Source of the DNA: Solitalea lacus
GTDB taxonomy: Bacteria > Bacteroidota > Bacteroidia > Sphingobacteriales > Sphingobacteriaceae
NCBI RefSeq assembly: GCF_022014595.1
Contig: NZ_CP091740.1
Span: forward strand, 2,902,200 to 2,966,199
Direction of reading: 5' to 3'
Length of the DNA: 64,000 bases
Part shown: piece by piece, positions 1 through 64,000 of the stretch
Position numbering within the stretch: position 1 is the stretch's first letter
How the letters are laid out: each line of letters starts with the position of its first letter
The notes under the pieces: model-generated
Told to the model about the DNA's origin: nothing
Database searches by the model: none
The model's input: only the letters and a program-made list of their open reading frames with translations
Position numbers and translations under genes: made by a program

Positions 1-1
1 C

Positions 2-1834
2 ATATTCTTTTGTTCATTTCCTCTCATAGTACAAGCTGTTAACGGCACTTGGGGACTTACAAATTTTTCTTTTTACAGTGACACACTTTCTTCCGATTCG
101 GGAAATAAAATGAGTTTTCGCATCGAATCACTAAGATTAAGATATAGCAATTCGAGAGATACACTGATTAAAATATTGAAGAATACTGCCTATGATATTC
201 TAAGTGAAAGACCATATCGGCCATACCAAGGTAAGGTGATCCGTGATATCATTATCGCTCAGGTGAATGTTTTTAACAAAGACACAAAGGAAAATCGTCA
301 ACAACGTAATAGCATTCAAAAACTTCAACATCTTCTGGACTTTTTGCACGTAAACACCAAAACAAAGGTTATCAAGGAAGGATTGTTTTTCAGCAAGAAC
401 GATACAGTGAGTCCATATCTTATGTCATATAACGCGTATTACCTGCGTAATTTACCCTTCTTCCAGGCAGCAGAAATTTCCATAAAACCTCTTTCACATA
501 CTAAGGACTCTGTCGATGTAGTAATCATTATTCAGGATGCTTTTGAATTCGGAGCAAGCTTTGCCCACTCTAAGGTGACACTATACAATGTCAATTTTCT
601 GGGAGGAGGTCAGCGAATTGATGTGGCGATGAGCATTGACAAGTATCGTAATCCGACTGTAGGAACGGCCGCTTCATATGTCAAATATAATATTTGGGGG
701 AGTTTTGTGGACGCAGCCATTGGCTATACTACATTAAACGACGCAGTTCCTATTGATACTGGGGTTTATGAAACTTCTTTATTTATGCATATGGACAGGC
801 AACTCTATAAACCTACCGTGCGGATAGGTGGTGGCTTAACCATTTCATACAATTACTCCATGAATGTTGATTCCCAATCTGCTGGTTCTTATCGAAACTA
901 TGCCTACAAATATTTTGATGTTTGGGGAGCCTGGGCATTTAATGTGCAGAAACTGCTTAAAACAGGTTTTGAGAATCGTACTCGCAAAGCGATATCATTA
1001 AGGTATAGCTTGATTGATTTTAGTCGCCAACCACAACAGCAGATTTACCGGCTAGATCCAGTTTATAACAATCGCCAGTATGTAATCGGACAATACAACT
1101 TTTTCCTACAAAGCTATTTCAAAACCCATTATGTGTATGGATTTGGCCGCATAGAAGATATTCCCAGTGGCTACAATTTGGCACTAACAGCAGGTGTGGA
1201 GAGATGGATTAACAGGGAACGGATTTACACAGGAGCACAATTTGAACGCTCAAAGATATTTACCAAAGGCAATTTTATGATAACAACCATTGGCCTTGGC
1301 GGTTTTTTTAGAAATGAGTTTGAAGATGTGGTGATGGAGTTTAAAAATGATTATTACAGTAATCTTCATACCCTTAGTCGATGGAAGCTTCGCTACATGG
1401 TCGGTTTAAACTATATGATTGGCATAAACCCCCATTTTAATAAATCAATTAACCTTAACACTGAAAAAGGCATCATAGGCTTTGATTCTGATTTGCTACA
1501 TGGATATCAACGCCTTAAGCTTACAGGTGAGGCTAATTGCTATGCTCCTTTCCAGTTATTAGGGTTTAAATTTAATTTTTTCGCAGTTGCCCAGGTAGCG
1601 CAGCTTGGAGACAATGATGAACTCCTTTTCGGGAACCGTCTGTACTCCGTACTGGGAACTGGCGTACGCATTAGAAATGAAAGTCTCGCGTTTCGTACCT
1701 TAGAAATAGTGGCTTATCTCTACCCCGGAGGACCTTCAGATATGAAAAATACTGGTTTTCAGATCAGGGGCATCCCCAATATACGATTCAGAACTACGCC
1801 CATTCAACGTCCTGAATTTATACGCTTTGAATAA
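2..1834 (+). CDS. Outer-membrane beta-barrel protein with POTRA-like domain, 5' truncated by window edge
   Basis: The frame is open to the left edge of the window, and the residues before the first internal ATG (position 110) end in a hydrophobic stretch, IFFCSFPLIVQA, like the end of a signal peptide. The gene therefore very probably starts just outside the window and not at 110. The first roughly 180 residues resemble a POTRA-like module (alternating short strands and helices, ...YYLRNLPFFQAAEISI...). The remainder is rich in alternating aromatic/polar strands typical of a transmembrane barrel. A BamA/TamA (surface antigen D15) relative is the best guess; exact function is unknown. Confidence 0.6.
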   Translation: MFFCSFPLIVQAVNGTWGLTNFSFYSDTLSSDSGNKMSFRIESLRLRYSNSRDTLIKILKNTAYDILSERPYRPYQGKVIRDIIIAQVNVFNKDTKENRQQRNSIQKLQHLLDFLHVNTKTKVIKEGLFFSKNDTVSPYLMSYNAYYLRNLPFFQAAEISIKPLSHTKDSVDVVIIIQDAFEFGASFAHSKVTLYNVNFLGGGQRIDVAMSIDKYRNPTVGTAASYVKYNIWGSFVDAAIGYTTLNDAVPIDTGVYETSLFMHMDRQLYKPTVRIGGGLTISYNYSMNVDSQSAGSYRNYAYKYFDVWGAWAFNVQKLLKTGFENRTRKAISLRYSLIDFSRQPQQQIYRLDPVYNNRQYVIGQYNFFLQSYFKTHYVYGFGRIEDIPSGYNLALTAGVERWINRERIYTGAQFERSKIFTKGNFMITTIGLGGFFRNEFEDVVMEFKNDYYSNLHTLSRWKLRYMVGLNYMIGINPHFNKSINLNTEKGIIGFDSDLLHGYQRLKLTGEANCYAPFQLLGFKFNFFAVAQVAQLGDNDELLFGNRLYSVLGTGVRIRNESLAFRTLEIVAYLYPGGPSDMKNTGFQIRGIPNIRFRTTPIQRPEFIRFE

Positions 1835-2018
1835 ACCTGCAAGAATAGAAATTCACAACGCTATATTAGTTTTCCTTTTGCTGATATACAGAATACAATT
1901 AAAAATTTATTCATTGACGGATTTTTAAACTGAAAAAAAGTTATTCAAAGATGTTTCTCATGCATTTGCGAGGTGCAGATTAAATTTCCGATATTATAGA
2001 GAGAAATACCTACGACTC

Positions 2019-3482
2019 ATGTTGTCTATTACATCACCTGTTTATTATATTATAGTGACTCTATATATATTACTAATTATTACAGTATTAATAAAAATAG
2101 TAATGGATAATAGAACTCCTGCCAAATCATTAGGGTATCTTCTTATTGTTGTGCTAATACCAGTTGCAGGGGTTATTATCTACCTATTTTTTGGGTTGAA
2201 TTTTCGTAAGAAAAAGCTCTATACAAAAAAAATTGAACAGGATGCAGCGATGTTTTCAGCAACAAAGCAGCAGAAGGTTCTTGATTCAGAAAATTTTTTG
2301 AAAAAAAACAAGGACCTATTAAAGGGTAAAGAACCCATTATTAAATTCTTATTAAATGAGGCTTTGTCACCACTTTATCCGGTAGAAAAGATAAAGCTGT
2401 TACTTAATGGGAATGAGAAGTTTGAAATGCTGTTAGCTGAATTAGAACAAGCCAAAAATCATATCCATTTGGAATATTACATTTATGAGGATGATGTGAT
2501 TGGAAATAAGATTAAAGATATTCTGATACGTAAAGTTAAAGAAGGTGTAAGAGTCCGATTTATTTACGATGCTTTTGGTAGTCATGCAATTAAAAAGCAA
2601 TTAGAGAAAGAACTACTGGAAGCAGGCATTGAAATTTATCCATTCTATAGTATTAAATTTTTTCTTTTATCCAACCGGATCTATTATCGTAACCATCGTA
2701 AAATCATTGTCATTGACGGAAATATAGGATTTGTTGGCGGTATAAATGTTGGGGATCGCTATCTTAATAATGGAAAGTCTAAGGAGCTTTTTTGGCGCGA
2801 TACCCATTTAATGGTGAAGGGAGGTGCAGTAGCAGGCCTTCAATCAACATTTATTGCTGATTGGAATTTTTGCAGTGGAAGTAAATTAAAGATTACGAAA
2901 GAATTATTTCCTCATATTGAGGGCTTTCAGCATGATGCTTTGGTACAAATAGCGGTCAGCGGACCCGATTCACCAATGGCCAATATTATGTTTTCTTATT
3001 TTGCAGCTATAAATTCTGCCCTCGAAAAGTTATATATTACAACTCCTTATTTTATTCCTAATGAAAGTATTTTGAACGCTATTAAGCGCTCGGCTCTTAG
3101 TGGAGTAGATGTACGTTTATTGGTTCCTGGTGAAGGGGATTCAAAATTTGTGAACGCAGCATCTTGTTCATATTATGAAGAACTATTAAGTACCGGAGTA
3201 AGAATATTCCGATACCAAAAAGGTTTTGTTCATGCTAAAACAATAACTGTGGATGATAATTTATCTATAATAGGAACCGCAAATATGGATATAAGAAGCT
3301 TCTATTTGAACTTTGAAGTGAATGCCATGGTTTATGATAAAAGATTAAATCAGGAACTGAAAACAGCATTTATAAATGATATTAAACAGAGTAAAGAGCT
3401 TAAGTTAGGTGTTTGGAGCAAACGAAATCAACTGAAAAAGTTTGGTGATGCATCAGCGAGGTTAGTTTCATCACTTTTATAA
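2019..3482 (+). CDS. cls: Cardiolipin synthase (phospholipase D family)
   Basis: 487 residues, the usual length for bacterial cardiolipin synthases, which join two phosphatidylglycerols (or PG and another lipid) at the inner membrane. Two N-terminal hydrophobic helices (about residues 6-27 and 36-57) anchor the protein. Two HKD motifs follow: NHRKIIVIDG near residue 224 and HAKTITVDD near residue 404, each with the catalytic His and Lys and a downstream Gly-rich segment (GFVGGINVGD, GTANMDIRS). The ATG at 2019 gives the complete first helix. It lies at the head of a group of envelope-stress genes, which fits a membrane-remodelling role. Confidence 0.93.
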   Translation: MLSITSPVYYIIVTLYILLIITVLIKIVMDNRTPAKSLGYLLIVVLIPVAGVIIYLFFGLNFRKKKLYTKKIEQDAAMFSATKQQKVLDSENFLKKNKDLLKGKEPIIKFLLNEALSPLYPVEKIKLLLNGNEKFEMLLAELEQAKNHIHLEYYIYEDDVIGNKIKDILIRKVKEGVRVRFIYDAFGSHAIKKQLEKELLEAGIEIYPFYSIKFFLLSNRIYYRNHRKIIVIDGNIGFVGGINVGDRYLNNGKSKELFWRDTHLMVKGGAVAGLQSTFIADWNFCSGSKLKITKELFPHIEGFQHDALVQIAVSGPDSPMANIMFSYFAAINSALEKLYITTPYFIPNESILNAIKRSALSGVDVRLLVPGEGDSKFVNAASCSYYEELLSTGVRIFRYQKGFVHAKTITVDDNLSIIGTANMDIRSFYLNFEVNAMVYDKRLNQELKTAFINDIKQSKELKLGVWSKRNQLKKFGDASARLVSSLL

Positions 3483-3633
3483 AAAAACACCAATTTTTCG
3501 AAAGAAAATGGCTGTTGAAGTTTGTCAAGTAAGATTGCCAACGCAGAAATCTTTAATTTATTGATACATTTTGACTCGTAATAGTTCATAATCTTTTTAG
3601 AATACCCATCTAACCGAGTCGTTTGATTTTCAT

Positions 3634-3966
3634 ATATCGACAATAAGGTTGATATATGACGGCACTAAGATTGTACAGCGACTGATTACCTATGAGGATA
3701 TCAAAAAATTATTCTGGCCTATTAATTCATCCTTTAAGCAAAATAGTTTCTTGCCACCCTATCTGGGCATGTAGATTTGCTTGCACATTACCAGTTCCAT
3801 CCGATAGGCGAGCTTTTGTTGTTTAATTGATTTTCTTTGAGTTTACGGTAGTAAGCCTGTCGGTTATCCCGAACAAATGTTCGGTCAGCTCAATAATCCT
3901 ATCAAAAACAATCTCTTTTTAAACGTAAAGAAAGAAGTGGGTGCCTTAGATATTGATAATGTGTGA
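3634..3966 (+). pseudogene. Decayed AraC-family regulator (C-terminal part)
   Basis: No intact gene lies here, but translations in shifting frames follow the AraC-type protein at 10139-10705. A segment reading LIYDGTKIVQRLITYEDIK matches its EKIKSVIIELVHYTDEQLK region. Next comes FLATLSGHV (like YLANLFSEVQG), then GELLLFN-stop-FSL (like KELLVYDELSL), and finally a tail ending in LDIDNV-stop against DLDNV-stop. The last 14 bases, TTGATAATGTGTGA, are identical in both. Several frameshifts and stops separate the pieces. I read this as the remnant of a paralogue; the homology is judged by eye. Confidence 0.5.
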
Positions 3967-4061
3967 ATTATGTAACTATTAGATTTAGTTATGTAACGTT
4001 CCCGTTGGTTTATAGTAGTACATTTATTCTATAATTGTTAAACACCATTAAGATAAAAATC

Positions 4062-4262
4062 ATGGAAGAAACCAAATCAACAGGAACGTTCGGACAAGGA
4101 AAATGGTTTGAACAAAAAGCTAAGCTTATTGCAAAGTTTCCTGTTTTAACAGAAGCCGATGTTCACTACGAACAGGGTAATAGAGAAGAAATGTTGAGAA
4201 AGATTGAAGCCAAATTGGGTAAAACCAAAGAGGAATTAAATTTAATTATTCAAGAACTATAA
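4062..4262 (+). CDS. CsbD-like general stress protein
   Basis: 66 residues, small, charged and predicted largely helical, matching the CsbD family by its GQGKWFEQKAKL...F.LTEADVHY..G..EEMLRKIEAKLGKTKEEL layout. CsbD proteins are stress-induced in many bacteria; their molecular role is not known. I chose the ATG at 4062 over an upstream in-frame TTG because the family begins just before the conserved G-W segment. A strong hairpin terminator follows immediately, so the gene appears to be a single transcription unit. Neighbours (cardiolipin synthase, cupin cassette, Na+/H+ antiporter) support an osmotic or envelope-stress context. Confidence 0.85.
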   Translation: MEETKSTGTFGQGKWFEQKAKLIAKFPVLTEADVHYEQGNREEMLRKIEAKLGKTKEELNLIIQEL

Positions 4263-4277
4263 TTTCTATTTAATATG

Positions 4278-4307
4278 ATAATGGGTCAATACCTTTTGGC
4301 TCATTAT
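4278..4307 (+). terminator. Intrinsic terminator after the CsbD-like gene
   Basis: ATAATGGGTCA pairs over all 11 positions (two G-U) with TGGCTCATTAT across an 8-base loop, and is followed by TCTTTT. Confidence 0.8.
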
Positions 4308-4405
4308 TCTTTTGAAATTTTTAAAGCTATTTCTTAAACACTAGAAAAGTATATTAAGTTGAGGTAGCGCACAGCTTATGTGCAGTGAGTAAAGGAGAAC
4401 AGAAG

Positions 4406-4744
4406 ATGGACAGCGATGAAGTTGAAAAATCAAAAGCACTCATCATTGTTGAAATAATAGAGTACTTATCGAATGCGGTTGTAAGCAAAACAATCATCAA
4501 GAAGTCGACCGGCAATATTAGTGTACTTTCATTTGATACCGGCGAAATGCTGACTGAAAAAATTTCTCCATTTGATACGTTTGCACAAATAATAGAAGGC
4601 AATGCGGAAGTAATTATCGATGGTAAGTTGAACTTATTAGAGACAGGGCAATCGATTATTATACCTGCACACTCACCCAATAGTATAAAAGCAAATGAGC
4701 GCTTTAAAATGATATTAACGGTTATAAAAAGTGGCTATGAATAA
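4406..4744 (+). CDS. Cupin-domain protein, copy 1
   Basis: 112 residues from the ATG at 4406. A purine-rich AAAGGAGA at 4391-4398 makes this start better than the in-frame GTG at 4385. A single small cupin barrel is seen: SPFDTFAQIIEGNAEVIIDG followed by LETGQSIIIPAHSPNSIKA, with the usual Gly and Pro turns, but with only one of the metal-binding histidines (PAHSPN). Soluble, function not assignable. It is followed by two tiny genes in the same orientation. An identical copy lies at 6897-7235 because the segment was duplicated around the insertion sequence. Confidence 0.8.
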   Translation: MDSDEVEKSKALIIVEIIEYLSNAVVSKTIIKKSTGNISVLSFDTGEMLTEKISPFDTFAQIIEGNAEVIIDGKLNLLETGQSIIIPAHSPNSIKANERFKMILTVIKSGYE

Positions 4745-4793
4745 ATGAAAATAAATCTGTTAAACAGGATTAGCAAACTTAAAAATTAAAATT

Positions 4794-4949
4794 ATGGGAA
4801 ATTTATTGTATATACTGGCTGTACTATTAATAATAGGATGGCTAGTTGGTTTTTTTGCTTTTCATGCAGGTGGTCTCATTCACATTCTGTTAGTTATTGC
4901 TTTAGTTGCAATAATTATAAGGGTTTTGCAGGGCAAACCTGTCGTTTAA
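4794..4949 (+). CDS. 51-residue membrane protein of the lmo0937 type, copy 1
   Basis: Begins MGNLLYILAVLLIIGWLVGF and ends IIIRVLQGKPVV: two hydrophobic helices joined by FHAGGLIH, which is the pattern of the small lmo0937-family membrane proteins often seen beside stress genes in Bacteroidota. The ATG sits 49 bp after the cupin stop codon, so the two are probably cotranscribed. Molecular function is unknown. An identical copy occurs at 7285-7440. Confidence 0.75.
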   Translation: MGNLLYILAVLLIIGWLVGFFAFHAGGLIHILLVIALVAIIIRVLQGKPVV

Positions 4950-5036
4950 TTATGAATTAATTCTGTAGGTAAGAGTTATGATGGAAGCTTAATTAATATT
5001 AATCAGTGTAGTAGTTAGTATAGTAGGATGAACTGA

Positions 5037-5186
5037 ATGAGTATAAAAAAATTCAAGGCAGAAGATGATCAGATGAAGAAACTGCACCAATTAGTAAATG
5101 ACGTCATCAAAGAAGAACACCTGATTATTAATAAACTCCAGCATCCTCCGGAGGAGCTCTTTTTCAAAAGGGCAAAAACTTTCTGA
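5037..5186 (+). CDS. 49-residue hypothetical protein, copy 1
   Basis: Encodes MSIKKFKAEDDQMKKLHQLV... ending PPEELFFKRAKTF: short, charged, helical, no recognised family. It is the third gene in line after the cupin and membrane protein and lies within the duplicated segment; its stop codon is 46 bp before the end of the repeat. Its reality rests on codon-like composition and position only. An identical copy is at 7528-7677. Confidence 0.45.
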   Translation: MSIKKFKAEDDQMKKLHQLVNDVIKEEHLIINKLQHPPEELFFKRAKTF

Positions 5187-5232
5187 TAATGTAGCACAAT
5201 TTGGAGGGAGCTGGAAGTTTATTATTCGTCCT

Positions 5233-5244
5233 CCTGACTTGTCC
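5233..5244 (+). repeat. Left terminal inverted repeat of the insertion sequence
   Basis: CCTGACTTGTCC, exact inverse of 6826-6837. Confidence 0.9.
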
Positions 5245-5247
5245 CTT

Positions 5248-6738
5248 TTAGTGCGGCAGTTTTAGATTTTGCACCAATTTTTCGATTAACGGCGTTATTT
5301 TGGCCCTAATGCGTATTTCCTTCCCTGTAATTCCATTCACCATCCTGGCGTCCGTGACCTTTTTCAATTCGGTTACGAACTTTTTTATAGATACTTCGGT
5401 TGACAATTCAATATGTTTGGATACTACTAGCGACATGAAGCAGACCAATAAGTGAAGGTTTATAGGCTCTTCTTTGTAATGGAAAATTGGTCTGGTCTGA
5501 AGATCGCTTTTAGATATCCTAAAAGCCTGTTCAATCCTGTACAGTTCGTGATAATGCCCTATTATCGTATTGTTGTCAGCAACACTTTCTTCCAGATTAG
5601 TGTAATACCCTTTTATTCCCAACAATTTTTTCGTTTTTTGGATCAGCGTACGGTTGAGTTCTAATACTTCGCCTCTCGATTTGGTAAACTTTGTCTTCTT
5701 ACCCTTTGAGGGAGTCTGGATAATCGTTTCTGCTTTCTGTATCTGCTTTTCCATTTCGTACTTATCTTTTTTGTATCGTACTGCCGAATAACTGCATATC
5801 AGATATCCATTATCGGTTTTTATCCTGATGCTATGGCCGTCTTCTCTCTTGAGAGAGCGATCGATTTGTTCGATCAAGGGACTCGAAAGATTCCCCAGTC
5901 TTGCACCTACGATATAATTGATATTACTTTCGACCAATGCCTGGACATTGACCGAACTTATCATGGCCGCATCTGCGACGATGGTAAAATTGGCAACGCC
6001 ATGCTTGCGGATGAACTTCTGTACGACGGGAAGGATCGTGTGCCCCTCAAATGTGCTGCCGGAGAACACCTCATAGGATACAGGGAAGCCTTCTTTGGTC
6101 ACCATCAAAGCAACCAATATCTGGGGTTGTTGTGATTTATTGTCTTTAGAGAAGCCATTCTCCCTGAGCTCGTCTTCCTCAAAAGTCTCGAAATACAAGG
6201 TGGTTACATCATAGAACAACAGCTCGAAATTGAACGCGTAGCTGCTCTTTGCGAAGGCAACAACGATCTGTTCGACATCCTGCTTCAGCTCCAGCCAATC
6301 CCTGGCTGACTTATAAAAGCTCTGCCTTCGATGACGAATGCCAAAATAGGTATCCATCAGCTCTATAGATCGCAATTTTGAAGCAGGCTCTAAGATCCGC
6401 ATAATGACAAGATCCAACAATAGTGGTTTCTTGATATAGGATAGACCGACCTTGTTGACGACTTTCGAAAGTACTTCATATAAAAAGGTATAATGTACAC
6501 CTAAAAACTGCGCTCTGTCCAGGAAAATCAAATTGTCAAACTTTGTTTCCTCCTTGAACGGCAAGCTCGGTGTGTAATTGTCGATGAAATCCTGCGCGAC
6601 CAACATAAGAGATTCGACTTCCGCCTCTGACCTTCCTGAACCGATATGCTTGTAGACTACCCTTTTTCGCTTATAATAATAAATTACCTGAACAGCCTTT
6701 GCTCCTGAGGCAGTCGTAACAGTTCGAATTCGTAGCAT
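5248..6738 (-). CDS. IS1634-type DDE transposase
   Basis: 496 residues. The N-terminus (MLRIRTVTTASGAKAVQVIY...KHIGSGRSEAE) is the typical small lead domain of IS1634-group transposases, themselves related to IS4. The catalytic core has DVTTLYFET (first Asp, about residue 176), IVADAAMIS (second Asp, about 254) and the late YHELYRIEQAFRISKSDL signature containing the Glu in a Y-x2-R-x3-E arrangement. Length is normal and there is no frameshift, so the enzyme is probably functional. It acts on the element's own ends and has no role for neighbouring genes. Confidence 0.93.
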   Translation of the reverse strand: MLRIRTVTTASGAKAVQVIYYYKRKRVVYKHIGSGRSEAEVESLMLVAQDFIDNYTPSLPFKEETKFDNLIFLDRAQFLGVHYTFLYEVLSKVVNKVGLSYIKKPLLLDLVIMRILEPASKLRSIELMDTYFGIRHRRQSFYKSARDWLELKQDVEQIVVAFAKSSYAFNFELLFYDVTTLYFETFEEDELRENGFSKDNKSQQPQILVALMVTKEGFPVSYEVFSGSTFEGHTILPVVQKFIRKHGVANFTIVADAAMISSVNVQALVESNINYIVGARLGNLSSPLIEQIDRSLKREDGHSIRIKTDNGYLICSYSAVRYKKDKYEMEKQIQKAETIIQTPSKGKKTKFTKSRGEVLELNRTLIQKTKKLLGIKGYYTNLEESVADNNTIIGHYHELYRIEQAFRISKSDLQTRPIFHYKEEPINLHLLVCFMSLVVSKHIELSTEVSIKKFVTELKKVTDARMVNGITGKEIRIRAKITPLIEKLVQNLKLPH

Positions 6739-6825
6739 AATTTAAGCTTAGTGCGACAAATTACGGTTTTCAAAACTGTAAAATACTGATATTCAGAAGT
6801 GAATTAGTTTTAGTGCGACAAGGGA

Positions 6826-6837
6826 GGACAAGTCAGG
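6826..6837 (-). repeat. Right terminal inverted repeat of the insertion sequence
   Basis: GGACAAGTCAGG, exact inverse of 5233-5244; copy 2 of the flanking repeat starts at the next base. Confidence 0.9.
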
Positions 6838-6896
6838 AAGTATATTAAGTTGAGGTAGCGCACAGCTTATGTGCAGTGAGTAAAGGAGAACAGAAG

Positions 6897-7235
6897 ATGG
6901 ACAGCGATGAAGTTGAAAAATCAAAAGCACTCATCATTGTTGAAATAATAGAGTACTTATCGAATGCGGTTGTAAGCAAAACAATCATCAAGAAGTCGAC
7001 CGGCAATATTAGTGTACTTTCATTTGATACCGGCGAAATGCTGACTGAAAAAATTTCTCCATTTGATACGTTTGCACAAATAATAGAAGGCAATGCGGAA
7101 GTAATTATCGATGGTAAGTTGAACTTATTAGAGACAGGGCAATCGATTATTATACCTGCACACTCACCCAATAGTATAAAAGCAAATGAGCGCTTTAAAA
7201 TGATATTAACGGTTATAAAAAGTGGCTATGAATAA
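6897..7235 (+). CDS. Cupin-domain protein, copy 2
   Basis: Identical in sequence to the gene at 4406-4744, with the same AAAGGAGA upstream of the ATG. Only the far-upstream context differs: here the end of the insertion sequence lies 59 bp before the start codon instead of the CsbD-like gene's terminator. If the native promoter lies outside the repeat, only one copy keeps it and expression of this copy would depend on the insertion sequence. Confidence 0.8.
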   Translation: MDSDEVEKSKALIIVEIIEYLSNAVVSKTIIKKSTGNISVLSFDTGEMLTEKISPFDTFAQIIEGNAEVIIDGKLNLLETGQSIIIPAHSPNSIKANERFKMILTVIKSGYE

Positions 7236-7284
7236 ATGAAAATAAATCTGTTAAACAGGATTAGCAAACTTAAAAATTAAAATT

Positions 7285-7440
7285 ATGGGAAATTTATTGT
7301 ATATACTGGCTGTACTATTAATAATAGGATGGCTAGTTGGTTTTTTTGCTTTTCATGCAGGTGGTCTCATTCACATTCTGTTAGTTATTGCTTTAGTTGC
7401 AATAATTATAAGGGTTTTGCAGGGCAAACCTGTCGTTTAA
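7285..7440 (+). CDS. 51-residue membrane protein of the lmo0937 type, copy 2
   Basis: Identical to the protein at 4794-4949; two hydrophobic helices, unknown role, duplicated with the rest of the cassette. Confidence 0.75.
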   Translation: MGNLLYILAVLLIIGWLVGFFAFHAGGLIHILLVIALVAIIIRVLQGKPVV

Positions 7441-7527
7441 TTATGAATTAATTCTGTAGGTAAGAGTTATGATGGAAGCTTAATTAATATTAATCAGTGT
7501 AGTAGTTAGTATAGTAGGATGAACTGA

Positions 7528-7677
7528 ATGAGTATAAAAAAATTCAAGGCAGAAGATGATCAGATGAAGAAACTGCACCAATTAGTAAATGACGTCATCA
7601 AAGAAGAACACCTGATTATTAATAAACTCCAGCATCCTCCGGAGGAGCTCTTTTTCAAAAGGGCAAAAACTTTCTGA
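7528..7677 (+). CDS. 49-residue hypothetical protein, copy 2
   Basis: Identical to the protein at 5037-5186. Being the last gene of the cassette, this copy lies next to the original right-hand flank, so any native terminator of the cassette would be downstream of this copy only. Confidence 0.45.
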   Translation: MSIKKFKAEDDQMKKLHQLVNDVIKEEHLIINKLQHPPEELFFKRAKTF

Positions 7678-7723
7678 TAATGTAGCACAATTTGGAGGGA
7701 GCTGGAAGTTTATTATTCGTCCT

Positions 7724-8095
7724 GCCACCTATAATAAGCTTAACAAGCAAAGTCAAAATCTTCTAATTTTTATTAATATTTAAAGAATATCACTTATGAG
7801 GCTGATATAAAAGGAATGACTTAAGTTGTTAAGGCTGATAAGAGATATACAAAAGTAAGGTGTCTATATAGGTACATAATAGCTCATTCTTTCATTAATT
7901 GCTTCAGTCACCCTAGATATGACTGCCAAAGGAGTAAATTACATAACCATATCAACTTTAGTTATGGTTCACACAACCACTTTAACAATTATACCATGAA
8001 ACGAATCTTTCAAATTGTATTTAGTAACAGTCTAACATACAATTGATCAACCTATTATTGATTTCTGTATGATTTAATATTCTTATTATATTGAA
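7724..8095. other. Intergenic region, 372 bp, no convincing gene
   Basis: AT-rich. It contains ACATAACC...TTTAGTTATGG (about 7940-7967), a short inverted repeat whose right half TTTAGTTATG also occurs at 3984-3993 upstream of the CsbD-like gene. It is followed by a 16-codon open frame (about 7996-8046) that I do not believe on its own. Confidence 0.4.
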
Positions 8096-8668
8096 TTATC
8101 CCACAGGTTCTTTTAGCGTTGGTTGCAATGGGAAATAGTTTGGTTCAGGTGGTCTTCTAAATCTAACTTCACTGGGACCACCATCAATAATTAAATATCC
8201 TTTAGGGTCATTTGATCCGGAAGTAACGACAGTATTATCCTCAAAAACTAAAACAATTTCTTCTTTATATTCAATACGATGTTCAAATAATTGTTTTTTA
8301 GAAGTCGAATTATATGAAATTGTGTCTTTATCTAAGATTATTCTCATTCCGTCAACTATGAATGTATCATTCATAGTTTCAATACTTAATGTTTGATATC
8401 CATCAAATGCCTCTAAATAAACATAAAATTCAAATATATTATGTTGTTGTATTTCCTCAATAGATTCATCTGGGAAACGAAGTCCAATATGAATTATCTG
8501 TCCAGGACGAATATGGGAATTTCTATGTTCTGAGGTTGCCGAATAAAACTTACCATTAATCAAATAAATCACAACAGTAATTCTTAGTATATTATTCCCT
8601 TCCCACGAATACTTTTTAGAAGTATTTGGAATCCCGAATGTTAAGTAAGCAGCTTTTAGTTTAGTCAT
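8096..8668 (-). CDS. Hypothetical protein, 190 residues
   Basis: I do not recognise the family. The second in-frame ATG (8668, MTKLKAAYLTFGIP) is preferred over one 18 bp upstream because it is followed directly by the first well-ordered strand-like segment. The protein is mostly beta-strand in character, without signal peptide or membrane segments, and ends in a proline-rich tail (FRRPPEPNYFPLQPTLKEPVG). It faces its neighbours alone: the duplicated cassette ends upstream and the antiporter is divergent. Probably accessory. Confidence 0.55.
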   Translation of the reverse strand: MTKLKAAYLTFGIPNTSKKYSWEGNNILRITVVIYLINGKFYSATSEHRNSHIRPGQIIHIGLRFPDESIEEIQQHNIFEFYVYLEAFDGYQTLSIETMNDTFIVDGMRIILDKDTISYNSTSKKQLFEHRIEYKEEIVLVFEDNTVVTSGSNDPKGYLIIDGGPSEVRFRRPPEPNYFPLQPTLKEPVG

Positions 8669-8811
8669 AATAAAATAAATTAGCATTTACCTTAAATTTA
8701 ATCAAATTAACTGATAATCAGTAACTTATTAATTACGTCAAAGATTAAGCTTGAAAAAATAAATGATTAACTTTTAATAAAACTGTAGGTAGTTAAATCT
8801 AAAGAGATTTT

Positions 8812-10044
8812 ATGGGTGTACTACAACTTATAACCCTGCTCATACTTGTAAGCGCAGGGATTTCCTATATCAACCAGCGCTTTATCAAGCTGCCGGGAAC
8901 CATAGGCATTGTAGCAATTTCCGTAGTACTTTCTGTAATTATTGTAATTGTCGGTAAAACAAATAACGAACTCGCGGCTAAGATCAGAGCGGCCTCGGAC
9001 AGCATGAATTTTTCGAGTATCCTGCTTGATGTAATGCTTGGTTTCCTACTTTTTGCCAGTGCATTGCATTTTGATTACCAAAAATTAAGGAAACAGCAAT
9101 GGTCTGTTTTTGCGCTAAGCACTTTAGGTGTTCTGCTTTCAACATTGTTGTTTGGGACATTCCTATATCATCTTTCTGGCTTGTTTGGCATCAACCTCTC
9201 GCTGATCTATTGTTTTATTTTTGGCGCGCTGATTTCTCCCACTGACCCCATAGCTGTTGGGTCAATTCTAAAACGCTCTAAAATCTCGGAAAAACTGTCA
9301 ACTGTTATTGCCGGGGAATCTCTTTTTAATGATGCAGTCGGATTGCTGTTGTATATACTCCTACTGGAACTGGTACATAAACCTGATGTAGTCATTAGTT
9401 TCAATACCATAGCAGGGCTGCTTATCCATGAAGTTTTGGGTGGAATAGTTATTGGGCTTGTCATTGGATATGTTGGGTATATGCTGATTAAATCAATTAA
9501 AGATTTTCAGACCATTTTGCTTATTTCCATAGCGTTAGTATTAGGCATTTCAATGCTTGCAGGTTTTTTTAATGCTTCTGTACCGCTTGCATCCGTAACA
9601 GCTGGCCTTATCATAGGCAACAATAGCTTTCATGAAGATAAAGTATCAGATGATTTCCTCTTACGAATCTGGAAACTCATAGATGAAGTACTCAATACCA
9701 TCCTCTTTGCCATGATTGGCCTCCAGATGGTTGCCATGCCTTTTTTAAGGGAATATTGGATGTTAAGCATTTTTGCAATTATGATAATCCTTATTGCCAG
9801 AATTATAAGTGTGTCATTACCAGCACTCTTCCTCCTCGGGAAAATTAACTTCAACAACTTATTTATACTTAGTTGGGCAGGCCTTCGTGGTGGTATTTCT
9901 ATTGCAATGGCATTATCATTACCAGATTCGCCTTACAAGGAAGGCATACTTTCGGGCTGCTACTTTATAGTGTTATTTTCTATAATTGTACAAGGATTGT
10001 CTTTAAACAAACTTATTACAGTTTTAAAAGACCGTGAAGTTTAA
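8812..10044 (+). CDS. Na+/H+ antiporter, CPA1 type
   Basis: 410 residues with about 12 hydrophobic helices. Characteristic CPA1 features are LLDVMLGFLLFASALHFD, the FGALISPTDPIAVGSILK segment with its ion-binding Asp (about residue 144), and VIAGESLFNDAVGLLLYILL with the paired Asn-Asp. The C-terminal WAGLRGGISIAMALSLP motif is also diagnostic. The predicted role is sodium or potassium extrusion in exchange for protons at the inner membrane. It is followed by an AraC-type regulator 95 bp downstream, a pairing that fits salt or pH stress. Confidence 0.9.
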   Translation: MGVLQLITLLILVSAGISYINQRFIKLPGTIGIVAISVVLSVIIVIVGKTNNELAAKIRAASDSMNFSSILLDVMLGFLLFASALHFDYQKLRKQQWSVFALSTLGVLLSTLLFGTFLYHLSGLFGINLSLIYCFIFGALISPTDPIAVGSILKRSKISEKLSTVIAGESLFNDAVGLLLYILLLELVHKPDVVISFNTIAGLLIHEVLGGIVIGLVIGYVGYMLIKSIKDFQTILLISIALVLGISMLAGFFNASVPLASVTAGLIIGNNSFHEDKVSDDFLLRIWKLIDEVLNTILFAMIGLQMVAMPFLREYWMLSIFAIMIILIARIISVSLPALFLLGKINFNNLFILSWAGLRGGISIAMALSLPDSPYKEGILSGCYFIVLFSIIVQGLSLNKLITVLKDREV

Positions 10045-10138
10045 GTACTCAAATGATAAACAGTTTAATCCCCTAATAAAGAAATGTCTTTTGTAAATTT
10101 ATATGAATTCATTAAAATGAAGAAAACGTTAATACACA

Positions 10139-10705
10139 GTGAAAATTCACATCAAAAATATGGTATGTATACGATGTAAAATGATATTGAAAGCCGAATT
10201 GGAAAAGCTGGGTTTGAATTATTCCCAATTGGAATTAGGTGAAGTTGAAATTAAGGGGGGCATTACTGAAGAACAACTAAAACAGCTCGACAAAGGGCTG
10301 CGAAAATATGAGCTGGAGTTGATGGATGATAAGAGGGGTATACTCATTGAGAAAATTAAAAGTGTAATTATCGAACTTGTTCATTACACCGATGAACAAT
10401 TAAAAGTAAACCTATCTGACTACCTAAGCGAAAAACTTAATTACGATTATACCTATTTAGCCAACCTTTTCTCTGAAGTGCAAGGTATCACTATTGAAAA
10501 ATTCTTTATAATCCATCGTATTGAAAGGGTAAAAGAATTATTGGTGTATGATGAACTGAGTCTGACTGAAATTTCCTATAAGCTGCATTTTAGTAGCGTT
10601 TCCCACCTTTCTAACCAATTTAAAAGAATCACCGGATTAACTCCTTCCTATTTTAAACAATTAAAACATAAAAGACGGGGCATAGTAGACCTTGATAATG
10701 TGTGA
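10139..10705 (+). CDS. AraC-family regulator with HMA-like N-terminus
   Basis: 188 residues from a GTG start; the frame has a stop just upstream and the first ATG would remove the start of the N-terminal domain. That domain (MKIHIKNMVCIRCKMILKAE) resembles the heavy-metal-associated fold with a C-x2-C pair. The C-terminal half is an AraC helix-turn-helix pair (YDELSLTEISYKLHFSS, FKRITGLTPSYFK). Regulators of this build are common in Sphingobacteriales beside stress genes. A decayed relative lies at 3634-3966. Targets are unknown; the upstream antiporter is the obvious candidate. No ligand can be inferred beyond the cysteine pair. Confidence 0.82.
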   Translation: MKIHIKNMVCIRCKMILKAELEKLGLNYSQLELGEVEIKGGITEEQLKQLDKGLRKYELELMDDKRGILIEKIKSVIIELVHYTDEQLKVNLSDYLSEKLNYDYTYLANLFSEVQGITIEKFFIIHRIERVKELLVYDELSLTEISYKLHFSSVSHLSNQFKRITGLTPSYFKQLKHKRRGIVDLDNV

Positions 10706-10828
10706 GCTTGTTACAAGGCGTAAAGCTAAAGGGAGAAGTTGGCCACTAACACTTATCTAATTTTCAGAAAAGTAAAAAAGCCTGAAAGCTATTCGCTCCC
10801 AGACTCTAGTACTATTTTTCTTAAAATA

Positions 10829-11659
10829 TTAACCTAAATATTTATCTAATAAAATATCCATTTCATCTCTCAACTTTTTAGCCTCTATCCTAGCCTTCTC
10901 AGCAAAATCTTCTCCTGTTGAAGCATATATGATTCCTCTTGAAGAATTGACCAATAGGCCGCAAGTTGAGTTCATGCCAAATTGGGCAACTTCCTGCAAG
11001 CTTCCTCCTTGGGCACCAACACCTGGCACCAATAGAAAGTTATCGGGAGCAATTGCACGGATAGCTTGTAATTCACTGGCACGTGTAGCACCTACCACAA
11101 ACATCAATCTTTCTGCCCCAGCCCAGGTATGTGCTCTTTTAATCACCTTTTCATATAGTTTTTCATCTCCGTTTAATGATGAAAATTGAAAATCTTTGCT
11201 GCCTTCATTAGAAGTTAAAGCAAGTAGTATTACCCATTTATTTTCAAAACCTAAAAAAGGACTTACACTATCAACACCCATATAAGGAGCTACTGTAACT
11301 GAATCAAAGTCAAACCCCGACTCTTCTTTGCTAAAAAAAGCACGAGCATACATGGCCGAAGTATTTCCAATATCACCTCTTTTGGCATCAGCAATAGTGA
11401 AAATATCTTGAGGAATCAGGTTCATGGTAGCCAGCAAATCTTGCCATCCGATCACACCTCTACTTTCATAAAATGCTGTATTGGGTTTATACGCTACACA
11501 ATACTCGGCAGTCGCTTCAATAATTTGCTTATTAAACTCCACTACCGGATTGTCGTATTTCAGTAAATGTTTGGGTATTTTTGTAATATCTGTATCAAGC
11601 CCAACACACAAAAAAGATCTTTTTTTAAGAATATTTTCAAAAAGCTGTTCTTTGGTCAT
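10829..11659 (-). CDS. pyrF: Orotidine 5'-phosphate decarboxylase (type 2)
   Basis: 276 residues, the longer PyrF type. The catalytic segment [17 protein letters not shown] contains the Asp-Lys-Asp relay, and the phosphate-binding [11 protein letters not shown] and [10 protein letters not shown] segments near the C-terminus close the TIM barrel. It converts OMP to UMP in the last step of pyrimidine synthesis. Transcribed towards the AraC gene (convergent), with no other pyrimidine genes beside it. Confidence 0.95.
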
Positions 11660-11994
11660 GCTAATTTTTTCGCAAAGTTAGGATAATTTTCATAGTACCA
11701 TACATAACCAACTATCGTTCTGAAAAGTGCATATCCATTAGAATATTTGAGATTCAGTCAACTTAGCAAACCGAATAAAAAAATTAAAAACAAAACGCAT
11801 AAAAAATTTGATAAATTAAATTTAATAACTACTATTGCAATGTTATCTCTTTCTAAAACTCTTTTGAGAGAAAATCAACGTAACTTTTCTTGAACATTAA
11901 ATCAAAATATAATTATACTGCTATTCGCTAGTTACTAATATCTCTATTCACAACTAAATTTCTTAATACAGATTCCTAAACATTTTTTTAATTG
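11660..11994. other. AT-rich leader between pyrF and rho
   Basis: 335 bp between divergent genes. It holds no open frame of note. A long untranslated leader for rho, which is commonly autoregulated, is likely. I see no clear hairpin or promoter that I would place with confidence. Confidence 0.4.
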
Positions 11995-13656
11995 ATGTAC
12001 GACATTATTGAACTGAACGACAAGCTCGTTTCGGAGCTTAGAGAGATTGCTAAAGGACTTGGAATTCCTGATTTTGACGAATTAAGGAAACAGGAGTTAA
12101 TTTATCGTATCCTTGATAGTCAGGCTATTTCAAGTATCAGCACGGGCAGTTCTGATGAAGCTGAAACAGAATCGGTTCCAGATGCAGATATCGAGGGAGA
12201 TGAACCAATTTTTGATGACGATTCGCTCAAAGAAGTTTCAAAACGTAAGCGCATCACTCGTAAAGTTGCCAAAGAGCCCGAAAAAGTGGTTTACGGAGGC
12301 AAAACAACGCCGACAGAACCCTTAGCCGCTATCCCAGAAAGCCCAACCACACCAACTGCACCAACTGCTCCAACTGCACCAACTGCTCCAGAAGAATCCA
12401 AAACAGATAATCGCATACAGCGCCGTCGCACTGAGCCTTCTTCTAATGATAGAGGCCCGAGACAACAGGCAGCTCAATCACAACAATCCACCCCAATTAC
12501 TCGTACTAGTTTAGAATCTAATGCATTATCAACTGTTGATTTTGAAAATGTTATTGTAAACGAGGGTGTATTGGAAATTATGCCTGACGGGTATGGTTTC
12601 CTACGTTCTGCCGATTATAACTATTTAACCTCACCTGATGATATTTATGTATCTCAGTCTCAAATAAAACTATTTGGTTTAAAAACCGGCGATACCGTTA
12701 GAGGTAGTATTCGTCCACCAAAAGAAGGAGAAAAATATTTTCCTTTAGTGCGTGTTGAATCTATTAATGGTCGTGTTCCGGCTGAAGTTCGTGATCGCGT
12801 TCCATTTGATTACCTGACACCACTTTTCCCTTATGAGCGTTTAAATTTATTTACTAATACAGGCAATTACTCAACCCGTATTATGGATATGTTTACACCA
12901 ATTGGTAAAGGGCAACGTGGTATGATTGTAGCACAGCCTAAAACTGGTAAAACATCATTATTAAAAGATGTTGCTAATTCAATTGCCGAAAACCATCCTG
13001 AAGTTTATCTGATTATCTTGTTAATTGATGAACGTCCGGAAGAGGTTACAGACATGGCTCGTAACGTAAAAGCTGAAGTTATTTCTTCAACTTTTGACGA
13101 ACCGGCTGAACGTCATGTTAAAATTGCTAACATCGTACTTGAAAAAGCTAAACGCATGGTAGAGTGTGGTCATGATGTAGTAATCCTTCTTGACTCTATT
13201 ACACGCTTAGCGCGCGCTTACAATACCGTACAGCCTGCTTCGGGCAAAATTTTATCGGGCGGTGTTGATGCCAACGCATTACACAAACCTAAACGTTTCT
13301 TCGGTGCGGCACGTAAAATAGAAAATGGAGGTTCTTTAACCATTTTAGCAACTGCCTTAATTGATACCGGATCGAAAATGGATGAGGTAATCTTTGAAGA
13401 ATTTAAAGGAACCGGTAACATGGAGTTACAGTTAGATCGCAAGCTTTCTAACAAACGTATTTATCCTGCTATTGACCTTACCGCTTCAAGTACCCGTCGC
13501 GAAGATCTTTTATTAGATAAAGATATGTTGCAGCGTATCTGGATTTTACGTAATCACTTAGCCGATATGACTTCGCAAGAGGCAATGGAATTCATGCTTT
13601 CTCGCATGAAAGGCACCAAGTCAAACGAAGAATTTATGGTTTCTATGAACGGATAA
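11995..13656 (+). CDS. rho: Transcription termination factor Rho
   Basis: 553 residues from the ATG at 11995. The order is: Rho N-terminal domain (residues 1-40, [20 protein letters not shown]); an acidic to basic, proline-rich insert (about 45-175) typical of Bacteroidota Rho; the cold-shock RNA-binding domain ([14 protein letters not shown]-like at about 197); and the RecA-like motor with Walker [10 protein letters not shown] and Walker [17 protein letters not shown]. The insert contains a short tandem repeat, [14 protein letters not shown] (bases 12346-12390). It terminates RNA in an ATP-dependent way. A long hairpin directly follows the stop codon. Confidence 0.96.
12346..12390 (+). repeat. 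rho: Short tandem repeat inside rho (CCAACTGCA/CCAACTGCT units)
   Basis: Repeated 9-base units encode Pro-Thr-Ala. The repeat falls in the disordered insert of Rho, so unit-number changes would stay in frame. Confidence 0.8.
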
Positions 13657-13667
13657 AATAGCTGTGA

Positions 13668-13715
13668 AAATATGAGACTGGAGAAATGTTCTAAACGATC
13701 TCCTGTCTCATATTT
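13668..13715 (+). terminator. Long hairpin after rho
   Basis: AAATATGAGAC pairs perfectly with GTCTCATATTT. After one T-T mismatch the stem continues as GGAGA/TCTCC around a 14-base loop. No strong U-tract follows, only TCC AAA, so this may act as a processing or weak termination signal before pssA. Confidence 0.7.
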
Positions 13716-13730
13716 CCAAACTATCTTTCA

Positions 13731-14435
13731 ATGAAAAAACACATTCCTAATTTTATTACTTGCTTAAATTTATTCACTGGGTGTATTGCTGCTTATTATG
13801 CATTAAAGGCCCATGAAATAGCTGAGTTGGAAGTGGTAACCTACTTAATGTTGATTGCTGCTTTCTTTGATTTTATTGACGGATTTGTCGCAAGATTAGT
13901 AAATGCACATTCAGCTATTGGAAAAGAATTGGACTCACTAGCTGACATGGTGAGCTTTGGCTTTGTGCCGGGGGCCATTCTTTTTAGCATTTTAAATTAT
14001 GCTTTAGCGCCAGAGGTAAAATACCTTGCTTTTTCAGGTTTTATTGTAACCGTATTTTCAGCACTACGATTAGCCAAGTTTAATGTTGATGAGCGTCAAG
14101 GTGATCGGTTTATAGGTGTACCTACTCCTATAAATGCCATATTTATTGGCTCATTGCCATTTATAATAGATGGATATCCGATTGTGTACTGGATTTTAGA
14201 GCATCCGCCTTACTTCATTTTCATATTAATAATTGTGCAGAGCTATCTATTAGTTTGTGAGCTGCCATTAATTGCGTTGAAATTTAAGTCGTTCGACTGG
14301 GAAGTAAATAAACTGAGGTATATTTTAATAATCTCTTCGGTGGTGTTCATCATTTTGTTTAAATTTGCCGCCGTTCCGCTGATACTATTGGTTTACATCC
14401 TATTATCGCTGATACAATATAAACTTTCATCATAA
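13731..14435 (+). CDS. pssA: CDP-diacylglycerol-serine O-phosphatidyltransferase
   Basis: 234 residues. The CDP-alcohol phosphatidyltransferase signature is complete at residues 44-77: DFIDGFVARLVNAHSAIGKE followed by LDSLADMVSFG, with all four metal-binding Asp residues. About six to seven hydrophobic helices. It makes phosphatidylserine, the precursor of phosphatidylethanolamine, at the inner membrane. No psd gene is adjacent here. Confidence 0.93.
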   Translation: MKKHIPNFITCLNLFTGCIAAYYALKAHEIAELEVVTYLMLIAAFFDFIDGFVARLVNAHSAIGKELDSLADMVSFGFVPGAILFSILNYALAPEVKYLAFSGFIVTVFSALRLAKFNVDERQGDRFIGVPTPINAIFIGSLPFIIDGYPIVYWILEHPPYFIFILIIVQSYLLVCELPLIALKFKSFDWEVNKLRYILIISSVVFIILFKFAAVPLILLVYILLSLIQYKLSS

Positions 14436-14496
14436 TTGTTGTTGTCAAGCTGTTGGAGTTTGACGGACTACAACTTAAAAATAAAATAAAACACAC

Positions 14497-14748
14497 ATGA
14501 AATTTATCGCCGAAATTGACGTAATGCCCCTTAAAGAAATCCTTGATCCACAAGGAAAAGCTGTAACCGGAAGTATGAAAAACTTAGGTTTAAGCGAAAT
14601 TCATAATGTGCGTATCGGAAAGCATGTTACGTTGGAAATTGAAGCCGAAAATGAGGCAGTGGCAAAAGAAAAAGTTGATACTGCCTGCAAAAAGTTACTT
14701 GCAAACTTAATTATGGAGCAATATCACTTCACATTGCACCAAGCATAA
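14497..14748 (+). CDS. purS: Phosphoribosylformylglycinamidine synthase, PurS subunit
   Basis: 83 residues, the normal PurS length. The family pattern MKFIAEIDVMPLKEILDPQG, then VTGSMKNLGL and VRIGKHVTLEIEA is clear. PurS forms a complex with PurL and PurQ to make FGAM in purine synthesis, but neither partner is nearby. A terminator follows. Confidence 0.9.
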   Translation: MKFIAEIDVMPLKEILDPQGKAVTGSMKNLGLSEIHNVRIGKHVTLEIEAENEAVAKEKVDTACKKLLANLIMEQYHFTLHQA

Positions 14749-14800
14749 ATAAAAATGTATCAGTAGGATTGCTACTGTACATTTCACATTAAAGATGTTA

Positions 14801-14830
14801 AACATACCGGTGGTAAAAATCCGGTATGTT
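14801..14830. terminator. Bidirectional intrinsic terminator between purS and folK
   Basis: AACATACCGG / CCGGTATGTT, a 10-bp perfect stem with a 10-base loop. TTTTTATTTT follows on the plus strand. It serves purS from the left and, with a weaker U-tract, folK from the right. Confidence 0.9.
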
Positions 14831-14832
14831 TT

Positions 14833-15318
14833 TTATTTTATCTGAATCACTTCCAATCCATCCTTACATTCCAAAAGTAAGTTTGCAATAGTTTTATGAA
14901 AAACCGGATGAATAACGTCACTTGCTATTTCGTTTAAAGGAATTAATGCAAATCTTCGGTTGGGCAACTGCGGATGCGGAATAGTTAATCGCTGAGTATT
15001 AACAATTTCATTTCCAAACAACAAAATATCTATATCAATTACCCTTGCTCCCCAATGCTCTATTCGCTTGCGTCCGAGTTCTTGTTCAATTAATAATAAA
15101 TCACTTAAAATAACGGAAACATCACTCTTTTTCGGATTTACCTTTATTGCCTGGTTCAAAAAATCAGGTTGATCTGTTTTACCCCATGCCGCCGTTTGAA
15201 ATAACGACGAGCATTTTTCTATACCCCCAACCCTTTCATTAATAAGCTTAATTGCTTTTTCCAGATTTTCCTTACGATTTCCTAAGTTTCCTCCCAATAA
15301 GATATATAGATCGTTCAT
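14833..15318 (-). CDS. folK: 2-amino-4-hydroxy-6-hydroxymethyldihydropteridine pyrophosphokinase
   Basis: 161 residues. Family motifs: YILLGGNLGNR at the start, RVIDIDILLFGN with the two Mg-binding Asp residues (about 97-99), and IPHPQLPNRRFALIPLNEI. It transfers pyrophosphate from ATP to the pterin in folate synthesis. It stands alone, convergent with purS and divergent from sppA. Confidence 0.95.
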   Translation of the reverse strand: MNDLYILLGGNLGNRKENLEKAIKLINERVGGIEKCSSLFQTAAWGKTDQPDFLNQAIKVNPKKSDVSVILSDLLLIEQELGRKRIEHWGARVIDIDILLFGNEIVNTQRLTIPHPQLPNRRFALIPLNEIASDVIHPVFHKTIANLLLECKDGLEVIQIK

Positions 15319-15466
15319 CTACCCTATTCTAAATATTAAAATATTGAGCAATTTTAATAATAATTTATTTTAGTATACTTGTGACTGATATTTTTGCACC
15401 GTAAACATCGCCCTATAAAAACTTAATTGTATTTTTATTACGCTTTTCAAAAATCAGTTTAACATT

Positions 15467-17236
15467 ATGGCTCAATTCTTCAAATTCGTTTTTGCTTCAA
15501 TGGTTGGTACTTTCATTACTCTTGTTTTAGCAGCCATACTTTTTGTTGCTATCATTATTGGAGTAGTTAATTCAGCCAGTAAGGAAAAAAACGTTCAAGT
15601 TCATGAGAACTCAATTCTAGCTTTAAATTTCGATTATGAAATTCCTGAACGTACCCCAGCCGATCCGTTTTCTGACTATAACTATAACGAAATGCAAAGT
15701 AAGAATACAGTTGGTTTAGATGATATTTTGGTAGGGATTAAAAATGCAAAAGAAGACGACAAAATTAAAGGTATTTACATCAATACAACATCGGTAGGTG
15801 CTGGTTTTGCAACTGTTGAAGAAATCAGAAACGCACTTATCGATTTTAAAAAGTCTAAAAAATTTATTGTAGCCTATAGCGAGTATTACACCCAAAAAGG
15901 ATACTATTTAGCTTCAGTTGCCGATAAAGTTTATTTGAACCCTGTTGGCGAAATTGAATTTAAAGGCTTTGGAAGTCAGATTATGTTTTTGAAAGGAGCT
16001 CTTGAAAAGCTTGAAATTGAAGCTCAAGTAATTAAAGTTGGCACCTATAAAAGTGCTGTAGAGCCATTTATTTTGGATAAAATGAGTGATGCCAACAGAT
16101 TACAAACCAACTCATTTCTTGGGTCGATGTACAGTCACTTTCTTTCTAAAATTGGCCAATCGCGCAATATCACGCCTGATTCATTGCGTGGAATTGCTAA
16201 TCGACTATTAATTCAAAGGGCCGAAGATGCTTTAAAATTCAACCTGGCTGACGGTTTAAAATATAAAGACGAGGTTATTGATGAATTAAAAAATCGTTCA
16301 AATATCGCTGAAGATGACGACCTGAACGTGATCAGCTTAAGAAAATACAAAAGCGCTGAAACAAGCAAAACTGATTTACCATCAGATCGAATTGCTGTAG
16401 TTTACGCATCAGGGGATATTATTGGAGGTGAAGGTAATGATAACACTATTGGTTCGGAACGAATTTCAAGAGCAATACGTGAAGTACGCGAGGATAAAAA
16501 AGTTAAAGCTATTGTTTTACGTGTAAACTCTCCTGGAGGAAGCGCTTTAGCTTCAGATGTTATTTGGCGTGAGGTTGAATTAGCCAGAAAAGCTAAACCG
16601 GTTGTTGTTTCTATGGGCGATTATGCTGCCTCTGGAGGATATTATATTTCATGCGCTGCATCTAAAATTCTAGCTCAGCCTAATACGATCACAGGATCAA
16701 TTGGAGTATTCGGAATTATTCCTAATGCACAAAAGTTTTTCAACAATAAATTGGGTGTTACTTTTGATGGTGTTAAAACCGGTGAATATGCCGATATGGG
16801 CAGTATAAGCCGTCCTTTAACTGAATCTGAAAGAGCAATACTTCAGGCTCAGGTGAATAATACTTATAATATTTTCACAAAAAAGGTAGCCAATGGACGT
16901 AAAAAAGGACAGCAAAGCATCGATAGTATTGGTCAGGGAAGGGTTTGGAGTGGCATTGAAGCATTACGGATTGGATTGGTGGACAAATTAGGTGGAATAA
17001 ATGATGCAGTAGCAGAAGCTGCTAAATTGGCAAAACTTACTTCGTACAGAACAGTGTCTTATCCTAGCCAGAAATCCATATTTGAAAGCTTTTTTGGTAA
17101 CGTAACCGATGATATTCAAACCTCACTACTTAAAAAAGAGTTGGGTGATGAGTATAAAATCTATCAAAAAATTAAACAAGTATCTCAGCTTAAAGGAATT
17201 CAAGCCCGTATGCCATTTGAATTATCAATTAATTAA
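15467..17236 (+). CDS. sppA: Signal peptide peptidase SppA, long (67K) type
   Basis: 589 residues with an N-terminal transmembrane helix (about 8-35) and two tandem ClpP-like domains. The catalytic Lys lies in the first domain (VIKVGTYKSAVEPF, about residue 200). The catalytic Ser lies in the second (GDYAASGGYYIS, about 392), as in E. coli SppA. It degrades cleaved signal peptides in or at the inner membrane. A TATTTTTG -7-like element lies at 15389-15396 upstream, with no good -33 partner seen. Confidence 0.95.
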   Translation: MAQFFKFVFASMVGTFITLVLAAILFVAIIIGVVNSASKEKNVQVHENSILALNFDYEIPERTPADPFSDYNYNEMQSKNTVGLDDILVGIKNAKEDDKIKGIYINTTSVGAGFATVEEIRNALIDFKKSKKFIVAYSEYYTQKGYYLASVADKVYLNPVGEIEFKGFGSQIMFLKGALEKLEIEAQVIKVGTYKSAVEPFILDKMSDANRLQTNSFLGSMYSHFLSKIGQSRNITPDSLRGIANRLLIQRAEDALKFNLADGLKYKDEVIDELKNRSNIAEDDDLNVISLRKYKSAETSKTDLPSDRIAVVYASGDIIGGEGNDNTIGSERISRAIREVREDKKVKAIVLRVNSPGGSALASDVIWREVELARKAKPVVVSMGDYAASGGYYISCAASKILAQPNTITGSIGVFGIIPNAQKFFNNKLGVTFDGVKTGEYADMGSISRPLTESERAILQAQVNNTYNIFTKKVANGRKKGQQSIDSIGQGRVWSGIEALRIGLVDKLGGINDAVAEAAKLAKLTSYRTVSYPSQKSIFESFFGNVTDDIQTSLLKKELGDEYKIYQKIKQVSQLKGIQARMPFELSIN

Positions 17237-17272
17237 AGTTGATTTTAACCTTTTAACATAACTAATTCACCC

Positions 17273-17683
17273 ATGAAACGTACCGCAACTGCTATTTGGA
17301 AAGGCTCTGGTAAAGAAGGTCACGGAATCCTTTCAACTCAAAGTACTGTATTAGATAATACGCAATATTCATTTAATAGTCGCTTCGCCGATGGTGTAGG
17401 CACTAACCCTGAAGAATTGGTGGCAGCTGCTCATGCCGGATGCTTTAGCATGAAGTTGAGCTTTTCTTTAAATGAAGCAGGTTTTACAGCTGATGAAATT
17501 CATACTGATTGTGCAATTTCATTTGAAAATGGGGCAATCGTTGAAAGTCATTTAACTTTAAGGGCAAAAGTTCCGGGTATCAGTGCAGATAAATTTGCTG
17601 AATGCGCTGAAGACGCTGAGAAAAACTGTCCAATTTCAAAACTACTAAACACTAAGATTACATTAGAAGCTCAATTGATATAG
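17273..17683 (+). CDS. OsmC-family peroxidase (OsmC/Ohr type)
   Basis: 136 residues. TNPEELVAAAHAGCFSMKLS carries the first redox Cys and AEDAEKNCPISKLL the second, the two-cysteine pattern of OsmC enzymes that reduce organic hydroperoxides. The RTATAIWKGSGKEG... start matches OsmC more than Ohr. It lies 36 bp behind sppA, so it is probably cotranscribed. A strong terminator follows. Confidence 0.92.
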   Translation: MKRTATAIWKGSGKEGHGILSTQSTVLDNTQYSFNSRFADGVGTNPEELVAAAHAGCFSMKLSFSLNEAGFTADEIHTDCAISFENGAIVESHLTLRAKVPGISADKFAECAEDAEKNCPISKLLNTKITLEAQLI

Positions 17684-17712
17684 CAACTGCGTAACAATCG
17701 AAATTTAAATAG

Positions 17713-17733
17713 ACGACCGGAACTCCCGGTCGT
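17713..17733 (+). terminator. Intrinsic terminator after the OsmC-like gene
   Basis: ACGACCGG / CCGGTCGT with a 5-base loop, followed by TTTTT. Confidence 0.92.
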
Positions 17734-17834
17734 TTTTCATTTGAAAACAAAAGGTTAAAACTCTCAATATAATTATAATTAGTTGTTTGGGATATAAACT
17801 GCTTTTCTTTTAGGAATTAAATTATTTTTGTGAG

Positions 17835-19517
17835 ATGGAAAACAAAACGATCGCTCGTACCTTACGGTTGCTTTCACAATTGATGGAACTTCAGGAAGAA
17901 AACCCATTTAAAGTAAAATCAGTAGCCAATGCCGCGTTTAAAGTTGATAAGTCCCCTGTAAAAGTTTACGGTTTGAACCTTGAACAACTCGAAAAAGTTG
18001 AGGGAATTGGAAAAAGTATAGCTTTAAAAATTGATGAACTGAACCGAACCGGAGCAATTGATGAGTTGACCAAACTGCTTGCTATTACTCCAGACGGAAT
18101 TATTGAAATGCTTTCAATAAAAGGTTTAGGCCCAAAAAAAATTCAGATTATATGGAAGCAACTTGGGATTGAAAATATTGTTGAGTTGTATTATGCTTGC
18201 AATGAGAATCGTTTGGTAGAAGCCAAAGGGTTTGGATTAAAAACTCAAGAAGAAATAAAGAAAGTTATAGAGTTTACCATGTCAAACATTGGTAAATTGC
18301 TATATGCACAAGCAGAAGAGCTCAATGCAACAATTGAAAAGGAACTCTTAACCTTACCGTCAGTTTCTCAAGTGGCCACAGCAGGTCAGATGGCCCGAAA
18401 ATGCGACATAATAGAAACTTTCAGTTTTGTGATAGCTTCGGAGAATTCATCAACAGTTCTTAATGCGATCAATAATAATAAAAACTTTTCAGGAGCATTA
18501 ATGACGGAGAATCAATGGAATGGAAAGTTTGATCATTTTTCAATAGAAATCACTTTTTCATCACCTCAGGAATTTACATGGAATAAATTTAAAGCCACCG
18601 GAAGTTCTAATCATATTCAGCACATCGAAGCGCTGGAATCAACAGATATATTAAAAAACAAGAGCAGTGAAGCCGAAATTTATCAAACGCTAAACTGGCC
18701 ATATATTATTCCTGAATTGCGAGAGGAATGGAATGAAGAAAAGCTAAAATCAATTGATCATAATAATATTATAGTTCTAGAAGACCTAAAAGGTACAATT
18801 CACAACCATAGTACTTATAGCGACGGAATTCATACACTTAAGGATATGGCTCTGTATTGCAAAGAGTTAGGGTATGATTACCTGGGAATTTGTGATCACT
18901 CAAAATCTGCGTTTTACGCCAATGGCTTAACCGAAGAACGCGTTGCACAGCAACATGCCGAAATAGAAAAACTTAATCAAGAACTTGCTCCATTTAAAAT
19001 ATTTAAAGGTATTGAATCTGATATTTTATACGATGGTTCTTTGGATTATTCAGATGAAATACTGGATAGCTTTGACTTAGTTGTTGCTTCTGTACACTCT
19101 CAATTAAAAATGACTAAAGAAAAAGCGAATGAGCGCTTGATCAAGGCTATTGAAAATCCATATACAACTATTTTAGGACACCCTACCGGACGCTTACTTT
19201 TAGCACGAGAGGGATATCCACTGGATCATAAATTAATTATTGATGCCTGTGCTGCAAACAATGTGGTTATCGAATTAAATTCCAACCCATTGCGTTTAGA
19301 TTTGGATTGGCGTTGGATTGATTATGCACTTAGCAAAAACGTTATGATATCAATCAACCCTGATGCCCATAGAAAAGAGGGTTATCATGACATGAAATAC
19401 GGTGTAAATGTTGCCAGAAAAGCAGGATTGACCAAAAACCTGTGCTTCAATGCTTTATCTGCAAATGAAATTGCCCGAAAATTTGAGCAAAAAAAATCTT
19501 CTAACAAGAAAATATAA
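17835..19517 (+). CDS. polX: PolX-like protein: HhH motifs, degenerate polymerase domain, PHP phosphoesterase
   Basis: 560 residues, the length of bacterial PolX. Helix-hairpin-helix motifs VEGIGKSIALKI (about 57) and IKGLGPKKIQII (about 95) should bind DNA. The nucleotidyltransferase centre, normally G-S-x-R-R...D-x-D, reads AGQMARKCDIIETFSFVI here (about 182-200): the Ser and both catalytic Asp residues are gone, so polymerase activity is unlikely. The C-terminal PHP domain is well kept (TIHNHSTYSDG, ICDHSK, GIESDI, VASVHS, LGHPTGRLL, NPDAH), predicting a metal-dependent 3'-5' exonuclease or AP-site activity. The gene heads a three-gene run. Confidence 0.9.
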   Translation: MENKTIARTLRLLSQLMELQEENPFKVKSVANAAFKVDKSPVKVYGLNLEQLEKVEGIGKSIALKIDELNRTGAIDELTKLLAITPDGIIEMLSIKGLGPKKIQIIWKQLGIENIVELYYACNENRLVEAKGFGLKTQEEIKKVIEFTMSNIGKLLYAQAEELNATIEKELLTLPSVSQVATAGQMARKCDIIETFSFVIASENSSTVLNAINNNKNFSGALMTENQWNGKFDHFSIEITFSSPQEFTWNKFKATGSSNHIQHIEALESTDILKNKSSEAEIYQTLNWPYIIPELREEWNEEKLKSIDHNNIIVLEDLKGTIHNHSTYSDGIHTLKDMALYCKELGYDYLGICDHSKSAFYANGLTEERVAQQHAEIEKLNQELAPFKIFKGIESDILYDGSLDYSDEILDSFDLVVASVHSQLKMTKEKANERLIKAIENPYTTILGHPTGRLLLAREGYPLDHKLIIDACAANNVVIELNSNPLRLDLDWRWIDYALSKNVMISINPDAHRKEGYHDMKYGVNVARKAGLTKNLCFNALSANEIARKFEQKKSSNKKI

Positions 19518-19564
19518 TCTAACTTTCCTTAAAACCAAACCCGAGCTCATTAACAGAACTCAGC

Positions 19565-20554
19565 ATGAATCAAAAGACCAAAATTTTAATTATACGCTTC
19601 TCTTCTATTGGTGATATAGTGTGGACCACCCCTGTAATCAGGTGTATAAAACAGCAATTACCAAATGTTGAATTACATTTTGCAGTTAAAGCTGTATTTA
19701 AAGATGTTGTGAAGGCAAATCCTTACATAGACAACCTTCATTTGCTCACCAAAGACAATCTGAATGATTTGATTAAGACTTGGAAGACTGAAGGATTTGA
19801 TTATGTTATTGACCTACACAAAAATATCCGTACAACTAAAATTAAATGGAAATTAGGTGTAAAGTCATACACATACACAAAATTAAGCTTGCAACGTTTC
19901 TTTTTTACCCGTTTTCAACTGAAAGTAATGCCTGACTGGCATATTGTTGACAGGTATATGAAAACCGTTGAACCTCTAGGGGTAAAAAATGATGGTAAAG
20001 GTTTAGACTATTACTTTTTGCCTGAAGATGAAATTGCCAAAGATACATTGCCTTTGGCTTTACAAAATGGTTTCGATTGCTTTGTTATTGGTGGAAGCTC
20101 ATATACTAAACTCTTACCTTTCAATAAAATGATTGAGCTATGTGATAAAATAAGCAAGCCAATTGTTTTAGTTGGAGGCAAAGAAGATTCTGAAACAGGT
20201 GATAAACTTGCAGCCTATTATCAGCAAAAAGCCTTAACCCATCCAAAAGGATCTACTCCAATTATTGTAAATTATGCGGGTAAGCTAACTATCAGTCAAT
20301 CAGCATGGATGGTAAAGAATGCTGAAAGAGTTTTTGGTCATGACACCGGATTAACACATATTGGTGCTGCATTTCACGAAACCGTTTATTCAATTTGGGG
20401 CACAACCTCTCCTATTGGATTCAAGCCATATTGCAAAAATCCCGTTATATTCGAGAATAATAATTTGAACTGCCGTCCATGCTCAAAAGCAGGTAGGGAT
20501 TCTTGTCCGAAGAAGCATTTCAAATGTATGACTGATATTGAATTTAATTTCTGA
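19565..20554 (+). CDS. Glycosyltransferase family 9 (heptosyltransferase-like)
   Basis: 329 residues. The N-terminus KILIIRFSSIGDIVWTTPVI and the C-terminal FGHDTGLTHIGAAF are standard GT9 motifs. These enzymes add heptose or related sugars to LPS core on the cytoplasmic face. An added C-terminal four-cysteine tail (NCRPCSKAGRDSCPKKHFKC) may bind a metal or form disulfides. It overlaps nothing but lies only 2 bp before the next gene. Confidence 0.9.
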   Translation: MNQKTKILIIRFSSIGDIVWTTPVIRCIKQQLPNVELHFAVKAVFKDVVKANPYIDNLHLLTKDNLNDLIKTWKTEGFDYVIDLHKNIRTTKIKWKLGVKSYTYTKLSLQRFFFTRFQLKVMPDWHIVDRYMKTVEPLGVKNDGKGLDYYFLPEDEIAKDTLPLALQNGFDCFVIGGSSYTKLLPFNKMIELCDKISKPIVLVGGKEDSETGDKLAAYYQQKALTHPKGSTPIIVNYAGKLTISQSAWMVKNAERVFGHDTGLTHIGAAFHETVYSIWGTTSPIGFKPYCKNPVIFENNNLNCRPCSKAGRDSCPKKHFKCMTDIEFNF

Positions 20555-20556
20555 TA

Positions 20557-21051
20557 ATGAAGACATTATACTTGGTAAGGCATGCCAAATCTGATAAATC
20601 CTTAATCAATATAAATGATTTTGACCGTCCATTGAATGATCGGGGGTTAAAAGACGCACCGGCAATGGCTAAGATTTTATCGAAAAAAATTAAAAACCCA
20701 GATTTAATAGTCTCAAGCCCTGCATTAAGAGCGTTTACTACAGCTCAGCTTTTTGCAGAAGTGATTGACTATGATGTTGAAAGCATTCGGCTAAATCCTT
20801 CAGTATATGCTGCCAATGTTACAACTTTACTTGGTGTTATTAATTCACTTGAAGATCAGTTAAATACGGTAATAATGTTTGGGCATAATCCTGGATTAAC
20901 AGACTTATTCAACTATTTAACGGACAATAATTTATTAAACTTACCAACTTGTGGTATTGTAAAAATTGATTTCGATCTGCAAAGCTGGAAACTGGTAAGT
21001 CATGGAACAGGAACTTCGACTTATATCGATTATCCTAAAAACAACAGATAA
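20557..21051 (+). CDS. sixA: SixA-like histidine phosphatase
   Basis: 164 residues of the histidine phosphatase superfamily. The catalytic RHAKS (LYLVRHAKSDKS, residue 9 His) is present, and the second His lies in MFGHNPGLTDL. The length matches SixA, which dephosphorylates phosphohistidine, but substrates vary in this family. Translationally close to the GT9 gene upstream (2-bp gap), and closed by a long terminator hairpin. Confidence 0.9.
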   Translation: MKTLYLVRHAKSDKSLININDFDRPLNDRGLKDAPAMAKILSKKIKNPDLIVSSPALRAFTTAQLFAEVIDYDVESIRLNPSVYAANVTTLLGVINSLEDQLNTVIMFGHNPGLTDLFNYLTDNNLLNLPTCGIVKIDFDLQSWKLVSHGTGTSTYIDYPKNNR

Positions 21052-21055
21052 AAAT

Positions 21056-21092
21056 GAGCTCTAATCCCAACTGGGCGTTGGGATTAGAGCTC
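21056..21092. terminator. Bidirectional terminator between sixA and amt
   Basis: GAGCTCTAATCCCAAC / GTTGGGATTAGAGCTC, a 16-bp perfect stem around TGGGC. The better U-tract (ATTTTT) lies on the minus-strand side and serves amt. Confidence 0.9.
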
Positions 21093-21112
21093 TACCAATT
21101 TATCAATAAACC

Positions 21113-22468
21113 TTAAGATTGAGGTGCAAAAATATTACGACGGCTGGAATAGGTTTCATCGTGTTGACTAAGGTCAAGTCCAATCGTTTCATTCTCTTCA
21201 TTTACTCTTAAGCCAATTAGCACATTCGCCAGTTTAAAAATTACCCAGGAAACGCAGAAACTATAAGCAACCACAATCACCAAGGCGATCAAATGCTTGT
21301 TAAATAACTCAAAACCACCATAAAACAATCCGTTCGCACCAGCCGGATTAATTGTTTTGTTGGCAAAAACACCTGTTAATAACATACCTACAATTCCTCC
21401 CAAACCATGGCAAGGAAAAACATCAAGCGTATCATCAATAGATGTTTTTGATTTCCAATGAACTGCAAGGTTAGAAATAATGCTTGAAAGCGCTCCAATA
21501 AATATACTTGGCGCTATCGCAATAAAACCGGCACCAGGAGTAATGGCTACTAAACCAACTACCGCCCCGATACATGCTCCCAGTGCAGAGGGTTTCCTAC
21601 CTCGGGAAGCATCAAAGAAAATCCAGGTAAGTGCAGCAGAAGCGGATGATACAGCAGTAGTAGCAAATGCATACACAGCCAGCGATGATGCGGATAAGGC
21701 TGAACCAGCATTAAACCCAAACCAGCCAAACCACAACATTCCGGTTCCTAAAATTACATATGGGATATTGGCCGGAAAAATATTGTTCCCTTTCAGTAAA
21801 TCTTTACGTGGTTTTAGCACTATAGCACCTGCTAAAGCAGCACAACCAGCTGAAATATGTACAACGGTACCTCCGGCAAAATCCAAAACTCCCATTTTAA
21901 ACAAGAAACCTTCAGGATGCCAGGTCCAATGTGCTAAAGGAGTATATACAAATAGGCAAAACAAGATCATTACAAATAAATAACCTGCAAATTTTATACG
22001 TTCAGCCACAGCACCAACCACAATTGCAGGTGTTATAACGGCAAATTTCAACTGAAATAATGCAAAAAGAAGCAAAGGAATAGTAGGAGCTAATTTCCAA
22101 GGGCTGCCACTAAACACATTGTTAAACATAAAATATGTTTTAGGATTTCCTATAAACCCGCCCACATCATCACCAAAAGCTAAACTAAAGCCTACTACCA
22201 CCCATAAAACCGTAACAACACCTAAAGCAATAAAACTTGAAAGCATCGTAGAAATAATGTTCTTTTTATTAACCATTCCACCATAAAAAAAGGCCAATCC
22301 TGGTGTCATAAAGAAAACTAGCACGGTTGAAGTCAAAATCCAGGCAATATCCGCAGGAACTATTGAAGATTTATCAGAATTATCGCCAGAAATTGGTACA
22401 AACAAACCAAAAACTGAAATTAATAACAGAATGAGTAAAAAAAAAGACCACTTTCTAGACATAAACAT
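21113..22468 (-). CDS. amt: Ammonium transporter Amt
   Basis: 451 residues. An N-terminal hydrophobic stretch (signal peptide or extra helix) is followed by the 11-helix Amt core. The twin pore histidines are in GTVVHISAGCAAL (about 204) and VFPCHGLGGIVG (about 350), and HWTWHPEG and WFGFNAGSALSA are present. Two possible starts (22468 and 22462) differ by two residues. No glnK/PII gene lies beside it in the window, unlike the common amt-glnK pair. Confidence 0.95.
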   Translation of the reverse strand: MFMSRKWSFFLLILLLISVFGLFVPISGDNSDKSSIVPADIAWILTSTVLVFFMTPGLAFFYGGMVNKKNIISTMLSSFIALGVVTVLWVVVGFSLAFGDDVGGFIGNPKTYFMFNNVFSGSPWKLAPTIPLLLFALFQLKFAVITPAIVVGAVAERIKFAGYLFVMILFCLFVYTPLAHWTWHPEGFLFKMGVLDFAGGTVVHISAGCAALAGAIVLKPRKDLLKGNNIFPANIPYVILGTGMLWFGWFGFNAGSALSASSLAVYAFATTAVSSASAALTWIFFDASRGRKPSALGACIGAVVGLVAITPGAGFIAIAPSIFIGALSSIISNLAVHWKSKTSIDDTLDVFPCHGLGGIVGMLLTGVFANKTINPAGANGLFYGGFELFNKHLIALVIVVAYSFCVSWVIFKLANVLIGLRVNEENETIGLDLSQHDETYSSRRNIFAPQS

Positions 22469-23246
22469 TAATAATTTGTATTATGTCGTAAAAATAGAAT
22501 TAAATTTTAATTATAAAATAAAAATTTTCAATAAATAATACAATTAATTAAAAAATTATCAAAAAATCATAACATTTTTTAATAGTAAACTATTTAATAA
22601 TTGAACTAATTTCAAGTTTTAACAGCATTTTATGAATAAAACCTAAAGAAAATTAAGATTCAAATTAATTTATAATCAAAATAAAACAACTTTTCTTCCA
22701 AAAAACCATATACTATCTTTTCCTATTCTAAAAAATCAAAAAAAAGAGCAAATTCTCATCCAATTTCTGTGATTAAGCAAGGGCGTAGCACATTTCGGTA
22801 ATTATACGGTAATGCATAGGAAAATTTTCTCGGTCCGGTTTGACTTCAGAGGGAAATTCATTTGTTGATTTCAGCAGGTTAGCTCCTTACCCTACTCAGT
22901 GGCTACAATATTGATGATATTGGGGCAATTAAAATCAACCATTCTTTTGAGTAAAGTAGCAAAGGGGTATCTTAACAATTTTTAGCCGTATAAGAAATTA
23001 GATAAAGTATAAAATTCATCTATTTTATAACATTATACAAGTTCAGCCTCTTTCAACCCGATCGAAATAGATAGATTAGTAATGGCATTGACTACCTTAT
23101 TGCAAATTCAGATATTTTTTATTTGGGAGGACTTTTTCGTATTAAAAATTCCGAACCGCAATAGTTTAGTAATATACAAACGGAACCTTACTATCCGGGT
23201 ATAATAGTTAGTACAAGTTGATGTAATAAGGACAAGGGAAATATGT
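22469..23246. other. Intergenic region, 778 bp, no gene recognised
   Basis: Left part (to about 22740) is very AT-rich and probably holds the amt promoter. From about 22770 to 23240 base composition returns to gene-like levels, with short broken open frames on both strands. This looks like a decayed gene, but I could not identify a parent. Confidence 0.35.
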
Positions 23247-23870
23247 TTATGCAGATGGAATATGCAAAACATACTTAGTTTCAAAAAATTCTTCTTTAAA
23301 AAAGTCACTAATTGAATACAAAACGACCTGTCGTTTAATTTCAGCAATCTCTTCTTCCAAATCGCCCCCTTTTAAGTACAAGATGCCATTGGCCAGCTTA
23401 TTTTTTGACTCTTTTAGGAATTTCCCCTTTACCCATGGATAAAAATTAGCCAAACGGGTTACGGCTCGAGATACTATAAAATCATATTGACCGTTGATTG
23501 TTTCTGCCCGCGCTTGTTCGGCTTTTACATTTTTTAAGCCTAATGCTTTAGCCACTTCAGTAACAACTTTTATTTTTTTTCCAATGGAGTCAACCAAATG
23601 GAAAGATACATCAGGAAATAAAATTGCCAAAGGAATGCCTGGGAACCCGCCTCCAGTACCTATATCTAGTATCTTTGACCCTGGAGCAAATGTTATAACC
23701 TTGCCAATGGCTAATGAGTGTAATACATGTCGCTCGTAGAGTTCCTCAATATCCTTCCGTGAGACCACATTTATTTTATCATTCCACTCAGCATATAAAG
23801 AATAAAGCTGGGCAAACTGCTCTTTTTGGGTATCGGTAAGGTTAGGAAAATAATTGAGAATGGTATCCAC
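23247..23870 (-). CDS. rsmG: 16S rRNA (guanine527-N7)-methyltransferase
   Basis: 207 residues. The SAM-binding signature SKILDIGTGGGFPGIPLAIL (about residue 65) and the following FHLVDSIGKKIKV are typical of RsmG (GidB), which methylates G527 of 16S rRNA. The start is GTG, sharing one base with the stop codon of the sigma factor gene, so translation is probably coupled. Confidence 0.95.
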   Translation of the reverse strand: MDTILNYFPNLTDTQKEQFAQLYSLYAEWNDKINVVSRKDIEELYERHVLHSLAIGKVITFAPGSKILDIGTGGGFPGIPLAILFPDVSFHLVDSIGKKIKVVTEVAKALGLKNVKAEQARAETINGQYDFIVSRAVTRLANFYPWVKGKFLKESKNKLANGILYLKGGDLEEEIAEIKRQVVLYSISDFFKEEFFETKYVLHIPSA

Positions 23871-24475
23871 TAAATATTATGTTTGGTATTTCTAAGTGTA
23901 TTATATAGCAAATCACGAGCACGTAACAACTGCGCCTTTACAGTTCCTAAAGGTAAATCGAGCTCCCTCGCTATTTCTTCATATGAGTATTCTTCAAAAT
24001 AACGCAAGATAACCAATCTTTTGTAGCGAGGAGGCAAACCTTCAACAACTGTTTTTAACAATGCGGCTTTTTGTTTGCGTATTATGCTTTCCTCAGGAGT
24101 TGGAGTATATCCAGCAACGTCAAAACTTTTACCCGAGTCTTCGTCATCATCCATTGGTTCATCAATAGACAAAGTTGCAATACGTTTCTTTTTCAGAAAA
24201 TCGATACAATTGTTTGTTGCGATCTTAAATAACCAGGTACTAAATGCAAAGGTTGGCTGGTATTTATCAAGATTTCGAAATGCTTTGGCAAATGTTTCAA
24301 TGGTAAGATCGTTAGCATCTTCTTTATTATTTACCATTTTGAGTAACATAAAGTAGATGGAATCTCTATAGCGTGACATTAAGGAGCCGTATGCTTTCTG
24401 GTCCCCTTCAATTGCTTGCTTAACAAGGTTTAAATCGTTAACAGCATTACTTGAAAAGTTCGGGTTTACTTCCAT
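23870..24475 (-). CDS. ECF-type RNA polymerase sigma factor
   Basis: 201 residues. Region 2: SRYRDSIYFMLLKMVNNKED, ANDLTIETFAKAF, FSTWLFKIATNNCIDFLKKK. An acidic linker follows, then region 4: VEGLPPRYKRLVILRYFEEY, SYEEIARELDLPLGTVKAQLLRAR. No anti-sigma gene is adjacent. It overlaps the glycosyltransferase gene upstream by 10 bp and rsmG downstream by 1 bp, forming a tight three-gene unit. Its regulon is unknown. Confidence 0.93.
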   Translation of the reverse strand: MEVNPNFSSNAVNDLNLVKQAIEGDQKAYGSLMSRYRDSIYFMLLKMVNNKEDANDLTIETFAKAFRNLDKYQPTFAFSTWLFKIATNNCIDFLKKKRIATLSIDEPMDDDEDSGKSFDVAGYTPTPEESIIRKQKAALLKTVVEGLPPRYKRLVILRYFEEYSYEEIARELDLPLGTVKAQLLRARDLLYNTLRNTKHNI

Positions 24476-25593
24476 CGTACTTTACTTGCTGCAGGTTTAA
24501 CCAAAGTCATTAACACTAGGTATAGGTTATAAATAAAATCGTACAAAAATGAAAAGAACCATAAATCAGGTACTTGAAGTTTTTGCATTGCTTTTTTATA
24601 GGTAATAGTTAAGAATATTAAATATAATACAAATATACCTAGTATTATTTGATAATTAACTTGCAAAATTAAACTTGCAATTACAACGCCATAAAAAACA
24701 ACGGTAGCAAGCGTTCTGATTGAAAGCATTATTTTGTGATAGGGTTTGTAATACTTTCCTACACTCATGTGGCGGCGTTTTTGTCTCCAGAAATCAGTAA
24801 AGCTTTCTTTGGGCTCACTTAACATTGTTGCTTCTTCTGATATTTCAATACGTGTATTGACTGCATTGGCATGAGCATTTACAAACAGGTCATCATCACC
24901 CGATAAGAGATGCATATGACTAGCAAATCCTTTATTTCTGAAAAATAAATCCTTACGGTATGATAAATTTCGACCTACCCCCATATAAGGTTTTCCTGCC
25001 AAAGCAAAAGAAAAGTAGTTAAGTGCCGTCATAAAGGTTTCAAACCGAATGAACTTATTTAGAAAACCGGATTTACGGACATATGGAGAATACCCCAATA
25101 CGATTTCTGTTTGGCCATTATAGTTTTCCATCATTTTTGCAATCCAACGGTTGCTTAATGGTAAACAATCTGCATCGGTTAATAAAAGCAGATCATACTT
25201 AGATGCTTTAATTCCTAAGGTAAGGGCAAATTTTTTACCGTGTTTGTACTTATCATTTTCCTCAAGGTGAACAATACGTAAGTTTTCATATTTAGAAGTC
25301 ATTTCTTCTAAAATATCTATTGAACTATCGTACGAACAATCGTTAACGACAACAACCTCAAACTCCGGGTAATCCTGCTCTAAAATGGCTGGCAATTTTG
25401 CCTGCAAGTTTTCTGCTTCGTTTCGGGCACAAATAATAATACTTACCGGTTCATTTTTAGTTATCCCAGGTTGATGTTCTTTCGTAAAGGCAAATTTATT
25501 GTATAACAAAAAAAGATAACCGCAATTAACTAAGAATGCAACTCCCAGTACAGATAGCAGCGTAATTGCTAATGGCGTAAATTCTATTGGCAT
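24466..25593 (-). CDS. Membrane glycosyltransferase, family 2
   Basis: 375 residues. N-terminal membrane helix, then a GT-A domain with SIIICARNEAENLQAKLP, VVVNDCSYDSS and the metal-binding LLLTDADCLP. QKRRHMSVGKYY follows as the Q-x-x-R-H-like motif, and about three C-terminal helices. Sugar donor and acceptor are unknown; polysaccharide or glycolipid synthesis at the inner membrane is likely. First gene of the unit that continues into the sigma factor and rsmG. Confidence 0.88.
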   Translation of the reverse strand: MPIEFTPLAITLLSVLGVAFLVNCGYLFLLYNKFAFTKEHQPGITKNEPVSIIICARNEAENLQAKLPAILEQDYPEFEVVVVNDCSYDSSIDILEEMTSKYENLRIVHLEENDKYKHGKKFALTLGIKASKYDLLLLTDADCLPLSNRWIAKMMENYNGQTEIVLGYSPYVRKSGFLNKFIRFETFMTALNYFSFALAGKPYMGVGRNLSYRKDLFFRNKGFASHMHLLSGDDDLFVNAHANAVNTRIEISEEATMLSEPKESFTDFWRQKRRHMSVGKYYKPYHKIMLSIRTLATVVFYGVVIASLILQVNYQIILGIFVLYLIFLTITYKKAMQKLQVPDLWFFSFLYDFIYNLYLVLMTLVKPAASKVRWK

Positions 25594-25689
25594 GGTTCGA
25601 AAAAAATTAAGGCAAAGAAAACATTTTTAATCTACTATTCGTGTAGTGTTGATAAAATAATAGTGTGAAATTCCCAAATTAGAAGTTCC

Positions 25690-25697
25690 TATATTTG
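25690..25697 (+). promoter_or_regulatory. -7 promoter element before tgt
   Basis: TATATTTG matches the Bacteroidota TAnnTTTG element exactly. No TTG lies at the usual distance upstream. Predicted transcript start about 25702-25705, giving a leader of about 125 nt before tgt. Confidence 0.55.
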
Positions 25698-25702
25698 CAG
25701 GT

Positions 25703-25790
25703 TTATATAGAGCCCGCACAACAAATGTTTTTGAATGGCCGTGAACACATTGCGGGTTCCTTGCCTTTTTTCAGGCAGTGATTACGGTCA
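25703..25790 (+). ncRNA. Candidate structured RNA (possible pseudoknot) upstream of tgt
   Basis: Two helices interleave. GAGCCCGCA (25710-25718) pairs with TGCGGGTTC (25751-25759), 9 pairs including one G-U. GGCCGTGAACAC (25737-25748) pairs with GTGATTACGGTC (25778-25789), 11 of 12. A small hairpin TGCCT...AGGCA sits at 25762-25777. The a-b-a'-b' order allows an H-type pseudoknot or two alternative folds. It could be a tgt leader element or a free small RNA such as the 6S-type RNAs of Bacteroidota; I cannot tell which. Confidence 0.4.
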
Positions 25791-25829
25791 GAAAAAAATA
25801 TTACTTTCAGTAAAAAGCTTAAAGCATTC

Positions 25830-26960
25830 ATGAAGTTTGATTTAGTAGCAACCGATAACGCCTCCAGCGCCCGGGCAGGGTTAATGCAAACCGACCACGG
25901 AACGATAGAAACCCCGATTTTTATGCCGGTAGGGACTGCAGGGACGGTTAAAGCGGTTCATCAGCGCGAATTAAAAGAAGATATTGAAGCGCAAATTATC
26001 TTAGGTAATACCTATCATTTATACCTCCGACCAGGATTAGACACAATTCAAAAAGCGGGCGGTATTCATAAATTTAATGGCTGGGAAAGGCCAATTTTAA
26101 CAGATAGTGGTGGATACCAGGTTTATTCCCTGGCCGATATTCGTAAAATAAAAGAACACGGAGCTACCTTTCAATCCCATATCGATGGGTCAAAACATTT
26201 ATTTACCCCCGAAAATGTAATGGATATACAAAGGGTAATTGGCGCCGATATCATTATGGCATTTGATGAGTGTACTCCATATCCTTGTGATTATTCTTAC
26301 GCCCGTAAATCCATGGAGATGACTCACCGTTGGTTAAAGCGCTGTTGCGAACGATTTGATACCACAGAGGGTTTGTATGGATATAATCAGACATTATTCC
26401 CAATTGTACAAGGCAGTACATATAAAGATCTTCGTATACGTTCTGCCGAAACCATTGCCTCTTTTGAGCGCGAAGGAAATGCTATCGGTGGATTATCGGT
26501 AGGTGAACCGGCTCCTGAAATGTACGAGATGACAGAAATAGTGTGTAACATCTTACCAAAAGCTAAACCCCGATATCTAATGGGTGTAGGTACTCCTATG
26601 AATATTTTGGAGTGTATAGCATTGGGCATTGATATGTTTGATTGTGTTATGCCGACAAGAAATGCTCGTAATGGAATGTTGTTTACAAAGCATGGTATCA
26701 TCAACATTAAAAATGAGAAGTGGAAAAACGACTTTTCTCCAATTGATGAAACCAGTGACTTGTATGCCGATCAGGTGTATACCAAAGCCTATTTAAGACA
26801 CTTATTACAATCAAAAGAGATTTTAGGGGCCCAAATTGCCTCGTTGCATAATTTGCATTTTTATTTATGGTTGGTTAAGGAAGCTCGTATGCATATTATT
26901 CAAGGAGATTTTATTCAATGGAAGAATAAAATGGTTGTTGATATGGCAAAAAGATTATAA
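25830..26960 (+). CDS. tgt: tRNA-guanine transglycosylase (queuosine pathway)
   Basis: 376 residues. TDSGGYQ holds the general base Asp (about residue 91) and FDCVMPTRNARNG the nucleophilic Asp (about 270). QGSTYKDLR and GGLSVGEP also match. It exchanges guanine-34 for preQ1 in GU(N)-anticodon tRNAs. Oddly, the C-terminal zinc site (normally C-x-C-x2-C then His) reads SPIDETSDLYADQVYTKAY here: no cysteines remain although RHLLQ follows. The zinc site therefore appears to be lost while the rest of the enzyme is intact. Confidence 0.94.
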   Translation: MKFDLVATDNASSARAGLMQTDHGTIETPIFMPVGTAGTVKAVHQRELKEDIEAQIILGNTYHLYLRPGLDTIQKAGGIHKFNGWERPILTDSGGYQVYSLADIRKIKEHGATFQSHIDGSKHLFTPENVMDIQRVIGADIIMAFDECTPYPCDYSYARKSMEMTHRWLKRCCERFDTTEGLYGYNQTLFPIVQGSTYKDLRIRSAETIASFEREGNAIGGLSVGEPAPEMYEMTEIVCNILPKAKPRYLMGVGTPMNILECIALGIDMFDCVMPTRNARNGMLFTKHGIINIKNEKWKNDFSPIDETSDLYADQVYTKAYLRHLLQSKEILGAQIASLHNLHFYLWLVKEARMHIIQGDFIQWKNKMVVDMAKRL

Positions 26961-26962
26961 AT

Positions 26963-27014
26963 TTGAATATTCATTTATTGAATCAATGTGATTTTCAATA
27001 TTTGAATATTCAAA
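26963..27014 (+). promoter_or_regulatory. Two palindromic operator candidates before the double-HTH regulator
   Basis: TTGAATATTCA (26963-26973) and the perfect 14-bp palindrome TTTGAATATTCAAA (27001-27014), centres 39 bp apart. The second ends 2 bp before the ATG. Two more copies lie inside the gene. Confidence 0.6.
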
Positions 27015-27016
27015 TT

Positions 27017-28297
27017 ATGTATACAGATTTTGATTATAGTCATTTAAGAGTTACTAGGGAGCAACTAGGATTAACTCAAAAAGAGGCCGCTAACGCCTCA
27101 GGAATAAGCCAAAGGGATATTTCGCAGCTCGAATCGGGGCTTAAGAAGTTTTTTCCTTTGGCTTATATTCTTTTTTTGAATCACAATGGTGTAAATTTGA
27201 ATATTCTATTTTCGAATACTTTGAATATTCAAAATTTGATAACAAATCGATTGGGACGTATTCGCTCCATCGACCCTGAAACTATTCAATTTAATTACTC
27301 CGTATTCAAAATAGCCAGAGAAAAGGTTGGATTAACTCAAAAACAAGCCTCTGAACGCTCAGGACTGTCACAACGCGATATATCTCAACTAGAAGCAGGG
27401 TTAAAGAAATTTATTCCCTATCAGTTTATTCAATATCTAATGAATATTAAAGCTGATTTAAACCAGGTTTTCAGCTATTCACCACCAGAGCCTAAAAATG
27501 GTATAAGTACTCCTATTCAACCAAATTTACAGCCTAAAAACCCCGAATTTTCAGTAAAAAACAAAACCCCTGAGAATCGCATATTTGAAACACAACTGAC
27601 CATTGATACGGAATATTCAAAAGACAATGCCTCTGAAATTTCACCTGAATTATCTCTTAAAGTAGACCATATAACTAATCATTCAAACAATGAGTTAAAT
27701 GATCAATTATCGATTGATAAAAATGAACCTGTAAGTGCGGTTCCGGCAAAAGAAGTTATACCGAATCTTCCGCAGCCTAAGATGGTAACAAAGGAAAAAA
27801 TCAAGTTGGAGCCAGGCATCCCTTTGATAAAAAAACTGAATACGAAGAATTACATTGAGCTATGCGCTGATGAAGATTTTCTCAATAACTTACCTTCTAT
27901 AAAACTCCATGATTTGGAAAACGGAATATTCAGAGCATTTGAAGTGAGCGGAAGAGAAATGGAACCTCTGTTTTATGAGGGAGATATTGCTGTCGGCTTT
28001 AAGGTTGATGAATTTGAATCAATGAAAAACAATGGACTGTATATTTTGGTAAATAATAAACGTATCATTTTACGCAGAATCATCAATTGTATTAAAGCTT
28101 CAAATGAACTTATCTTACTTACCGATAATGAAACAATTGCTAATGAAATATTGAAGATAAATGAACTAAAAGAAGTGTGGGAGTTTCAGCTTAAAATAAC
28201 TTCTTCTGTTGATCAGCTGAAGAACAGTTTTAATGAGTTATATTTTCAATTAATGAAGATTCAAAAAGATTTGGAAGTAATAAAAAGTAAGTTATAA
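27017..28297 (+). CDS. Regulator with two HTH_XRE domains and an inactive LexA/S24-like domain
   Basis: 426 residues from the ATG at 27017. Two near-identical XRE-type helix-turn-helix units are seen at about residues 8-60 and 92-145: LGLTQKEAANASGISQRDIS and VGLTQKQASERSGLSQRDIS, each followed by QLE(S/A)GLKKF. A long low-complexity linker leads to a LexA/S24-like domain (about 295-375, FRAFEVSGREMEPLFYEGD). There the catalytic Ser of the usual G-D-S-M is replaced (GREM), and the Lys position reads LRRI. So it cannot self-cleave in the usual way. The last 40 residues look coiled-coil. Palindromes at the start suggest autoregulation. Confidence 0.75.
   Translation: MYTDFDYSHLRVTREQLGLTQKEAANASGISQRDISQLESGLKKFFPLAYILFLNHNGVNLNILFSNTLNIQNLITNRLGRIRSIDPETIQFNYSVFKIAREKVGLTQKQASERSGLSQRDISQLEAGLKKFIPYQFIQYLMNIKADLNQVFSYSPPEPKNGISTPIQPNLQPKNPEFSVKNKTPENRIFETQLTIDTEYSKDNASEISPELSLKVDHITNHSNNELNDQLSIDKNEPVSAVPAKEVIPNLPQPKMVTKEKIKLEPGIPLIKKLNTKNYIELCADEDFLNNLPSIKLHDLENGIFRAFEVSGREMEPLFYEGDIAVGFKVDEFESMKNNGLYILVNNKRIILRRIINCIKASNELILLTDNETIANEILKINELKEVWEFQLKITSSVDQLKNSFNELYFQLMKIQKDLEVIKSKL
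27197..27233 (+). promoter_or_regulatory. Two further TTGAATATTCAA-type sites inside the regulator gene
   Basis: TTGAATATTC at 27197-27206 and the perfect 14-bp palindrome TTTGAATATTCAAA at 27220-27233, 24 bp apart, in the coding region between the two HTH domains. Confidence 0.5.
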
Positions 28298-28382
28298 CGT
28301 ATTGAAGTTTTAATACTGAAAAGCTGATTTGCATTTCCGTATTTACTCTTAAATTTGCCAGTTGCTAAAATTTTGACTGCAT

Positions 28383-29498
28383 TTGAAAAGTTTAATACAA
28401 AAGTTTAAGAAACTACTGAATATCACTCAACTGGATGAGTTTATCATCAAAAAGTTTTTAACCACCTTTTTCTTTGGGTTGGCCATTTTCGTGATTATCA
28501 TCGTAATTTTTGATATTTCTGAAAAACTGGATGATTTCCTGAAAAGTACGGCAACGATGAAAGAAATCGCCATTGACTATTATTGCAATTTCATTTTGTT
28601 TTATGTGAGTATGCTCAGCCCTCTTGTTATTTTCCTGGCTGTTATTTTCTTTACTGCAAAAATGGCTAACAACACTGAAATTGTACCCATTTTGAGCAGT
28701 GGCATAAGTTATATTCGTTTTTTGTACCCTTACTTTGTTGCTGCCACGTTTTTAGCTGTTTTAAGCTTTGTGGCTAATGCTTACATAATACCGCCATCAA
28801 CTCGCAACAAGCTAAACTTTGAACAAAAGTATATTATTAAAAAAACGGAATACAAAGGTCAAAACCGCCACTTTAAAATTGATGAAGGTAATTTTGCCTA
28901 CATACAAAGCTATGATTCAAAGGATAATAGTGGCTATAAATTCACTCTTGAGAAGTTTAAAGGTGATTCGCTTTATTACAAATTGGTTGCCAACCGTATT
29001 GCCTGGGATACAGTAAAGAAAGTATGGAGAATTGAGAATTATTCCATCAGATATACCAATGGGTTGAAGGAACGCATGGAAAGTGGTGAGAAAATGTTCC
29101 TAAAGCTTAGTCTGAATCCTCAAGACCTAGAAAAACAAGATGATGAACGAGGGGCCTTAACCCTACCTCAGTTAAATAAACAAATTAAAGTGGAAAAATT
29201 ACGTGGCACCGGGAATGTCTCTTCTTATGAAATGGACAGATGGCGCATTATTACCACTCCCATTTCCATTTTCATATTGGTTTTAATAGCCGTTACCCTA
29301 TCTTCAAAAAAAGTTCGTGGTGGTGTTGGTTTACCTTTAGGAATCGGGATCGGGTGCTCATTCGCTTATATAGTTTTGATGCAATTTGCAGTCATCTTTT
29401 CAACCAAGGGTGGGTTACCAACATATATCGCTGCCTGGATTCCGCACATTGTATTTGGTTCATTAGCTATTTATCTTTATAAAATTGCTCCTAAGTAA
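28383..29498 (+). CDS. LptF/LptG-family permease (YjgP/YjgQ)
   Basis: 371 residues: three N-terminal helices, a periplasmic beta-jellyroll (about 120-260) and three C-terminal helices, the LptF/G layout for lipopolysaccharide export. The start must be the TTG at 28383, because a stop codon lies 9 bp upstream and the first ATG is past the first helix. The 3' end overlaps the next gene by 14 bp. LptF or LptG cannot be distinguished. Confidence 0.88.
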   Translation: MKSLIQKFKKLLNITQLDEFIIKKFLTTFFFGLAIFVIIIVIFDISEKLDDFLKSTATMKEIAIDYYCNFILFYVSMLSPLVIFLAVIFFTAKMANNTEIVPILSSGISYIRFLYPYFVAATFLAVLSFVANAYIIPPSTRNKLNFEQKYIIKKTEYKGQNRHFKIDEGNFAYIQSYDSKDNSGYKFTLEKFKGDSLYYKLVANRIAWDTVKKVWRIENYSIRYTNGLKERMESGEKMFLKLSLNPQDLEKQDDERGALTLPQLNKQIKVEKLRGTGNVSSYEMDRWRIITTPISIFILVLIAVTLSSKKVRGGVGLPLGIGIGCSFAYIVLMQFAVIFSTKGGLPTYIAAWIPHIVFGSLAIYLYKIAPK

Positions 29499-30393
29499 CA
29501 ATTTATTCAAGCTCCATTTAACTGTAATTGTTTGGGGTTTTACTGCCATTTTGGGCAAACTGATTACAGTTTCGGCACTTTCATTAGTTTGGTACCGTGT
29601 AATTATTGCTGCTATAGCACTTTTTATTTTCTTGAAATTCAAAAAGAGCAGCCTCAGAGTTTCAAAAAGAGATTTATTTCAATTAATCGGCATAGGTTTG
29701 CTTGTTACTCTTCACTGGGTATTCTTCTTTCATTCCATCAAAATATCTACTGTATCAGTTGCTCTGGTCTGTCTTTCTTCACAAACTTTATTTACAGGTA
29801 TTTTAGAACCATTATTTATGAAAACCCGGATATCTAAACTTGATGTCCTTGTAGGAATACTCATTGTAATTGGAATTACCTGTATTTTTCATTTTGAAGG
29901 TCAGTATACTTTGGGTATTATTATTGGTTTAGCCGCTTCTGTGCTGGCTTGTCTTTTCAATATTTTAAATGCAAAAATGGTTAAACGTGAAGATCCTGTT
30001 TTAATCAGCTTTTATGAACTTGCAGGTGGATGGGTGGCGTTAACAATCTTTTTGGCATTAACCGGCCATTTCAACTTCGCTCAGAATTTAGTTTTAACCT
30101 CTTCAGATATATTTTACCTACTTACTTTGGGTATTATTTGTACTGCAGTAGCTTATGTTGTTGGAATTGCCGTAATGAAAGAATTAACAGCCTACACAGT
30201 TGCATTAGTTACCAACCTTGAACCTGTTTACGGAGTAATTTTAGCTTTACTCATTTTTAAAGACAGTGAAAAAATGACTACAGGGTTTTATGTGGGAGCT
30301 CTAATTGTTGTTGCCTCAGTTGCTCTTTATCCTATGCTTAAACGAAAAAGTGAAGCCTACAAAAAGCAACGCTTCGAAGCAAGCTCAAAATAA
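29485..30393 (+). CDS. EamA/DMT-family transporter
   Basis: 302 residues with ten hydrophobic helices in two EamA repeats (WGFTAILGKLITV...; GLAASVLACLFNILNAKMVK...). The second half has VALVTNLEPVYGVILALLIF, a typical end. Substrate unknown; metabolite efflux is usual. No ATG is available near the start: the TTG at 29485 lies inside the end of the permease gene, implying translational coupling. Confidence 0.85.
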   Translation: MLLSNNLFKLHLTVIVWGFTAILGKLITVSALSLVWYRVIIAAIALFIFLKFKKSSLRVSKRDLFQLIGIGLLVTLHWVFFFHSIKISTVSVALVCLSSQTLFTGILEPLFMKTRISKLDVLVGILIVIGITCIFHFEGQYTLGIIIGLAASVLACLFNILNAKMVKREDPVLISFYELAGGWVALTIFLALTGHFNFAQNLVLTSSDIFYLLTLGIICTAVAYVVGIAVMKELTAYTVALVTNLEPVYGVILALLIFKDSEKMTTGFYVGALIVVASVALYPMLKRKSEAYKKQRFEASSK

Positions 30394-30884
30394 CCTGCGC
30401 TCAAAATTATAAATCCCTTTCTTTACCAATGAAGTCTAAGTCTCACAAGTTGATTTAGGTTTCTCTATTTATTTAGGAATACTAATTCTCTAGTCCCCCC
30501 TTTGTTAAAACATTGATTACAAAAAGAGCTTCATTAGCCTAATAAACTTCAAATCTCATTTTAATATTTCCTCCCCGTCTGCAAAATGAAACAAACCAAA
30601 AAGACTCCTTAGATTTTGTTTGTACTATTAAGCCCCCATCTTTCCTTAAAACTCCTCAATCATTAGATCTTATTTATCATCCTAAACTGTAGCAATAATT
30701 CTTAAATAGAAAAGTACATTTCTTACATCAGCATAAATCCATTATTTTAGGGCGACAGAAGTGAATATTTAAGCTTTATTTTTTAACATAAAAATCAATA
30801 AATCAGATAATTCACAATAACATTTAAACTATTAATTAATATAAAATCCATCCAGAATCTAATTATTTTAGCATAACCTTAAAA
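30394..30884. other. Intergenic region, 491 bp
   Basis: AT-rich with scattered stops on all frames. I see no gene, RNA or strong hairpin in it. The last 150 bp probably hold the promoter of the next gene. Confidence 0.4.
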
Positions 30885-33737
30885 ATGAGGCACTTACAAA
30901 AGTTTAAATTATTGTATATCAGTATATTTATATCAGTTATTTTAACAATTAATTCATATTCAATTTTTGCACAAGTATTTAACAATGGTCAAAACCCTCC
31001 CTCTTTAAAATGGCAACAAATTAATACCGAAAATTATCAGGTTATCTTTCCTACCGGATTGGAAAAAGAAGCCGAACGAACAGCCAATGTTTTGGAGCAC
31101 CTGTACAACTACGTTGGGAAATCATTAAAAACTAAAAGCAGAAAAATTTCAATTATCCTGCAAAATCAATCGACTGTTTCAAATGGTTTTGTCACCCTGG
31201 CTCCCCGTCATTCAGAGTTTTATACAACTCCTCCTCAAGATTTAGAACCTAACAATTGGATCAACAGCTTGGCTATTCATGAGCTAAGACATGTGGTTCA
31301 AATTGACAAAACAACTTCTGGAATTAATATTCCCCTAATCGAAGAAATTCAGTTTGCTTTATTTGGAGGGGTTTTTCCAATTTGGTTTATAGAGGGTGAT
31401 GCAGTAGTTACAGAGACTGCTTTAACAAGTTCAGGCAGAGGGCGCTTACCTGATTGGGAAAAAGAATTTAGAGGCAATGTACTTTCGGGTAAAAATTATA
31501 GCTATTCAAAGCATTACTTCGGCTCATTAAAAGATAACATCCCCGATTATTATCACTTAGGATACTATATGGCAGCAAAAATGAGAAGAGATTATAGCGA
31601 TTCTGTTTTCAATTCCATTTTTACGCGTGCCAAGAATAAGTTTTATATACCGTGGCCTTTTTCAAACTCCCTGAAGCATCATACAGGTTTTAATACCAAT
31701 CAGTTTTATTATCAAACAGTAAAAGAACTCGGTAACAAATGGGAAAATCAGCTCAATTCAACTCAAAGTGTTAATTATTCAACTATCAACAAACGAAAAA
31801 ACGACGTCGCAACTGATTATTTTTTACCCAAAGCACTAAATGAAAATGAAATTGTGTGTATAAAAAAAGGTCTGGCCGATGTGAGCACGTTCTTTAAAAT
31901 CGACATAAAAACTGGAAAAGAAACATCCATTTTGACAATGGGTCCTCAATTAAGCCCGCATTTCGACCTTAAACAAAATATTTTGATTTGGGACGAAATA
32001 AGGTTTGATCCGCGATATCAATATAGAAACTACTCCGTTATATGCACTTACAATTTAAAAACAAAAGAGTTTAAGCAGCTGACAAAAAAATCAAAGTACT
32101 TCTCACCCTCGCTTTCAGCCGATGGAAAAACCGTTGTTTGCGTGCAGGTGACAGAAAACAATCAATTCAATTTGGTAATTCTTGACAGGGAAACTGGTAA
32201 TATTATAAAGACAATAGACAACCCGAAAAACTATTTTTTACAGACTCCAGCATTTAACGCTGATGGTAATATGATTGCTTATGCAGTTTCTGATAATCAT
32301 GGTAGAAATTTAGCTGTTTATGATCTTTCCCAATTAAAAGAAACTCTTTTGCTGGATTGGAATTTTAAACAATCCTTAAGGCCCTCCTTTTATCAAAACC
32401 AGCTTTTTTATCATTCTTCCTATACAGGAATTGACAACATTTTTAAACTTGATTTGGCATCTAAAAGTATAAAACAGCTTACATATAGCTCATCAGGAGC
32501 ATATAATGCTACTGTTGACTTGTTGTACAAACGATTATTATTCAACAATTTCAGTTACAGGGGACAAGATATTTCATTAATCCCTTTAGACAAAGGCAAT
32601 ATAATTGAGGTTAAAGAGACACCATCCGCATTTATAAATTATTATCAGCCTATAGTTGCCCGAGAACATGGCAAGTCAGTTTTAGATAGTTTCCCGAACA
32701 ATAGCTATAAAATTTCGACTTATAAAGAAGGCCTACATTTAATTAACTTTCACAGTTTGAGTCCTTATGCTATGAGTGGAGATAACGACAACTATACGGC
32801 TGGAATTAGCCTTAAATCGAACAACTTATTAAATACGATGTCAGTAACGCTTGGTTATACGTATGATAATTCAGTAAAGTCAGGGGAATACAATGCATCC
32901 ATTGCTTATAAAAAATATTATCCAATTTTTAGTTTAAATTACACAAACCGAAAAAGAGTAGCGGTTTTCGATTCGGTTATTAACCAACAAACCTTTTATA
33001 GGCAATTTAATTTCAGAGAAAACAGAGCTGACTTAAGCATTACGGTCCCGCTAAGCTTTTACAAAGCCAATTTTAATTACAGCATTGGTTTAACATCAAA
33101 ACTAAGCTACATTTCAAGATATAATATTGAAAACGGTCCACAAGACTTTATAAAAGAGATAAAGTTTCCGATAGATAATACACTTTATTTTTATCGTACC
33201 TCCAGAAGTAGTGCGAGGGATATTAACCCTAAATGGGGCCAGCAGATAAGCCTAAGATATAATTCATTTCCATTGGATGACAATTTAGATGGTTCAATTT
33301 TCACATTGGAAAGTACATTTCTATTTCCAGGAATAATCAAGCATCACTCCTTTTTGGTTTCCTTTAATTATCAAAACAATACCGGCGTTTTTCGCAACGC
33401 AATTGAAATTCCTCAAGCATCAGGAGCTTCTTATTTTAACCGAACGGCTCCTTTAGAAAATTCGCTTTTATTCAGGTATCGTTTCCCTCTTTTTTACCCT
33501 GATTGGGAATTAGGTCGTTTTGCTTATATCAAACGTTTTAAAGGCGGTTTATTTACTGATTTTGAAAACATTAACAATGCAGGAGAATTAAAATCTTACG
33601 GGCTGGAATTACGGGCGGATTGTAATTTATTACGTTTCTATCTGCCACAATTTGACATCGGGACTAAAATGATTCTTTTTGCAAATAAAAGTATTCAATC
33701 ACCGGCTTTTGAACTTATTTTCAATTTTAGTTTATAA
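30885..33737 (+). CDS. Secreted HExxH peptidase-like protein with beta-propeller and outer-membrane barrel
   Basis: 950 residues. Signal peptide ending near FAQVF (residue 30). A gluzincin-like region carries AIHELRHVVQ (about 131) and a downstream WFIEGDAVVTET (about 166), giving the two zinc His and a candidate third ligand Glu. About residues 300-600 contain TolB/WD40-like repeats (FSPSLSADGKTVV, TPAFNADGNMIAYAV). From about 640 to the end there are alternating aromatic strands ending in FELIFNFSL, a C-terminal Phe-type barrel end. A surface-anchored protease is plausible but unproven. It appears to be a single transcription unit. Confidence 0.72.
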   Translation: MRHLQKFKLLYISIFISVILTINSYSIFAQVFNNGQNPPSLKWQQINTENYQVIFPTGLEKEAERTANVLEHLYNYVGKSLKTKSRKISIILQNQSTVSNGFVTLAPRHSEFYTTPPQDLEPNNWINSLAIHELRHVVQIDKTTSGINIPLIEEIQFALFGGVFPIWFIEGDAVVTETALTSSGRGRLPDWEKEFRGNVLSGKNYSYSKHYFGSLKDNIPDYYHLGYYMAAKMRRDYSDSVFNSIFTRAKNKFYIPWPFSNSLKHHTGFNTNQFYYQTVKELGNKWENQLNSTQSVNYSTINKRKNDVATDYFLPKALNENEIVCIKKGLADVSTFFKIDIKTGKETSILTMGPQLSPHFDLKQNILIWDEIRFDPRYQYRNYSVICTYNLKTKEFKQLTKKSKYFSPSLSADGKTVVCVQVTENNQFNLVILDRETGNIIKTIDNPKNYFLQTPAFNADGNMIAYAVSDNHGRNLAVYDLSQLKETLLLDWNFKQSLRPSFYQNQLFYHSSYTGIDNIFKLDLASKSIKQLTYSSSGAYNATVDLLYKRLLFNNFSYRGQDISLIPLDKGNIIEVKETPSAFINYYQPIVAREHGKSVLDSFPNNSYKISTYKEGLHLINFHSLSPYAMSGDNDNYTAGISLKSNNLLNTMSVTLGYTYDNSVKSGEYNASIAYKKYYPIFSLNYTNRKRVAVFDSVINQQTFYRQFNFRENRADLSITVPLSFYKANFNYSIGLTSKLSYISRYNIENGPQDFIKEIKFPIDNTLYFYRTSRSSARDINPKWGQQISLRYNSFPLDDNLDGSIFTLESTFLFPGIIKHHSFLVSFNYQNNTGVFRNAIEIPQASGASYFNRTAPLENSLLFRYRFPLFYPDWELGRFAYIKRFKGGLFTDFENINNAGELKSYGLELRADCNLLRFYLPQFDIGTKMILFANKSIQSPAFELIFNFSL

Positions 33738-33808
33738 AACTTTGTTTAATCGCATTGTATTACAGTTAAATCTTATAAATTAAGACGTTAAACTGATACA
33801 ACTATATT

Positions 33809-34072
33809 ATGAGCTTAAAAACAATCTTCATTATAGTGGTGACCGCGTTGCTTACCATTGTACTCATGCAAAATACAAGCGATGTTAATGTGAGGATTTT
33901 GCTTTGGGATGTAAGGGTTTCTTTTATTTTATTAATGGCATGCATTGCTATATTATGCTTTTTGATTGGCTATCTGGCTGCATACCGACAAAAAAGAAGC
34001 GTTTCAGGACCAGTTTCTCCTTCAACTCCTGATAGTGGATTAAGTGAGGATGACAAGAACTATATTCAATAA
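33809..34072 (+). CDS. LapA-domain (DUF1049) small membrane protein
   Basis: 87 residues, two hydrophobic helices with the conserved QNTSDVNVRILLWDVRVSF turn between them, as in LapA (YciS). In E. coli LapA works with LapB in control of LPS synthesis. No lapB is adjacent. The C-terminal tail is Ser/Pro-rich and disordered. Confidence 0.85.
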   Translation: MSLKTIFIIVVTALLTIVLMQNTSDVNVRILLWDVRVSFILLMACIAILCFLIGYLAAYRQKRSVSGPVSPSTPDSGLSEDDKNYIQ

Positions 34073-34093
34073 CTTTGAAAGCGATCCATTCAA

Positions 34094-34128
34094 AACAAAG
34101 GCCTTAAACTAAGATTAAGACCTTTGTT
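34094..34128. terminator. Bidirectional terminator between the LapA-like gene and the Rrf2 gene
   Basis: AACAAAGGCCTTAA pairs with TTAAGACCTTTGTT (one mismatch) around a 7-base loop, followed by CTTATT on the plus strand. Confidence 0.8.
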
Positions 34129-34132
34129 CTTA

Positions 34133-34588
34133 TTAATTCATTTTAGCATCTTTAGCTTGATCAGCCAATACTTGCTCACGTCTAATGATATCGGCAATAC
34201 TGGTTTCAAGTAAAATTTTCAAAGTAGCATCTCGAACATCTTTGGCTACATCTCTTATTCCACAAGTAACCTCGTCTTTGCATTCTTCACAACGCTCATA
34301 AAAGTTTAAACTAACACAAGGCAACAACGCAATTGGTCCATCGACAATACGTATAATAGCAGAAAGATTGATCTCCTCAGCTGGTTTAAGCATATAATAA
34401 CCTCCACCTGCACCTTTCTTACTACTTACAAATCCGTTATGCTTCAGTTCCAATAGAATTGCCTCCAGAAACTTCTTCGGAAGTTGCTCATTTTTAGCAA
34501 TGTCGGCAATCAGCATGGGCTGGTTAGTTTCATTTTTAGCCAAAGCCACCAGTGCTTTAATAGCGTATTTAGTCTTTTTGGATAACAA
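34133..34588 (-). CDS. Rrf2-family regulator with four cysteines
   Basis: 151 residues. The N-terminal winged helix (KTKYAIKALVALAKNE, DIAKNEQLPKKFLEAILLEL, GGGYYMLKPAEEI) is typical of Rrf2. A C-x8-C-x2-C-x5-C cluster follows (PCVSLNFYERCEECKDEVTC), able in principle to hold an Fe-S cluster or sense thiols. It closes a run of sulfur-assimilation genes on the same strand, so a CymR- or IscR-like role in that locus is the natural guess. Confidence 0.85.
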   Translation of the reverse strand: MLSKKTKYAIKALVALAKNETNQPMLIADIAKNEQLPKKFLEAILLELKHNGFVSSKKGAGGGYYMLKPAEEINLSAIIRIVDGPIALLPCVSLNFYERCEECKDEVTCGIRDVAKDVRDATLKILLETSIADIIRREQVLADQAKDAKMN

Positions 34589-34723
34589 TTTCTCTAAAGT
34601 TTATAGTAGGTTAAAACTGCAAATTAACCAAATGTAACCCAAAATTGAAAAAAATACAAAACCGATTTATTAAGTAGTTTGAATATGAATAGCCAAAATT
34701 CTAAGTATGACAAACTGATACTC

Positions 34724-36280
34724 CTAAATATACTTGCCAAGCATCATCAAAATAATCCGTAGCGAAACTAATATGACTACAATTCCAACCACCAACATAA
34801 TTGTTTTAACCGGTAATTTACTTGACAAACGAGCGGCAATTGGTGCTGCAATGGAACCTCCTATAATTAAGCCTGCAATAACCTGAAAATGATCCAGTCC
34901 TAAAACTAAAATAAAGGTTACTGAACTTGCAAATGAAACGAAGAATTCAGTTAAGTTTACTGAGCCGATAGTATAACGTGCATTTCGGCCTCCGGCTATT
35001 AATGTTGAAGTAACGATTGGTCCCCATCCTCCACCTCCGACTGAATCCATAAAACCGCCAAACCCCGCAAGCCAGCCAATTTTCTTTAATTTCTTTTTGG
35101 ATTTTTTCTTACTAATCACCTTACGAATGATAATTACTCCCAAAACCAGCGTATACGTGGCTACAATTGGCTTCATTACATAAGCATATTCTTGCAATGA
35201 GGATAAGAGATAAGCTCCTGCAATTGCACCTAAAACCCCAGGAATCACTAATGTTTTAAAAAGCTTACTATTTACATTGCCAAATTTAAGGTGACTTATA
35301 CCTGAAACTCCGGTGGTAAAGATTTCAGAAGCATGAACACTGGCACTTGCCGCCGCGGGTGTAATACCAAATGACATTAAAAATGTTGTCGCACTAACGC
35401 CGTAGGCCATTCCTAACGCACCATCAATCATTTGAGCAATAAAACCACCAATTATAAAGATGAATATTTCGGAAGTGACATGGTTACCTACCCAGTTTCC
35501 TGCTGCCGTAAAATTATCGCTGGTTGCGTATTTGCCAGCAAGAAATCCTAAAATAATCAGGCCTAAGCCCGAAAACACATAGGTAAGAATATTTACAATT
35601 TTACGACGTTTGGGCGTCTCCGGCTGAGTTCTTACTGCTAAGACAGAGGTAATATCATTTAATTGGCGAACCTTGTCAGCAAAATCACCATTTAGTTTTT
35701 TACGAATAACCTCCATGTTATTCAAAACATCATCAATTTCATAAGGGAAAGCATCGTTTAAGATCTCCTTTACCCTTTTTGCCATTGTGGGAGATTTACC
35801 ATTGGTTGAAATAGCCAATTTCAAATTGCCTTTTTGAACAACCGAACTCAGATAAAAATCACAAAACTCTGGCGTATCAGCGGCGTTTACCAAAACATTT
35901 TTTGCATGCCCTAAACGATGTATTTCAGCACTTTTAATCTTGTCATTTACAGCTACAATGACCAAGTCTTTACCTTCCAGGTCTTCTTCCTCAAATTCCT
36001 TTTGTTTGAACGGAATTTCATATTCCTCCAAAAATTCTTTTACTTCTGCAATAAAATCTTTGGCAATTACTTCAACTTTGGCATCAGGGCTGTTACTGAT
36101 TACCGCACGTAGCTTTTCAAGGGCAACATTACCCCCTCCAACAATCAGTGTATTGAGGCTTTCCAGTTTTAAAAACACCGGAAATAGATTATTCCGGGGA
36201 CGATCATGTCCTATATAGGAATGATGAGGAACAACTTCGGCTGTTTCTGAAGATTCCTTTTTAACTTCTGCTACTTCCAT
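34724..36280 (-). CDS. Fusion of Met8-like siroheme synthase domain and TSUP transporter
   Basis: 518 residues. Residues about 30-215 are a Met8/CysG-N type precorrin-2 dehydrogenase: FPVFLKLESLNTLIVGGGNV (NAD-binding Gly motif), VNAADTPEFCDFYLSSVVQK, and LAISTNGKSPTMAKRVKEIL. Residues about 230-518 are a TauE/SafE (TSUP) membrane protein with eight or so helices (GGFIAQMIDGALGMAYGVS, GGFMDSVGGGGWGPIVTSTL). The first half would oxidise precorrin-2 and insert iron for siroheme. The second would move sulfite, sulfate or a sulfonate. The 3' neighbour is the Rrf2 gene; the 5' end overlaps cobA by 10 bp. Confidence 0.88.
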   Translation of the reverse strand: MEVAEVKKESSETAEVVPHHSYIGHDRPRNNLFPVFLKLESLNTLIVGGGNVALEKLRAVISNSPDAKVEVIAKDFIAEVKEFLEEYEIPFKQKEFEEEDLEGKDLVIVAVNDKIKSAEIHRLGHAKNVLVNAADTPEFCDFYLSSVVQKGNLKLAISTNGKSPTMAKRVKEILNDAFPYEIDDVLNNMEVIRKKLNGDFADKVRQLNDITSVLAVRTQPETPKRRKIVNILTYVFSGLGLIILGFLAGKYATSDNFTAAGNWVGNHVTSEIFIFIIGGFIAQMIDGALGMAYGVSATTFLMSFGITPAAASASVHASEIFTTGVSGISHLKFGNVNSKLFKTLVIPGVLGAIAGAYLLSSLQEYAYVMKPIVATYTLVLGVIIIRKVISKKKSKKKLKKIGWLAGFGGFMDSVGGGGWGPIVTSTLIAGGRNARYTIGSVNLTEFFVSFASSVTFILVLGLDHFQVIAGLIIGGSIAAPIAARLSSKLPVKTIMLVVGIVVILVSLRIILMMLGKYI

Positions 36281-37062
36281 GTGTTTTCCTTCTTAAGTGA
36301 TGCTAATTGTTCAAAGAAATAAGAGTTACGTCCCAATCGAACCACCTCACCGATTACAATTATGGCAGGATTGGTTAATTGCTGTTCTTTTACCATAGAA
36401 GCCATCGTGTCGATAGTTGCATAACCAGCTTTTTCTTCAGGTAATGAACCATTTTGAATAATGGCAACCGGAATTTCGCCTTTGTTATTTTGGGCAAACA
36501 CAGAAGCAATTTCTTCAAGCTTATTCATTCCCATCAAAATGATAACCGTAGCAGAAGATTGGGCAGCATGGTAAATATCTTTGGAAAGCTCCCCAGATGC
36601 AGTAGTACCTGTAACCACCCAAAAGCTTTCATTGGTACCACGAACTGTAACAGGAATTTTTTGTAATTCAGGAACTGAGTAAAATGAAGAAATACCGGGC
36701 ACAACCGCAGTTTCAATACCAAAAGCTTCAGCATAGTCAATTTCTTCATACCCACGACCAAAAATGAACGGATCACCACCTTTTAAACGAACTACATGTC
36801 CACATTGAAAAGCCTTTTTCACAATCAGTTCATTTATCTGTTCTTGCTTCATGGAATGTTTGCCAGCTCGTTTTCCAACTGAGATTAGCTCCGCTTTCTT
36901 TGAAGCATATTTAAGCAGTTCCTCATTAGCCAATGCGTCAAACAACACCACATCGGCATCGGCAATAGCCTTTAATCCCTTAATAGTCAACAAGTCAGGA
37001 TCACCTGGACCAGCTCCTACCAATGTTAATTTAGGCTGTATATTTTTATCATTAATAATCAT
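36271..37062 (-). CDS. cobA: Uroporphyrinogen-III C-methyltransferase
   Basis: 263 residues. LTLVGAGPGDPDLLTIKGLK at the start and RLKGGDPFIFGRGYEE (about 100) are the SUMT signatures, with VVPGISSFYSVP following. It adds two SAM-derived methyl groups to uroporphyrinogen III to give precorrin-2, the substrate of the Met8-like domain encoded next. Placed 26 bp downstream of the sulfite reductase, it supplies siroheme for that enzyme. Confidence 0.95.
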   Translation of the reverse strand: MIINDKNIQPKLTLVGAGPGDPDLLTIKGLKAIADADVVLFDALANEELLKYASKKAELISVGKRAGKHSMKQEQINELIVKKAFQCGHVVRLKGGDPFIFGRGYEEIDYAEAFGIETAVVPGISSFYSVPELQKIPVTVRGTNESFWVVTGTTASGELSKDIYHAAQSSATVIILMGMNKLEEIASVFAQNNKGEIPVAIIQNGSLPEEKAGYATIDTMASMVKEQQLTNPAIIVIGEVVRLGRNSYFFEQLASLKKENTWK

Positions 37063-37088
37063 TAGCTTCTACTTTCTTAAAGATTTAA

Positions 37089-39191
37089 CTATTGAATTAA
37101 AATCGATTCACGGTATTCTTTAACCAATTTGGTAAAGTTGCGAGCCTGATCTAAATAATACGCTGCAAAATCAGCTGTTGGCTCATTTTTGTTGATTTGA
37201 TAAATCAACTCTTCAAAGGAAACCGGAAGATTTACTTTAGCAGTTTGGACCAAATGCGTATCAAAATCTTTTACAATACCGCTTTGTGTATTGGTTTTTA
37301 CACCTTCAGAAGTTAAAATAGCCTTAGCAGAGTTAATATATGAGGTGTAGGCATTGTAAATACTGTCTGCATATTCGGCCTTTTCAAACGCTTCCTGAGC
37401 ACCTGCAATCTTCTCATCAGATTCCAATAAAAGGGTTGCAATCAAGTCAATAGTAACTCCGGCACACTCACCTACTCCAATAGCTTGTACATATGGTTTG
37501 TCTTGTCCCCAATCAATGAAGTCATCGTCGGTAATATTGGCTAGGTCAGCTAAAGGATTTAATAAATCATAGAAATAGATTTTTCCTTTACGCTGATAAT
37601 AGCTTAAGAAATACTCACCCTCTTCTCCGTTTTGCTGATAATCATTTAAAAGAATCCTCAATACTTCAGGACCACGTTTACTTGGCACCTTAATTACTTT
37701 ATCAGCAACAGCGCCTAAACCATCTCCAAGCACACCTCCTCCTATTAGTACCTGAAGAGCAGGAAGTACCAACTTATCTTTCTTAAGACTTGATCCGTGA
37801 AAACCAATGGCAGCCATGGCATGTTGACCACAAGAATTAATACAGCCTGAGATTTTTATAGAGACATCATTGCCGAAAATAAAATCAGGGTATTCTTCAT
37901 AAATCACCTTTTCCAGCTCGCGAGTGATATCTGTTGAGTTGGAAATTCCAAGGTTACAAGTATCAGTACCAGGGCAAGAAGTAATATCGGCCGTACTTTC
38001 AAAGCCAATTTCCGCCAAACCAAGCTCATCTAACTTATAGAACAAGTATGGTAAATGAGCAGCATGAACATATTTTAATAAAATTCCCTGAGTGTTAGTA
38101 AGCCTAATTTCATCTGCCGAAAGCTCTTTAACAATTTCAATTAGTTTACGGGCTACAGGAGTTAGAATATCTCCATTCACAATCTTTAGTCCAACAGCAA
38201 AATAACCGTCTTGCTTTTGTTTGAAAACATTGGTTTTGAACCATTTTTCATACTTAGAACTGTCAGCTATTTCAAAATCAGGAAGTTGGATTAAAGCAGG
38301 AAGTTGCGGCTCCTGGCTAACAGTTCCATCAATCTCAAAAATCTTATATTTAAGAGCCAAGCGCTCTTCCTCAATCAATTTTAAGAAACCCTCAAGCCCT
38401 ACATCCTGCATCAGATATTTCATACGGGCTTTATGCCTTTTGACACGTTCTCCATAACGATCAAAGACACGTAATACTGCTTCAGAGAAAGGAACAATCT
38501 GATTGACAGGCAAAAACTCATAAGCAACCTCAGCTAAATAAGGTTGCGAACCCAAGCCTCCTGCCAACATTACCTTAAAACCACGAACTTCTTCACCATT
38601 AATGATTTTAACTTTAGGAACGAAACCCAAGTCATGCATAAATGTATATGCGGTATCTTTTTCTGATGATGAAAAAGCAATTTTAACTTTTCGTCCCATA
38701 TCCTGGCACACTGGATTACGCAGAAAATACTCAAACATGACATGAGCATAAGGAGTTACATCAAATGGCTCATTTGGATCAATTCCAGCCATTGATGAAG
38801 CAGTAACATTACGCACAGTATTACCACAAGCTTCTCTCAAAGTAATGTCGTCACGCTCAAGCTCTGCCCATAACTCAGGGGTACGATCAAGACTAACATA
38901 ATGTATTTGGATATCCTGACGAGTGGTAATGTGTAATCTTCCTCTTGAGTATTCATCCGAAACCTTACAAATGCGCTCCAACTGTTGCATAGTAACCTTA
39001 CCATAAGGCAATTTTATACGCACCATTTGAACACCCTGCTGACGTTGACCGTAAACACCACGCGCTAAACGCAGACTACGGAATTTCTCTTCATCAATCT
39101 TCCCTTCACGGTATAGTGTAATTTTGCGCTCCAATTCAATAATGTCACGCTCTACTACCGGGTTTTCAAGTTCTGTTCTGAAGCTTTGCAT
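37089..39191 (-). CDS. sir: Siroheme [4Fe-4S] sulfite (or nitrite) reductase
   Basis: 700 residues. Two ferredoxin-like half-domains (GVYGQRQQGVQMVRIKLPYG at about 48) and two reductase domains. The Fe-S/siroheme cysteines are in TSCPGTDTCNLG (about 404) and ISGCINSCGQH (about 449). About 150 extra residues at the C-terminus are helical and possibly HEPN-like, unusual for plain CysI. The family includes nitrite reductases, but the surrounding cys, met and siroheme genes favour sulfite reduction to sulfide. No flavoprotein partner (cysJ) is present, so ferredoxin is the likely donor. Confidence 0.88.
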   Translation of the reverse strand: MQSFRTELENPVVERDIIELERKITLYREGKIDEEKFRSLRLARGVYGQRQQGVQMVRIKLPYGKVTMQQLERICKVSDEYSRGRLHITTRQDIQIHYVSLDRTPELWAELERDDITLREACGNTVRNVTASSMAGIDPNEPFDVTPYAHVMFEYFLRNPVCQDMGRKVKIAFSSSEKDTAYTFMHDLGFVPKVKIINGEEVRGFKVMLAGGLGSQPYLAEVAYEFLPVNQIVPFSEAVLRVFDRYGERVKRHKARMKYLMQDVGLEGFLKLIEEERLALKYKIFEIDGTVSQEPQLPALIQLPDFEIADSSKYEKWFKTNVFKQKQDGYFAVGLKIVNGDILTPVARKLIEIVKELSADEIRLTNTQGILLKYVHAAHLPYLFYKLDELGLAEIGFESTADITSCPGTDTCNLGISNSTDITRELEKVIYEEYPDFIFGNDVSIKISGCINSCGQHAMAAIGFHGSSLKKDKLVLPALQVLIGGGVLGDGLGAVADKVIKVPSKRGPEVLRILLNDYQQNGEEGEYFLSYYQRKGKIYFYDLLNPLADLANITDDDFIDWGQDKPYVQAIGVGECAGVTIDLIATLLLESDEKIAGAQEAFEKAEYADSIYNAYTSYINSAKAILTSEGVKTNTQSGIVKDFDTHLVQTAKVNLPVSFEELIYQINKNEPTADFAAYYLDQARNFTKLVKEYRESILIQ

Positions 39192-39773
39192 ATTGTAATT
39201 ATATAGTCTATGGATTATGTGGATTATTATGCAATTATAAGACCTTTTATTGAGGATTCAAAAAATAAGTGTAAAAGAGTTTTAAAACAGTTAAGTAATA
39301 AATGCTAAAAACTCACTGACAATTGATATTTATTAAAAATATTACAACAAACAAGTGAAATAAATACCTAACTAATTAATCTCTTAAAAACTTATTGAAA
39401 GTTGAAACTGTAGAAAAAAAAGGAAACACTTGACTATATTTTAGACAAGTACCGGAGGATAATATTTTTTTTAGAAAATCATTAGGTTGAAAATAGTAAC
39501 TGTTAAAACCCCTGCTAGCAAAAGCACATGGCGTTCATCAAATTCCAATTTGATTTCTATAGTTACTTCTTCTCCCCGTTTTAAAGATTGTACAACTTCT
39601 TTGAAATTCTTCATGTTCGTTTGTACGATAATGAAAAAAAAAAGTTGCCATTTTTTAAGTAAAAATCTAAATAACAGCTATTTATACTCCTTAACCATAT
39701 TGGCAAATAATAAGCATAGCCATATAAATACGACTATGCTATTACTGACAACCAATTGAGTTTTTCTTTAATT
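39192..39773. other. Intergenic region, 582 bp, between TonB-dependent receptor and sulfite reductase genes
   Basis: AT-rich. It holds one small minus-strand open frame (39471-39614, listed separately). The 190 bp before the reductase start contain TTTTAAAACAGTTAAG near 39280. No riboswitch fold was recognised here, unlike upstream of metZ. Confidence 0.4.
39471..39614 (-). CDS. Possible 47-residue membrane protein
   Basis: Reads MKNFKEVVQSLKRGEEVTIE, then a stretch ending HVLLLAGVLTVTIFNLMIF. The first half is charged and helical and the last 18 residues form one hydrophobic helix. Not recognised. The orderly soluble-then-membrane layout and normal codon use in an otherwise AT-rich gap suggest a real small protein, in the same orientation as the sulfur genes on both sides. 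Confidence 0.4.
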   Translation of the reverse strand: MKNFKEVVQSLKRGEEVTIEIKLEFDERHVLLLAGVLTVTIFNLMIF

Positions 39774-42704
39774 CTATTTATTTAACAAACCATCAAATGT
39801 AACTGCTACGTAGTACAAACCTCCCAATGTCGGTCCTCCTGCATACTGCAGGTATTTTCTATTGAAAAGGTCGGTACCTCCTACCTTAACATTGGCTTTA
39901 GCCTGAGGAATAGCCAAAGACACTTGTGCATCAAAAGTGTGAATGGCATCTATTTTACCTGTAACCAACGGACTTTCCCATAAGAAGGGGGTCTGCCATT
40001 TGTAGATTAAACTAAAGCCTACATTTTTAAACAGCTCACGATTACCAAATGAAACATTCCCTGAGAATTCAGGAGTGTTGAAACCTGTTACGAAAATATC
40101 AGAGGTTTCATTTGCCTTCATTTTATTGAAACTGACATTTCCTCCAACTACGTATCTTTTATAAAAATTGTATGTCAAGCCTAACGCTGAACCAAAGTTG
40201 GTGTAAGTATTTTTTGCATTGGTATAAACACGATAACGATCCTGGCCTTTACTTGGAGCATTTCCTCCTGTACCTGGATTAGGATCACGATTACGATCAA
40301 TCATTGCGATTACGGCTGGGTCAGTGCCCACCGTTTCGTCTTTGGGCACATACACTTGCACCTGGCCTAAAAAGCCCGTATAAGTGTTTGTATAGGCATC
40401 AAAATCAATTACCAGCTTATTATTAAACACGATGCTTTTATATCCAACTTCAAAAGAATTGATTCGTTCAGGACCGGCGTTAGGTAAATTAGCCACTTTC
40501 AATAGATCTCTGTTAGCTAATGCGGCAGCATCAGTATTTCCAGCCGCTTTAACAGCAGCGTTAAAGTTTACCACTGAAGCCTGAGTATAACTGTTTTCAA
40601 GATAACCTAATCCCTCATTAATAACCGGCAAACTTCCTACACGCTTTACCCTGCCATTGTTAACATATGAAAGGGCTTCAAATATTGCCGGAAAACGGTA
40701 TCCTTGTTGATAAGTTACCCTAAAATTATGCTTGTCGGCATGTGTATAAACTGCTGCAATACGAGGAGTTAACTTTGGCTGAAATTCTGGATTGTAATCC
40801 AATCGTAATGAACCAAACAGCTTCAGTTTCTCTGCAAAGAAGGTTTTGGTGGTCTGAACAAAGCCGCCAAACTTTTTATAAGACACATCGTTGCCGAAAG
40901 TTCCATCATCCAATGGTGTATTTCGCTCATCAATAGGACGGGAAAAGTCAACAAAGTTGTTCCCATCCGGAATGATATCATAAATTCGAGCATCAGCTCC
41001 AATTAATAAATCAAAGTATCTAACCTGTTTGGACAGATCCCATTGACCTTCCAAATTATACAACCGGCTTTTTTGAACCAAGGCAGCGCCACCTGTTTCA
41101 GGGGCATCGGGTATTGTAGCTGATTTAATATCCCAGTTATTTATCTTAATAATAGTATTTTTTAAATCCTCAAATGCTTGAGTTCCAGGCTGCACACGAC
41201 TGGCATCGGCTTGTTGACGGGCATATTGTGTTGCAGCAGCTAAATTAGCTGAAGTCAAAGCTCCTCCGTGTTCGGCACTGTAGGTATTCAGTGCGTTTTT
41301 GAATTTTGCGCCCCAAACACTTCCACTGCCTCCACTATATAAGTCCATATTATCGGCAAGCGGTTTTACATTAAAAGAATCACCTGTATCTTCTAATGAC
41401 AGATATCCCCTTACCAAAAAGTTACTTCCTTTTAACTCAACTTTATGATTTTGCACCATTACATTATCCAGTTGAATTTTATTTCCACGTTGAAATACTC
41501 CGTCCATTTTTCCGATTCGATATGAATAAGATGCTTCCAAATGATCATTCACGCGGTAAAACAGAGAGGCATCAAACTTTAGATTATCTACCTTAGGACT
41601 AATTAAATCGCGTTCCCAATAGCCCGTGCGGGCAACCGTAAGTGTTTGATTAGTTTTCCCATCAATTGTTAACCCGGTGAGGGAGACAGTGTTACTTCCT
41701 GCTAATGCATCATCTCCATACTTATTCCAGCCATCAAAAACTATATTATTAGCACCATCTAATGCAGCATAAGCAGGATTGGCCGTTTTTAAGTTATTCG
41801 GATTTTGGTCTGTATGAGTGTCCGATAACCAATCAGTTCCCTGCATATAACTTGCATTAACCTTAAAAGCAAACTTGTTATTAAAGGCCATGGCATACCG
41901 TATTGCTGTTTCTGTTAAATTACTGATATCTCTGCCTGTTCCCTCTCCGACATGGTTTAACCCTGTTCTGCTGTACACACTTAATCCTTTATAAACAAAA
42001 GGACTCTTGGTCAACAAATTGGACATACCGTTAATAGCATTCATACCATACAATGCAGAAGCAGCCCCAGGAGTAATTTCAACACTGGCAATGTCAAGTT
42101 CTGTTGGGCCTATGGCGTTGCCCAATGGAACACCCAAGGTTGCAGCCTGCATGTCAACCCCATCCACCAATTGCATAAAACGAAAATTATTGGGAATATT
42201 AAACCCTCGGGTATTAGGAACTTTAAAAGTTAAACTTGAAGTAGTCATTTGCACTCCCTTCACGTTTTCCAAAGCATCATAAAATGATGGTGCCGGAGAT
42301 TGTTTGATCGCTCTTATATCCAGTTTTTCAATTGCTACAGGTGATTTTAGAATATTTTCCTCAACCCTTGAAGCAGTTACCACAACTTCATTTGCCTGAA
42401 TATTTATACTTGAAAGATTTAAGACGATAGATTGGTTTAAGTCTTTTACTTCAAATTCTTGAGCCTGAAAGCCTATCAAAGTTACCAGGAGGATAAAAGG
42501 TATCTTCTGACGGGTTTTTAGTTCAAATCTGCCATCGTTATTGGTTGCAGTACCAGAATTTGTTCCTTTTATGCGAACAGACACTCCTGCGAGCGGTTCC
42601 AATGAGTCTTTATCTTTAATTATTCCGCTAATGACAACTGCATCTTGGGCAAATAGTCCTAACGAAAAGGACAAAAGAATAGCCAGTAGTAATGATTTCT
42701 TCAT
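39774..42704 (-). CDS. TonB-dependent receptor with carboxypeptidase-like N-terminal domain
   Basis: 976 residues. Signal peptide (KKSLLLAILLSFSLGLFAQ), then a CarboxypepD_reg-like domain (about 24-100, VVISGIIKDKDSLEPLAGVS). The plug follows (about 105-230, VVTASRVEENILKSPVAIEK; GAASALYGMNAINGMSN). The barrel extends to the end. It imports a ligand through the outer membrane using TonB energy. No SusD-like partner is encoded next to it. Its place between sulfite reductase and metZ suggests a sulfur-containing or sulfur-regulated substrate, which is inference. On the minus strand a TATATTTG element lies at about 42854-42861. Confidence 0.9.
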   Translation of the reverse strand: MKKSLLLAILLSFSLGLFAQDAVVISGIIKDKDSLEPLAGVSVRIKGTNSGTATNNDGRFELKTRQKIPFILLVTLIGFQAQEFEVKDLNQSIVLNLSSINIQANEVVVTASRVEENILKSPVAIEKLDIRAIKQSPAPSFYDALENVKGVQMTTSSLTFKVPNTRGFNIPNNFRFMQLVDGVDMQAATLGVPLGNAIGPTELDIASVEITPGAASALYGMNAINGMSNLLTKSPFVYKGLSVYSRTGLNHVGEGTGRDISNLTETAIRYAMAFNNKFAFKVNASYMQGTDWLSDTHTDQNPNNLKTANPAYAALDGANNIVFDGWNKYGDDALAGSNTVSLTGLTIDGKTNQTLTVARTGYWERDLISPKVDNLKFDASLFYRVNDHLEASYSYRIGKMDGVFQRGNKIQLDNVMVQNHKVELKGSNFLVRGYLSLEDTGDSFNVKPLADNMDLYSGGSGSVWGAKFKNALNTYSAEHGGALTSANLAAATQYARQQADASRVQPGTQAFEDLKNTIIKINNWDIKSATIPDAPETGGAALVQKSRLYNLEGQWDLSKQVRYFDLLIGADARIYDIIPDGNNFVDFSRPIDERNTPLDDGTFGNDVSYKKFGGFVQTTKTFFAEKLKLFGSLRLDYNPEFQPKLTPRIAAVYTHADKHNFRVTYQQGYRFPAIFEALSYVNNGRVKRVGSLPVINEGLGYLENSYTQASVVNFNAAVKAAGNTDAAALANRDLLKVANLPNAGPERINSFEVGYKSIVFNNKLVIDFDAYTNTYTGFLGQVQVYVPKDETVGTDPAVIAMIDRNRDPNPGTGGNAPSKGQDRYRVYTNAKNTYTNFGSALGLTYNFYKRYVVGGNVSFNKMKANETSDIFVTGFNTPEFSGNVSFGNRELFKNVGFSLIYKWQTPFLWESPLVTGKIDAIHTFDAQVSLAIPQAKANVKVGGTDLFNRKYLQYAGGPTLGGLYYVAVTFDGLLNK

Positions 42705-42974
42705 TCTATTAAGTGTTAGTTTAGTTGAAAAATTTGAATATTAAACTGATTTGCTAATGAGCAAAATCAACTGTTTTGTTTTGACAGTTAACTACAACAG
42801 GTAAACTGATAGTGTATTATATATTTGCTTTCCATATAAATTTCTTTACAAGACAAATATATATAAAATCTACAGAATAAGTAGAGTATTGTAAATGTTT
42901 TTTTAACTATTTATTGAAGTGGATAACGATCCTAAGGTATTATACCAAACCCGGGATTTTTCGGGGGAGAATTA

Positions 42975-43006
42975 AAAATCCCGAAAGCTTTTACTTTCGG
43001 GATTTT
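42975..43006 (-). terminator. Intrinsic terminator after metZ
   Basis: Minus-strand stem AAAATCCCGAAAG / CTTTCGGGATTTT with a 6-base loop, followed by TAATT; it separates metZ from the receptor gene. Confidence 0.88.
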
Positions 43007-43034
43007 ACAGAGTTATCTGAATTTGAAAGAATTT

Positions 43035-44216
43035 CTATGCAAGCGCAAGCTTTGTAAGCTCCAGGGCTTGTTTAATATCAGCTAATATGTCATCAATATG
43101 TTCAAGACCTATGGAAACACGTATTGTACCCTGGCTAATTCCAACTTGTTGGCGTTCTTCTTCACTCAATTTGGAGTGTGTACTTGAAGCCGGATGTGTG
43201 GCAATAGAACGTGTATCGCCTAAATTAGCAGAAATAGAGAACATCTTTAAGGCATCCATAAATTTGCTTGCGCGATCATAGCCACCTTTAACCACAAAAG
43301 TCACAATCCCCCCTCCTGCGCGCATTTGTTTTTTGGCGATTTCGTATTGAGGATGTGATTTTAGCAAAGGGTATTTCACTACTTCTATTTCCTGATTTGA
43401 TTCTAAGAATTCTGCAACTTTAAGGGCATTTTCGCAATGACGATCCATACGAACAGCTAAAGTTTCCAAACTTTTAGATAAAACCCACGCATTGAATGGT
43501 GACATGGCCGGCCCTGAATGACGGGCAAATGCCTCTATTTCAGTGATCAATTCTTTGCTGCCTAAAATCAAGCCCCCTAATGTACGTCCCTGACCATCAA
43601 TATATTTAGTAGCAGAGTGAATAGAAAGGTGGGCTCCGTATTTAATTGGTTGTTGCAGATATGGAGTAGCAAAGCAGTTATCGACAACTAAAATTGCTTT
43701 ATGCTTTTTTGCAAAATTACCTAACCATTCAAGATCAATAATATCGATCCCAGGGTTTGAAGGCGTTTCTACAAAAATCAGTTTGGTATTTGGCTGAATT
43801 AAAGATTCCCATTCATCTGTTTTATCTAAATCTGCATAAGTTGACGTTACACCCCATTTAGGAAATACGTTTACCAATAACTGGTGAGTTGAACCAAATA
43901 CAGAACGGCTCGATAATACATGATCACCAGATTTTAAAAACGCCGCAAAAGTGGTAAAAATAGCAGCCATCCCCGTTGCAGTGGCCCATCCGGCTTCTGC
44001 ACCTTCTAAAACTGCCATTTTCTCAATTAACTCCGAAGTATTTGGATTTGAATAACGGCTGTAGATATTTCCTTCGCGCTCATTTGCAAACAGTGCACGC
44101 ATGTCTTCTGCATCATCAAATTTATAACTCGATGTAAGGTACAATGGCACTGAATGTTCTTTGGCTCCTGAGCGTTCTGCTTGAATACGAATAGCGTTGG
44201 TTTCGAAATTAGACAT
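43035..44216 (-). CDS. metZ: O-succinylhomoserine (or O-acetylhomoserine) sulfhydrylase
   Basis: 393 residues of the Cys/Met metabolism PLP family. The PLP lysine is in HSATKYIDGQGR (about 200); VDNCFATPYLQQP and SVFGSTHQL are family motifs. The closest pattern is MetZ, which combines the activated homoserine with sulfide to give homocysteine, joining this gene to the sulfide-producing genes around it. A SAM-I riboswitch begins 251 bp upstream. MetB or MetC activity cannot be fully excluded. Confidence 0.9.
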   Translation of the reverse strand: MSNFETNAIRIQAERSGAKEHSVPLYLTSSYKFDDAEDMRALFANEREGNIYSRYSNPNTSELIEKMAVLEGAEAGWATATGMAAIFTTFAAFLKSGDHVLSSRSVFGSTHQLLVNVFPKWGVTSTYADLDKTDEWESLIQPNTKLIFVETPSNPGIDIIDLEWLGNFAKKHKAILVVDNCFATPYLQQPIKYGAHLSIHSATKYIDGQGRTLGGLILGSKELITEIEAFARHSGPAMSPFNAWVLSKSLETLAVRMDRHCENALKVAEFLESNQEIEVVKYPLLKSHPQYEIAKKQMRAGGGIVTFVVKGGYDRASKFMDALKMFSISANLGDTRSIATHPASSTHSKLSEEERQQVGISQGTIRVSIGLEHIDDILADIKQALELTKLALA

Positions 44217-44344
44217 GGGCTAAAAATTTTTTGGATAAAAAAATGACTGAATGAGAAACTGAAAAGCAAACATATTTCGATTTGTCAATGACAAACGAAT
44301 ATTAAGTTTCCTGAAAGTTAAGACTATTATTAGATTCATGATCT

Positions 44345-44467
44345 TGTAATTTTTATAGTTCCCAAGCCAAAACAATAGCTTGGGCAGGATTTGGCACCTT
44401 TCCGTATTGGGCGGTTGCCAGAGGGTCAATGAGCCTGTTCTCTCGCCTCTTCTTTATAAGAATTACA
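44345..44467 (-). promoter_or_regulatory. SAM-I riboswitch (S box) upstream of metZ
   Basis: On the minus strand: P1 is TGTAATTCTTATA / TATAAAAATTACA (one mismatch). The conserved AAGAGGCGAGAGAACAGGCTC leads into TTGACCCTCTGGCAACC, then P3 and AAAGGTGCCAAATCC, and P4 is CCCAAGC / GCTTGGG. These are the diagnostic GGCAACC and GGTGCCAA segments of SAM-I. High S-adenosylmethionine should lower metZ expression. No U-rich terminator is seen directly after it, so control may act on translation or on a more distal fold. Confidence 0.93.
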
Positions 44468-44571
44468 GTACTTAGTGGAATGCTAAGAGGTAATTCAATG
44501 TGTTGCAAAGATAAGAGCCTTATTCTAAACTGCAAACACTATTTTTAGTGGTCTTAATATATTGATAAACA

Positions 44572-44597
44572 AAACCCATGGTTTAAGCCATGGGTTT
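44572..44597 (-). terminator. Intrinsic terminator after the OsmC-like gene of the sulfur locus
   Basis: AAACCCATGG / CCATGGGTTT with a 6-base loop; on the minus strand TTGTTTAT follows. It insulates cysHDN-osmC from the metZ riboswitch. Confidence 0.85.
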
Positions 44598-44640
44598 CGG
44601 TTATATTTTCCCCGGATTTCAATACGGGTTAAGAAGTCTA

Positions 44641-45054
44641 TTAATTCAACTTATAGGTATAATTTAGCTTAGCCGATTTACCTAAAATTTGTGCTACCGA
44701 ACAATACTTATCATACGTTAAAGCCAGTGCCCGTTCAATTTTTTCGATACTTAATTCACCAAAGAAATGATATTCAACATTAATTACTTCAAATAAAGAA
44801 GGCACCTCTCCTTCAATACGTTTTGCATCAATACTGATTTTTAAGTCTTGAATTGGTTCTTTTTGTTTGGTTAAAATTGAAATCACATCAATTGCACTGC
44901 AGCCGCCTAAACCTGCCAAAAGAGTTTCCATTGGCCTAAACCCTTTATTTTCGCCACCAATTGCAGGGTTTGCATCCATACTTAACACATTTCCCTGTTC
45001 ATTAACAGCTTCGAAATGATATGCGTTATTCCTACGTTCGAGTTTAATATTCAT
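44641..45054 (-). CDS. OsmC-family protein in the sulfur locus
   Basis: 137 residues. The ETLLAGLGGCSAIDVISIL segment carries the first Cys, and KYCSVAQILGKSAKL the second (C-S-V, typical of the YhfA-like OsmC branch). Function is probably thiol or peroxide chemistry. It lies 104 bp after cysN on the same strand and before a terminator, so it is probably the last gene of the cysHDN unit. Confidence 0.88.
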   Translation of the reverse strand: MNIKLERRNNAYHFEAVNEQGNVLSMDANPAIGGENKGFRPMETLLAGLGGCSAIDVISILTKQKEPIQDLKISIDAKRIEGEVPSLFEVINVEYHFFGELSIEKIERALALTYDKYCSVAQILGKSAKLNYTYKLN

Positions 45055-45158
45055 AGTTTTAATTTAGAACAAAGATATTAGATCAAAAAGCAAAGATGGG
45101 AATTAAGTAAATCAAACTTTCTATTCTTTCTTACATCTTTACTCATAATCCCTATCTA

Positions 45159-46406
45159 CTACAAAATTATTCCGGCAGCCACTGTATTTTTGCTGCCTTC
45201 ATCTATAATAATAAATGAACCATTAGCTTTGTTTTGCTCATAAGCATCAAAAAATAGCGGTTGGGCAGTTTTCACCTGAACCTGAGCAATATCATTTAAC
45301 TTTAACTGCTTACGTTCTGTATCTTTTTCAAGTGTACTTGTATTTACAATGAAATCCACATCACGAAGCATCGCTTTAACACGATTATTACTGTGCTGTA
45401 TAATGTATTTTCCACCTGGTACCGAAGGAGTTGTATCCATCCAGCAAATCTGAGCTATAAATTCTTTATCCGTCTTCGGCTCGTTACCGACTTTCGTAAT
45501 CAGGTTACCTCTGGTTATATCAATTTCATCTTCCAGTAAAAGCGTAACGGATTGTTTTGCGCCAACTGTTTCAAAATTACCATCAAACGTGGTAATTTGT
45601 TTTATTTTAGACTTTAAGTTTGATGGCAGTGCCACCACTTCATCTCCCACACTTAATTGGCCACTTACTACCCTTCCTGCATAACCACGATAGTCATGAA
45701 ACTCTTCTGATTGGGGACGAATTACGTACTGTACCGGAAAACGTGCATCTTTAGTATTAATGTCTTGATTTACCTGAACATTTTCAAGATACGCTAACAA
45801 GGTAGGTCCTTTGTACCATGTCATGCTTTCTGAAGGATTTACAATATTATCCCCTTTTAACGATGAAGCCGGTATGAATGTTAAATTTTGATGCAAACGG
45901 TCAAATCCTTTCACAAACTGCTCAAATTCCTCACGAATCTTATTAAAAACCTCCTGAGAATAATCCACCAAATCCATTTTATTTACACAAACCACTACTT
46001 CCGGAATTTGCAGCAGATTGGCAATGAAAAAATGTCGATGTGTTTGCTCAATTACTCCTTTACGAGCATCTATCAAAATAATGGAAAGCTGCGAATTCGA
46101 AGATCCGGTAACCATGTTACGCGTATATTCGACGTGGCCCGGAGTATCGGCAATAATAAACTTGCGATTATCCGTATTGAAATAGATATGTGCCACATCA
46201 ATCGTAATTCCTTGTTCCCGTTCGGCGCTTAAGCCGTCGGTAAGCAAAGAAAGATCAAGGTAATCAAACCCTTTACGTTTACTTGCAGCCTCTACTGCCT
46301 GAATTTGGTCAGTAGTAAGTGAGTTCGTATCATATAATAAACGACCTATTAAAGTGCTTTTGCCATCATCTACACTTCCTGCAGTCGAAAATTTCAGTAA
46401 TTCCAT
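45159..46406 (-). CDS. cysN: Sulfate adenylyltransferase subunit 1 (GTPase)
   Basis: 415 residues. GTP-binding motifs: STAGSVDDGKSTLIGRLLYD (G1), ADTPGHVEYTRNMVTG (G3), CVNKMDLVDY (G4), with EF-Tu-like barrels after. The length shows plain CysN without a fused CysC kinase domain. With CysD it activates sulfate to APS, driven by GTP hydrolysis. Confidence 0.96.
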   Translation of the reverse strand: MELLKFSTAGSVDDGKSTLIGRLLYDTNSLTTDQIQAVEAASKRKGFDYLDLSLLTDGLSAEREQGITIDVAHIYFNTDNRKFIIADTPGHVEYTRNMVTGSSNSQLSIILIDARKGVIEQTHRHFFIANLLQIPEVVVCVNKMDLVDYSQEVFNKIREEFEQFVKGFDRLHQNLTFIPASSLKGDNIVNPSESMTWYKGPTLLAYLENVQVNQDINTKDARFPVQYVIRPQSEEFHDYRGYAGRVVSGQLSVGDEVVALPSNLKSKIKQITTFDGNFETVGAKQSVTLLLEDEIDITRGNLITKVGNEPKTDKEFIAQICWMDTTPSVPGGKYIIQHSNNRVKAMLRDVDFIVNTSTLEKDTERKQLKLNDIAQVQVKTAQPLFFDAYEQNKANGSFIIIDEGSKNTVAAGIIL

Positions 46407-46527
46407 ATTATGTCCTCTGTTATCGATTATCTGTTATTGGTGAACCGATTTATAGCCTCTATACACATATCACATTCGTTCACCCATTTTAACATTTCCT
46501 AAATTTTTACTTCTAAATTCTTATCTC

Positions 46528-47418
46528 TTAAAAATATCCTGCCAGCTTGCGTTTCTCCATTGCAGCCTCTGAACGTTTATCATCGAAACGAGCTCCACGT
46601 TCAGAAATAGTAGAGGCCTTAATTTCTGTGATGATATCGTCCACATTATCAGCTGTTGAGAGCACTGCAGCAGTACAACTCATGTCTCCTACGGTACGGA
46701 AACGAACATCAGTTTCAAAAATTGCTTCGCCATCCATGTTGATGTAAGGAGAAGCAGGAAAAATCAAACCATCACGCTCAAATACTTCTCTTTTATGAGT
46801 AAAGTAGATGCTTGGTAACTCCATATTTTCTTGTTTGATATAGCTCCAAACATCCAGTTCTGTCCAATTGCTAATTGGAAACACGCGTACGTTTTCACCA
46901 AAATTGATCATTCCATTTAAATGATTCCAAATCTCAGGGCGTTGACGTTTTGGATCCCACTGACCAAAATCATCGCGTACAGAGAAAATACGTTCCTTAG
47001 CGCGGGCTTTTTCCTCATCCCTACGGGCTCCACCAATACAAGCATCAAATTTGTGCTTCTCAATGGTATCGAGTAATGTAACCGTTTGCAGGGCATTTCT
47101 GCTGGCATATTTACCTGTTTCTTCAGCCACTTTCTTTTGATCAATACTTTCCTGAACAGAGCCCACTATTAACTGAGCCCCAACTTTATTCACCAGCCAG
47201 TCTCTGAATACAATGGTTTCCTCAAAATTGTGCCCGGTATCAATATGGACCAATGGAAATGGGAACTTTGCCGGAAAGAAGGCTTTTCTAGCTAAATGCA
47301 CAAGGGTAATGGAGTCTTTACCTCCTGAAAATAATAAGGCTGGACGTTCAAATTGCGCTGCCACTTCGCGCAAAATATATATCGATTCTTCTTCTAATGT
47401 CTTTAAATGGTTATTCAT
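46528..47418 (-). CDS. cysD: Sulfate adenylyltransferase subunit 2
   Basis: 296 residues from the ATG at 47418 (MNNHLKTLEEESIYILREVA), the conserved CysD start; an upstream in-frame ATG would add 18 unconserved residues. The PP-loop is PALLFSGGKDSITLVHLARK, followed by FPLVHIDTGHNFEET and IGGARRDEEKARAKER. It forms the catalytic subunit making APS from sulfate and ATP. Confidence 0.96.
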   Translation of the reverse strand: MNNHLKTLEEESIYILREVAAQFERPALLFSGGKDSITLVHLARKAFFPAKFPFPLVHIDTGHNFEETIVFRDWLVNKVGAQLIVGSVQESIDQKKVAEETGKYASRNALQTVTLLDTIEKHKFDACIGGARRDEEKARAKERIFSVRDDFGQWDPKRQRPEIWNHLNGMINFGENVRVFPISNWTELDVWSYIKQENMELPSIYFTHKREVFERDGLIFPASPYINMDGEAIFETDVRFRTVGDMSCTAAVLSTADNVDDIITEIKASTISERGARFDDKRSEAAMEKRKLAGYF

Positions 47419-47520
47419 ATTTTTACATTTGAGTCTATAGACCAAGGTACAGTCCACAGAAAAATAAAACACTAAATCAATTTAAACCATGGGTAATGCA
47501 TAAACCATGGACTATAGCTA

Positions 47521-48222
47521 TTACTGTGTATGCAGTCCGCATTCTTTCTTTGAATCTTCCCACCACCAACGACCGGCTCTCGGATCTTCTCCTGGTTCTA
47601 TGGCCCGGGTACAAGGCTGACAGCCAATACTTACAAAACCTTTATCATGTAAAGGATTATATGGCACGGCATTCTTCTTAACATACTCAAATACTTCTTT
47701 TTCTGTCCAATTTAGAAGTGGATTAAATTTTATAAGGTTAAATCCATGATCGTATTCAAACAGATGAAAACCTTTCCTATTTTCTGATTGCTCAGCTCTA
47801 ACGCCAGTAATCCAAACTTCGGTTCCCGCTAATGCTTTTTTCAAAGGTTCTATTTTTCGAATACGGCAGCACTCTTTCCGATTTTCAACCGATTCGTAAA
47901 AAGCATTGATGCCCTTATTAAGAACAAACTGCTGAATTTCGTCCTGATTTGGATAATATGGAGTAATAGAAAGTTTATAACGAGCTACAGTTCTTGAATA
48001 AACTTCGTAAGTTTCATTAAATAAACGGCCTGTATCGAGGGTAAATATATCAATAGCTGCCTTTGACCTAAAAATGGCATCAGTAATAACCTGATCCTCT
48101 ATCCCGAAAGAGGTTGAAAAAGACACCTTTCCTGGAAAACGAGTGGCAATCAAGGTCAATGAAGTAGCTAAATCTAATCCCTCTGCTTCTTTTTGAAGTT
48201 GTTCAATTAATTCGCTATACAT
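47521..48222 (-). CDS. cysH: Adenylyl-sulfate (APS) reductase, assimilatory
   Basis: 233 residues. The four cysteines of the [4Fe-4S] APS-reductase type are all present: RKECCRIRKIEPL (Cys-Cys) and SIGCQPCTRAIEPGEDPRAG (C-x2-C). The C-terminal catalytic Cys is in KKECGLHTQ. PAPS reductases lack the paired clusters, so APS is the predicted substrate, consistent with the absence of an APS kinase in the window. First gene of the cysH-cysD-cysN series. Confidence 0.94.
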   Translation of the reverse strand: MYSELIEQLQKEAEGLDLATSLTLIATRFPGKVSFSTSFGIEDQVITDAIFRSKAAIDIFTLDTGRLFNETYEVYSRTVARYKLSITPYYPNQDEIQQFVLNKGINAFYESVENRKECCRIRKIEPLKKALAGTEVWITGVRAEQSENRKGFHLFEYDHGFNLIKFNPLLNWTEKEVFEYVKKNAVPYNPLHDKGFVSIGCQPCTRAIEPGEDPRAGRWWWEDSKKECGLHTQ

Positions 48223-48556
48223 AAATCCTATCGGTTTAGTAGTTTAATTGCAAAAGTATTAAAAAAATCATACCAAACAATAGTTTTTCATAAGTGGATG
48301 TATAAAAATTTAGATATCCAACAACTAATCAAAGTTTCGATGCTAAAATCGCAATCCAGTCTGTATTTTATTATGAAGATTAAAATTCGCTTTCTATTAA
48401 GAGTCTACCAAAACGAACTATCTTTAGGTTTTTCCAGACACTAAACCAATTTAAGTAACTATAAAACAGCACATTAAAAAAATGCACCAGTTATTTTCCG
48501 GCGCATTCACACAACAAAATTAAGACAGATGATTATGAACAATCACGAATAACTAG
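48223..48556. other. Intergenic region, 334 bp, containing the tonB terminator
   Basis: Holds the cysH promoter region at its left end and the terminator of the tonB gene at 48475-48506. I see no gene in it. Confidence 0.5.
48475..48506 (-). terminator. Intrinsic terminator after tonB
   Basis: Minus-strand ATGCGCCGG / CTGGTGCAT (two G-U pairs), 7-base loop, then TTTTTTT. Confidence 0.9.
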
Positions 48557-49381
48557 TTATTTGTTAAGCGTAAATCGGATTGGCAAACTAAATTGGACTT
48601 TAACGGGTTGACCATTCTGACGACCTGGCTTAAACTTTAACAACTTTACTACTCTCACGGCCTCTTCATCACATCCTCCGCCAATCCCTTTCAACACAGA
48701 TGCGTTATATACATTACCATCCTTATCAACCACAAACTGAACCGTTACCGCTCCCTCAATATCATTTTCTACAGCCATATTGGGGTAACGCAAATTCCTT
48801 CCTATAAACTTGAACATCTTTTGAAATCCACCCTCATACTCCGGCATTTCTTCGGCATGAACAAATGGTGTTTCAGCTGTACTGTTGCCATTTTCAGTGC
48901 CATTGAGACTTTCTCCTTCATTCCCTGGCATCATATTCTCGGTATTTCCTGCTCCTGTATTCTCAGAAGAAATACTACCAATTGCCTTTCCCTCCAATTC
49001 CTCTTTCGTAGGAGGATGTTCTGGTTTGGCAACTTTTTCATCGGGAACAACTGTTAACTCTGTACTTTTTACGGTTGCCGCAGGGGGTAAACTTGCTGTT
49101 TTTTTAGGAAGTTCTGGCTCCAAAGGTTTGTCAGGAACGATTTCATATTTTCTGGTGTCAATTACATAGGGAATTGAAATTACTTTGGGCCCTTCATCAG
49201 CCTTAGAATGAAGGCTCACTGTTATTACCCCTAAAATTACCAAGCTCCCAACAGAAGAAAAAAGGGCTTTACGCATGGTTTTATCATAACGCGCACGTAA
49301 TTGATAGGCTCCATACTCGCGGTTACGGTTCTCGAAAACAATTTCAGTTAAGTCGTGGGTGTTTGTGAACAGGTTCTTCAT
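48557..49381 (-). CDS. tonB: TonB energy-transducing protein, Bacteroidota type
   Basis: 274 residues. The cytoplasmic N-terminus VFENRNREYGAYQLRARYDK is the Bacteroidota TonB hallmark, followed by one membrane helix (about 40-57). A proline/acidic periplasmic spacer (about 70-180) leads to the TonB C-terminal domain (NDIEGAVTVQFVVDKDGNVY, then DEEAVRVVKLLKFKPGRQNG). It transmits proton-motive energy to outer-membrane receptors such as the one at 39774-42704. No exbB or exbD is adjacent. Confidence 0.93.
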   Translation of the reverse strand: MKNLFTNTHDLTEIVFENRNREYGAYQLRARYDKTMRKALFSSVGSLVILGVITVSLHSKADEGPKVISIPYVIDTRKYEIVPDKPLEPELPKKTASLPPAATVKSTELTVVPDEKVAKPEHPPTKEELEGKAIGSISSENTGAGNTENMMPGNEGESLNGTENGNSTAETPFVHAEEMPEYEGGFQKMFKFIGRNLRYPNMAVENDIEGAVTVQFVVDKDGNVYNASVLKGIGGGCDEEAVRVVKLLKFKPGRQNGQPVKVQFSLPIRFTLNK

Positions 49382-49502
49382 GGCTATAAGAGTTAAGTTT
49401 CTCTTAAGATGTAGCCAGAAAGCTTATTCCATAAGCATCAGTAAAAATTTTGTTCTTAAACTAATCAAAATTTACAATAAGTTAATTTACAGCCTAGTAT
49501 AT

Positions 49503-50306
49503 TTATACTCCGTAAAAAACTTTATTGTCCTTTTCTAATTGTGGCAGTAGTATTGGTTCTTTAAAAATGCCGAATACGGATGAGCCGCTACCGCTCATAG
49601 AAGCATATAAGGCCCCATTATCATAAAGCTCTTTCTTTAAAGCAGCAATTTCCGGGTATTTAGGGAATACTGTTGCTTCAAAATCATTATTAACTAAAGC
49701 TTTCCATTCCAAAATGGGAAGGTGTAACAACATTTGTAAAGATGAAGCTGGTTTTGCCGGCTTACAGCCACCATAAGCATCAGCAGTGGAAACATGGACA
49801 GGAGGCTTAACCAAAACCAAGAAGTATCGGTCAAGGTCTATTTCCTGGGATACAAATTCATCACCTTTACCGTAAGCAAAAACCGGTTTATTTTCAATAA
49901 AAAAAGCACAGTCACTTCCCAATTGTCGGGCGTACTGCTGCATTTGCTGAGTCTGCAATCCTAATTCAAACTTTTGATCTAAAAGTCGAATCATATAAGC
50001 CGCATCAGCTGAGCCCCCACCTAATCCAGCACCTACCGGAATGTTTTTTAATAAATGAATGTGAATCGATGGTAAGTTATAATCACGCTTCAGTAATTCA
50101 TAAGCTTTTAGGCAAATATTATCATCGGCAGTTCCCGGAATAGTGGTACCATAAGCAAAAAAACGAGTTTCGCCAGCCTCAATTACCTCTAAAGAATCAT
50201 GAATTTTTACTGGATAAAATACCGTTTCGATATTATGAAAACCATCATTTCGTTTTTCAACGATATTTAAGCCAATATTAATTTTAGCGTTGGGAAAGAG
50301 AATCAT
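49503..50306 (-). CDS. ispE: 4-diphosphocytidyl-2-C-methyl-D-erythritol kinase
   Basis: 267 residues from the ATG at 50306; the TTG three codons upstream is less likely. GHMP-kinase motifs: PNAKINIGLNIVEKR at the start, NIPVGAGLGGGSADAAYMIR (ATP loop, about 86), and MSGSGSSVFGIF near the end. It phosphorylates the CDP-methylerythritol intermediate of the MEP isoprenoid pathway. A terminator-like hairpin preceded by a tiny Leu/Ile-rich reading frame lies 30 bp upstream. Confidence 0.95.
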   Translation of the reverse strand: MILFPNAKINIGLNIVEKRNDGFHNIETVFYPVKIHDSLEVIEAGETRFFAYGTTIPGTADDNICLKAYELLKRDYNLPSIHIHLLKNIPVGAGLGGGSADAAYMIRLLDQKFELGLQTQQMQQYARQLGSDCAFFIENKPVFAYGKGDEFVSQEIDLDRYFLVLVKPPVHVSTADAYGGCKPAKPASSLQMLLHLPILEWKALVNNDFEATVFPKYPEIAALKKELYDNGALYASMSGSGSSVFGIFKEPILLPQLEKDNKVFYGV

Positions 50307-50335
50307 ATCTGGCAACGAAAATAAAAATTATGCAT

Positions 50336-50366
50336 AAAAAAGCCCACAATAATACTATTGCAGGCC
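50336..50366 (-). terminator. Attenuator-like terminator upstream of ispE
   Basis: Minus-strand hairpin GGCC-TG-CAATA-GTA-TTATTG-TG-GGC followed by TTTTTT, ending 30 bp before the ispE ATG. Confidence 0.75.
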
Positions 50367-50396
50367 AACACCGAACAAAACTAACTATTATTATTA

Positions 50397-50429
50397 CTAA
50401 TTTATTATTATTAGTAGCAAGCTGTTCAT
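50397..50429 (-). CDS. Possible leader peptide MNSLLLIIIN
   Basis: Ten codons then stop: ATG AAC AGC TTG CTA CTA then three ATA and AAT. Three Leu and three Ile codons in a row just before a hairpin and terminator is the layout of ilv/leu-type attenuators. ACTAAT...ATTAGT can form an upstream hairpin covering the Leu/Ile codons. The next gene is ispE, which has no direct link to branched-chain amino acids. Confidence 0.4.
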   Translation of the reverse strand: MNSLLLIIIN

Positions 50430-50681
50430 TTAGGATTTTTAGTATTCATAGAGGCTGATATTCAAGAACTTGTTACTATAATTTATTTTATTTAATATTT
50501 CAGAAACTTAGTTCACTTTTAGTTAATCAAACAGTGTACCAATAATTTTACTCCTCAAAAATTTAACATGAAAAGCCCCTGCAAAAAACGTTGAAGCAAC
50601 TCAATTTAAAACTATCATGATTTAGGTGAGTTGTATTTAAGACTTATATTCAAATAAAGTATGATTTTAATATCAGCTTTT

Positions 50682-50689
50682 TAATTTTG
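50682..50689 (+). promoter_or_regulatory. -7 promoter element before thyA
   Basis: TAATTTTG, an exact TAnnTTTG match, 16 bp before the ATG; no clear -33 element, so the leader would be very short. Confidence 0.45.
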
Positions 50690-50705
50690 CAAAAAGGAAA
50701 AGTTC

Positions 50706-51500
50706 ATGAAACAATATCACGATTTAATGAGGCATGTTCTGGAAAACGGCGTTGAAAAACATGATCGTACCGGAACGGGAACAATTAGTATTTTTGGATA
50801 TCAAATGCGTTTTAATCTCAGCGAAGGGTTTCCATTAGTAACCACTAAAAAAGTTCACCTCAAATCAATTATTCATGAATTAATTTGGTTTTTAAAAGGC
50901 GAAACCAATATTGCCTATTTAAAGGAACACGGTGTAAGTATTTGGGACGAATGGGCTGATGAAAATGGTGAATTGGGCCCTGTGTACGGATCACAATGGC
51001 GCTCATGGCCTACACCCGATGGAAAAAAAATTGACCAAATAATCCAGGTTGTAAATCAAATTAAAAACAATCCAGATTCTCGGCGTATTATCGTAAGTGC
51101 TTGGAACGTTGCAGAAATTGAAAACATGGCGCTCCCTCCTTGCCATAGTTTTTTTCAGTTTTATGTAGCAGAAGGCAAGCTTTCTTGTCAACTTTACCAG
51201 CGTAGTGCCGATATTTTCCTTGGTGTTCCATTTAATATTGCTTCATATGCTTTATTAACCATGATGGTGGCGCAAGTATGCGGTCTGCAACCCGGTGATT
51301 TTGTTCATACTTTTGGAGATGCCCATTTATACCTGAATCATCTGGAGCAAGCAAAACTTCAACTGAGCAGAGATTTCAGACCACTGCCTAAAATGGAAAT
51401 CAATCCGGAAGTCAAAGATATTTTTGATTTTAAGTACGAAGATTTTACACTAACTGGGTATGATCCTCATCCACACATTAAAGCAGCAGTAGCTGTATAA
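50706..51500 (+). CDS. thyA: Thymidylate synthase
   Basis: 264 residues, the same length as E. coli ThyA. The active-site Cys is in [12 protein letters not shown] (about residue 146). [38 protein letters not shown] and [12 protein letters not shown] are all conserved. It converts dUMP to dTMP with methylenetetrahydrofolate, producing dihydrofolate for the folA product encoded 27 bp downstream. Confidence 0.97.
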
Positions 51501-51527
51501 ATATAGAATTGAAGAGTAAGGTAAAGT

Positions 51528-52022
51528 ATGAAAATAAGCATCGTTGTTGCTAAAGCTGAAAATAACGTTATCGGTAAAAACAATACATTAATTTGGCATC
51601 TGCCTGCCGACCTTAAATATTTTAAGCTGCTAACCACAGGTAATACAATTATTATGGGTCGTAAAACCTATGATTCTATTGGAAAACCATTACCGAATCG
51701 CAGAAACATTGTAATCAGCAGGAACACTGAACTAAACATACCAGGTTGCGATGTGGTTAATTCGTTAGAAGAAGCTCTGAAAATAACCAGTAATGAAAAT
51801 GAAGTTTTCGTAATTGGAGGGGCTGAAATCTATAAACAAGCATTAACTCTGGCTAATACTTTATACGTTACCGAAGTGAAGGCTGGGTTTGAAGGAGATG
51901 CGTTCTTTCCTGATTTTTCATTGAACGATTGGGACGAAGCGTGTAGAACCGATCACAATGCTGATGAAAAGAATCAGTTCAATTATTCTTTTGTAACCTA
52001 TAAAAGAAAAGTCAATAATTAA
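51528..52022 (+). CDS. folA: Dihydrofolate reductase
   Basis: 164 residues. Signature VIGKNNTLIWHLPADLKYFK, then TGNTIIMGRKTYDSIGKPLP and VIGGAEIYKQAL. It regenerates tetrahydrofolate used by ThyA; the thyA-folA pair is a standard operon. The last 4 bp overlap the end of the convergent inhibitor gene. Confidence 0.97.
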   Translation: MKISIVVAKAENNVIGKNNTLIWHLPADLKYFKLLTTGNTIIMGRKTYDSIGKPLPNRRNIVISRNTELNIPGCDVVNSLEEALKITSNENEVFVIGGAEIYKQALTLANTLYVTEVKAGFEGDAFFPDFSLNDWDEACRTDHNADEKNQFNYSFVTYKRKVNN

Positions 52023-52474
52023 TCTACATTGATTTCAAATTCACGGGTATCATAAGGTGGAGAGCCATGCTCCCATGGCCTTCTCTGCTCAAAAAAGATT
52101 TTAGTCGATCCCTTTTTCTGGCCTGTAATCTTAAATACTTCAGGAATTGAGGTTCCCACAGGAATGGTTGAATCAATTTTATGAACATCATCTTCATAAT
52201 CAATTCTCTCCAGATCAATAACTCCATCATTCTCGATCCTATATTGCCAAAGCAGACCGGAGGTACCTTTGCCAGGTAATGAAATAAAAATACTGTCATT
52301 TAACTGTACATTCTTTGACTCCATCTTATGTGATTGAAGGGCTGACTTACACTTTGCTAAATTTAAACAAAATAAAATGCTTATAATCAAGATAAATCTA
52401 TGATTAAATATTCCGGGACCAGAATCATTATTTTTTGATCCCGGAAAATTGAACAGGTTATTTAAACATACCAT
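52019..52474 (-). CDS. Chagasin-like (family I42) cysteine peptidase inhibitor, exported
   Basis: 151 residues as drawn from the ATG at 52474, but that ATG lies inside the end of the upstream broken gene. A TTG at about residue 30 (before IISILFCLNLAKC) would give a cleaner signal peptide or lipoprotein start. The mature part has the chagasin loops: SLPGKGTSGLLWQYR in place of NPTTGY, and the FEQRRPWE motif near the C-terminus. I42 proteins block papain-family peptidases. The neighbour upstream on the same strand is the relic of what may be such a peptidase. Confidence 0.7.
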   Translation of the reverse strand: MVCLNNLFNFPGSKNNDSGPGIFNHRFILIISILFCLNLAKCKSALQSHKMESKNVQLNDSIFISLPGKGTSGLLWQYRIENDGVIDLERIDYEDDVHKIDSTIPVGTSIPEVFKITGQKKGSTKIFFEQRRPWEHGSPPYDTREFEINVD

Positions 52475-53330
52475 TTATGATACATTGCAGAATCTGTACC
52501 CATAACAAGGCAATCTAATCGGCCTGATGCCCAAGAAGCAGCTCCAACACCAGAACTTAATACCCCACTAAGATCTTCCACGCCACTCCATTATCCATCC
52601 CACCACGCATCATATGATTATTCTGTCCAGGGAAAAAGATATCAATTCGATTTGGCCCCCATGAAACAGCTCCGGGGTTTCCAAATACCTGGGCATTTAA
52701 GTCTTCCCAATTGTGCCAGGATCCATCCCACCATTTATGGAATAAGCTATTGTTGGTTCCTCTGGCAAAAATATCTAATCGGCCGCTTGCCCATGAACAA
52801 ACTGTTGGGGCAGTTGTTATTATACCCCCTAAACTTTCCCATCCATGCCATGCACCATCCCACCATTTATGCCATAGAGCCGAATCCATACCCGCTGCAA
52901 AAATATCGATACGGTCAGGTCCCCAACTGACACAATAAGGATCTGACGTAAGTAATCCTCCCCAATCTTCCCAACCACTCCAACCGCCTTGATACCATTT
53001 ATGATAAAGATGGTGATTTAACCCAACTACAAATATATCCAGCCTGCCATTTGCCCATGAACAAATAGAGGGACCACCTTGGATTAGACCTCCCAGTGAG
53101 CAACTAAAGTTGTGATTTTCAACTTTGCCATAGGTAATTAATTTAGATGTTAGAGATGTAATTGGTAAAAATGTTTTTTAGGCTTTAAAATTTCGGCATT
53201 ATTCAAGCATTTTTGAATAAGACCTACCGTAAACGGCCAATTCCCGATCATAGCTCCACACTGGGGTATAATCCACAAAGCTTGACAGGTCTCTTAACCA
53301 ATCTAAAGCATAAATTTTATTGTTTTCCAT
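52462..53330 (-). pseudogene. Broken gene: papain-like N-terminus joined to lectin-type repeats
   Basis: From the ATG at 53330 the frame reads MENNKIYALDWLRDLSSFVD and YTPVWSYDRELAVYG, like the propeptide start of bacterial C1A peptidases, then hits stops (MLE-stop, FKA-stop). From about 53130 on there are about 47-residue repeats (H-K-W-W-D-G-x-W, W-E-x-L-G-G, S-W-x-x-G-R-L-D-I-F) of the fucose-lectin/PLL kind. A frameshift near 52605 and a stop near 52590 break the last repeats; the tail ends MYHKWYV-stop. The peptidase core is missing. Peptidase origin is inferred; the repeats are plain. Confidence 0.65.
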
Positions 53331-53527
53331 AATTTGTAAATGTACTTTCAAAGGTGGTCTAAAGTTAGATTTTTTTAATAAAAAAAATAATAAAATACTG
53401 ATTTACAATTTATTATATCTTATTAATATAAATTAATTAACTAAATAAAAGCTACTACAACATAAATAAAAAGCATGGACTTTGCTTATTATTTATAAGT
53501 ACAAACCACATAATATGTAAGATAAAC

Positions 53528-53557
53528 TTGCGTAGATTCAAAATTTATTTAGATTTG
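53528..53557 (+). promoter_or_regulatory. Promoter of secDF
   Basis: TTG (53528-53530), 19-bp spacer, TAGATTTG (53550-53557): a full match to the Bacteroidota TTG/TAnnTTTG promoter. Predicted leader about 55 nt. Confidence 0.75.
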
Positions 53558-53618
53558 CGACTTCGTAAAAAACCAAGAAAACTAAAGAAACAACGCTTTA
53601 ATTAAAATTAACCGCATT

Positions 53619-56585
53619 ATGCAAGGAAAAGGTGTCATCAGGTTTGTGGCTATTGCACTGGCGCTTGCTTGCCTATACCACATTTCATTTACCGTGGTAA
53701 CAAGCCAAGTGGAGAAAAAGGCAAAGGAATATGCCAACGGCAACGCTGCCAAAGAGAGTTATTATTTGGATTCGATTGCTACCGAACCGGTTTTTAACCT
53801 GGGTATAGCAAAGTTTACCTACAGGGAATGTAAAGAGAAACAGTTAAACCTGGGTCTTGACCTAAAAGGCGGTATGAACGTTACAATGGAAGTTTCCATG
53901 GTTGACATTATCCGTTCAATGGCCGGAAACAGCACTGATGCTGCTTTCAATCAAGCTCTTGAATTAGCTAAACAACGTTCAATTAAAGGTGGTTCTAAAG
54001 ATTTTGTTGAGCTTTTTGATAAGGCCTATAACGAAGTAGCCCCTAATGGTAAATTAGCCTCGATTTTCGCTACAGCTGAAAATAAAGGCCGTATCGATTA
54101 TAATACTTCAAATGCTGATGTAATTAAAGTATTAAAGACCGAGTCAGAAAGCGCATTCAATCGTTCATTTGAGATTCTTCGTACCCGTATCGATAAATTT
54201 GGAGTAACCCAGCCAAATATTCAAAAAATTGGTGGCAGCCGTATTCTAATCGAATTACCAGGTGTTGATGATAAAGAACGTGTTCGTAAACTTTTACAAG
54301 GTTCGGCTAAGCTTGAGTTCTGGGAGACCTACGATAACCGTGAGGTATTTGGCGCTTTAGAAGCTGGTAACAAAGCTTTAGCATCTCAAGAAGCTTTAAC
54401 TGAAAAAACCGGAGCTAAAACAGATTCTACTACAAAAGGTGCTGATACAACTCAGAAAAAAGGTGATCTAGCGCTTTTAAATAAAATTAAATCTGAGCCA
54501 GGTAAAAAAGACAGTTCGGCCGCTCAAGCGTTAATGGCTAAACAAAATCCATTATTCGCTGTATTAATTCCGAATACTTACCAAGCTCAAAACGGACAGC
54601 AATCATTAGCTCCAGGATCAGTTATCGGTTATGCAGCATTAAAAGACACTGCAAAAATCAACCAATACTTAGCAACTCCTGCCGTTAGAGCAAATTTTCC
54701 AGCAAATATCAAATTTGCATGGAGCGTAAAGGCAATTAACGACAAAAATATTTTTGCCCTTAATGCTTTAAAAGCATCAGGCCGCGAAGGTAAAGCTGCT
54801 TTGGCAGGTAATGTAATTTCAACAGCTCGTGCAGATTACAGCCAGGATGGCAAACCTGAAGTTGTGATGATTATGAACGCTGATGGTGCTAAAGAGTGGA
54901 GAAGAATTACTGCCGAAGCTGCTGCTGCAAATAATCGTGCTGTGGCGATTGTTTTAGATGATGCAGTTTATTCAGCTCCTAGTGTACAAAATGAAATTTC
55001 AGGTGGTATCTCTTCAATTTCAGGTAACTTCAAAGTTGAAGAAACTCAAGACTTAGCAAATATCTTAAAAGCGGGTAAATTACCTGCTCCTGCTAAAATC
55101 GTTGAAGAAGCAACCGTAGGTCCTACTTTAGGTCAGGAAGCTATCAACGCCGGTTTAGTATCGTGTTTAGCGGGTCTAATCGTCGTATTTATTTTCATGG
55201 CGATTTATTATAATAAAGCAGGTCTTTCTGCCGATCTTGCTTTAATCGTGAACTTATTCTTCATGATTGGGGTATTGGCATCATTTGGCGCGGTATTAAC
55301 ATTGCCAGGTATTGCCGGTATCGTTCTGAACATTGGTATGGCAGTAGATGCTAACGTATTGATCTATGAGCGTATCAAAGAGGAACTTGATCATGGTAAG
55401 AGCTTACGTATGGCCATTACAGATGGTTTCAAACACGCTTACTCAGCAATTATTGATGCGAACGTAACCATCTTATTATTAGGTATCATCCTTTATGTAT
55501 TCTCATCAGGATTGATCCAAGGTTTCGCTACCACATTGGTAATCGGTATTTTCACTTCATTATTCTCAGCAATCTTTATTACCCGTTTGATTTTTGAAGC
55601 GCAGTTGGCCAAAAACAAAGTGATTAAGTTTACCAATGAGTTTTCTAAAAATTGGTTTAAAGACACGGATTTTGATTTCGTTTCTAAGCGTAAGATTTTC
55701 TACTACATTTCTGGTGCTATCATCCTTGCTGGAGCGGTTTCATTAGTTACGCGTGGATTAAGTTTAGGTGTTGATTTCCAAGGTGGACGTACTTATACCG
55801 TTCGTTTTGATAAAGATGTAAAAGTAGGTGATGTTCGAAAGGCATTAACTCCAGTATTTGATGGTGAAGCTCCAGAGGTAAAAACATTCGGTAGCTCTTC
55901 ACAAGTTCGTATCACTACTGCTTATCAAATCGATAATCAATCAGAAACAATTGATAAAGAAATTGAAGCTAAACTAAAAACAGGTTTAGCGAAGATGGAT
56001 AATAACAAGGCGCAAATCATGGACTCACGTAAAGTAGGTCCTACCATTGCAAGCGATATTAAGAAATCAGCATTCTATTCAATTGCGCTGGCGCTGATCA
56101 TTATCTACATCTACATTTTGATCCGTTTCCGCAAATGGCAGTTTGGTGTTGGTGCTACTGTAGCCCTTTTCCACGACGTGTTGATCATTATTGCGGTTTA
56201 CTCAATCTTTAACGGTTTGTTACCATTCTCGTTAGATGTTGACCAAACATTTGTTGCTGCAATCCTAACCATTATGGGTTATTCAATGAACGATACCGTG
56301 GTAGTATTCGACCGTATACGTGAGTACTTAGGCTTACACCACAGTAAAAACGAAACCATGGGTCAGGTAATTAATAGTGCCCTAAACAGCACCCTTAACC
56401 GTACTGTAGTAACCGGTTTATGTACCATGTTGGTATTGATCGTGTTATTCATCTTCGGTGGCGCTGTATTACGCGGTTTCTCATTCGCGTTACTAGTGGG
56501 TATCGTTGTAGGAACTTACTCATCATTGTTCGTTGCTACTCCTATTGTAGTTGACTTTATCCGTAAAGACGATAAAAAACAATAA
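53619..56585 (+). CDS. secDF: Protein translocase SecDF (fused)
   Basis: 988 residues in one chain: SecD (about 1-620) with NLGLDLKGGMNVTMEVSM and the TM4 motif GMAVDANVLIYERIKEEL, then SecF (about 650-988) with GVDFQGGRTYTVRF and GYSMNDTVVVFDRIREYL. Twelve helices in all. It uses the proton gradient to pull proteins across with SecYEG. A lysine/threonine-rich low-complexity insert lies in the first periplasmic domain (about 255-305). The SecD-SecF fusion is normal in Bacteroidota. Its own promoter and terminator make it a single unit. Confidence 0.96.
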   Translation: MQGKGVIRFVAIALALACLYHISFTVVTSQVEKKAKEYANGNAAKESYYLDSIATEPVFNLGIAKFTYRECKEKQLNLGLDLKGGMNVTMEVSMVDIIRSMAGNSTDAAFNQALELAKQRSIKGGSKDFVELFDKAYNEVAPNGKLASIFATAENKGRIDYNTSNADVIKVLKTESESAFNRSFEILRTRIDKFGVTQPNIQKIGGSRILIELPGVDDKERVRKLLQGSAKLEFWETYDNREVFGALEAGNKALASQEALTEKTGAKTDSTTKGADTTQKKGDLALLNKIKSEPGKKDSSAAQALMAKQNPLFAVLIPNTYQAQNGQQSLAPGSVIGYAALKDTAKINQYLATPAVRANFPANIKFAWSVKAINDKNIFALNALKASGREGKAALAGNVISTARADYSQDGKPEVVMIMNADGAKEWRRITAEAAAANNRAVAIVLDDAVYSAPSVQNEISGGISSISGNFKVEETQDLANILKAGKLPAPAKIVEEATVGPTLGQEAINAGLVSCLAGLIVVFIFMAIYYNKAGLSADLALIVNLFFMIGVLASFGAVLTLPGIAGIVLNIGMAVDANVLIYERIKEELDHGKSLRMAITDGFKHAYSAIIDANVTILLLGIILYVFSSGLIQGFATTLVIGIFTSLFSAIFITRLIFEAQLAKNKVIKFTNEFSKNWFKDTDFDFVSKRKIFYYISGAIILAGAVSLVTRGLSLGVDFQGGRTYTVRFDKDVKVGDVRKALTPVFDGEAPEVKTFGSSSQVRITTAYQIDNQSETIDKEIEAKLKTGLAKMDNNKAQIMDSRKVGPTIASDIKKSAFYSIALALIIIYIYILIRFRKWQFGVGATVALFHDVLIIIAVYSIFNGLLPFSLDVDQTFVAAILTIMGYSMNDTVVVFDRIREYLGLHHSKNETMGQVINSALNSTLNRTVVTGLCTMLVLIVLFIFGGAVLRGFSFALLVGIVVGTYSSLFVATPIVVDFIRKDDKKQ

Positions 56586-56604
56586 TTACTACTTAATGTA
56601 GTTT

Positions 56605-56632
56605 AAAGCGCAAATCGAATGGTTTGCGCTTT
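56605..56632 (+). terminator. Intrinsic terminator after secDF
   Basis: AAAGCGCAAA / TTTGCGCTTT, 8-base loop, then a run of T. Confidence 0.95.
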
Positions 56633-56737
56633 TTTTTTATTCCTTTATAGTGGTTATTATTATTAATAATTACGAAACAGAACAAAACATAATTCTGTGT
56701 CAATAGTTTTTATTAATATTGAACAAACACTATAACT

Positions 56738-58045
56738 ATGTCAGTTGATATTCCCCAAACAAACTTTCCCAGAGTAGTCATAATCGGTGGTGGATTTGGC
56801 GGCATACAAGTTGCTAAAAAACTAAAAAACAAAGAGGTGCAGGTAATAATGATTGATCGTCATAATTATCATACTTTTCAACCTCTATTATATCAGGTAG
56901 CAACCGGAGGTTTAGAGCCCGATTCCATTGCCCATCCTTTAAGGAAGATTTTCAAAAACCAAAAGAACTTTGTATTTCGTGTTGCCGAGGCGCTAAAAGT
57001 TGAAGCAGAACAAAATGTATTAGTTACCAATATTGGAAATATCCAATATGATTATTTGGTTATTGCAACTGGTTCAGACTCAAATTATTTTGGCAGCAAA
57101 GAATTGGAGTCTCATACTATGCCTATGAAAACCATACCTGAAGCATTGGACATGCGAAGTATGGTATTGCAGAATTTAGAGAGTGCCCTGCTTACTGATA
57201 GCCTTAATGAGCAGGAAGCCTATATGAATTTTGTAGTGATCGGCGGCGGACCAACCGGAGTCGAAACAGCCGGAGCACTTGCCGAACTTAAAAACCATGT
57301 ACTTCCGCATGATTATCCTGAATTGGACATTCGTCGTATGCAAATCAATTTGATTGAGGGCGGAGATCGTTTATTAGGAGCAATGTCGGAACAAGCTTCA
57401 GCTAAATCAGAAAAGTTCCTAAAGCAAATGGGAGTTAGCGTACGAACTAAAGAGCGAGTATTGGGATATGATGGAAATGTAATAAAACTTTCGAGTGGTA
57501 AAGAACTGAACAGTAAAATAGTTATTTGGTCGGCTGGAGTTAAAGGAGTCACCCTTCCCGGTATTAATAATAACGTAATTGTACCCGGAAATCGCTTTAA
57601 AGTAAACACCTTTAATCAGATTGAGGGTTATGATAACATCTTTGCCATTGGCGATGTGGCTGCAATGATTACAGATGATTACCCTAAAGGGCACCCTGGT
57701 GTTGCTCCTGCAGCGATACAACAGGGACAATTGTTGGCAAAAAACTTGGTTCAAAAAATAAATGATATCCCGATGGAACCTTTCAACTATTTTGACAAGG
57801 GATCAATGGCTACTGTTGGACGCAATCGAGCTGTAGTTGATATGGGATTTGTTCGCTTTCAGGGGACTTTTGCCTGGTTTGTTTGGATGTTTGTACATTT
57901 AATGACCTTAGTAGGTTTCAGAAACCGTGTGGTAGTATTTGTTAATTGGGTTTGGAGCTATTTCAGTTATGACCGTGGCACTCGCTTAATTATCCGTCGT
58001 TTTGAAAGGGAAGCAGATAAAAAATTAGATCCAGTCGAAGTTTAA
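56738..58045 (+). CDS. ndh: Type II NADH:quinone dehydrogenase
   Basis: 435 residues. FAD site VVIIGGGFGGIQVAKKLK, NAD site VVIGGGPTGVETAGALAELK, and a second FAD contact IFAIGDVAAM. The C-terminal hydrophobic anchor (TFAWFVWMFVHLMTLVGF) and VNWVWSYFSYDRGTRLI are typical of bacterial NDH-2. It feeds electrons from NADH to menaquinone without pumping protons. Confidence 0.92.
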   Translation: MSVDIPQTNFPRVVIIGGGFGGIQVAKKLKNKEVQVIMIDRHNYHTFQPLLYQVATGGLEPDSIAHPLRKIFKNQKNFVFRVAEALKVEAEQNVLVTNIGNIQYDYLVIATGSDSNYFGSKELESHTMPMKTIPEALDMRSMVLQNLESALLTDSLNEQEAYMNFVVIGGGPTGVETAGALAELKNHVLPHDYPELDIRRMQINLIEGGDRLLGAMSEQASAKSEKFLKQMGVSVRTKERVLGYDGNVIKLSSGKELNSKIVIWSAGVKGVTLPGINNNVIVPGNRFKVNTFNQIEGYDNIFAIGDVAAMITDDYPKGHPGVAPAAIQQGQLLAKNLVQKINDIPMEPFNYFDKGSMATVGRNRAVVDMGFVRFQGTFAWFVWMFVHLMTLVGFRNRVVVFVNWVWSYFSYDRGTRLIIRRFEREADKKLDPVEV

Positions 58046-58070
58046 ACGTTCAATGTTTGCTAGGCCAGTG

Positions 58071-58113
58071 GTCAACACGGTACGATCCGTACCATGGAGA
58101 CATGGTCTATTGA
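58071..58113 (+). other. GC-rich nested hairpin in the ndh-HMG-lyase gap
   Basis: Outer GTCAA / TTGAC encloses GGTACG-ATC-CGTACC and CCATG-GAGA-CATGG. The sequence is GC-richer than its surroundings. Related pieces (CCATGG, GTCTATRGAC) occur in other gaps near 39200, 47435 and 47490, so this may be a dispersed intergenic repeat. Confidence 0.45.
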
Positions 58114-58128
58114 CAACAATAAAAATCT

Positions 58129-58980
58129 ATGAAGCTAAAACTCATCGAATGTCCTCGTGATGCAATGCAAGGAATTTCTGAATTTATTCCTACAGCTTTG
58201 AAAGCCGAATACATCAATAAACTATTAAAAGTAGGTTTTGACACTATTGATTTTGGCAGTTTTGTTTCACCAAAGGCTATTCCGCAAATGCAGGATACAA
58301 AGGAGGTATTGAAACTTCTCGACCTTACTTCTACCCCATCTAAGCTTTTGGCAATAACGGCCAATTTAAGAGGCGCAGAAGACGCCGTGCAGTTTGAGGA
58401 GATACATTACCTCGGTTTTCCATTCTCTGTCTCAGAAACGTTCCAAAGAAGAAATACGAACAGCACTATTGCAGAGTCGTTCGATACACTTGCACAAATA
58501 CAGTCTCTTTGTATGAAAAATGGAAAAGAGTTGGTAGTTTACCTTTCAATGGGGTTTGGAAATCCTTATGGAGATGAATGGAATTCAGACATTGTTTCAT
58601 ATTGGGCTGATCGTTTAAACAGTATAGGAATTAAAACAATGGCCTTGTCTGATACCATTGGTGTTTCTACCCCTGATACCATTTCTTATTTGTTCAGTAG
58701 TTTACGTAACAATCATCCTGAACTTGAATTTGGTGTGCACTTGCACTCAACCCCCAATACTCAGCTTGAAAAAATTGAAGCCGCATGGCAATCCGGTTGC
58801 TACCGATTTGACTCGGCATTGAAAGGTTACGGAGGCTGTCCAATGGCAAAAGATGAGCTTACAGGAAATATTGCCACAGAAAGCATAATTTCCTTCTTTC
58901 AGAAAAAAAACATTGATTTAGGGCTAGATTTAAACACATGGCAAGACGCCATGGAGTTTGCGAGCCGAATTTTTCATTAA
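58129..58980 (+). CDS. Hydroxymethylglutaryl-CoA lyase-like enzyme
   Basis: 283 residues of the HMGL/DRE-TIM family. LIECPRDAMQG carries the metal-binding Asp, GVHLHSTPN the metal His pair, and GYGGCPMAKDELTGN the catalytic Cys loop. It would split HMG-CoA into acetoacetate and acetyl-CoA, the last step of leucine breakdown. Partners of that pathway are not in the window. Start ATG follows a 42-nt hairpin region. The next gene begins 8 bp after its stop, so both are probably cotranscribed. Confidence 0.88.
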   Translation: MKLKLIECPRDAMQGISEFIPTALKAEYINKLLKVGFDTIDFGSFVSPKAIPQMQDTKEVLKLLDLTSTPSKLLAITANLRGAEDAVQFEEIHYLGFPFSVSETFQRRNTNSTIAESFDTLAQIQSLCMKNGKELVVYLSMGFGNPYGDEWNSDIVSYWADRLNSIGIKTMALSDTIGVSTPDTISYLFSSLRNNHPELEFGVHLHSTPNTQLEKIEAAWQSGCYRFDSALKGYGGCPMAKDELTGNIATESIISFFQKKNIDLGLDLNTWQDAMEFASRIFH

Positions 58981-58988
58981 ATTAAAGT

Positions 58989-59345
58989 ATGAAAAATCTT
59001 GCCCCCCAAATCTTTAGGAAACGAATGCTAATAGAAGGGTTCTTTAGCATTACTGTTGAAGAAAATACACTAGCCGACTTCTTTCATTTCATTACGGCAA
59101 GTCTCCACCTTAGTACATACGGAGATCCAATTATTCATTCAACGGGCGGGCTCGGAAAAATAGAAAACCAGGGATACGATGCCTTTGTCCCATTGATCGA
59201 TTCTGGCATCTATATTGCAATTTGGTCAGGACATAAGTTTCTTTCACTGATAATTTACACCTGTGCTGATTTTGATGAGCAGGTTGCATTAGCCCAAACA
59301 AAGGATTTTTTCAAAATGCCAGAATGCGACTACTCTCTATTTTAG
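58989..59345 (+). CDS. SpeD-like (S-adenosylmethionine decarboxylase fold) protein, probably not processed normally
   Basis: 118 residues. The pattern GKIENQGYDAFVPLIDSGIY, then IAIWSGHKFLSLIIYTCAD and DEQVALAQTKDFF follows bacterial SpeD (...LAESHISIHTWPE...VDVFTCGD...). The Ser of the self-cleavage site and the later Cys are at the expected places, but the E-S-H is D-S-G and the following active His is Ala. A functional pyruvoyl enzyme is therefore doubtful. It is translated right behind the HMG-lyase-like gene. Assignment rests on visual alignment. Confidence 0.55.
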   Translation: MKNLAPQIFRKRMLIEGFFSITVEENTLADFFHFITASLHLSTYGDPIIHSTGGLGKIENQGYDAFVPLIDSGIYIAIWSGHKFLSLIIYTCADFDEQVALAQTKDFFKMPECDYSLF

Positions 59346-59481
59346 TACAAGAATAAGCTATTCAATACCATACACATTATAAAGTAAACTTAAGCCTGAA
59401 CTAGGTTTAAATCATTCATAATTAGTAAATTATGATGGTATAATTTATAAAATTGATTTGTTTAACTATATAATTGACACT

Positions 59482-59763
59482 ATGCCTCAAAGTCGCACTC
59501 GAAATAAACACCACGGTTACCACCCACACCGAAATCATCAACAGCAAACAAGCTTATCCGCAAATCCTAAAAAAGACAAGCGCAGCCACAATAATACTGC
59601 GTTGTTTTTTACCGCTTTTATTGGGCTTATGGGAGCCTCAATAGGATTTTTGGTATACGATTCTAATTGGATGAGTATTATAATTGGAGCACTTGTAGGA
59701 GGAGCTGCCGGTTATGTTATTGGTAATTATATTGAAAAAGTAGCGCATGCTCAAAGAAGCTGA
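59482..59763 (+). CDS. Small membrane protein with basic N-terminus and glycine-zipper helices
   Basis: 93 residues from the ATG at 59482 (an upstream TTG frame adds eight unlikely residues). The first 40 residues are His/Arg/Lys/Gln-rich (NKHHGYHPHRNHQQQ). Two hydrophobic helices follow (TALFFTAFIGLMGASIGFLV and SIIIGALVGGAAGYVIGNYI), the second with G-x3-G spacing. Function unknown. It is convergent with the acyltransferase gene, with a 16-bp gap. Confidence 0.65.
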   Translation: MPQSRTRNKHHGYHPHRNHQQQTSLSANPKKDKRSHNNTALFFTAFIGLMGASIGFLVYDSNWMSIIIGALVGGAAGYVIGNYIEKVAHAQRS

Positions 59764-59779
59764 ATAGTTTCTTCATAAA

Positions 59780-60937
59780 TTACTTTACTTTACCTTTAAG
59801 CTTAAGAAACTTGTCTTCAAACCAAAACTTGGAGGCATACGATATTGCCAATACTCCTGCGGTTATCAAACCATAAAAAATCAAGGTAGAGATGAAAGGT
59901 GCTAGACTATGCAATGTATTCTTAAATAGTAAAATAACTCCAAAAATCACCAGCATCTGGTACATATAAATACCGTACGAAATATCGCCTAAAGAGTTTA
60001 ACCATTTGATATCCAATTTTATCCAAGATTTTGGGTTCAATGAAATATTTAGAATCAACCACAAAAACAACAGATATAGAATAAGATTTGAAAGAACTGG
60101 AGTGTTGAACAATAGGTCAGATAATTGTCCTAAAAGCCCACCGGCCTTTACCAATTCCCAATGAAATGCTAATCGCCATGTTATTAATACAAAACCTAAC
60201 AATTGGATAGAAGGTGTAAAAATTTTCCAGTTAGCAAAAGGTTTATCACCATAAAACACATAATATGCACCTATTCCACCAATTGCCATAGCCTCAAACT
60301 TTAAGGTATCAATTATCTGATAAATATTGTCCAGAGCAGAGCCGGGCACAATATCAACAAATTTAAACCCAACAATCAATACAGTTTTAATAAAAATAAT
60401 TAACCAGAACAGTCTTAACATATGATGTCTGAAAAACTTCATTAATGGCGCCCAAATAATGTAAAACCACTCCTCCACCCCTATTGACCACAATGGCTCC
60501 AACAAACTACTTCCGAATAGTATATTAACCGAAAATGGCAGAAACAACAGGTACATCCACCATGTTTGAGCTATCGTGTATGGCATATCATAATTAAACC
60601 CAATGATATTTAGGGCTAACGGAACAAGTAACAAACCAATTATTACCAACAAAAAATAAAGTGGCCAAATACGCACCACTCGCCGCCAATAAAAACCCCT
60701 GACGCTAATGTCACCATGTTCCTTATCTTCTTTCAGCAATAAATAGCTGATTAAGAATCCGCTTAAAACGAAGAAAAAAGAAACAGCCGTACTCCCGTTT
60801 TTAAAAAGTGAAAGCTCTTCTAAATTAAACAAGCCATTTTTCTTACGAATGGTTTCTGTATGATGCATCAACACCAAATAGGCTGCAAAAAAACGAAGTG
60901 CGCTTAAACCGGGAAAATACTTTATGGATTTGTGCAT
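59780..60937 (-). CDS. Membrane acyltransferase (acyltransferase 3 family, OafA-like)
   Basis: 385 residues and about ten hydrophobic helices. PGLSALRFFAAYLVLMHHTE near the start and GFYWRRVVRIWPLYFLL are the family motifs (active His and R-x10-H region), and PLWSIGVEEWFYIIW follows. Such enzymes O-acetylate cell-surface glycans. It stands alone, so the acceptor cannot be named. Confidence 0.9.
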   Translation of the reverse strand: MHKSIKYFPGLSALRFFAAYLVLMHHTETIRKKNGLFNLEELSLFKNGSTAVSFFFVLSGFLISYLLLKEDKEHGDISVRGFYWRRVVRIWPLYFLLVIIGLLLVPLALNIIGFNYDMPYTIAQTWWMYLLFLPFSVNILFGSSLLEPLWSIGVEEWFYIIWAPLMKFFRHHMLRLFWLIIFIKTVLIVGFKFVDIVPGSALDNIYQIIDTLKFEAMAIGGIGAYYVFYGDKPFANWKIFTPSIQLLGFVLITWRLAFHWELVKAGGLLGQLSDLLFNTPVLSNLILYLLFLWLILNISLNPKSWIKLDIKWLNSLGDISYGIYMYQMLVIFGVILLFKNTLHSLAPFISTLIFYGLITAGVLAISYASKFWFEDKFLKLKGKVK

Positions 60938-61168
60938 GAAAAGGAGTTCTTTACTGAGTACTTAAAAATTGGATTCCTTTTCATTAATATGACTACACGG
61001 TAAGCCAGTTACTTCATAAGCAAACAATTGACTCTTAATCAAAAGACTACACATCAGAAGGATATTTTTTTTCATTATATTAACACTACGAGGCCGCAAA
61101 TTTAACGCAATTGAACTGTTAGTACTAACAGTAGTAAAAATTTAAACGAGGTAACAATCAACAGAGTC

Positions 61169-63685
61169 ATGGATCGGATTCAAGCACTGCCTATTACCCA
61201 ACAAGGATTAAATAATGAAGAAGTTTTAGCCTCAAGAGCAAAATATGGTAGAAACATTGTTGACCATAAAAAAGAAACATCCGGATTAATACATGCATTA
61301 AAGAAAGCTGCCAGTGAACCCATGTTTCTATTTCTGGTCGCCTCCTCATTTATTTATTTCATTTTGAATCAAAAGCAGGAGGGCTTTTTTTTACTTATTG
61401 CTATAGTTTTAGTGGCAGCCATTTCAATCCATCAGGACTATAAAAGTAGTAACGCGTTAGCAGCATTAAGAAAACTCACCTCATCAAAAGCAACCGTATT
61501 ACGAAATGGCAAAAAACATGAAGTTGAAATAGAGGAATTAGTTATTAGTGATTTATTGATAATTGATGAGGGTAATAGTATTGCAGCCGATGGCACCATA
61601 ATTCACTCTAACGACTTTTCTGTTAACGAGTCCATAATTACCGGAGAATCATTTCCCGTTCAAAAGAATGCAGAGGAAGGAAACAATGAAGTCTACAAAG
61701 GTACTACCGTTTCCTCTGGGCTTGCTATTGTGCGGATTACAGCAATTGGAAGTCAAACACAGTTGGATAAAATTGGCCAATCCATAGAAGATATTAAACC
61801 CGAAATCACTCCCCTGCAAGCTCAAATAACCACTTTTGTAAAAAAAATGGCTATTGTAGGCATAATTGTGTTTTTACTCATTTGTATTGTCAATTATTTT
61901 GAAGGTTTAAGTTTACTGCAGAGTTTATTAAAAGGCCTCACACTTGCCATGTCTATTTTACCTGAAGAAATCCCTGTTGCTTTTACCACATTTATGGCCC
62001 TTGGCGCCTGGCGATTAATGAATTTGGGGATTGTGGTTAAGCAAACCCAAACCATTGAAACGCTGGGTTCATCAACTGTAATTTGTACAGATAAAACGGG
62101 TACTATTACTGAAAATCGCATGGAACTAGCACGGGTGTACTGTCCCAAAACAAAACAAGTGCTGTTACCGGAACAATTCCATCAAACTGAAGCCTTAACT
62201 ATAATTACAACAGCAATGTGGGCAAGCGAACCCATTCCATTTGACCCAATGGAAAAGTCGTTGCATTCTGCTTACCAAAAATTAACATCAAGAGATTTGC
62301 GAAAGGATTTCAAAATGTATCATGAATATCCTCTTTCAGGTACACCACCGATGATGACACATATTTTTGAAAACTCCTTACAAGAACGCATTGTTGCAAC
62401 CAAAGGTGCTGTTGAAGGAGTTTTACCATCATGCGAACTTTCGGAAACTGCAATCAAAGAAATACTTCGAATTTCAAGAGGACTTTCAGCGCAAGGTTAT
62501 CGAGTTTTGGCTGTAGCTGAAACCATTTTTATAGGTGACGATTTCCCTGAAATCCAACAATCATTTCAATTTAAATTTATTGGATTGGTAGCTTTCTTTG
62601 ACCCTCCTAAAGCCAATATCATGCAAACATTTGACAGTTTTTACAAGGCTGGTATCAACGTAAAAATTATCACGGGAGATAATTCGGAAACAACCGGCGC
62701 AATTGCTCGATTAGTGAATTTCAAAGGCATAGAAAACTCCATAAACGGCAAGGAGCTCATGCAATTAACCGACGTGGAATTATCTGAACGCATTAAAACC
62801 ACCAATCTGTTTAGCAGAATGTTTCCGGAGGCAAAACTACGCATCATTAACGCGCTCAAAGCAAACAATGAAATTGTAGCCATGACTGGTGATGGGGTAA
62901 ATGACGGACCGGCCTTAAAAGCGGCTCACATTGGAATTGCTATGGGTCAAAGGGGAACTGAAATTGCAAAAAAAGCATCTGCGTTAATTTTATCAGACGA
63001 TGATTTAGGAAAAATGGTTGATGCTGTCGCTATGGGTCGAAAAATATACAGCAATCTAAAAAAAGCAATTCAGTATATAATTTCCATTCATATTCCCATT
63101 ATCTTAACGGTTGCACTGCCCTTATTCCTGGGTTGGAAATTCCCGAATATCTTTAGTCCCATACATGTGATTTTTATGGAATTGGTAATGGGGCCTACCT
63201 GTTCTATTATCTATGAAAACGAACCGATCGAAAAGAACCTGATGTTGCAACCTCCTCGAAAAATGACAGATACGTTTCTTACTCTTCACGAATTAAGCAT
63301 CAGTATTTTTCAGGGTTTGGTAATTACTACTGGCTGTTTTTATATTTATCACTTCGCTCTTCAAAACAATTACACTGAAAACCTGACACGTACACTTGTT
63401 TTCAGTACATTAATCACTTCCAATATATTTTTAACTCTAGCCAACCGCTCGTTTTACTACTCATTTCTTTATACATTTCGTTATAAGAACAGGTTTTTTC
63501 CATTAATTATCGCAATAACGTTAATTGCACTTTACCTGTTAATCACACAACCTTTTTTACTCCAACTATTCTACTTTGAGCAACCAACTATAGATCAGTT
63601 TAGCCATTGTGCAATTATCGGGGCTCTATCAATAGTACCTTTTGAGTTATTTAAACTAGCTAAACGTATTAAGTTAATACGCTAG
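61169..63685 (+). CDS. Cation-transporting P-type ATPase (P2 type)
   Basis: 838 residues, slightly short for the family. Actuator loop VNESIITGESFPVQKN, phosphorylation site VICTDKTGTITENRMEL (about residue 310), and hinge MTGDGVNDGPALKAAHIGIAMG (about 570). The M4 motif ILPEEIPVAF and M6 ELVMGPTCSIIYENEP resemble Ca2+/Mn2+-type P2 ATPases, but ion specificity cannot be fixed by eye. No accessory gene is adjacent. Confidence 0.9.
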   Translation: MDRIQALPITQQGLNNEEVLASRAKYGRNIVDHKKETSGLIHALKKAASEPMFLFLVASSFIYFILNQKQEGFFLLIAIVLVAAISIHQDYKSSNALAALRKLTSSKATVLRNGKKHEVEIEELVISDLLIIDEGNSIAADGTIIHSNDFSVNESIITGESFPVQKNAEEGNNEVYKGTTVSSGLAIVRITAIGSQTQLDKIGQSIEDIKPEITPLQAQITTFVKKMAIVGIIVFLLICIVNYFEGLSLLQSLLKGLTLAMSILPEEIPVAFTTFMALGAWRLMNLGIVVKQTQTIETLGSSTVICTDKTGTITENRMELARVYCPKTKQVLLPEQFHQTEALTIITTAMWASEPIPFDPMEKSLHSAYQKLTSRDLRKDFKMYHEYPLSGTPPMMTHIFENSLQERIVATKGAVEGVLPSCELSETAIKEILRISRGLSAQGYRVLAVAETIFIGDDFPEIQQSFQFKFIGLVAFFDPPKANIMQTFDSFYKAGINVKIITGDNSETTGAIARLVNFKGIENSINGKELMQLTDVELSERIKTTNLFSRMFPEAKLRIINALKANNEIVAMTGDGVNDGPALKAAHIGIAMGQRGTEIAKKASALILSDDDLGKMVDAVAMGRKIYSNLKKAIQYIISIHIPIILTVALPLFLGWKFPNIFSPIHVIFMELVMGPTCSIIYENEPIEKNLMLQPPRKMTDTFLTLHELSISIFQGLVITTGCFYIYHFALQNNYTENLTRTLVFSTLITSNIFLTLANRSFYYSFLYTFRYKNRFFPLIIAITLIALYLLITQPFLLQLFYFEQPTIDQFSHCAIIGALSIVPFELFKLAKRIKLIR

Positions 63686-63758
63686 AATTAAAAACTTAAT
63701 CCCACTCTGGTTTTAAGCAAGAATTTTATTTATCTTAAAATACCAATCAATTTTCAGT

Positions 63759-64000
63759 ATGTCTCTCCAAAACATCTCTCAAGTGTTAGGCGATAAAGCC
63801 GAATCACTATTAACGTATAAAGCCAAGGTAAGCAAAGAGGGTTTACACCTACCGGGGGCTGATTTTGTTGATCGAATGTTTGCTGGAAGTAATCGCACTA
63901 ACCAAGTTTTAGGAAGCCTGCAAGCCCTCTATGGACATGGAAGGCTTGGAAATTCAGGTTATTTATCCATATTACCTGTTGACCAAGGCATAGAACATAC
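63759..64000 (+). CDS. fbaB: Class I fructose-bisphosphate aldolase (DhnA type), 3' truncated by window edge
   Basis: The first 80 residues are visible: MSLQNISQVLGDKAESLLTY at the start and GNSGYLSILPVDQGIEHT at the end of the window. LPVDQGIEH is the conserved entry into the barrel of archaeal-type class I aldolases, which cleave fructose-1,6-bisphosphate via a Schiff base. The active-site Lys lies beyond the window. Confidence 0.85.
   Translation, partial: MSLQNISQVLGDKAESLLTYKAKVSKEGLHLPGADFVDRMFAGSNRTNQVLGSLQALYGHGRLGNSGYLSILPVDQGIEH

Follow-up and report, generated by a model that had tools for sequence, protein, structure and literature searches.

A probable domesticated Mu-like phage repressor between tgt and lptG in Solitalea, with operator-like dyads upstream of and inside its own gene

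The window, that is, the whole 64,000-nucleotide stretch of Solitalea lacus DNA that was analysed, carries between tgt and an lptG-type permease gene a regulator gene encoding two helix-turn-helix (HTH) domains, a linker, and an S24-like C-terminal domain (Table 1). In a Pfam search, the regulator matched HTH_3 twice and Peptidase_S24 weakly, below the cut-off. HTH1 and HTH2 are 62% identical and have the core SQRDISQLE in common, which indicates that HTH2 arose by duplication. The positions of the catalytic Ser and Lys are occupied by GREM and RRII in the proteins of all four Solitalea species compared; both residues of the self-cleaving S24 (LexA/CI) signature are thus missing, so that self-cleavage is presumably gone and induction by this route is no longer expected. 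A structure model of the protein reached a pLDDT of 36 and was unusable. Full orthologues were found in the genus Solitalea only, including Solitalea longa and S. agri, the proteins being 65–67% identical within the genus. Both neighbouring genes were seen in 13 relatives outside Solitalea. In 10 of these, tgt and lptG overlap or are separated by no more than ~20 bp; the remainder have gaps of 68 and 150 bp or a call at the match limit. In Solitalea, the regulator gene sits between the two. The interval between the regulator and lptG (window 28298–28382) contains a promoter-like TTTG-N18-TAAATTTG of lptG itself, conserved in three of the four species.

Table 1 Features of the regulator locus (window coordinates).
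Feature	Position	Strand	Remark
tgt (queuine tRNA-ribosyltransferase)	25830–26960	+	upstream neighbour
Regulator gene	27017–28297	+	426 aa; ATG at 27017
Regulator parts			HTH1, aa ~10–52; HTH2, aa ~96–140; linker; inactive S24-like C-terminal domain, aa ~307–381
lptG-type YjgP/YjgQ permease	28383–29498	+	downstream neighbour
Promoter-like TTG-N17-TAAATTTG	26938–26965	+	read from sequence; invariant in four species
Tight palindrome 1, TTGAATATTCAT	26963–26974		11/12 match
Tight palindrome 2, TTTGAATATTCAAA	27001–27014		perfect 14 bp; ends 2 bp before the ATG
Tight palindrome 3, TTGAATATTCTA	27197–27208		11/12 match
Tight palindrome 4, TTTGAATATTCAAA	27220–27233		perfect 14 bp; flanking dyad partners weak
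Candidate operator dyad TATTCAATGGAAGAATA	26912–26928		perfect; inside 3′ end of tgt; identical in 4/4 Solitalea
Candidate operator dyad TATTC-ATTTATT-GAATC	26968–26984		1 mismatch
Candidate operator dyad TTTTC-AATATTT-GAATA	26992–27008		1 mismatch
Candidate operator dyad TATTC-AAATTAT-GTATA	27007–27023		over start codon; GAATA perfect in the three other species
Candidate intragenic operator dyad TATTC-TTTTTTT-GAATC	27166–27182		over codons Y-I-L-F-L-N
Candidate intragenic operator dyad TATTC-TATTTTC-GAATA	27202–27218		perfect in 4/4 species
Inverted repeat GGAATAAGCCAAAGG / CCTTTGGCTTATATT	27101–27115 / 27155–27169	+	HTH1 codons; possible mRNA stem; 3/4 species

The initial annotation had described four copies of a tight palindrome, TTGAATATTCAA, at and inside the regulator gene. 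All four are present where it placed them, separated within the pairs by the 39 and 24 bp that it gave; only the third site, listed there as a 10-base match, had to be corrected, since it matches at 11 of 12 positions. A genome-wide search found TTGAATATTCAA five times in 4,402,230 bp, twice in the regulator region, against no copy in the reversed control, and its core GAATATTC occurs four times in the 335-bp region, compared with 0.06 times in shuffles. The sites are conserved in related genomes, which the initial annotation had proposed as a check, with GAATATTC standing at about −50, −13, +182, and +206 in all four Solitalea genomes compared. Palindromes 1 and 2 are 39, 37, 38, and 34 bp apart in the four species, from which it follows that there is no fixed helical phase and that the upstream stretch is not coding; reading the upstream sites as coding sequence from a TTG at 26963 is thereby ruled out. 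No consistent helical phasing was found between the upstream and intragenic sites. Counting only positions with an invariant amino acid, and scoring those at which all four species use the same codon, 18 of 19 synonymous positions are identical in codons 53–74, as against 35 of 100 in the remainder of codons 1–155 (p = 9e-7). This freeze sets in at the 3′ end of tgt, continues up to codon 74, and ends directly after palindrome 4, where normal variation resumes; the fraction of identical codons in tgt is generally 0.1–0.35 (about 0.2), and 0.65 and 0.91 in its last 36 codons.

The operator unit is probably better read as a 17-bp dyad, TATTC-N7-GAATA, than as the tight palindrome. Allowing at most one mismatch, the 64 kb contain eight matches to this dyad, of which six fall within the 307 bp from 26912 to 27218, compared with a mean of 0.125 and a maximum of 2 in shuffles of the 335-bp region; when spacers of 0–20 were scanned in the same region, a spacer of 7 gave the six matches and the others gave 0–2. 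Each of the other Solitalea species has five dyads at the same tolerance. The array reaches beyond the sites noted first into the 3′ end of tgt (26912–26928), where other genera have the codons F-Y-D/E-W-K-N without the dyad. The centres of the dyads at 26968 and 27007 vary by species, and the GAAT half-site is constant except at one base of the window's copy at 27007. At the junction of two abutting dyads, GAATA runs into TATTC with TA in common, which gives GAATATTC, the core of the tight palindrome, and the palindromes TTGAATATTCAA are probably for the most part such junctions. If the tight palindrome were itself the operator, with the two HTHs of one chain bridging pairs of palindromes, the conservation of GAATATTC at all four positions and the identical recognition core of HTH1 and HTH2 would be accounted for, as would palindrome 4, which is perfectly conserved although it has only weak dyad partners, so that the dyad leaves part of the pattern unexplained. 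We nevertheless consider this unlikely, because the perfect dyad in tgt is invariant yet lacks a tight palindrome, a dyad spacing of exactly 7 is enriched, the upstream TATAC-N7-GTATA sites of the phage relatives described below are isolated, with no tight GTATATAC there, and repressors with a single HTH also have paired and intragenic sites. The last point removes the double HTH as the cause of the paired sites, which had been its suggested role: the paired upstream operators and the intragenic ones are equally present in phage repressors with one HTH, and a second HTH is unnecessary to explain either. What is strongly supported is a conserved operator array private to the double-HTH gene, with the dyad in place of the tight palindrome as its unit.

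The promoter-like element upstream of the gene presumably fits the Bacteroidota −33/−7 promoter consensus. Its −7 box is overlapped by palindrome 1, the TTTG of the box being the start of the palindrome, so that a bound repressor would cover it. The remaining perfect 12-mers in the four Solitalea genomes lie at unrelated places, none of them common between species, and perfect 17-bp dyads are at the control level genome-wide (8 versus 10 in the reversed control); a regulon of TTGAATATTCAA sites was therefore rejected. Since the outermost palindrome overlaps the putative −7 box and the other 12-mers are not shared, self-repression, as first proposed, is still the likely meaning of the array, and looping between operator sites may be involved. 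Having no shared sites elsewhere, the gene would appear to regulate only itself, or to be a remnant kept for another task, e.g., immunity.

The nearest relatives outside Solitalea are repressors of Mu-like Bacteroidota prophages (L051, L052, L053, L114, and L152), with HTH homology at E = 3e-17 and a pairwise match to L114 at 2e-27 over most of the protein; the phage collection searched for relatives of the window protein contained none. Each of these prophage repressors has a single HTH, and its S24 signature is complete (AAAG, GHSM, K-R); the repressor gene is divergent from that of a MuA-like transposase (phrog_310 in L114 and L152). The window gene has no adjacent divergent transposase gene, and its neighbourhood of tgt and lptG marks it as a derivative of a phage repressor rather than a phage gene in place. 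The regions of L051, L052, and L114 each contain exactly four perfect TATAC-N7-GTATA dyads, namely, an upstream pair 30–32 bp apart (e.g., −48/−18) and an overlapping intragenic pair at about +122 to +125 and +137 to +140, over the codons K-F-I-P-x-E-Y-I-x-F-L-Y, and L053 and L152 have a single intragenic copy. The window dyad at 27166 lies over codons matching this phage intragenic operator, and the window gene shares the phage layout, in which dyads stand upstream of the gene and another occupies set codons within it. A search of 301 Sphingobacteriaceae genomes for the 32-bp phage double operator gave two occurrences, each within this phage repressor gene (reversed control, 0). A scan of viral contigs for the composite operator gave three Bacteroidota repressor-gene loci: L206, which is the L114 phage, and L193 and L199, which have one repressor in common. 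In all three, the double operator covers the codons named above. Most of the remaining matches belong to low-complexity repeats or to one unrelated phage group (many contigs; L178–L192, L194, L195, L201–L209), in which TATAC-N7-GTATATAC-N7-GTATA stands before a small MELIERLV gene and is probably the operator of a different regulator. A perfect TATTC-N7-GAATATTC-N7-GAATA was also seen in an unrelated viral contig (L214, 3157–3188), just before a gene starting MLRIDVNTNKGAELVEIK.

The homology to Mu-like phage repressors, like the lack of a visible host regulon, would also suit a resident immunity repressor directed against incoming related phages, for which self-regulation is a mere side effect. 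The half-site GAATA is, however, unlike the GTATA of the phages found, and the composite GAATA array was found in no related viral repressor, which makes such a role, in our estimation, rather improbable.

The layout is found more widely among S24 repressors. In a motif-free dyad scan of 111 S24-repressor loci, in which three or more identical dyads were taken as a family, families of at least three copies were found at 14 loci, as against 1 of 555 shuffles; besides the TATAC group and Solitalea, these comprise TGGAA-N5 dyads at −62, −31, +55, and +142 in L147, TTAGA-N6 dyads at −59, −28, and +171 in L099, TATGA-N5 dyads at −54, −24, and +221 in L146, and the TCGAA-N6 families of L055 and L145. 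When upstream pairs were scanned for (two dyads 24–40 bp apart, for which 0 of 1090 shuffles qualify), an intragenic copy was present in 9 of 9 phage repressors with a recognisable upstream pair, with five unrelated operator words among them; L099 is counted here with a 5-base half-site, as the 7-base half-site of the pair scan misses its internal copy. A weaker instance with two copies only is TACAC-N5-GTGTA at −33 and +168, the latter within the phage repressor gene, in L092. The housekeeping S24 homologues checked had no such dyads; this holds for the repressor homologue of Solitalea (G000:C1:2243881-2244384) and likewise for nearly all Sphingobacteriaceae.

The intragenic sites might be by-products of protein coding, arising wherever Y-I-L-F-L or F-I-P-x-E-Y is encoded in AT-rich genes. 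Synonymous recoding reproduces them with a probability of 0.002–0.08 per gene, and the modest values of 0.04–0.08 for L053, L152, L146, and L009 would allow such an origin. In most genes, however, the probability is 0.002–0.02, and in L147 it is below 0.0003; moreover, five unrelated operator words each recur within their own gene, and the excess of dyad families over shuffles given above is hard to reconcile with chance coding, so that we regard this origin as very improbable.

Control at the level of the mRNA is an alternative reading. If the self-complementary sites at the start codon and at codons 61–74 paired, a large hairpin would hide the start codon, and the transcript 26974–27240 does fold much more strongly than its shuffles, with z values of −6.8, −6.7, −8.0, and −4.5 in the four species (control regions near 0), with an inner 13-bp stem in the HTH1 codons, which are more conserved than those of HTH2 (20/40 versus 8/35). 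The palindrome copies, however, pair with each other, so that part of the fold strength is automatic; there is one compensatory pair only, and 18–33 pairs fail to form in one or more of the species. L009 lacks the inner stem, and its inner region folds no better than random sequence (z 0.18); the phage relatives fold weakly (z −1.4 and −2.7), and the tgt dyad is situated 5′ of the predicted transcript. Control by such a hairpin is thus improbable, although part of the codon constraint may be exerted on the RNA, because the mRNA of this region folds unusually well.

Altogether, the best explanation, to which we assign a probability of roughly 0.7, is that the gene is a domesticated Mu-like phage repressor that represses itself through the TATTC-N7-GAATA array, including its intragenic operators. 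In the proposed course of events, the repressor of a Mu-like (transposable) Bacteroidota phage would have settled between tgt and lptG in Solitalea, and its product would bind the array of 17-bp dyads, one in the end of tgt, several across the start codon and promoter, and two or more intragenic, thereby repressing its own promoter. The intragenic site over Y-I-L-F-L-N would have been inherited from the phage ancestor, with TATAC-N7-GTATA at the same codons, and we infer that the intragenic operators may strengthen repression, either through a loop to the promoter sites or as a block to elongation. Beyond this gene, we lean slightly towards the view that the immunity switch of Bacteroidota transposable phages has intragenic operators as a standard component, a copy being kept just past the HTH whatever the operator word, so that one stretch of DNA both encodes the repressor and is bound by it, and that this design outlasted domestication in Solitalea; in the open-access literature searched, no description of a phage repressor gene containing its own operator was found. 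Operators within genes are already known. If the present reading is true, the recurrence of an own-gene operator across unrelated words would represent a design common to a phage group that has hardly been studied, one that makes a protein and its binding site evolve within a single stretch of nucleotides and renders operators predictable from sequence alone, as a repeated dyad upstream of and inside the gene. The Solitalea gene would show this design persisting after the phage is gone, and would offer a natural half-site change, GTATA to GAATA, paired with a change of the recognition helix from QKDISLLE to QRDISQLE.

The array is worth comparing with known repressor systems. The lambda operator is TATCA-N7-TGATA, and TATTC-N7-GAATA has the same geometry, the lambda/434 CI-type repressors likewise having an Xre-type HTH; the operators of the CI switches lie between genes, whereas some of those in Solitalea lie within the repressor's own coding sequence. 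Auxiliary intragenic operators are known from lac O2 in lacZ, gal OI in galE, and purR autoregulation, and the likeness lies in a repressor site in coding sequence that can add to the repression of an upstream promoter, as it would in Solitalea. In distinction from these, the Solitalea site belongs to the gene of the phage-type repressor itself and is maintained through codon choice, and intragenic sites in phage-type repressors recur across unrelated operator words. The closest likeness is to the repressors of Mu-like (fF4-like) Bacteroidota phages, which are also HTH plus S24-like proteins; the paper on fF4-like phages mentions a repressor, and the word "operator" is absent from it (PMC7761591). 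The Mu-like phage repressors found here resemble the Solitalea gene in having a pair of operators upstream and another at the corresponding codons within the gene; the Solitalea gene differs from them in its two HTHs, its dead S24 domain, the absence of phage genes around it, and its half-site of GAATA in place of GTATA.
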